A stretch of 24,891 bases of DNA from Flavisolibacter sp. (GTDB lineage Bacteria; Bacteroidota; Bacteroidia; Chitinophagales; Chitinophagaceae). The DNA lies in NCBI GenBank assembly GCA_013695175.1, contig JACDAZ010000131.1, positions 1 through 24,891 on the forward strand, written 5' to 3'. Shown here piece after piece: positions 1 to 24,891 of this stretch (the first letter of the stretch is position 1; each line of letters starts with the position of its first letter). A program made the position numbers and the translations under genes. The notes beneath the pieces were generated by a model, which saw nothing but the letters and a program-made list of their open reading frames with translations, searched no databases and was not told the origin of the DNA.

Positions 1-2
1 AT

Positions 3-629
3 GTAACCCTTGATGCTGTATCTAAAATTCAGCCACTTCAAAAAATTATACAACTTTATGAACTGGGGCAGAGTGATTTTGGTGAGAATTATGTTCAGGA
101 ATTAGTTGAGAAACAAAGCAAATTACCGAATGATATAAAATGGCATTTTATTGGGCATCTTCAATCAAACAAAGTAAAATATATAGCTCCGTTTGTGCAT
201 CTTATACATGGTGTAGACAGTTTAAAATTATTAAAAGAAATTAATAAGCAGGGAAAATCAAACAACAGGAGTATTAATGTACTCTTACAAATACATATTG
301 CTACCGAAGCCACCAAATTTGGGTTGGATAACTCAGAACTTGACACCATTATTAATCAAATTTCTGAATCTCCCCTTACACATGTAAAAATTATGGGATT
401 AATGGGCATGGCTACTTATACAGATGATGTAGAATTGATAAATAAAGAATTTAAATCTCTTAAACAACTTTTTGATTTATATAAAAATAGTAATGTAGAA
501 AACTTGCATTTTGAAATACTTTCAATGGGTATGAGCGCAGATTACAAGTTGGCAATAGAAGGAGGATCTAATATGATTCGAATAGGAACTTTACTTTTTG
601 GAGCAAGGGGCATGAAAGATTTATTGTAA
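3..629 (+). CDS. yggS: YggS/PLPBP-family pyridoxal-phosphate homeostasis protein, 5' end outside window
   Basis: Cytosolic PLP-binding protein of the YggS/PROSC family, which buffers pyridoxal phosphate and affects amino-acid and keto-acid balance; no catalytic reaction is established for the family. The frame is open from base 3, so the N-terminus lies before the window. The first visible residues (VTLDAVSKIQP) carry the lysine that forms the Schiff base in this family (eighth visible residue). They are followed by GENYVQE, WHFIGHLQSNK, the GLMGMATYTDD loop and the C-terminal SMGMSADYKLAIEGGSNMIR signature with RIGTLLFG. All of these are diagnostic. The 208 visible residues match a family length of about 220-230, so only roughly 20-25 residues are missing. 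An in-frame ATG at 195 is internal and not the start. Confidence 0.95.
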   Translation, partial: VTLDAVSKIQPLQKIIQLYELGQSDFGENYVQELVEKQSKLPNDIKWHFIGHLQSNKVKYIAPFVHLIHGVDSLKLLKEINKQGKSNNRSINVLLQIHIATEATKFGLDNSELDTIINQISESPLTHVKIMGLMGMATYTDDVELINKEFKSLKQLFDLYKNSNVENLHFEILSMGMSADYKLAIEGGSNMIRIGTLLFGARGMKDLL

Positions 630-710
630 AACCAACATTAATTTCAGGGAGTTTAATAATACTGTTGAGGTCTGGCACTATTTTTTTACATTTTCTTAAA
701 ACATTTTGTT

Positions 711-923
711 ATGAAAAAAGCTTATTTAACGGTTTTAGCTGCATTCATTAGCGCATTAATCTTTGCACAGGAAGGTGGCGGTGGTGGAAGCCTGGATGTA
801 AATGTAAATACCAATGAAGGTGGAAACTGGTATGCATCACCATGGGTTTGGATAGTTGGTGCGGCAGTTTTTATTCTTTTATTAGTGGCATTAACTCGAG
901 GAAGCGGAAGAAAGACGGACTAA
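711..923 (+). CDS. Gly-rich mini membrane protein with signal peptide
   Basis: This 70-residue protein has an N-terminal signal peptide (residues 1-19, ending IFAQ). A run of six consecutive glycines interrupted only by flanking Glu and Ser follows, then a short Asn-rich hydrophilic stretch with NEGGNWY. One transmembrane helix (about 46-61, WVWIVGAAVFILLLVAL) and a basic tail RGSGRK complete it. The layout predicts a small inner-membrane protein with a short periplasmic Gly-rich part and a cytoplasmic tail. Proteins of this plan (signal, Gly run, SPWVWIVG helix) recur in Bacteroidota, to my recollection, but no function is known to me. It is monocistronic, with a terminator 34 nt after the stop. 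The start is the only ATG ahead of a textbook signal peptide. Confidence 0.8.
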   Translation: MKKAYLTVLAAFISALIFAQEGGGGGSLDVNVNTNEGGNWYASPWVWIVGAAVFILLLVALTRGSGRKTD

Positions 924-956
924 GCATTATTACTCTACATAAATCTCTATGAAAGA

Positions 957-979
957 AAAGCCGGTAAATCCGGCTTTTT
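957..979 (+). terminator. Intrinsic terminator of the Gly-rich mini-protein gene
   Basis: An 8-bp stem AAAGCCGG / CCGGCTTT (957-964 and 970-977) with loop TAAAT is followed by T residues. It lies 34 nt after the stop codon at 923. Confidence 0.85.
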
Positions 980-983
980 ATAT

Positions 984-1012
984 AAAAAAAAGATCTTCAA
1001 CTTTGAAGATCT
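984..1012 (-). terminator. Intrinsic terminator for the minus-strand mini-gene at 1038-1184
   Basis: A perfect 10-bp inverted repeat AGATCTTCAA / TTGAAGATCT (991-1000 and 1003-1012) has a 2-nt spacer. On the minus strand it is followed directly by a run of seven T (983-990 region read in reverse), the classical intrinsic terminator shape. It lies 25 nt beyond the stop of the 48-residue membrane protein and is independent evidence that a transcript arrives from that side. Confidence 0.85.
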
Positions 1013-1037
1013 CATATTTTTAAATGAACTGCATTTG

Positions 1038-1184
1038 TTACAGATTCATATTTCTGAACCAATATTGTAATTTTCTCACTCTATTCCTACTCATTATAAG
1101 TAAATTTTCTTCGGTAGGTCTTGTTATATACAAAAGGTAACAGATCACTGAAATTAATATTAAAAAAAACCACACTGGAAACAT
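1038..1184 (-). CDS. 48-residue single-pass membrane mini-protein (hypothetical)
   Basis: A minus-strand ATG at 1184-1182 opens a 48-codon frame ending TAA at 1040-1038. The protein starts MFPVWFFLILISVICYLLYI, a strong transmembrane helix (residues 4-20). A TRPTEEN linker and a basic, aromatic tail (MSRNRVRKLQYWFRNMNL) follow, with about six Arg/Lys. By the positive-inside rule the tail is cytoplasmic. An intrinsic terminator sits 25 nt downstream, so this looks like a real transcription unit even though the frame is short. The sequence before the ATG (TTGAAGGTT) could serve as a weak ribosome site. I do not recognise the family. Alternatives are a chance ORF or a small stress or toxin-like membrane peptide; nothing nearby suggests an antitoxin. 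Confidence 0.6.
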   Translation of the reverse strand: MFPVWFFLILISVICYLLYITRPTEENLLIMSRNRVRKLQYWFRNMNL

Positions 1185-1328
1185 AACCTTCAATTTTAAT
1201 TCAGCTTAAATAATCCAAACACCGTTCCAACAGTATTATAATGTGAATAACCAATAAAATAGATTTAAAATACCTGCTGTTTCTGCTGAAGGTGTAGAGA
1301 ATTGAAGTAAATGTTGGGGAATATATAG

Positions 1329-1350
1329 AAAAAAACTCCCAAAAGGAGTT
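1329..1350 (-). terminator. Intrinsic terminator of the minus-strand 1363-1791 genes
   Basis: The stem AACTCC / GGAGTT (1334-1339 and 1345-1350) has a 5-nt loop and on the minus strand is followed by six T. It lies 13 nt past the stop of the 75-residue protein. Confidence 0.75.
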
Positions 1351-1362
1351 GAATATTAAAAG

Positions 1363-1590
1363 TTAATGCTGTGAAATCAGGTAGTGTTCCAGTGCTGATA
1401 TAGCTTGCCTCCCTGCTATTTCATTTACCTTACCTTGAACATGCCATTCATCATGTTCTCTTATAAGAGTTATATCGGGTGTATTTGAATCAAATGGTTT
1501 GAAATGATACCTTTCATTTTCAAATTGAATGGTATAGGCGGTAGGATTTCCTTCTATTATTAATTCAGTTTTAAACAAAGAGTTTTTCAT
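1363..1590 (-). CDS. Hypothetical protein, 75 residues, beta-rich
   Basis: Unrecognised cytosolic protein without signal peptide or membrane segment. Alternating hydrophobic and polar stretches (FKTELIIEGN, AYTIQFENERYHFKP, ITLIREHDEWHVQGK) suggest a small antiparallel beta sheet. A C-terminal helix (IAGRQAISALEHYLISQ) follows. Its ATG lies only 3 nt after the stop of the 65-residue hydrophilic protein, so the two are surely co-transcribed and probably translationally coupled. A terminator follows the stop. Coding is supported by this spacing and by reasonable codon use. Function unknown. Confidence 0.7.
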   Translation of the reverse strand: MKNSLFKTELIIEGNPTAYTIQFENERYHFKPFDSNTPDITLIREHDEWHVQGKVNEIAGRQAISALEHYLISQH

Positions 1591-1593
1591 CGA

Positions 1594-1791
1594 TTAGTAA
1601 TTTTGCTCTTGTTCCTGTTCATCTTCTGCAATGTTGTACCTGTCATTTTTTTCAGGATATAACATATCACTTCTTCTTAAAGAACCGTCACCGGATGCAT
1701 TAGCATTTCTAATATTTTCAGACGAAATTTCTGATCTTCTGATTTCGCTTCTATCTCTGTTGTCATCAACATGATTATTTTTATCTCTCAT
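1594..1791 (-). CDS. Small highly charged, probably disordered protein
   Basis: 65 residues, almost entirely hydrophilic (Asp, Arg, Asn, Glu, Ser), with no hydrophobic core, signal or membrane helix. Internally repetitive: the SEIRRSEISSENIR portion and the later SLRRSDML echo a short R-R/S-S-E/D-I/M-like unit. The C-terminus is a Glu-Gln run (EDEQEQEQNY). Such proteins in Bacteroidota are usually intrinsically disordered and often stress-linked, but that is inference. It sits 3 nt ahead of the 75-residue protein and 69 nt after the NUDIX gene on the same strand. Confidence 0.65.
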   Translation of the reverse strand: MRDKNNHVDDNRDRSEIRRSEISSENIRNANASGDGSLRRSDMLYPEKNDRYNIAEDEQEQEQNY

Positions 1792-1860
1792 AATAATTAT
1801 TTTATTAATAAACGTAACATTATTATGCCATATTCGTAAAAGATTATCACTACTCCTTCT

Positions 1861-2325
1861 TTATGTTTTTTGGTCAACTATTTTCTCAAGCTGATCAATT
1901 AAAGCAGCTTGTGCTGAATTTATTTTTATTCTTGCTTCATCAGGTGTAAACCAATCGCCTTTATCAACTTCGGGTAATGATATCTGCTTTCCTGAACGGG
2001 GCGGCCATTCTAATAAAAAAGTATTAGAAACTATTTTGGAGGCTTCTATATCTCCCTCAACTGCCCAGGCATATATCCATTTTCCGCTTTTTAATTTTAC
2101 AGGTGAAAGCTCAATAAATTCACCCCATATTGGTGATCCTGTTTCTTCCTTAAACTCTCTTATGGCTGAAGGCAAAGCCTCTTCATCGGCCGTAAACTCA
2201 CCTTTTGGTATAGACCATGAGCCCAAGTCTTTTGCTTTCCAAAATGGTCCTCCCGGATGAACAAGAAAAACTTCTAAAATACCTTCACTTTTTTTGAATA
2301 ACAGAATGCCTGCACTTTTACCCAT
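1861..2325 (-). CDS. NUDIX-family pyrophosphohydrolase
   Basis: Cytosolic hydrolase of a nucleoside-diphosphate-linked substrate; the exact substrate cannot be read from sequence. The Nudix box is at residues 42-64: G42, E48, then REFKEETG with R56-E57 and the metal-binding E60-E61, and G63. Only the last hydrophobic position is replaced (Ser64). The N-terminal strand KSAGILLFKK and the SWSIPKGEF lead into the box are typical. At 154 residues it is normal for the family. The GGPFWKAKD segment and WPPRSGKQISLPEVDKGDWF resemble the bacterial subgroup related to diadenosine-polyphosphate or dNTP hydrolases. A plausible Bacteroidota promoter lies just upstream. It leads the minus-strand cluster with the two small genes. 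Confidence 0.9.
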   Translation of the reverse strand: MGKSAGILLFKKSEGILEVFLVHPGGPFWKAKDLGSWSIPKGEFTADEEALPSAIREFKEETGSPIWGEFIELSPVKLKSGKWIYAWAVEGDIEASKIVSNTFLLEWPPRSGKQISLPEVDKGDWFTPDEARIKINSAQAALIDQLEKIVDQKT

Positions 2326-2341
2326 AGTATATTACTGCTAT

Positions 2342-2374
2342 TAAAGGTATAATCATTGCTATTTTATAATCAAA
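2342..2374 (-). promoter_or_regulatory. Candidate Bacteroidota promoter for the NUDIX gene
   Basis: On the minus strand TTTG (2374-2371) is followed after 21 nt by TACCTTTA (2349-2342), seven of eight matches to the Bacteroidota -33/-7 pattern TTTG...TAnnTTTG. Transcription would begin about 10 nt before the NUDIX ATG. Confidence 0.5.
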
Positions 2375-2382
2375 TCATTCCT

Positions 2383-2553
2383 ATGGAAGTCTTTACTTCA
2401 CAACAACTAAATTATATTTCTTTGATAAGTTCCCGGTGTGGTTGGTCTGATACAGTTGATAAGGCTATAGTCATTGATTTTTATGGACTTTCAGAAGTGA
2501 AAGAAGTACACTGTCCACAGTGTGATGCACAATTAGCAGCTTTGCGAAAATGA
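2383..2553 (+). CDS. Small hypothetical protein with a CPQC motif
   Basis: From the ATG at 2383 this encodes 56 residues beginning MEVFTSQQLNYISLI. An upstream in-frame ATG at 2356 would add nine residues, but it overlaps the likely divergent promoter of the NUDIX gene, so the later start is preferred. It has a C-terminal HCPQCDAQ and an additional Cys (SSRCGW) about 30 residues earlier. The four potential metal ligands (C, H, C, C) could bind zinc, although a full zinc-ribbon needs two CxxC knuckles and only one is present. No recognisable family; coding support is moderate, and an alternative is a chance ORF. Confidence 0.45.
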   Translation: MEVFTSQQLNYISLISSRCGWSDTVDKAIVIDFYGLSEVKEVHCPQCDAQLAALRK

Positions 2554-2693
2554 TGATACCGGGGGTGAAAGCGCAGACCAGGTAAATTTTCAAATTGGAT
2601 AAATAATCAAGCTGTTAAAAGTTATCAGAAAAGCCAGTTTAACCATTTTTTTTTGAGCTGCTGCTGTAAATTGTGGTTAATTCAAAAAAAACT

Positions 2694-4070
2694 ATGTATA
2701 AATTAAAACCACTTCTTTTTTTGTTTGCCGTAATCATATTTACAGCCTGTAAAAAAGAAAAAGATATTCAAGCACCCCCTCCTCCACCGCCACCTGTAAC
2801 TCCAACTGTTACACTGGCTGATTTGCACAAGGACACAGCGCTTTTATATGCAAGGGATATATTTTTATGGTATAATCAAATACCTACAACTTTTGATGCA
2901 CGTTCTTATGCTGATCCGGATAAAATAATGAGAGCACTAAGGCAATATAGTAGTGAGTCTGGTTTTTCGCAACCGGTAGACAGATGGAGTTTTGGTGTGG
3001 ACAGACAAACATGGGATAATGTAAGTTCTGGTATTTCAGGAGATTTTGGAATAAGTGTATTCTTTTATAACGATAATGATTTGAGGGTTAAATTAGTTGA
3101 AAAAGCTTCTCCCGCAGGACAGGCAGGCATAAAACGCGGATGGAGAATTACCAAGATTAATGGGAGCACTAATATAGCACCATCAAACGCCAATGTAATA
3201 GTTAACTCCGTATGGTATAGCAACAGTACAAATTTTACTTTTCAAAAGCCTGATGGTTCCAGTGTAGATCTTACGCTTACTGCAAAACAATACCAGGAGA
3301 ACCCGATTTTTGTGGATACCATATATACAAGGGGTAATGACAAAATTGGTTACATGGTGTTCAATTCCTTTTTGGGAGATACAACTGCAATCTATAACGA
3401 TTTTCAACGTGTATTTTCTAAATTTTCACAGGCAGGTGTTACAGAAGTTGCTGTTGACCTTCGCTATAATGGTGGGGGATATGTAAGTGTACAGGATAAA
3501 CTTGCAAATTATTTGGTTAATTCATCAGCAAATGGTAATGTAATGATGAAGCAGGAATTTAATAATAAATACAGCAGGTATAACAGCACCACCAATTTCC
3601 AAAAATTAGGAAATTTAAATCTTAACAGGATATTCTTTATAGTAAGTAGCGGTTCTGCTTCTGCCAGTGAACTTTTAATAAATAATCTTAAGCCTTATAT
3701 GAATGTAATGCTGGTAGGACCAAGCAAAACATATGGAAAACCTGTTGGTTATTTCCCAATTGAAATTGGTAATTGGTATATTTTACCCGTATCCTTCAGA
3801 AGTGTAAATAAAAATAATGAAGGTTCATATTTCAATGGGTTTGCTTTAAATCACACTTCAATGGACGGTTTAGATAAAGATTGGGGTGACGAAAATGAAG
3901 CATCTCTTGCCAGTATATTGAATTATATTTCTACAGGTGCTTTTCGATCTCAGGCGGCAGGTAGTCAGTCACAATCATTTCAAGAAAAACCAGAGGTTAA
4001 GGCTGTTAATAAAAAACTTGATGAAATTGATTTTAAGGGTATGATAGATAAAAGACAATTACTTAAATAA
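2694..4070 (+). CDS. S41-family (C-terminal processing peptidase-like) lipoprotein protease
   Basis: Predicted periplasmic or outer-membrane lipoprotein serine protease. The ATG at 2694 gives MYKLKPLLFLFAVIIFTAC, a lipoprotein signal with lipidated Cys19; a GTG seven codons earlier is open but spoils the signal. After a KKEKD and poly-Pro linker comes an alpha-helical N-terminal domain. A PDZ-like domain follows (about 113-175: GDFGISVFF, EKASPAGQAGIKRGWRITKING). The S41 core has DLRYNGGGYV, the nucleophile in GSASASE (central Ser323) and the general-base Lys349 in TYGKPVGYF. At 458 residues it fits the Bacteroidota S41 lipoproteins. Catalytic residues are intact. It is monocistronic, ending at a strong terminator. 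Substrate unknown; processing or clearance of envelope proteins is likely. Confidence 0.9.
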   Translation: MYKLKPLLFLFAVIIFTACKKEKDIQAPPPPPPPVTPTVTLADLHKDTALLYARDIFLWYNQIPTTFDARSYADPDKIMRALRQYSSESGFSQPVDRWSFGVDRQTWDNVSSGISGDFGISVFFYNDNDLRVKLVEKASPAGQAGIKRGWRITKINGSTNIAPSNANVIVNSVWYSNSTNFTFQKPDGSSVDLTLTAKQYQENPIFVDTIYTRGNDKIGYMVFNSFLGDTTAIYNDFQRVFSKFSQAGVTEVAVDLRYNGGGYVSVQDKLANYLVNSSANGNVMMKQEFNNKYSRYNSTTNFQKLGNLNLNRIFFIVSSGSASASELLINNLKPYMNVMLVGPSKTYGKPVGYFPIEIGNWYILPVSFRSVNKNNEGSYFNGFALNHTSMDGLDKDWGDENEASLASILNYISTGAFRSQAAGSQSQSFQEKPEVKAVNKKLDEIDFKGMIDKRQLLK

Positions 4071-4075
4071 AATTA

Positions 4076-4104
4076 AAGATCCCGCACCAGCGGGATTTTT
4101 TTTT
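4076..4104 (+). terminator. Intrinsic terminator of the S41 protease gene
   Basis: The stem ATCCCGC / GCGGGAT (4079-4085 and 4090-4096), loop ACCA, is followed by a run of more than eight T, starting 8 nt after the stop. Confidence 0.9.
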
Positions 4105-4210
4105 CTTATTTTATGTAAAGCAATTACATAGTATAATTTTTGCTATTACTTTTATACTGTGTTGTAAGTTGCTGGTGAGATTGAGGCATTAAATTAGCAG
4201 TATCGTAAAA

Positions 4211-4230
4211 TGGTATAATAGTGTATACCA
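4211..4230. repeat. Inverted repeat just upstream of the 121-residue protein gene
   Basis: TGGTATA (4211-4217) and TATACCA (4224-4230) form a perfect 7-bp inverted repeat with a 6-nt spacer, ending 15 nt before the ATG at 4246. It could be an operator or a hairpin near the ribosome entry site. No T tract follows, so it is not a terminator. Confidence 0.45.
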
Positions 4231-4245
4231 ATAAAAATAAATCAT

Positions 4246-4611
4246 ATGATCCAGGATAAAAATTCATTTGATCGAGATTACGAAAAACCAAATGACCGGT
4301 CAACCTTTATGACAGATCTTGAAAAGCTTGTGAAAGAGCTGGAAGAGAAAGGTTATACTGATGAATATAAAATTGAAAAAGGTCAACTACTCTCTTTTGC
4401 AAATAATAAGAAATATAAACCTAAAGAAGTTAAAGCTGTAAATTTTTACCGCTTTGAAGGAATTTCTAATCCTGATGATATGTCTATTCTTTATGCAATA
4501 GAAACATGTGATGGTCGAAAAGGTACTTTAATAGATGCCTACGGAACTTATGCTGACGATAGCATAAGTGAGTTTATAAAAACTGTTGAGATAAATAAAA
4601 AAACTCAATAG
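4246..4611 (+). CDS. Conserved Bacteroidota protein of the family often labelled 'phosphoribosylpyrophosphate synthetase'
   Basis: 121-residue cytosolic protein. The core has LEKLVKELEEKGYTDEYKIEKG, then AVNFYRFEGISNPDDMSILYAIE and GRKGTLIDAYGTYADD. The YRFEG-x-x-NPDD-x-S-I-x-YAI and G-x-x-DAYG-x-YAD signatures match a short family widespread in Bacteroidota. Databases sometimes carry a misleading PRPP-synthetase name for it. It is far too short for, and lacks the motifs of, true Prs enzymes, so that name should not be propagated. It carries an N-terminal charged extension of about 20 residues compared with the shortest members as I remember them. An inverted repeat lies 15 nt before the ATG and a perfect 7-bp hairpin (4618-4634) follows the stop. 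Confidence 0.7.
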   Translation: MIQDKNSFDRDYEKPNDRSTFMTDLEKLVKELEEKGYTDEYKIEKGQLLSFANNKKYKPKEVKAVNFYRFEGISNPDDMSILYAIETCDGRKGTLIDAYGTYADDSISEFIKTVEINKKTQ

Positions 4612-4617
4612 ACGAGT

Positions 4618-4634
4618 TGTGATGTAGCATCACA
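4618..4634 (+). terminator. Hairpin after the 121-residue protein gene (weak terminator)
   Basis: TGTGATG / CATCACA (4618-4624 and 4628-4634) is a perfect 7-bp stem with loop TAG, 6 nt after the stop. No T tract follows, so it may stabilise the mRNA end rather than terminate. Confidence 0.4.
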
Positions 4635-4652
4635 TCTGAATATTACCTAAAT

Positions 4653-4687
4653 CTTGGCAAGGCTTAAAATAACATAGTTTAGCTTTG
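4653..4687 (+). promoter_or_regulatory. Candidate promoter of the desaturase gene
   Basis: TAGCTTTG (4680-4687) is an exact match to the Bacteroidota -7 element TAnnTTTG, with CTTG (4653-4656) 23 nt upstream as -33. The start would be near 4694, about 30 nt before the desaturase ATG. Confidence 0.6.
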
Positions 4688-4724
4688 TCGCCTTCTTTCA
4701 TTAGATCATTGATTGAATATTAGT

Positions 4725-5792
4725 ATGGCAACACCCAAATTTATTACAGCAAAGCAATCTTTTCATGTTGAATTAAAAAACAGGATCAACCAGTATTTTG
4801 AATCTACAGGAAAAGCATTAACCGGGAATAAACATCTTTATATAAAAGCAGCTGTACTGGTAACGATCTTCGTTTCCTTATATATACACCTGGTTTTTTT
4901 TACACCTATTGTAGTCATTGCATTATTAGAGTGTGTTTTATTAGGTTTTACAACAGCAGGTATAGGATTTAATATTATGCACGATGGTGCACATGGCAGC
5001 TTCAGCAAAAAGAAAATAATAAATGAATTTGCTGCTTTTTCACTTAATGTATTAGGTGGTAGTTCTTTTATGTGGAATATTAAGCATAATGTTATTCATC
5101 ATGCTTATACAAATATTGATGGTGTAGATGATGATATAGATATACAGCCATGGATGCGCATGAGCCAAACGCAACCAAGATTAAAAATGCATAAATACCA
5201 GCATGTTTATTTCTGGGGGTTATATGCATTATTATATATATTATGGGTATTTGTTTTGGACTATCAGAAATACTTCAAGCGTAAGATTGGTGCTATGCCC
5301 CTAAAAAACATGTCTGTAAAAGATCATGTTATTTTCTGGAGTTTTAAAATGCTTCATCTATTTCTTTTTGTTATCCTACCACTATTAACTGTCGGATTTA
5401 TTCCTTGGCTTGTAGGTTATCTTATATTTGCCCTGGTTGCCGGCTTTGTTATCAGTATAGTTTTTCAGTTGGCACATACTGTGGAGCACACGGAATTTCC
5501 TATGCCCAATGTAGATACAGGTAAGTTGGAAGATGAGTGGGCAATACATCAATTGAAAACAACGGCTAATTTTGCTCCACGTAATAAATTTATCAGTTGG
5601 CTAATTGGTGGTTTGAACTACCAGATTGAGCATCATTTATTTCCAAAGATTTCGCACATTCATTATCCTGCTATTCGCAAAATTGTAAAGGAGGCTTGTG
5701 AAGAGTATGGAGTACCTTATATAGCATATAGAAGAATGAGTTATGCTATTGCTTCTCATGTCTCATTTTTAAAACAAATGGGAAGAGCATAG
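4725..5792 (+). CDS. Membrane fatty-acid desaturase (front-end/acyl-CoA desaturase-like)
   Basis: Integral inner-membrane di-iron enzyme that inserts a double bond into an acyl chain using O2 and an electron donor. The three histidine boxes are intact: HDGAH (86-90), HNVIHH (121-126) and QIEHH (300-304). An additional QLAHTVEHTEF occurs near 245-255. The Gln replacing the first His in box three, and the IDGVDDDID after box two, are typical of delta-5/delta-6 or linoleoyl-CoA-like desaturases. Hydrophobic segments flank the boxes (about 45-80 and 160-245). No fused cytochrome b5 domain is present, so the electron donor is separate. The ATG at 4725 gives 355 residues; a TTG four codons earlier is open but less likely. 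Regiospecificity cannot be inferred. Confidence 0.9.
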   Translation: MATPKFITAKQSFHVELKNRINQYFESTGKALTGNKHLYIKAAVLVTIFVSLYIHLVFFTPIVVIALLECVLLGFTTAGIGFNIMHDGAHGSFSKKKIINEFAAFSLNVLGGSSFMWNIKHNVIHHAYTNIDGVDDDIDIQPWMRMSQTQPRLKMHKYQHVYFWGLYALLYILWVFVLDYQKYFKRKIGAMPLKNMSVKDHVIFWSFKMLHLFLFVILPLLTVGFIPWLVGYLIFALVAGFVISIVFQLAHTVEHTEFPMPNVDTGKLEDEWAIHQLKTTANFAPRNKFISWLIGGLNYQIEHHLFPKISHIHYPAIRKIVKEACEEYGVPYIAYRRMSYAIASHVSFLKQMGRA

Positions 5793-5815
5793 CTAACAAA
5801 GCATTAACCACAAAA

Positions 5816-5848
5816 ATTGTTTCCGGTTATCATTTCCACCTATATTTG
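5816..5848 (+). promoter_or_regulatory. Candidate promoter of the RRM protein gene
   Basis: TATATTTG (5841-5848) matches TAnnTTTG exactly, with ATTG (5816-5819) 21 nt upstream. It would leave an untranslated leader of about 125 nt before the ATG at 5981. Long leaders are common for RRM and cold-shock-type genes, but no clear conserved structure is visible here. Confidence 0.55.
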
Positions 5849-5980
5849 CATCGTCATTTTGAGCATCGCATTCTGGTAAGTGTCTATTAATCTGCTATCT
5901 TTTTTTCTGCTGTTAGTTAGTACCTTAACTTTTGCCTCTGTCTCAGATTTTTATTAAAAACTATTTATTTCAAGAACAGT

Positions 5981-6286
5981 ATGAACATTTATGTTTCAAA
6001 CTTAAGTTTCAACGTACAAGATGAAGACTTAAGAGAATTTTTCGCTGAGTATGGCGAAGTAGCATCTGCTAAAGTAATTACAGACAAATTAACTGGTAAA
6101 TCACGTGGTTTTGGTTTTGTAGAAATGCCTGATGATGCAGCAGCTCAAAAGGCCGTAGCAGAATTAGACCAGGCAACAGTAGAAAACAGGACTATCCGTG
6201 TTGTGGAAGCCAAACCAAAAGAAGATAAACCTGCCCGTAGCTTTCAGAAAAGCAACAGTGGTAGTTTTAGAAACAACAGGTATTAA
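5981..6286 (+). CDS. RRM-domain RNA-binding protein
   Basis: 101-residue cytosolic single-RRM protein of the Bacteroidota RbpA/RbpB type, likely binding single-stranded RNA and acting post-transcriptionally. The RRM covers residues 1-78. RNP2 is IYVSNL (3-8) and RNP1 is KSRGFGFVEM (about 40-49), both with the aromatic RNA-contacting residues. The domain closes with RTIRVVEAKPK. The tail is short, basic and Ser/Asn/Arg-rich (SFQKSNSGSFRNNRY), as usual in this group, and Bacteroidota lacking Hfq commonly encode several such proteins. The gene is monocistronic with its own promoter and a strong shared terminator. Confidence 0.93.
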   Translation: MNIYVSNLSFNVQDEDLREFFAEYGEVASAKVITDKLTGKSRGFGFVEMPDDAAAQKAVAELDQATVENRTIRVVEAKPKEDKPARSFQKSNSGSFRNNRY

Positions 6287-6301
6287 AATTATTACTGCAA
6301 T

Positions 6302-6335
6302 AAAAAAAGGTTTTTCTATTGAAAAGCCTTTTTTT
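6302..6335. terminator. Bidirectional terminator between the RRM gene and the deacetylase gene
   Basis: A 15-bp near-perfect stem (6302-6316 with 6321-6335, one G-T pair) with loop TATT has A runs on one side and T runs on the other. It works for both convergent genes, ending at 6286 (plus) and 6347 (minus). Confidence 0.9.
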
Positions 6336-6346
6336 CTATTCAAAAA

Positions 6347-7231
6347 TTAATTTCTATTAAAAGTTTTTTTCATAGAGTTGATCATAGATGCTGTACTCCA
6401 TGTACCGGGTACTATCATTCTTCTGATTGTATAAAGAGGTGCAGTTGTATCGCGTGATGTAGATAAAATAAAAGCTGCTTTATAACCACGTTTTTCAAGT
6501 TCAGGAAATGCTTCTGGTTTCCATAACCCAAATGGGTAAGCAAAATATTGAACAGGCTTTCCTGTTATTCCTTCAATTGTGTTTTTACTTTTTAATAGTT
6601 GATTATCCCAGTCATCACCTTCGTATTTTTTTACGCTGTGATGGTCCCATGTATGACTTGCAATTGTATGACCTTCATCTGCTAATTGTTTAATCTGTTC
6701 TTTATTCATATATCTTGGCCTACCAATAGAAATGGTCATAATAAAATAAACACCTTTAAATCCGTATTTATCCATTTCTGTTTTGCCAATGGTAAATTGT
6801 TCTTCATCTGTATCATCATAAGTAATCATAACCGGTTTTTCAGGTAATGTAGCACCGGTTGTCAGGTAAGCATAATACTCATCGGGAGATATGGTTTTAT
6901 AACCACTGTCATGAAGAATTTTCATCTGATCTTTAAAATTCTGAATAGGAACTATGTATTCTTTCATGCTGGTCCTTAAATTAGGTGGCCAGTTCTTTAT
7001 ATCATGATAACAAAGTACAGGAACCTGCTTCTTTGAAAGTATAGTAGCAGCATCTGCTACTTCATTTGCTGATGTAGTTAAAGTATCAGATGAAGAAGCG
7101 GCTTTATTATTAATAGAATCATGTACAGCTGTATCAGCTAAATTCTGTTGCTGTTGTCCACAGCCTAGTATAATTATAGAAATTGTGGAAAGTAAAATTA
7201 GAGGTAGTTTACTTCTGCTAAAAAAGATCAT
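6347..7231 (-). CDS. Polysaccharide deacetylase (NodB/CE4) lipoprotein
   Basis: Predicted lipoprotein metal-dependent deacetylase acting on N-acetylated glycans outside the cytoplasm. A signal peptide ends in ILGC with lipidated Cys24, followed by a Gln/Ser/Thr-rich linker to about residue 65. The NodB domain begins at VPVLCYHDI. Motif 1 is MITYDDTDE with base Asp139 and metal ligand Asp140; motif 2 is SHTWDHHS with His193 and His197; motif 3 is YFAYPFG (229-235). Motif 1 has Thr where the common TFDDG has Gly, a mild deviation. All metal ligands remain. It ends at a strong terminator and lies 13 nt after the small gene at 7245-7511, so both probably form one operon. Peptidoglycan or exopolysaccharide are possible substrates. 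Confidence 0.9.
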   Translation of the reverse strand: MIFFSRSKLPLILLSTISIIILGCGQQQQNLADTAVHDSINNKAASSSDTLTTSANEVADAATILSKKQVPVLCYHDIKNWPPNLRTSMKEYIVPIQNFKDQMKILHDSGYKTISPDEYYAYLTTGATLPEKPVMITYDDTDEEQFTIGKTEMDKYGFKGVYFIMTISIGRPRYMNKEQIKQLADEGHTIASHTWDHHSVKKYEGDDWDNQLLKSKNTIEGITGKPVQYFAYPFGLWKPEAFPELEKRGYKAAFILSTSRDTTAPLYTIRRMIVPGTWSTASMINSMKKTFNRN

Positions 7232-7244
7232 AGAAGTTTACAAA

Positions 7245-7511
7245 TTATCGAATTTCTTCTTCAATTATATCATTCAATTGCTTTTCTGTTTCAGCAACCC
7301 AGGACGGAATCGGCTCATCAATTATTCGCCAATGATTATTGTCCTCTCTCTGCATCTTAAACATAATACGGTTTCCCCTGTCATCGCTTACATCTACATG
7401 AAATAAGTCGGATGGGGCATTATTAATTTTTCGAAAATTAAATTCCCGCATACGGTCCTGGGCTTTGATAAGTTTGGTGAAAGCAACATTTCTATTGAAA
7501 GAGGATAGCAT
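7245..7511 (-). CDS. Hypothetical protein, 88 residues, co-transcribed with the deacetylase
   Basis: Unrecognised cytosolic protein without signal or membrane segment. It has a helical N-terminus (FTKLIKAQDRMREFNFRK), a central beta-like part (DLFHVDVSDDRGNRIMFKMQ, HWRIID) and an acidic helical end (ETEKQLNDIIEEEIR). The stop is 13 nt before the deacetylase ATG, same strand. The strand pattern could suit a small binding or adaptor domain, but no homologue is known to me. ATG at 7511 is the only start. Confidence 0.7.
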   Translation of the reverse strand: MLSSFNRNVAFTKLIKAQDRMREFNFRKINNAPSDLFHVDVSDDRGNRIMFKMQREDNNHWRIIDEPIPSWVAETEKQLNDIIEEEIR

Positions 7512-7765
7512 ATTTTTATTTTATTCTACTACTGCAAATTTTATGCTTTATGTGGTAAAACCTTAATTAGTGGAAAAAAAGGCAGTTCTTACCCAAATCG
7601 CATGTCTTTTGTACAATTGTTCAAAGAACGGAAAAGGTACGACAGCAAAGCCATCTTACCTTGTTAAAAAAAAACAATAATTAAAGCAGACAAAAAGTTT
7701 TAACCAGGCAAGGTATACAAATTGATAATCTATAGTTTTTCAGTCTTTAATAGCAGGTACTTAAG

Positions 7766-8731
7766 ATGGATAGTGGATTAAATTTTATTGATTTGTTACT
7801 GATAATAATAGTCATGTTAAGTGCATGGAGTGGTTGGAGGAAAGGATTTATTATAGGTGCACTGGAATTGATTACCTGGATTGGCAGTTTTATAGCAGCA
7901 CTGGCGTTTTACAAATATCCTGCAGTTGTAATTGAGCAATATTTCTCTCTTGGGGATTGGACATTACCCGTAGCCTTTGTTCTTATTCTTATAATAATGA
8001 GAATTTTGTTCGGTGTTATAATTCATAAAGTTTTAAACATTACGCCTGTAGAAACTCATGCTCACGGAATAAATAAGGTTTTAGGAATTGCACCCGGTGT
8101 TTTAAGTGGAGTTATTTATGCTACCATAGTTGCTGCACTATTATTGGCTACACCACTATTTGCAAGCATTTCGGAAAAAGCCCGCGAAAGTAAAATAGCT
8201 AATGAACTAGCTGTTCATGTAGAATGGGTAGATGAAAAATTTTCTCCTGTTTTTGATAAAGCCGTTAACCGATCCCTCAATAATCTTACTGTAAATCCAA
8301 AATCTACAGAAACCGTTAATTTACCTTTCACTGTTCAAAATCCAAAAATCAGAGAAGATCTAGAATTGAAAATGCTTGAACTTGTAAATGAGGAGAGAGA
8401 AAAAGAAGGGTTGTCTCCTTTAAAAGCCGATCCTGAAATGGCAGAAATAGCCCGCAAACATTCCAGGGACATGTTTGCTAAAGGTTATTTTGCACATGTA
8501 AACTTAGAAGGTGAAACTCCTACTGACAGAATCAGGAAGGCAAAGGTTAGGTATATAACAGCTGGAGAAAATCTTGCTTTGGCTCCTTCATTAAAATTGG
8601 CTCATAACGGGTTGATGAATTCACCGGGACATAAGGCTAATATTTTACACAAATCCTATGGGCGTTTGGGCATAGGAATTTTAGATGGTGGGTTTAGAGG
8701 ATTGATGGTTACGCAAAACTTTCGCAATTAA
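7766..8731 (+). CDS. CvpA-family membrane protein fused to a CAP/SCP domain
   Basis: 321 residues in two modules. Residues 1-135 are a CvpA-type membrane domain with about four transmembrane helices (LLLIIIVMLSAWSGWRKGF, LELITWIGSFIAALAF, LPVAFVLILIIMRILF, GVLSGVIYATIVAALLLATP). A linker to about 195 follows. Residues 198-320 are a CAP (SCP/PR1-like) domain with the four usual elements: KHSRDMFAKGYFAHVN (His232, His244), AGENLAL (266-272), NSPGHKANIL (His289) and the final MVTQNF strand. The CAP domain would face the periplasm. CvpA proteins influence envelope biogenesis and CAP domains often bind lipid or cell wall, so a wall-linked role is likely but unproven. The fusion is known in Bacteroidota. 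Its stop abuts that of the convergent L,D-transpeptidase. Confidence 0.88.
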   Translation: MDSGLNFIDLLLIIIVMLSAWSGWRKGFIIGALELITWIGSFIAALAFYKYPAVVIEQYFSLGDWTLPVAFVLILIIMRILFGVIIHKVLNITPVETHAHGINKVLGIAPGVLSGVIYATIVAALLLATPLFASISEKARESKIANELAVHVEWVDEKFSPVFDKAVNRSLNNLTVNPKSTETVNLPFTVQNPKIREDLELKMLELVNEEREKEGLSPLKADPEMAEIARKHSRDMFAKGYFAHVNLEGETPTDRIRKAKVRYITAGENLALAPSLKLAHNGLMNSPGHKANILHKSYGRLGIGILDGGFRGLMVTQNFRN

Positions 8732-10420
8732 TTATGGCTGTGCAAGTCTTGATGTATCATTTGCAGGTTGACTTGAAGGAGTTGAAGCCAGGGCGGAAGT
8801 AGAAAACATCCTCTTTGCCGTCTGCTGGTCATGACCATAAATATCCTCTCTAAAGTTGATTTTACCATTTTCATCTACCCATGCTGTTAAATATGTTATT
8901 GACACAGCAACCGGACTCTTCACCTCTACTTGTTGTTCGCTCTTACTGTTCATAGCCTGCTTTATCTTTTCAGGAGTCCACTCAGGTTGATCTTTTAAAA
9001 GATACTGTGCTAATTTTTCAGCATCAGCAACCCGGATACAGCCATGGCTAAAAGCTCTTTTATCATTTTGAAAAAGGTCTTTGGCAGGGGTATCGTGAAG
9101 GTATATATCATACCTGTTTGGAAAAAGGAATTTTACTTTACCTAATGAGTTTTGTGCACCGGGTAACTGACGCATTTTAGGTACACTTTCATTATTATTA
9201 CCTACTATTTCCATATTCTTTGAGTTGAGGTAATTAGAGTTTTTTTTCATAGCCGGCATTATTTCATCTCTGACAATGCTATATGGAATATTCCAATATG
9301 GGCTAAATACTACCTGATTGATATTACTGTTGAACATTACTGTATTAGATCCTTCTTTACCTACAACAACTGGCATTTCAAATGTTTTATTACCACCTTC
9401 ATACACATGCAGCATGTATTCGGGAATATTAACTACAACAATATTTTCATGTTGTTTATTTTCCAGCCACTGCATCCTGTTTAAATTTAAAAGTATCTGT
9501 TGCAATCTTTGTTCTGCCGGAACATTTAAAACTGTAATTAAAGTATCAGTAATTAAACCGTCAGTTTTTAAACCATACCGCCTTTGGAAATCTTTTATAG
9601 AAGCCTGTAGCGTATCACTAAAAACCTGGGAAGTATCACTTTCTATAAAATCCCCTGTAAGCTGAAGTCGCTTTTTTAGTAAAGTTATTGCAGGAGAAGA
9701 TGCTCCTTTTTTTGCAGATCTTACTTCTGCCGGTACAGGTTGCCATCCTCCATTTTTTAGAATGGAAACATATTTTTGCAATTGCTCCTGCATTAGATTA
9801 TAGGCTTTCCTGCTTCCCATAGAAGCACTATCTGCAGCTGTTTGTGCAATTGGATTTTTTGAAAGTGAATCGGCTAAATGCTGGGGATCCATTTTCTTTA
9901 CAGGAATTATATAATATAATTGATTGGGATTACCGGAATGAACAAACTGATCCTGGTGTTGTATAAATGTATTTGTCAGGGCTATTTCAGTTTGTACATA
10001 AGAAGAATCTGTTGATGATACCTGTAAACTATCCTGGGTAATAAGTGAATCTATCCTTTGCAAAGTAGATTCGTTATTCTTTACATTATCCCTGTTTTTA
10101 TTATACAAATCATAAATGCTTAATCCTTCTTCGGTAAAACCTTCTGTAGTAAACCAGGCAAACTGGTAATTGCGTACAGCGTAAAAATTTCTTATTTTCC
10201 TGGCAGCAGTATCATTAATATTTTTTGTACCTATATAATTTTCCACGGCAGTACTGTCCAGAAATAAATCACTATATGAATTTTCTGCTGTAATGCTGTA
10301 GTCTCTGACAATAACATTAGCGGACATGGAATTATCTCCGGTTTGATTAGTAGAATCAAAATTGTCGCAGGAAGAAAATGCAACTGATGTTGCAATTAGA
10401 ATCAAATACATCTTTTTCAT
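8732..10420 (-). CDS. L,D-transpeptidase (YcbB/LdtD-like) lipoprotein
   Basis: Lipoprotein peptidoglycan enzyme forming 3-3 cross-links between diaminopimelate residues, or possibly another L,D-transfer. The signal ends FSSC with lipidated Cys18. A YcbB-type scaffold domain (about 55-225) precedes a peptidoglycan-binding type-1 domain (240-300: AITLLKKRLQL, IKDFQRRYGLKTDGLI). The catalytic YkuD domain (325-475) has VVVNIPEYMLHVYE, SPYWNIPYSIVRDE, the conserved His442 in YLHDT and the nucleophile Cys461 in FSHGCIR. The 562-residue length and domain order match E. coli YcbB-like enzymes. The C-terminus ends in a Ser/Ala/Pro-rich tail. No terminator follows, and the stop codon touches that of the CvpA-CAP gene on the opposite strand. 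Confidence 0.92.
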   Translation of the reverse strand: MKKMYLILIATSVAFSSCDNFDSTNQTGDNSMSANVIVRDYSITAENSYSDLFLDSTAVENYIGTKNINDTAARKIRNFYAVRNYQFAWFTTEGFTEEGLSIYDLYNKNRDNVKNNESTLQRIDSLITQDSLQVSSTDSSYVQTEIALTNTFIQHQDQFVHSGNPNQLYYIIPVKKMDPQHLADSLSKNPIAQTAADSASMGSRKAYNLMQEQLQKYVSILKNGGWQPVPAEVRSAKKGASSPAITLLKKRLQLTGDFIESDTSQVFSDTLQASIKDFQRRYGLKTDGLITDTLITVLNVPAEQRLQQILLNLNRMQWLENKQHENIVVVNIPEYMLHVYEGGNKTFEMPVVVGKEGSNTVMFNSNINQVVFSPYWNIPYSIVRDEIMPAMKKNSNYLNSKNMEIVGNNNESVPKMRQLPGAQNSLGKVKFLFPNRYDIYLHDTPAKDLFQNDKRAFSHGCIRVADAEKLAQYLLKDQPEWTPEKIKQAMNSKSEQQVEVKSPVAVSITYLTAWVDENGKINFREDIYGHDQQTAKRMFSTSALASTPSSQPANDTSRLAQP

Positions 10421-10573
10421 ATCCCTAAGGGAGCAAAAGATGTGCCCTTACCTAACTTGATAAAGCTTACCACAATAAAAAGAAGTAGAAAAAAAGACTT
10501 GCGTACTTGATAATCTTGCTTTTGTTATAAACTATCATAACAAGGTGTATAATATTCAAAAGTTAACCATCAA
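10421..10573. other. Non-coding upstream region of the L,D-transpeptidase gene
   Basis: AT-rich sequence upstream of the minus-strand transpeptidase start. No convincing -7 TAnnTTTG element or terminator was found; a small palindrome CCCTAAGGG lies a few bases before the ATG. I see no gene in it. Confidence 0.4.
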
Positions 10574-10759
10574 TTATTCAGTTCTGCTTCCTGGAAACTT
10601 GTGTTTCACAGATAGAAACAGAAATAACAGGAGGTTTAAACCCATAATAATTAATAAGGCAGTGCCAAACGGAGATTCCTGATAAATAGGTGCAACTGCA
10701 AGCATATATAGAATAAAGGCAATATCATACCAAAGATTATATTGTAGTAGTATTTCAGA
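10574..10759 (-). CDS. Small two-helix membrane protein or remnant, start uncertain (copy A)
   Basis: The minus frame is open from 10759 to the stop TAA at 10576-10574 (61 residues). It reads like two membrane helices: LWYDIAFILYMLAVAPIY and, after QESPFG, TALLIIMGLNLLLFLFLSV, then a basic tail ending KFPGSRTE. No ATG exists at the natural N-terminus; the first is at 10705-10703 and would remove most of helix one, leaving 43 residues. So this is either an unusual start or a gene that has lost its 5' part. The C-terminal half resembles the upstream copy B (IMGLNL...GSRT against VMGINL...GSRT) with different codons, which suggests past selection on the protein. Function unknown. Confidence 0.45.
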   Translation of the reverse strand, partial: SEILLQYNLWYDIAFILYMLAVAPIYQESPFGTALLIIMGLNLLLFLFLSVKHKFPGSRTE

Positions 10760-10777
10760 TTATGTTAACTATAGATT

Positions 10778-10951
10778 TTAAAACTCTGCCTTTTTGCCTG
10801 AATCATTTGTCCTTGAACCTGCTGCTTGTGTTAAAATAAAATATAAAGTAAGATTTATTCCCATTACTGTTATAAACATAGAATCTATAACATTAATATT
10901 AATAGCAGAAGTTAGTATTTGGAGTAATTCAGTAAGCAATTTTAATATCAA
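10778..10951 (-). CDS. Small membrane protein or remnant related to the neighbour, start uncertain (copy B)
   Basis: A minus frame ends TAA at 10780-10778. A TTG at 10951 preceded by AAGGGA gives 57 residues; the first ATG (10879) gives 33. The amphipathic helix LILKLLTELLQILTSAI is followed by a hydrophobic segment MFITVMGINLTLYFILT and then QAAGSRTNDSGKKAEF. The VMGINL-x-L and GSRT segments match copy A located 18 nt downstream. The lack of an ATG at the natural start argues for decay or non-canonical initiation. The opposite-strand frame over the same bases (10794-10985) looks like a shadow. Confidence 0.35.
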   Translation of the reverse strand: MILKLLTELLQILTSAININVIDSMFITVMGINLTLYFILTQAAGSRTNDSGKKAEF

Positions 10952-11057
10952 TCCCTTAAGCTACAATTTAATTTTCTTTTTTTAAAACCATCAAACTCAT
11001 TGTGATTTTGTTGTGTACAACTGTGGAATTAACAACACGTAAGCAATCCATTAATAA

Positions 11058-11192
11058 ATAATATTTTTTTGGTACACGCTGCAGGACCAATATCCTGCGG
11101 TAAATTTTACTCAGCAGCAGGCATCACTTCTACAAAATCTTCCGGCTCTAAAAGGGCACTATTTTGGAAAAAAATATTTTATAAAACATTGA
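11058..11192 (+). pseudogene. Coding-like frame without a start codon, immediately upstream of the 93-residue gene
   Basis: A plus frame of 44 codons ends TGA at 11190-11192, three bases before the ATG at 11196. Its product (WYTLQDQYPAVNFTQQQ, then a LLQNLPALKGHYFGKKYF segment) looks like real protein in composition and would be translationally coupled to the next gene. However, the frame begins after a stop with no ATG, GTG or TTG at its head. A second frame just upstream (10972-11061) ends with a short hydrophobic stretch, TIKLIVILLC, and overlaps it by 4 nt in another register. Together they could be one gene broken by a shift near the T run at 11064-11070. No family recognised. Confidence 0.3.
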
Positions 11193-11195
11193 GTT

Positions 11196-11477
11196 ATGGA
11201 AGTGACAGCAGCAGTATTATTTGGAGGTGCATTAGCTCATTACGATGTGTCCATTCAAGATCGGGGAGTTTACCGGGCCCGACTTTCAGCATATAAAGGA
11301 AGTCCGGAAAACCTTCCTCCGGCAGATATTATCATTAGAAAGGAAGGACGACATTGGGTGAGTGATATTGCAGATAATAATCTTTCTGAAGATATAGGGT
11401 ATGCGGTAGAGATCAAGGTTCCGAAAGATTATATTACCAATGAAAGAAAACGTGGTGGAGGGCACCCAGCTAATTAA
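11196..11477 (+). CDS. Hypothetical protein, 93 residues
   Basis: Unrecognised small cytosolic protein. It opens MEVTAAVLFGGALAHYDVSI and then RGVYRARLSAYKGSPENLPPADIIIRKEGRHWVSDIAD, beta-strand-like with a conserved-looking HWVSDI. It closes with GYAVEIKVPKDYI and a basic C-terminus NERKRGGGHP. No transmembrane helix or catalytic motif is evident. The stop codon overlaps the left arm of a strong terminator. It follows an ATG-less coding-like frame by 3 nt. The out-of-register frame at 11069-11296 is a shadow. Confidence 0.65.
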   Translation: MEVTAAVLFGGALAHYDVSIQDRGVYRARLSAYKGSPENLPPADIIIRKEGRHWVSDIADNNLSEDIGYAVEIKVPKDYITNERKRGGGHPAN

Positions 11478-11505
11478 AAAAAGAGGCGGAGAAGCCTCTT
11501 TTTTT
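11476..11505. terminator. Bidirectional terminator between the 93-residue gene and the BON gene
   Basis: A perfect 12-bp stem (11476-11487 with 11494-11505), 6-nt loop GGAGAA, with A and T runs at the ends. It lies between two convergent genes whose stops are at 11477 and 11521. Confidence 0.92.
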
Positions 11506-11520
11506 ATATAGCTTAAAGTA

Positions 11521-12168
11521 TTAATATGACCGAGTATCAGAATCCCTGCTATTTCGATTAATTTTCAACCTGTTTTCTACGTCTTTAACACCCCTGATTG
11601 ATTCTGCTAAGTATTCAGCTCTTCTTTTAGCTTCTTTACTTTCAACTGTTCCTACAAGAATAACATCTTTGTTATCTACAGATACATTTATATCAGAAGC
11701 ATCTAATTGAGGGTCATCATAAAAACGATCACTAACATCTTCCCGTATACGTTCATCAGAACGTTCATAACCACGTGGACCTTTTCCTCTATGAGGTCCT
11801 CTGACCCTGTCAAATTTGCGGCGTCTTTGGGCATCTTCATCTCCTAACCATCCTGCTACTTCATCAGTCGTTTTGTTCCACCAGTTTCTGTCGCTGACTT
11901 TGTCATTATTATCCCATCCCTGCCACTTATTTTTTTGAGTTCTGTATTGTTGATGATGTTGCATATCATCTCTGACATTTTTGTTCCCGGATTCATAGAA
12001 TTCTTGCTGTTGATTTCGATACCTTCTATTATTAGAATCATTAAAGTTTGTATCATCAAACTTATTTGATCCGTTGTTGTAGTTGGTATCATTATATGTC
12101 TGATGATCATGCTCATTAGAATACCTTTTTTTATCCCGGAGCCAATGAGAATAAAAGTCGTTATTCAT
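11521..12168 (-). CDS. BON-domain protein with Asn/Gln-rich disordered N-terminus
   Basis: 215-residue protein without signal peptide. Residues 1-95 are hydrophilic, Asn/Asp/Gln/Tyr-rich and likely disordered. A motif TDEVAGWLGDEDAQRRRKFD (101-120) and HRGKGPRGYERSDERIREDV match the well-known 'SWFGDEDA-RR' stress-protein family. A BON domain follows (about 138-203: SDRFYDDPQLDASDINVSV, VILVGTVESKEAKRRAEYLAESIRGVKDVENRLKI). BON domains bind phospholipid or other ligands in envelope-stress proteins; in this family members are often stress-induced, which is family knowledge. A perfect -7 element lies about 210 nt upstream, suggesting a long leader. It ends at a strong terminator. Confidence 0.88.
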   Translation of the reverse strand: MNNDFYSHWLRDKKRYSNEHDHQTYNDTNYNNGSNKFDDTNFNDSNNRRYRNQQQEFYESGNKNVRDDMQHHQQYRTQKNKWQGWDNNDKVSDRNWWNKTTDEVAGWLGDEDAQRRRKFDRVRGPHRGKGPRGYERSDERIREDVSDRFYDDPQLDASDINVSVDNKDVILVGTVESKEAKRRAEYLAESIRGVKDVENRLKINRNSRDSDTRSY

Positions 12169-12377
12169 GAAATTTTAATTTATGATGAAACAGAAAATAT
12201 ATAAAAATTATGCCTCTGGTTTGATGCCCGAAACAATAATTAATTTATAGAAGAGGTAATTTTAGAAATGCTTTATGATAAAAATGACAAGGAAAAAGAG
12301 CATGATCAATTGAATCATATATAAAAGGGAGCGGAATCTGAGATTTCGTAACATAGGTATTGATGTGTAAGGGAGGG

Positions 12378-12385
12378 CAAATATA
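12378..12385 (-). promoter_or_regulatory. Candidate -7 element for the BON gene
   Basis: On the minus strand TATATTTG (12385-12378) exactly matches TAnnTTTG; the -33 part is poor (TTTT at about 19 nt). It would give a leader of about 200 nt before the BON start at 12168. Confidence 0.4.
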
Positions 12386-12423
12386 GGATGTAAAAATGAA
12401 ATTGAAAATAATTAGAATATTTC

Positions 12424-12924
12424 TTATTGATCAAATAAAGCACTTAGTTGTACAGTATCTTTCAATTCGTTTTTACAAACTTCCATAATAAGAGTACCGA
12501 CATTGTTGACAGCAAAATTTGTTTGTACATTTTTTACTTCTAAAGCGGCAACTTCTAAAGCCTTTAAATGATAATATCTAATGGTTCCTTTTCCATTTAA
12601 AACTTCAACAAAGGCTTTTAAATAGGGATTTGATGATAATGCAATTTCATGTGGAGGAATTTCTTCTAATTCATGTTTTGCGGACCTTCTTTCTGAGGCT
12701 CTGGAACTGGATGATTTTTGTTGTGCTAATGCATGAAAATGATCGCCAATACGTAAAGTGAATATGGTCATGATCAAAGAATCCAGCAAATCATAATTTA
12801 TATTGTTCAGAGGTACATTTCTAAAACTATATAATCCTTCAATACCGGAAAGAAGCAATATGGGGTTTATACCAGTTTTTTTGCCTTTATCATTCAGGGT
12901 TTTATAAAATTCCTGTTCATTCAT
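12424..12924 (-). CDS. Hypothetical protein, 166 residues
   Basis: Unrecognised, probably cytosolic and mainly helical. The N-terminal part is EQEFYKTLNDKGKKTGINPILLLSGIEGLYSF, the middle LLDSLIMTIFTLRIGDHFHAL. A Ser/Arg-rich linker (QQKSSSSRASERRSAKHELEE) comes next, and a C-terminal part follows with YYHLKALEVAALEV and NNVGTLIMEVCKNELKD. No signal, membrane helix or catalytic motif is clear. It is divergent from the structured leader at 13075-13202 and shares with it an upstream region carrying a 10-bp direct repeat. No terminator was found after its stop. Confidence 0.7.
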   Translation of the reverse strand: MNEQEFYKTLNDKGKKTGINPILLLSGIEGLYSFRNVPLNNINYDLLDSLIMTIFTLRIGDHFHALAQQKSSSSRASERRSAKHELEEIPPHEIALSSNPYLKAFVEVLNGKGTIRYYHLKALEVAALEVKNVQTNFAVNNVGTLIMEVCKNELKDTVQLSALFDQ

Positions 12925-12936
12925 ACGGGTAGGGGT

Positions 12937-13032
12937 TTTCTAACGAGCCTGTAAAAATGCTACAAATTCCTGGGTTCCTCAAGCACATATAAAAATTTAT
13001 TTTCAAAAAGGGTGTTTATAGGTTTCTAACGA
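12937..13032. repeat. Short direct repeat TTTCTAACGA in the divergent intergenic region
   Basis: TTTCTAACGA occurs at 12937-12946, just upstream of the minus-strand start at 12924, and again at 13023-13032 before the plus-strand leader RNA. Both copies are preceded by G-rich sequence (GGGGTT, AGGT). Possibly a shared operator; too short to be sure. Confidence 0.3.
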
Positions 13033-13074
13033 ATTTTTATTGGGGTTTGTTGTATTTTTATAATTCACCAAAAG

Positions 13075-13083
13075 AAAGGAGGT
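13075..13083 (+). promoter_or_regulatory. Strong Shine-Dalgarno sequence before a 15-codon ORF
   Basis: AAAGGAGGT sits with its AGGAGG core 5 nt before an ATG at 13088. Bacteroidota genes rarely carry such a site, and I noticed no other comparable one in this window, so it stands out as decisive for this start. Confidence 0.65.
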
Positions 13084-13087
13084 ATTC

Positions 13088-13135
13088 ATGACATCTACAG
13101 AATATTCATGGAAACCTTCGGTTAGTTTCGCCTAA
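13088..13135 (+). CDS. 15-codon leader ORF inside a structured RNA
   Basis: ATG at 13088 to TAA at 13133-13135 encodes MTSTEYSWKPSVSFA, preceded by an excellent Shine-Dalgarno at ideal spacing. The last five codons lie inside a stable hairpin (13108-13149) and the stop codon is within its 3' arm, so a translating ribosome would melt it. No run of a single amino acid is present, so classical amino-acid attenuation is unlikely. The sequence TATTCATG containing this ATG occurs again 20 nt later (13103-13110). It may be a regulatory leader peptide, or the RNA may be a small independent transcript. Function unknown. Confidence 0.45.
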   Translation: MTSTEYSWKPSVSFA

Positions 13136-13202
13136 CCGGGTTGCTCCATTAAAATATCTGTGACGCAAAGGCGTCATGAGCCACTATTTTTAGTGGCTTT
13201 TT
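13108..13202 (+). ncRNA. Structured leader or small RNA of three hairpins ending in a terminator
   Basis: Hairpin 1 (13108-13149) pairs ATGGA with TCCAT, AACC with GGTT and CGGTTAG with CTAACCG, around a six-base loop, with two small bulges (16 bp in total). Hairpin 2 (13161-13176) is TGACGC / GCGTCA with loop AAAG. Hairpin 3 (13179-13202) is an intrinsic terminator. Together they look like a cis-regulatory leader or a small RNA whose end is set before the transglutaminase-like gene begins at 13280. The GTCATGA at 13173-13179 can also pair with TCATGAC around the leader ORF's start codon (13086-13092), an alternative fold. It fits no riboswitch class that I know. Confidence 0.55.
13179..13202 (+). 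terminator. Intrinsic terminator upstream of the transglutaminase-like gene
   Basis: AGCCACTA / TAGTGGCT (13179-13186 and 13191-13198), loop TTTT, is followed by four more T. It lies 77 nt before the ATG at 13280, so a transcript from upstream would stop unless read-through is allowed. Confidence 0.85.
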
Positions 13203-13279
13203 AGTATAAATCTTTTTGTTAAAGAAGAATTTATTATCAAAAAATTTTTGAACTTTCAAAATCAATTTTTGCTGATTAA

Positions 13280-14323
13280 ATGAAATTTCTATTCTCATTT
13301 ATATTTTCATGGCTGTTCTGCTTTGGCAGTACAAGCCAGGGTAATTTTTATCCTGCAGGCAGGCAGCATCATGATCTTTTATCTATGGAAGCTATTGCCC
13401 CGGCCTTATTAGCCCAGCAACTTACTCTACCTTTCAAAACAGAAAGAGAAAAAGTAGAATCTATATTCAGATGGATAACAGACAATATTTCTTACCAGTC
13501 TAATTCTCCCATAATTAGATCAAGGCAAAACAAAAAACCACTTGAAGATGATGATACATCAATGGTTTTAAAACCTTTGAATGAACGTGTTGCTGAAAAT
13601 GTGCTGAGAAGGAGAGAGGCAGTCTGTGATGGATATGCAAGATTATTTAAAACACTTTGTGATTTTGCAGGTATAGAATCTGAATTAGTAACGGGTTATG
13701 CAACAGGCTATAGAACTACCATCTTCCGTTCCAATCATACCTGGAATGCTGTTTCTATAGATAATAAATGGTACTTGCTGGATGCAACCTGGGCTAGCGG
13801 ATATATAAACTACAGAGGTGACTATGTAAAACATTATGATGCGAAATATTTTCTGACACCTCCACAGCAATTTATAAGAGATCATTATCCTGAGGATATG
13901 AAATGGAGCCTTTTATCATTTCCTTTTTTCCCCGGTGAATTTAATCAATCACCTTTCCGGCACCAGGGCATGGAAAGAAATAAAATAAAATCATTCAGTC
14001 CACAAAAAGGAATTATTGAAACCAATGCAGGTGACACTGTGAAATTTGTATTAGAAACAACCATGACAGGAAGGGAAGCCTTTGTTTCAACAGATCCTTT
14101 TTTTGAATTAGCAATGCTTCCGTTTATAAATATTTATCTGAAAAACAACACTACCATTACTAAAAGGGACAATAAAATTTTCATAGAATATGTTTTACCT
14201 TCTTACGTATCAAATTGGTTATATGTAATAATGAATGGCGAAGTGCTTATGAGATATAAATTAAAAAATAAAAAAATTACAAAAACAGAGGTTTCTAAAA
14301 CTGAATCTTTTTTTTTCTGCTAA
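13280..14323 (+). CDS. Secreted transglutaminase-like (papain-fold) protein
   Basis: Exported protein with signal peptide MKFLFSFIFSWLFCFGSTSQ. A transglutaminase-like domain lies at residues 50-190. The Cys nucleophile is in RREAVCDGYARLF (Cys116), His is in SNHTWNAV (His153) and Asp in WYLLDATW (Asp168), the complete Cys-His-Asp triad. This arrangement matches the Bacteroidota/CYK3-like transglutaminase-core proteins, which cut or cross-link peptides; direction and substrate are unknown. Residues 220-347 form a beta-rich C-terminal domain (FVLETTMTGREAF, INIYLKNNTTITKRDNKIFIEYVLPSYVS). A structured leader with terminator sits upstream. Its stop codon TAA (14321-14323) overlaps by 2 bases the stop codon of the convergent HPF remnant. 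Confidence 0.85.
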   Translation: MKFLFSFIFSWLFCFGSTSQGNFYPAGRQHHDLLSMEAIAPALLAQQLTLPFKTEREKVESIFRWITDNISYQSNSPIIRSRQNKKPLEDDDTSMVLKPLNERVAENVLRRREAVCDGYARLFKTLCDFAGIESELVTGYATGYRTTIFRSNHTWNAVSIDNKWYLLDATWASGYINYRGDYVKHYDAKYFLTPPQQFIRDHYPEDMKWSLLSFPFFPGEFNQSPFRHQGMERNKIKSFSPQKGIIETNAGDTVKFVLETTMTGREAFVSTDPFFELAMLPFINIYLKNNTTITKRDNKIFIEYVLPSYVSNWLYVIMNGEVLMRYKLKNKKITKTEVSKTESFFFC

Positions 14324-14584
14324 AGATTTAAATAATTTTCCTTAATTTTTCCTTGCTGCCGGTCCACCATCTTTTCTTTTGATTTTCTTATCAGGGTTTG
14401 TAATTTATTTACTGCTTCATCAATTGACTGCTCAAAATCTGCTGCACTTTCTTTAACAAAAAGATCATTACCCGGAACTTCCAGCCTTATTTCACAATAA
14501 TCACTTTTTGTTGCCCTGTCAGGACCCTGGAAAAAAGTAACATTCGCTATGCTTAAAGCCTAAAGAAGATACTATTACATCCAT
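14320..14584 (-). pseudogene. hpf: Ribosome hibernation-promoting factor (HPF/RaiA) remnant with internal deletion and frameshift
   Basis: Reading the minus strand, ATG at 14584 starts MDVIVSSLGFK, the N-terminal strand of HPF. That frame then runs into TGA within about ten codons. In the shifted frame ANVTFFQGPDRATKSDYCEI continues through a RLEVPGNDLFVKESAADFEQ segment and SIDEAVNKLQTLIRKSKEK to TAG at 14322-14320. The join is near 14545. Compared with the family, roughly 24 residues (the first helix, about 'xxLxxFIxxKLxKL') are missing between the two parts and the frame is shifted, so a single-base sequencing error would not explain it. The gene is almost certainly non-functional; an intact copy may exist elsewhere. 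It overlaps the transglutaminase-like gene by 4 bases at its 3' end. Confidence 0.85.
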
Positions 14585-14688
14585 AATTTTATTTTTCTTT
14601 AATGATGCAGTTTTTATTCCAATATAATCCTGCAGCATTTATTTTTTAAATTCATTACTTATAATGATTTAATTTTCATCTTTTGCTT

Positions 14689-16041
14689 ATGAAACGTTTT
14701 TATTTTTCATTGTTTTTAGCACTGTTTTTCTTAGGTGCCGCCTCTCAGGAAATACCTTCAATTTTATCTTTAAAAGAACGTGCGAGGGTGCAGGATGAAC
14801 TTTTAATGGACAGGTTTGAAAACCTGTTGCCGTCACTTATGCGTGAGCAAGGTATGGATATGTGGTTGGTAATAGGCAGAGAATATAATGAAGATCCGGT
14901 TTTAAAAACAATGCTGCCTTCAACCTGGCTCAACGCAAGAAGGAGAACGATACTATTATTTTTTGATCGTGGGAATCAACGAGGTTTGGAAAGAATAGCT
15001 GTTGCCAGGTATGATGTTGGAAAATTATTTAAAGGAGCCTGGAATCCGGAAGAGGAACCCAATCAATGGAAAAGATTAGCAGCATTAATTTCTGAAAGGG
15101 CACCTCGAAAAATTGGTTTAAATTATTCACCTGAATTTGCTCATGCAGATGGAATTACAAAAACAGAATACGACAGCCTGGTAAAATACTTATCTGTAAG
15201 GCAAAAATCTTCTATTACTTCAGCAGAAAAATTAGCTGTCGATTGGTTGCAGATCCGTTCGGAAAAAGAATTAAAACTATACGATACCATTTCCCGCATT
15301 GCACATGATATTATAGAAGAAGCGTTTTCCGAAAAAGTTATAAAACCTGGAATAACAACCACTGAAGATGTAGTGTGGTGGATGCGTGAAAAAGTAGCTG
15401 AATTAAAGTTGGAAACCTGGTTTCATCCAACTGTAGATGTGCAAAGAGGTAATCCCGGTGAAGGTGATTCACAGCGCTCTTTTTCTCAACAGCCCGCTGC
15501 AGATGTAATTCAATTTGGAGATCTTTTACACTGTGATTTTGGTATCAGCTATCTTAAATTAAATACTGATGTTCAGCAATTGGCTTATGTGCTAAAACCA
15601 CAAGAAACTGACGCACCTGAAAGTTTAAAAAACGGTATAAAAACCGGTAACAAACTTCAGGATATTGTTACTGCCTATATGCATACTGCTAAAACAGGTA
15701 ACCAGGTGCTTAAGGAATCCCTGCAAAAAGCAAAAGACGAAGGTATAGTTGCAACTATTTATTCACACCCAATTGGTTTTCATGGGCATGCTGCCGGTCC
15801 TGCCATAGGTATGTGGGATATGCAAAGTGGTGTTCCCGGGAGCGGTGAATATTTTTTCAAAAACAATACTGCCTATGCCATTGAACTTAATGCCAAAGTA
15901 TTTATTCCGGAATGGAATAAAGAAATCCGTATAATGCTGGAAGAGCAGGCTGTGCTGAAGAATAATAGTGTATATTATATAGATGGCAGGCAAAAAAAAA
16001 TACTGCTTATTCCACGCAATCAAAACCATTTATCACAGTAA
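14689..16041 (+). CDS. Secreted M24-family Xaa-Pro aminopeptidase-like metallopeptidase
   Basis: Exported two-metal peptidase of the creatinase/aminopeptidase P fold. The ATG at 14689 gives the signal peptide MKRFYFSLFLALFFLGAAS; a TTG two codons earlier is open but unlikely. Residues 25-180 form the N-terminal creatinase-like domain (MREQGMDMWLVIGREYNEDP). The pita-bread domain carries the metal ligands Asp283 (HCDFGI), Asp294 (NTDVQQ), His365 (PIGFHGH), Glu399 (AIELNA) and a Glu in MLEEQ (418/419). All ligands are present. At 450 residues it is usual. It most likely trims peptides with proline at position two, after their export or uptake. It is 29 nt upstream of the M14 carboxypeptidase gene, an apparent operon for peptide degradation. 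Confidence 0.9.
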   Translation: MKRFYFSLFLALFFLGAASQEIPSILSLKERARVQDELLMDRFENLLPSLMREQGMDMWLVIGREYNEDPVLKTMLPSTWLNARRRTILLFFDRGNQRGLERIAVARYDVGKLFKGAWNPEEEPNQWKRLAALISERAPRKIGLNYSPEFAHADGITKTEYDSLVKYLSVRQKSSITSAEKLAVDWLQIRSEKELKLYDTISRIAHDIIEEAFSEKVIKPGITTTEDVVWWMREKVAELKLETWFHPTVDVQRGNPGEGDSQRSFSQQPAADVIQFGDLLHCDFGISYLKLNTDVQQLAYVLKPQETDAPESLKNGIKTGNKLQDIVTAYMHTAKTGNQVLKESLQKAKDEGIVATIYSHPIGFHGHAAGPAIGMWDMQSGVPGSGEYFFKNNTAYAIELNAKVFIPEWNKEIRIMLEEQAVLKNNSVYYIDGRQKKILLIPRNQNHLSQ

Positions 16042-16070
16042 AAATTTTATCTTTTTTAAAATAATTCTAA

Positions 16071-18620
16071 ATGAAAAAATTGATATTGATGCTGGCAATT
16101 TTTGTTTCAGCAGCACCTGCTTTTTCCCAAGCTGATTATTTTTTTCCAAACAGTGGCAGAATGAATGCTGCCATTCCCACACCAGAACAGTTCTTAGGTT
16201 ATGCTATTGGTACACATCATACCAGGCATGATAAGATTGTGGAATATTTTAAAGAACTGGACCGGTTATCAAACAGGGTTAAAGTACAGGTAATTGGTGA
16301 AACTTATGAACATCGTCAGCAAATTGCAGCTACTTTCACATCGCCGGATAATCACCAGAGAATTGAAGATATTCGTAAAGCACACCTGGCGGGACAAATT
16401 ACCGGTGCCACTGAAAATGTTCCACTAGTTATTCAATTAGGATATAATGTTCATGGCAATGAACCTTCAAGCAGTGAAGCTGCTATGTTGACTGCATATT
16501 ATTTAACGGCTTCTGAAAATGAAGAAACTTTAAAATGGTTAAGTGGTATGGTCATATTGATGGATCCCAATATTAATCCTGATGGCAGGGACAGGCATAG
16601 CAACTGGGCTAATATGCATAAAGCATTTCCTCCTGTTTCCGATCCATTAGATCGTGAGCATACTGAAGTATGGCCGGGGGGTCGTTTTAATCATTATTGG
16701 TTTGATCTGAACCGAGATTGGTTTTTGGGTGTACATCCTGAAACAAGAAACCGAATAAGATTTGTGCATCAATGGCGACCTTATGTACAAACAGATCATC
16801 ATGAAATGGGAACAAACAGTACTTTTTATTTTGATCCCGGTAAAAGCAGCAGCAATAATCCCATAGTACCGGATTATTTGTATAATACTATCTATCCCAA
16901 ATTTGGACAATACTTTTCGGAAGCGTTAAATCAAATTGGGTCTATGTATTTTACAAAAGAAGCTTTTGATAAGTTATATCCTGGATATGGATCGAGTTAC
17001 ATAAATTTTTATGGGGGTGCAGGATTTTTGTTTGAGCAAGGTAGTTCCAGGGGGCATGTTGCTGAAACAACTACAATACCACTTACTTTCGCATTTACCA
17101 TCCGTAACCAGTTTATTTCTTCTCTTACAACCATAAGAGCTTCCCTTGCTGAAAAACCTCAGTTATTGAAATTGCGAAGAGATTTTTATAAAGCCACTTC
17201 CGATGCCGCAAAAAAATCTTCTTTAAAAGGTTATGTGTTTGGAGATGCTAATGATGCAACACGCACCAATACCTTTCTTGATTTATTGCAATTACATGAA
17301 GTGGATGTATATGAACTGGAAAATTCAGTAAGTACAGGAGGTCATCGCTTTGAAGCAGGTAAAGCATTTTATGTTCCTGCAGATCAGGCCAACTATTTAG
17401 TAGTGCGTTCTTTATTTGAGAAAGCCATTACTTATACAGATAGTTTATTTTATGATGCTTCTACCTGGTCTGTTATTCATGCTTTTGATCTTCCTTATGC
17501 AGAATTGCGTACTCCATTACCAAAAAATAAAGCAGCATCCAATGTAAATACACCTGCTCCTGTGGTTGAAAAAAGTAACTATGCCTATATATTTTCTGTA
17601 ACGGATTATAATGCGCATAAAGCAATTTATCACATACAAAAAGGCGGTGCATTTGTACAGGCAGCTGCTCGTCCTTTTTCGCTACATATTAATGGTCAGA
17701 ATAAAAATTTTGGGTATGGCAGCATTTCTATTCCGGTGCACTTGCAAAACCTTACACCAGATTCTATTTACAATCTTGTTGCGTCTGCAGGAAAAATTGC
17801 AAATATTCCTATTTACAGCTTACATTCCGGTTTTAATATTTCTGGAATAGATCTGGGTAGTAATTATATGCGAACGTTAAAGCAACCAAAGGTAATGATG
17901 CTGGTTGGAGTGGGTATTGTGCCTATGGAGGCGGGTGAAGTATGGCATCTTTTAGACCAACGGGTTGAGTTACCAATAACAAAAATGGATATTTTAAATT
18001 TTGGCAGGGCTGACTTAAGTAAATATAATTCTATAATAATGGTATCCGGAAATTATAGTTTGTTAGATAAAGCTGCAACAGATAAATTAAAACAATGGGT
18101 ACAAAATGGCGGTACATTAATTACCATTAAAACAGCAGCAGAATGGGCAATTAAAAATGGTTTTACAAAAGAAAAAATGTTTACACCAGATACAACCTTA
18201 CCTAAAGCTCCTGTAAGATTTAATTATGATGAGGCAATAGAAAGAGAGGGTGCCAGATCACTTGGTGGGTCTATTTTTGCTGCCGACCTGGATACAACGC
18301 ATCCAATAGGTTATGGATATACAGGAAGAAGAATATCAGTATATAAGAACAACCAAACTTTTTTACAAACGGGCACCAATCCTTACAGCACGGTGTTACA
18401 ATATACCGCTAACCCATTAATTGGCGGTTATATTCATCCTGCTACTTTGCAAAAGTTTAAAAATGCAGCTTCTATTGTTGTAGGGGGAGAAGGGGCAGGA
18501 AGAGTTATTTTCTTTGCCGATAATCCAAATTTCAGAGGAGCATGGTATGGTACAAACAAATTATTTTTAAACGCTCTGTTTTATAATTCAATGATAAATG
18601 TGCCGGTTATCACAGAATAA
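16071..18620 (+). CDS. Secreted M14-family zinc carboxypeptidase with C-terminal extension
   Basis: Exported metallocarboxypeptidase (849 residues) with signal peptide MKKLILMLAIFVSAAPAFSQ. The peptidase domain spans about 45-360. Zinc ligands are His128 and Glu131 in YNVHGNEPSSSE and His243 (or 244) in QTDHHEMGTN. The catalytic-site motifs NPDGRDRH (169-176) and DLNRDW are intact, and Glu322 in FEQGSSRGH is the likely general base. About 500 further residues follow, including a beta-rich part (residues 500-600) and a glutamine-amidotransferase-like alpha/beta segment (about 625-720: MMLVGVGIVPMEAGEVW, NSIIMVSGNYSLLD, WVQNGGTLITIK). This layout is common in Bacteroidota M14 enzymes. It follows the M24 gene by 29 nt and ends before a terminator. 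Confidence 0.9.
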   Translation: MKKLILMLAIFVSAAPAFSQADYFFPNSGRMNAAIPTPEQFLGYAIGTHHTRHDKIVEYFKELDRLSNRVKVQVIGETYEHRQQIAATFTSPDNHQRIEDIRKAHLAGQITGATENVPLVIQLGYNVHGNEPSSSEAAMLTAYYLTASENEETLKWLSGMVILMDPNINPDGRDRHSNWANMHKAFPPVSDPLDREHTEVWPGGRFNHYWFDLNRDWFLGVHPETRNRIRFVHQWRPYVQTDHHEMGTNSTFYFDPGKSSSNNPIVPDYLYNTIYPKFGQYFSEALNQIGSMYFTKEAFDKLYPGYGSSYINFYGGAGFLFEQGSSRGHVAETTTIPLTFAFTIRNQFISSLTTIRASLAEKPQLLKLRRDFYKATSDAAKKSSLKGYVFGDANDATRTNTFLDLLQLHEVDVYELENSVSTGGHRFEAGKAFYVPADQANYLVVRSLFEKAITYTDSLFYDASTWSVIHAFDLPYAELRTPLPKNKAASNVNTPAPVVEKSNYAYIFSVTDYNAHKAIYHIQKGGAFVQAAARPFSLHINGQNKNFGYGSISIPVHLQNLTPDSIYNLVASAGKIANIPIYSLHSGFNISGIDLGSNYMRTLKQPKVMMLVGVGIVPMEAGEVWHLLDQRVELPITKMDILNFGRADLSKYNSIIMVSGNYSLLDKAATDKLKQWVQNGGTLITIKTAAEWAIKNGFTKEKMFTPDTTLPKAPVRFNYDEAIEREGARSLGGSIFAADLDTTHPIGYGYTGRRISVYKNNQTFLQTGTNPYSTVLQYTANPLIGGYIHPATLQKFKNAASIVVGGEGAGRVIFFADNPNFRGAWYGTNKLFLNALFYNSMINVPVITE

Positions 18621-18642
18621 CATTTAGTTATTTGTAGGTAAG

Positions 18643-18673
18643 CACTTGTTTTTTGACAGGTGATTTTTTTTTT
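18643..18673 (+). terminator. Intrinsic terminator after the M24-M14 operon
   Basis: CACTTG / CAGGTG (18643-18648 and 18657-18662; one G-T pair) is followed by A and ten T, 22 nt after the stop at 18620. Weak stem but good T run. Confidence 0.6.
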
Positions 18674-18681
18674 AGTTCAGC

Positions 18682-18689
18682 TATCTTTG
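18682..18689 (+). promoter_or_regulatory. -7 element of the glnS promoter
   Basis: TATCTTTG matches TAnnTTTG exactly. A TTTG at 18652-18655 is 26 nt upstream, slightly too far. Initiation near 18696 would leave about 45 nt of leader, whose first bases form the small hairpin AGAGC-CTTT-GCTCT (18698-18711). Confidence 0.55.
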
Positions 18690-18741
18690 TGCGCTTTAGA
18701 GCCTTTGCTCTGGTGTCGTTCTGTTGAACAAATATTAAATT

Positions 18742-20403
18742 ATGTCAGAAGAGAAGTCGCTGAATTTTATAGAAGAAATTATTGAGGATGACCTTAAAGA
18801 TGGAAAATATAATTCTATTGTTACCCGTTTTCCACCTGAACCAAATGGTTATTTACATATAGGTCATGCAACAAGCATTTGTTTAAATTTTGGACTATCA
18901 AAAAAATATGGCGGATATACAAACCTTCGTTTTGATGATACCAATCCTGTTACAGAAGAAACCGAATATGTAGATAGTATAAAAGAAGATGTAAAGTGGT
19001 TGGGATTTGATTGGAAAAACGAATTATATGCTTCGGATTATTTTGAGCAACTATACGAATATGCACTGAAGTTGATTGAAAAAGACCTGGCTTATGTCGA
19101 CGATTCTACATCGGAAGAAATAGCTTTATTAAAAGGAACACCAACAGAAATTGGTAAAGACAGCCCTTACCGCAACAGGAGCAAAGAAGTAAACCTGCAA
19201 TTATTTAAAGAAATGCGTGCGGGAAAATATAAAGATGGTGAAAGAGTGCTTCGTGCAAAAATTGATATGGCGCATCCAAACATGCTGATGCGTGACCCCA
19301 TTTTATATCGTATCAAACATGCACATCATCATCGTACCGGTGATAAATGGTGTATATATCCAATGTACGATATGGCACATGGGCAGAGTGACTCGATAGA
19401 AAAAGTTACTCATTCACTTTGTACGCTGGAATTTGTGCCACATCGCGAATTGTATGACTGGCTGATAGAAAAATTGGAAATATTCCCTTCAAAGCAAATT
19501 GAATTTGCCCGCCGTAATGTAAGTTACACGGTGATGAGTAAACGAAAATTATTACAGCTTGTTCAGGAAAACCATGTTCAGGGCTGGGATGATCCCCGTA
19601 TGCCTACCATCAGCGGTATGAGGCGCAGAGGATATACACCGGAAGCATTCAGGGAATTTTGTGACAGAGTTGGTATTGCAAAACGGGATGTATTAATTGA
19701 CATCTCTCTGCTTGAATTTTGTGTAAGAGAACATTTAAACAGGGTTGCCCTTCGACGAATGGTAGTATTTGATCCTCTAAAAGTAGTTATTACAAATTTT
19801 ACAGAAGGTGTAGAGATTTTAGAAGGAGAAGATAATCCTGAAGATGAAAAAAGCGGAAACAGGGAAATTCCATTTGGAAGAGAGCTTTATATAGAAAGAG
19901 AAGATTTTATGGATAACCCTCCAAAAAAATTCTTTCGTTTATTTCCCGGTGGAATGGTGAGATTAAAATATGCATATATCATTCGTTGCGATGAAGTAGT
20001 TAAGGATGAAAATGGAGTTGTACAGGAATTGCGTTGCACCTATTTTCCTGAAAGCAGAAGTGGTCATGACAAATCCGGTATAAATGTAAAAGGCACCTTG
20101 CATTGGGTAGAGCAAACAAATGCTATTACAGCTGAAGTTCGGTTGTATGACCGTTTATTTGAAGTTGAAGACCCATCGAATGAAGAAGGAGATTTTAAAG
20201 ACTATATAAATCCTGATTCCTTAAAATTAGAAAAAACAGTTTATGCTGAACCTGCATTAAAAAATGCAAGATTAGAAGAACGATATCAGTTTTTAAGAAA
20301 GGGATATTTTACGCTGGATACAAAGGATACTAATCAAAGATTGGTATTTAACCGGACTGTTACTTTAAAAGATGCATGGGCTAAAGAACAGAAAAAACGA
20401 TGA
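18742..20403 (+). CDS. glnS: Glutaminyl-tRNA synthetase
   Basis: Class I synthetase that charges tRNA(Gln) with glutamine using ATP in the cytosol. The first signature is PPEPNGYLHIGHA with HIGH at 39-42. The KMSKS-equivalent is VMSKRKLL (264-270). The GlnRS/GluRS-type specificity region has FDDTNPVTEETEY and KEDVKWLGFDW; QTNAITAEVRLYDRLF lies in the anticodon-binding beta barrel, where RYQFLRKGYFTLD near the end is also typical of GlnRS. The 553-residue length matches E. coli GlnRS (554), without the Yqey-like C-terminal extension. The direct pathway for Gln-tRNA is therefore present, though GatCAB may also exist. It has its own promoter and a strong terminator. Confidence 0.97.
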   Translation: MSEEKSLNFIEEIIEDDLKDGKYNSIVTRFPPEPNGYLHIGHATSICLNFGLSKKYGGYTNLRFDDTNPVTEETEYVDSIKEDVKWLGFDWKNELYASDYFEQLYEYALKLIEKDLAYVDDSTSEEIALLKGTPTEIGKDSPYRNRSKEVNLQLFKEMRAGKYKDGERVLRAKIDMAHPNMLMRDPILYRIKHAHHHRTGDKWCIYPMYDMAHGQSDSIEKVTHSLCTLEFVPHRELYDWLIEKLEIFPSKQIEFARRNVSYTVMSKRKLLQLVQENHVQGWDDPRMPTISGMRRRGYTPEAFREFCDRVGIAKRDVLIDISLLEFCVREHLNRVALRRMVVFDPLKVVITNFTEGVEILEGEDNPEDEKSGNREIPFGRELYIEREDFMDNPPKKFFRLFPGGMVRLKYAYIIRCDEVVKDENGVVQELRCTYFPESRSGHDKSGINVKGTLHWVEQTNAITAEVRLYDRLFEVEDPSNEEGDFKDYINPDSLKLEKTVYAEPALKNARLEERYQFLRKGYFTLDTKDTNQRLVFNRTVTLKDAWAKEQKKR

Positions 20404-20422
20404 TTTTATTAATGATTTAAAT

Positions 20423-20454
20423 AAATAAACCCTGCATTTGCAGGGTTTATTTTT
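20423..20454. terminator. Bidirectional terminator between glnS and the metalloprotease gene
   Basis: A perfect 14-bp stem (20423-20436 with 20439-20452) and a 2-nt loop, with T run. It serves both convergent genes. Confidence 0.92.
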
Positions 20455-20468
20455 ATCGTTAAGATTAA

Positions 20469-23000
20469 TTATCCCGGTTCTAAAGCTCTTGTAATTCTAT
20501 CAGAAACATCCTGTAAATGAGCCCGGCTGTTAGCATCACGGTATGCAGGTAAAGCTGCTTTTATTTCAGTTTGCAATGTTTTTAATTGTGCTCTTGCTAA
20601 AGACGATGCATCTGTACTTGATGTAAAAGTTGCCATCTGGCCAAAAGTGAATACAGGCGGTGTAGAGGAAGGCGGAGTTATTGATCTGATTAACCTGTCA
20701 GTAAATGATTTCTGCAAATTTCTTCTGTATATATCAATAGGTTGCCTTGCTGTTAATTCACTCCAGATACCTCTGCGCAAATCTGTAAGCATCGCATTAG
20801 CAGTATACACATTATTCGATTCCGCTTCAGATCGCAACAATTTGTTTAATGTAGCGTGGTTGGTAAGCCTACCCAATATATTATCCTGTACATTATTAAT
20901 TGATGTAAGTGTATTGGTACCTGTTCTACTTGTTATATCAGAATTGATCAGCCAACGTGGTGTTTTAAATAACTGGTCATGTAAAAATTGGATGGCTTCT
21001 TTCTGTTTTGCCAGTGGAACAAATTCCACTACAACACCAGACTGCTCAACAGTTTTTGGTGTGGTCATGATACCACCAATATTCTTTGTTACGTGTCCCA
21101 TGTACCTGCTGTATTGACTTATAACCTGTGTATACATTTCGTTGAGACTCCTGTAATCTTTATTTTCTTCTCTTGTCCATTCAGGCAGTTTTACTAAAAT
21201 GCGTTGCAGATTTTTTATACCATAGGCACTTGCCTTCATAGCATTATCACCAAGGTCTTCACTTTGTGCTCTTGGATCGTCAGTATCTGATTCTGTAAGA
21301 AATCTGAATCGACTGTCTTTTAGTTTATCAATTACTAGTTTGTTTAAAATGGGTGTTTCTGCATCGGCAGATCTAGCTTCCGGTAGCCACCGGTATCCCC
21401 ATTCGATTGCCCATTTATCATAATCACCAATTCTTGCATACAATCCTTCTTCACCAATGTTATCTTCAGGCTGAGCTACATAATTAAAACGTGCATAATC
21501 CATAATAGAAGGAGTGTGTCCGTTTGCTTCAACCCAGGCTTTATTACGCAAATTTTCTACAGGTATTGTAGTTGAAGAACCAAAATTGTGACGTAAGCCT
21601 AAAGTATGGCCCACTTCGTGTGCAGATACAAATCTGATCAAACGACCCATTAATGAATCTTCAAAACGTAATGTTCGTGCGCGGGGGTCAACGGCTGCAG
21701 TTTGGATAAAATACCAGTTACGAACCAGGTTCATAACATTGTGATACCAGTTAATATGCGATTCTAAAATTTCACCAGAACGGGGGTCGTGCACATGCGG
21801 TCCACTTGCATTTGGTATATCAGAGGGTTTATAAACTATTGCAGAATAAAGTGCATTATCTATACTCCAGTTAGGATCGCCAACAGGAGCTTCACGTGCA
21901 TAAATAGCATTTTTAAATCCTGCTTTTTCAAAAGCTACCTGCCAGTCATCAACACCTTGCATTAAATAAGAAACCCATTTTTTTGGTGTAGCCGGATCAA
22001 TATAAAATACAATAGGTTTTTGTGGTTCCACCAATTCTCCTCTTTTATATCTTTCAACATCTTCTGGTTTCGGTTCCAGCCTCCATCTTGTTATCATTCT
22101 TACTTGTTCCACCCCTTGTGGGTTTATATCAAAATCAGTAAAGCCAGTTGAAAAATATCCAACACGGGGATCAAAAAGCCTTGGCTGCATTAGGTAGCGT
22201 GGCAACATGATCATAGAACTATTTAATTCAAATGTGGCAGGTGACCCTGTTTGAGGAGCAGAGCCAGGACCTGTCGTAAATTGTCCCGGAGTAGCCTGAG
22301 GTGTTCTTATATAAGTTTTAGCTGTTTTTATTTCAATGTTAGCTGCAAAAGGTAGCACATCTATAATGTAACTATTATCTTTTTGATAATTGGTTAAACC
22401 CAATGCTCTTTTAGTACGGGCACTAAAAAATAAAATTTCATTATCACCCATTAAATAATCAGTTACATCTATTACAGTACCTCCTGTTCGTGAAACAGAA
22501 TCCCGGGCTAAAGCTTTCACATCAAAAGAAGCTGCAATGGGTTGTAAATTGGAGTTTCTAACAGAATTGTACATTCCTTCAGTAGAATCCCTTGCTACCT
22601 GCTGATAAGAAATAGATCTTAAAAAAATACGATTATTTGGTCCTCGTTCAAATGAAATCACATTATCTGCAATCTGGTCACCTGCATAACCCAAAAACCC
22701 GGCACGGCCTCCAGCTGGTGCTTTTGATATTCTGTTTACAACAAGAATTTCTCTGTTTAATATAGAGTCCGGTAATTCAAAGAAAAATTTATCATCAACT
22801 CTATGAATTGTAAATAATCCTTTTGTAGTTCTGGCACGGGAAGGAATTACCTCACTATAAGGTCTGGGTCCTGTTGACCTTAGTGCAGGAGTTGTTCCAG
22901 TATCACTTCGTGGAGTTGAAGGTGGTTGGTTTCTTTGTTGTGCAATTGAAAGGGTGGTTGAAAATAAAAATAGGTACAGAGCAAACACACGTAGAATCAT
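20469..23000 (-). CDS. Secreted zinc-dependent metalloprotease of the DUF5117/DUF5118 type
   Basis: Exported 843-residue protein with signal peptide MILRVFALYLFLFSTTLSIA. An N-terminal Thr/Pro-rich stretch precedes a DUF5118-like part (about 50-90: LFTIHRVDDKFFFELPDSIL, EILVVNRIS) and a DUF5117-like beta domain (about 95-330). The catalytic zincin domain has HEVGHTLGLRHNFGSS: the HExxHxxGxxH zinc signature with His461, Glu462, His465 and His471, plus the downstream SIMDYARFNY, equivalent to the Met-turn. The C-terminal part is helical (residues 590-840). Domain names come from family knowledge. Function is not proven; a role in digesting proteins outside the cytoplasm is inferred. It is monocistronic, with no clear -7 element seen upstream. 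Confidence 0.88.
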   Translation of the reverse strand: MILRVFALYLFLFSTTLSIAQQRNQPPSTPRSDTGTTPALRSTGPRPYSEVIPSRARTTKGLFTIHRVDDKFFFELPDSILNREILVVNRISKAPAGGRAGFLGYAGDQIADNVISFERGPNNRIFLRSISYQQVARDSTEGMYNSVRNSNLQPIAASFDVKALARDSVSRTGGTVIDVTDYLMGDNEILFFSARTKRALGLTNYQKDNSYIIDVLPFAANIEIKTAKTYIRTPQATPGQFTTGPGSAPQTGSPATFELNSSMIMLPRYLMQPRLFDPRVGYFSTGFTDFDINPQGVEQVRMITRWRLEPKPEDVERYKRGELVEPQKPIVFYIDPATPKKWVSYLMQGVDDWQVAFEKAGFKNAIYAREAPVGDPNWSIDNALYSAIVYKPSDIPNASGPHVHDPRSGEILESHINWYHNVMNLVRNWYFIQTAAVDPRARTLRFEDSLMGRLIRFVSAHEVGHTLGLRHNFGSSTTIPVENLRNKAWVEANGHTPSIMDYARFNYVAQPEDNIGEEGLYARIGDYDKWAIEWGYRWLPEARSADAETPILNKLVIDKLKDSRFRFLTESDTDDPRAQSEDLGDNAMKASAYGIKNLQRILVKLPEWTREENKDYRSLNEMYTQVISQYSRYMGHVTKNIGGIMTTPKTVEQSGVVVEFVPLAKQKEAIQFLHDQLFKTPRWLINSDITSRTGTNTLTSINNVQDNILGRLTNHATLNKLLRSEAESNNVYTANAMLTDLRRGIWSELTARQPIDIYRRNLQKSFTDRLIRSITPPSSTPPVFTFGQMATFTSSTDASSLARAQLKTLQTEIKAALPAYRDANSRAHLQDVSDRITRALEPG

Positions 23001-23080
23001 GAATAAACATTTTGAATTAATAATAATGAAGGTGGAATTTAATGAAATAGTTGCAAAGCAGGCAAGTAAAATGAAATTGG

Positions 23081-23159
23081 GTTAGCAAATTTTAACCTCT
23101 GCTAACATTAAGGTTTGAAAATATTTAATCCGGGGTAAGTATCCATCAAAAAACCTTAA
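23081..23159. repeat. Tandem inverted repeats between the mutase and metalloprotease genes
   Basis: GTTAGCA / TGCTAAC (23081-23087 and 23100-23106) is a 7-bp inverted repeat. TTAAGGTTT / AAACCTTAA (23108-23116 and 23151-23159) is a 9-bp one with a 34-nt spacer. They follow each other directly. Neither is followed by a clear T tract on the minus strand, so they may be operators or mRNA structure. Confidence 0.45.
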
Positions 23160-23189
23160 ACATATTTATATTATACATAATTTATTTCA

Positions 23190-24752
23190 CTAACGATATT
23201 CTCCAAAAATGTTTCGAAGTACATCTGCAACTTCACCGAGTGTACAATAATTTTCAACGGCCTCTACTACTGCAGGCATAATATTTTCACCATTTACTGT
23301 TTTGTTTCTGATCTCTTCAAGAGATGAAGAAACTTTACCTGCATCTCTTCTGGTTTTTAATGAATTTATTTTCTCAGTCTGCTGTTCCCGTATACTATCA
23401 TCTATCCTGAAATGAGGAACTGCTGCATCTTTTTCCTGTTGAAATTTATTTACACCCACTACTATTTTTTCATTCTTTTCTAACTTTTGTTGAAATTCAT
23501 ATGCACTGTGTGCAATTTCATTTTGTATGAATTGTTGTTCAATAGCAGATACACTTCCACCCATGGCATCTATTTTATCAATGAGTTGCCATGCTTTTTT
23601 TTCAACTTCATTGGTTAAAGCTTCTACATAATATGATCCTGCCAGCGGATCTGCTGTATCCGGAGCACCACTTTCATAAGCAACTATTTGTTGTGTTCTT
23701 AAGGCTATCCTTGCAGCCTCCTCTGTTGGTAAATTCAAAGCCTCATCATAACCGTTTGTATGTAGTGATTGTGTGCCACCTAATACTGCTGATAAAGTTT
23801 GGATAGTTACACGTGCTATATTATTTAAAGGTTGTTGTGCTGTAAGTGTACTGCCTCCGGTTTGTGTATGAAAACGAAGCATCATTGCCTTTGGGTCTGT
23901 TGCTCCTAAATCTTTCATTATAGTCGTCCACATTCTTCTTGCTGCCCTGAACTTGGCAACTTCTTCAAACAAATTATTATGTGCATTAAAGAAGAAAGAA
24001 AGACGTTTACCAAATACATTAATGTCCAGTCCTTTTTCTAAAGCAGCCTGTACATAAGCTTTTCCGTTGCTAAGTGTAAACGCAATTTCCTGTACTGCTG
24101 TACTACCTGCTTCACGTATATGATAACCGGAAATGGATATAGTATTCCATTTAGGCACTTCATGGCTGCACCATTCAAAAATATCTGTAATAATGCGCAT
24201 AGATGGTTTGGGGGGGTAGATATAGGTTCCTCTTGCTGCATATTCTTTTAAGATATCATTTTGTATGGTGCCATTAATTTTCCTTAGATCAGCTCCTTGC
24301 TTTTTTGCAAGGGCCACATAAAATGCCAGTAAAATGTAAGCTGTTGCATTAATGGTCATGGAAGTGCTGACGTCTTCCAGCTTAATATTTTTAAAAAGCG
24401 TCTCAATATCATCCAGCGAATCAATAGCCACACCTACTTTTCCAACTTCACCTTCAGATAACTGATGATCACTATCATATCCAATTTGTGTTGTAAGATC
24501 AAAAGCGACACTCAATCCCATTACCCCCTGGGACAGTAAATAATGATAACGTTTATTGCTTTCTTCTGCAGTACTAAAACCAGCATATTGTCTCATTGTC
24601 CATAACTTACCCCTGTACATATCTGCCTGTACACCGCGTGTATATGGTAATTCGCCTGGAGCTTCCGGCGGTGGTGGAAATAGTACACTATCTTCTTTTG
24701 AGTATACTGGTTTTATTTCTATTCCGGAATCTGTAAATAAGGGTTTTTTCAT
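23190..24752 (-). CDS. Methylmalonyl-CoA mutase-type acyl-CoA mutase, large (catalytic) subunit
   Basis: Cytosolic B12-dependent mutase subunit, catalysing carbon-skeleton isomerisation of an acyl-CoA, probably methylmalonyl-CoA to succinyl-CoA. The TIM-barrel substrate domain is complete: [88 protein letters not shown] and [19 protein letters not shown]. The CoA/substrate-selective Tyr46 (MYRG) and Arg174 (AARGTY) are of the methylmalonyl type rather than isobutyryl. The protein stops after the linker at 520 residues, without the C-terminal cobalamin domain (DxHxxG), so a separate small B12-binding subunit must supply it. The ATG at 24752 is chosen; a TTG eight codons earlier is open. It follows an upstream gene by 26 nt, an operon. 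Confidence 0.9.
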
Positions 24753-24778
24753 TTGCACACTTTGATGATCTATCAAGA

Positions 24779-24891
24779 TTACCGCATTAATTTTTTTGCC
24801 TCGAAATTTAACGTATCTAAAACAATGCTGTGTAAAACCTTATCCTGCTGATTCAAAACTACATCAAGCAACTGGCGGTTCAGATCACCGG
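24779..24891 (-). CDS. C-terminal fragment of an unknown protein, upstream of the mutase
   Basis: The minus frame from 24891 to TAA at 24781-24779 encodes 36 residues at the C-terminus of a protein whose start lies beyond the window. The visible sequence is helical and amphipathic ([18 protein letters not shown], then a segment ending AKKLMR). It ends 26 nt before the mutase ATG, so the two are likely in one operon. I cannot identify the family from this fragment. Confidence 0.6.

Follow-up and report, generated by a model that had tools for sequence, protein, structure and literature searches.

A Candidate Micro-mRNA of Chitinophagaceae with a Leader Antisense to the 16S rRNA 3′ Tail

Introduction

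Leader-peptide attenuators unite a short open reading frame (ORF), hairpins, and a terminator. For Flavobacterium johnsoniae, McNutt et al. (2023, PMC9976891) describe ribosomes that keep the 3′ tail of their 16S rRNA hidden unless bS21 is absent, and an rpsU mRNA with an extended Shine-Dalgarno (SD) sequence that is read by the bS21-lacking ribosomes. According to the same study, extended SDs of the rpsU type pair with 16S rRNA over 9 to 13 bp at less than about −13 kcal/mol, and SD-dependent control is suggested to be limited to rpsU autoregulation in F. johnsoniae and 200 Flavobacteriales. Members of the family Chitinophagaceae are also poor in SDs, with values of 1% for Niastella koreensis and 2% for Chitinophaga caeni (PMC10783764).

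Here we describe a conserved element within the window, by which we mean the whole 24,891-nt stretch of Flavisolibacter sp. DNA that was analyzed. A sequence-only reading of this DNA had pointed to a strong SD and a short ORF ending inside a hairpin, and had proposed either a translation-controlled attenuator or a small RNA with a peptide. Its premise that Bacteroidota rarely use SDs agrees with PMC9976891 and PMC10783764. However, it did not notice that the leader is complementary to the 16S rRNA tail as far as the ATG. We found no description of the element in the open-licence literature searched.

Results

Layout of the Element

The element spans positions 13053 to 13202 on the + strand and is composed of a −7-like promoter box, the sequence AGAAAGGAGGTATTC, an ATG and its ORF, the descending half of a rod-like structure, a second hairpin, and a terminator. 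The box, TATTTTTA (13053 to 13060, + strand), is of the TANNTT[TCG][AG] type that precedes the diverged copies described below, and we take it to be promoter-like, of the Bacteroidota TANNTTTG type. The extended SD AGAAAGGAGGTATTC (13073 to 13087, + strand) is a 15-nt antisense match to the 16S rRNA 3′ tail that reaches the base before the ATG. Within it lies the SD AAAGGAGGT (13075 to 13083, + strand), such that the start codon is 5 nt from the end of GGAGG and 4 nt from the end of AAAGGAGGT. The 15-codon ORF MTSTEYSWKPSVSFA and its stop codon occupy 13088 to 13135 (+ strand), with the ATG at 13088 to 13090 and the TAA at 13133 to 13135. The SD and 15-codon ORF singled out earlier are real features, far above chance expectation.

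The region from 13060 to 13210 has a predicted folding energy of −45 kcal/mol, compared to −28.2 ± 3.25 kcal/mol for 200 shuffled sequences (z = −5.16). A scan of the window alone against Rfam gave 0 matches at the gathering score. At a permissive threshold, the lowest E-value in the window was for SAM-SAH on the other strand, at 19 bits compared to the 40 needed.

Distribution and Search Sets

A BLAST search with positions 13060 to 13210 against 58 genomes returned 17 genomes, including that of the window, at an E-value of 4e-20 or better, and one further match from another family at E = 0.002. These matches center on 13064 to 13160, and the terminator region is mostly swapped for other hairpins. 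A covariance model (R1) applied at E = 0.01 matched 86 of 344 Chitinophagaceae genomes. One match (G367) is false, which leaves 85 carriers in the family; five others (G110, G188, G252, G296, and G324) were counted on their E-values alone, all of which are 1e-17 or better. Such a search had been suggested by the sequence-only reading.

When R1 was used at E = 0.1 on 396 genomes of the order, 35 were matched, two of them falsely (G481 and G602), and 3 of the true matches come from another Chitinophagales family. A broader model (R2) recognized no copy beyond the order among 395 genomes of the class and 296 of the phylum. Both of these searches returned the same two genus members, and three marginal matches proved unrelated. 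Because the filters were strict and the genomes were samples, very diverged copies may have been missed.

A pattern scan over named genomes yielded at least 119 stretches, with titles for 80. Among the matches listed, the titles name Chitinophagaceae, Chitinophagales, loosely named Bacteroidota or Sphingobacteriales, and in one case Beijerinckiaceae; cultured carriers among these listed matches are Chitinophaga pinensis YS-16, Niastella species, and Segetibacter species. Two genomes (G251 and G476) have two matches each. One locus of G251 (L095) bears two copies of the element on its − strand, at 4001 to 4100 and 4961 to 5060, which are 960 bases apart.

The 104 covariance model matches were reduced to 96 copies (94 distinct) by removing five matches with weak support (E = 0.002 or worse) and three that are non-homologous (L110, L114, and L115). 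From the pattern matches we dropped one chance match (L209), three that were cut off (L208, L172, and L124), and two repeats (L147 and L149). The larger set holds 145 distinct copies, of which 92 derive from the covariance model and 53 from a search pattern that itself demanded CATGG. A diverged set comprises the 86 of these 145 copies that are less than 93% alike. Alignment A3 contains 80 sequences, namely the window and 79 of the 86 diverged copies; it omits L004 (represented by the window), four copies with other apical hairpins (L079, L108, L126, and L158), and two with longer ends (L191 and L216). Swap tests were run on 77 of the 86 diverged copies. Single-base shuffles served as controls for accessibility, terminators, promoter boxes, and folds made with and without the SD kept unpaired.

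A Stand-Alone Unit

A −7-like box matching TANNTT[TCG][AG] lies upstream of 83 of the 86 diverged copies, compared to a mean of 17 and a maximum of 25 of 86 for shuffled sequences. In 66 of the 83 boxed copies, the box is located 14 to 15 nt ahead of AAAGGAGG. Downstream, a T-run combined with a fold below −8 kcal/mol within the next 75 nt, which is a lenient definition of a terminator, is present in all 86 diverged copies (shuffled mean 27, maximum 36 of 86). In the window, the intrinsic terminator is located at 13179 to 13202 (+ strand) and is preceded by the second hairpin at 13160 to 13177 (+ strand), whose sequence is not conserved as judged by folding and comparison of the copies. As the sequence-only reading had noted, the terminator lies 77 nt before a transglutaminase-like ORF, which begins at 13280.

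The genes flanking the element vary. We compared the nearest flanking ORFs at 119 loci, using mechanical ORFs rather than curated genes. On the downstream side, 59 point the same way as the element and 52 the opposite way; on the upstream side, the figures are 62 and 51. The biggest family of nearest-downstream ORFs has 10 members among these 119 loci. Because the neighbors are not conserved and occur in either orientation, the element is not a cis-acting attenuator or leader of a particular gene.

These observations bear directly on the proposal that the element is a leader or attenuator that controls the downstream gene in cis. The ORF, hairpins, and terminator do resemble a leader, and the gene for the transglutaminase-like protein (PF01841, 13280 to 14323) is downstream of 7 of 18 close copies, among them that of the window. 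However, the mixed orientation of downstream ORFs (59 versus 52) without a widely shared gene across 119 loci, and the terminator-like structure in 86 of 86 copies, both speak against such a role. A further argument concerns the pairing between the start region (13086 to 13092) and the base of the terminator (13173 to 13179) that had been noted previously. The two segments can indeed pair in the window. An equivalent 7-mer match, however, occurs in 0 of 86 diverged copies, and the pairing is therefore probably due to chance. The cis-acting interpretation is already largely refuted, and we regard it as highly improbable.

Two observations concern the genomic surroundings. On the − strand at 14322 to 14650, one frame piece matches the S30AE domain of ribosome hibernation factors (PF02482) with 37.5 bits. 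Since the S30AE match and the ORF preceding it are in different frames, this hibernation-factor-like gene looks frameshifted or misassembled. Separately, we considered and rejected an origin from a mobile element, for which no phage or plasmid match was found; the sole pattern match on a viral contig (L242) is an unrelated gene start.

We interpret the element as a putative free-standing micro-mRNA, roughly 140 nt long and presumably transcribed from its own box.

Complementarity to the 16S rRNA Tail

Immediately ahead of the ATG lies a sequence antisense to the 3′ tail of 16S rRNA in the genus (GAAUACCUCCUUUUU). To locate the tail, we searched with the first part of a 16S motif given in PMC9976891. 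The tail reads GGAAUACCUCCUUUUU at all 16 loci recovered, which come from 12 of 38 genomes (10 from the genus of the window and 2 from other genera of the family). It was not found in the window's own genome or in family f3, and the tail of genus and family mates was used in its place. In the genus and in two other genera of the family (L326 to L341), the tail is GGAAUACCUCC and not GGAUCACCUCC or GGAACACCUCC.

Leader positions −1 to −14 match this tail in 98 to 100% of the 96 copies derived from the covariance model, and AAAGGAGGTATTC is present in 93 of them. At −15, 92 of the 96 copies have A or G, either of which can pair with U, and the match ends beyond this point. The leader in the window is predicted to form 15 continuous pairs with the tail of its genus mates, including one G-U pair, at −20.5 kcal/mol. 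By comparison, the rpsU leader from the same genome forms 11 continuous pairs at −17.0 kcal/mol, and GGAGGTATTC is found in 0 of the 50 rpsU leaders examined. Conservation of the TATTC segment could alternatively be due to the SD-pairing helix described below. We also observed that the A nucleotides at −17 and −18 (positions 13071 and 13070 of the window) are invariant, in 96 of 96 and 95 of 96 copies, respectively. This is unexplained by the 16S match, and thus conservation does not end where complementarity ends.

The pattern AAAGGAGGTAT-N(0-8)-ATG is matched by only two sites in the window's genome, which are rpsU and the element. Across 18 genomes of the genus, its 35 matches tally as 14 for the element, 13 for rpsU, and 8 for other sites. 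A reversed-pattern control gave 11 matches, and those outside rpsU and the element are therefore at control level. In the order more broadly, rpsU leaders (L243 to L292) carry AAAGGAGGTAT in 19 of 50 cases and GG[AG]GGTAT in 29 of 50. The presence of the element does not track the rpsU SD. For example, G036 carries the element and its own rpsU is without an SD, and G010, G012, G017, and G019 are among the genomes that have an rpsU SD and are without a strong element match.

The size and the promoter and terminator signals observed here would also suit an ordinary small RNA that acts in trans by pairing with other mRNAs and whose SD match is incidental. However, the most conserved segment of the element is the 16S antisense together with the start codon, and the reading frame is conserved as well. 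We find this explanation quite improbable.

A Conserved Reading Frame

The ORF is kept in all 96 copies derived from the covariance model, with 15 codons in 81 copies, 14 in 14 copies, and 13 in one, and its ATG lies 5 nt past GGAGG in 95 copies and 4 nt past it in the remaining one. Among the 145 distinct copies, the frame is kept in 144, with lengths of 15 (124 copies), 14 (19 copies), and 13 codons (one copy). The exception is a metagenome copy (L170) that has an in-frame TAA at codon 6 and an otherwise intact remainder, which may be an error or a decaying copy, or may amount to a natural experiment on the ORF. Only ORF lengths of 45, 42, and 39 nt are seen, whereas the part after the stop codon falls into all three classes modulo three (48, 58, and 38 of 144 copies). 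Insertions and deletions in the ORF are multiples of three or compensating pairs, of which there are three kinds (L051-type, L065, and L011). Moreover, the stop codon remains within the apical hairpin, in its stem or its loop, even when the hairpin has a different sequence (L079, L103, and L108). With its own promoter-like box, a terminator, and a frame that is intact in 96 of 96 and 144 of 145 copies, the element gives the earlier suggestion of a small RNA with a peptide support at the sequence level.

Translation of the frame looks important, and the peptide itself less clearly so. The three codon positions vary equally (0.63, 0.68, and 0.64 bits in 120 copies), which suggests that the peptide is not clearly under selection. 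Many synonymous sites are frozen; for example, relative to the conserved tryptophan, serine is encoded by TCA in 128 of 130 copies at W−1, and threonine by ACA in 115 of 115 at W−4.

If the element were a peptide gene, a peptide of 13 to 15 amino acids of the form M.ST[DE].SW[KT]PSV.IA would act on a target, and the RNA features would only control its synthesis. Retention of the tryptophan in 91 of the 96 covariance model copies is in line with this, as are, in the larger set, V at W+4 (128 of 140 copies) and S at W−1 (130 of 140 copies). However, the same positions also pair in the rod or in the SD helix, one group of copies has [SN]LQxIHG in place of STEYSW, and no codon-position signature is apparent, which together make a peptide gene unlikely in our view. 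The hydrophobic membrane peptide typical of a type I toxin is not apparent on inspection, as the peptides of 13 to 15 amino acids look too short and too polar to span a membrane. Finally, KPSV is found in many copies of both the micropeptide and bS21. We regard this likeness to a segment of bS21 as probably incidental, because pairing constrains the CCT-TC sequence and the corresponding residues in diverged copies are WTLPV, WKRPV, or WMPVL.

The Rod and a Competing SD Helix

The rod (13098 to 13160, 23 pairs as drawn) consists of a 7-bp apical stem and an imperfect extension. Its ascending strand (13098 to 13117, + strand) lies within the ORF, and its descending strand (13139 to 13160, + strand) has the 3′ end ATATCTG; both were assigned from pair counts in 80 sequences and from predicted folds. 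Between them is the apical hairpin CGGTTAG-TTTCGC-CTAACCG (13119 to 13138, + strand), whose stem arms are 13119 to 13125 and 13132 to 13138. The stop codon sits in this hairpin, as had been proposed, and the hairpin itself is confirmed, but the 16 bp first ascribed to it must be replaced by a 7-bp stem that extends into a longer and imperfect rod.

Across the 80 aligned copies, 82.9% of 1821 cells are paired in the rod, 116 are changed on both sides, and the covariation score is 0.204. The levels of pairing, two-sided change, and covariation were each reached by 0 of 500 shuffles, and that of further pair types by 1 of 500. Slid versions score lower on all of these measures, and sliding the rod by one column lowers pairing to 43 to 46%. 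Columns 66 and 73 of the apical hairpin, for instance, pair as GC in 36, AU in 13, UG in 11, and CG in 9 of the 80 sequences. Swap tests gave 0 of 2000 for the apical stem and likewise for the adjoining pairs, whereas codons 2 to 7, when tested against the tail, gave 215 of 2000, which is not significant. Most of the rod signal comes from the apical stem and its neighboring pairs, and the outer pairs in codons 5 to 7 are poorly kept. When the SD is forced to be unpaired, long-range rod pairs are predicted in 86 of 86 copies compared to 240 of 860 shuffled sequences, and the last 4 nt are paired to codons 2 to 7 in 79 of 86 copies compared to 32 of 860.

A competing helix that pairs the SD has 96.8% of its 959 cells paired, compared to 41 to 54% for slid versions. 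It is without two-sided changes, and its 5′ arm is invariant. The free core of the element in the window is predicted to bury the SD (−21.6 kcal/mol), and to form the rod (−20.5 kcal/mol) when the 16S-complementary stretch is single-stranded. Without any constraint, the SD is buried in the predicted folds of 39 of 86 copies, compared to 185 of 860 shuffled sequences, and long-range rod pairs are already present in 44 of 86. The mean probability that GGAGG is unpaired is 0.221, which is no different from the 0.236 of shuffled sequences. Regulated burial of the SD is thus a suggestion, and selection for burial as such is not supported by these values. SD burial as the main conserved feature was therefore rejected, since accessibility is not above that of shuffles and burial is facultative by folding.

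Discussion

As judged by comparison of its sequences, the element is a stand-alone unit with complementarity to the 16S rRNA tail, a conserved frame, and a conserved rod. We lean, though not strongly, toward the interpretation that it is a micro-mRNA for 30S subunits whose 16S tail is exposed, where both its translation and a role of bS21 would be part of the mechanism. In the Bacteroidota studied so far, the tail is tucked away by bS21, bS18, and bS6. Because the tail is normally hidden, the element RNA would be bound and read mainly by 30S subunits with a free tail, such as those that lack bS21 or are immature, in the manner demonstrated for rpsU of F. johnsoniae. The free RNA may bury the SD in its own coding region, and once the SD is occupied, the predicted fold is the rod; tail binding and folding may thus be coupled. 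The ORF would climb one strand of the rod and stop at its tip. We think that the element would respond to subunits with a free tail, which it would either hold or answer with a small peptide.

We tentatively put forward a more specific possibility, in which a small RNA targeting the 16S tail acts as a two-state sensor. A freed tail would take the buried SD, the rod would form, and a 15-codon read-out would proceed to the rod tip, thereby reporting or buffering 30S subunits that are deficient in bS21 or immature. The element would then be a second gene, beside rpsU, that is addressed to specialized ribosomes in Bacteroidota.

Alternatively, the RNA itself could be the product, capturing free or maturing 30S subunits by their 16S tail as a decoy, chaperone, or storage form, while the ORF only positions or releases the subunit. 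The complementarity extends to the base before the ATG and would leave no spacer if fully paired, the equal variability of the codon positions and the frozen synonymous sites speak for this reading, and the rod is predicted in 86 of 86 copies with the SD unpaired. However, a purely structural RNA would have no need to preserve the frame, which 144 of 145 copies do, aided by compensating insertions and deletions. We judge capture by the RNA alone to be somewhat unlikely.

The element defines a conserved family of 13 to 15 codons in a different order from Flavobacteriales, with a 16S match longer than that of rpsU in the same genome. If the micro-mRNA is read by tail-exposed ribosomes, bS21-deficient ribosomes would have an output of their own besides additional bS21, and the concept of specialized bacterial ribosomes would acquire a simple and testable reporter.

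Among known systems, leader-peptide attenuators share with the element a short ORF, hairpins, and a terminator, but the element is without a conserved downstream gene or a supported alternative terminator pairing. Dual-function and peptide-coding small RNAs (PMC5521070) are similar in having a promoter (in our case a promoter-like box), a terminator, a structured RNA, and a short ORF of their own. The ORF of the element is conserved (144 of 145 distinct copies), and its promoter and terminator sequence signals, which exceed those of shuffles, would fit an own transcript. Unlike these small RNAs, the element has a 16S antisense as its most conserved part and an ORF that is built into the rod.

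The closest parallel is rpsU. As described in PMC9976891, rpsU exhibits an exceptionally long match to the 16S tail in bacteria that otherwise avoid SDs, and the same is true of the element, whose 15 bp at −20.5 kcal/mol, calculated with a different program from that of PMC9976891, qualifies as pairing of the rpsU type. In contrast to rpsU, the ORF of the element is not a ribosomal protein gene, as bS21 is encoded elsewhere (C74) in the same genome, and its 13 to 15 codons reside inside a structured and free-standing RNA with changing neighbors. The pairing of the element is also four base pairs longer than that of rpsU from the same genome, with two extra at each end, and it reaches the ATG.
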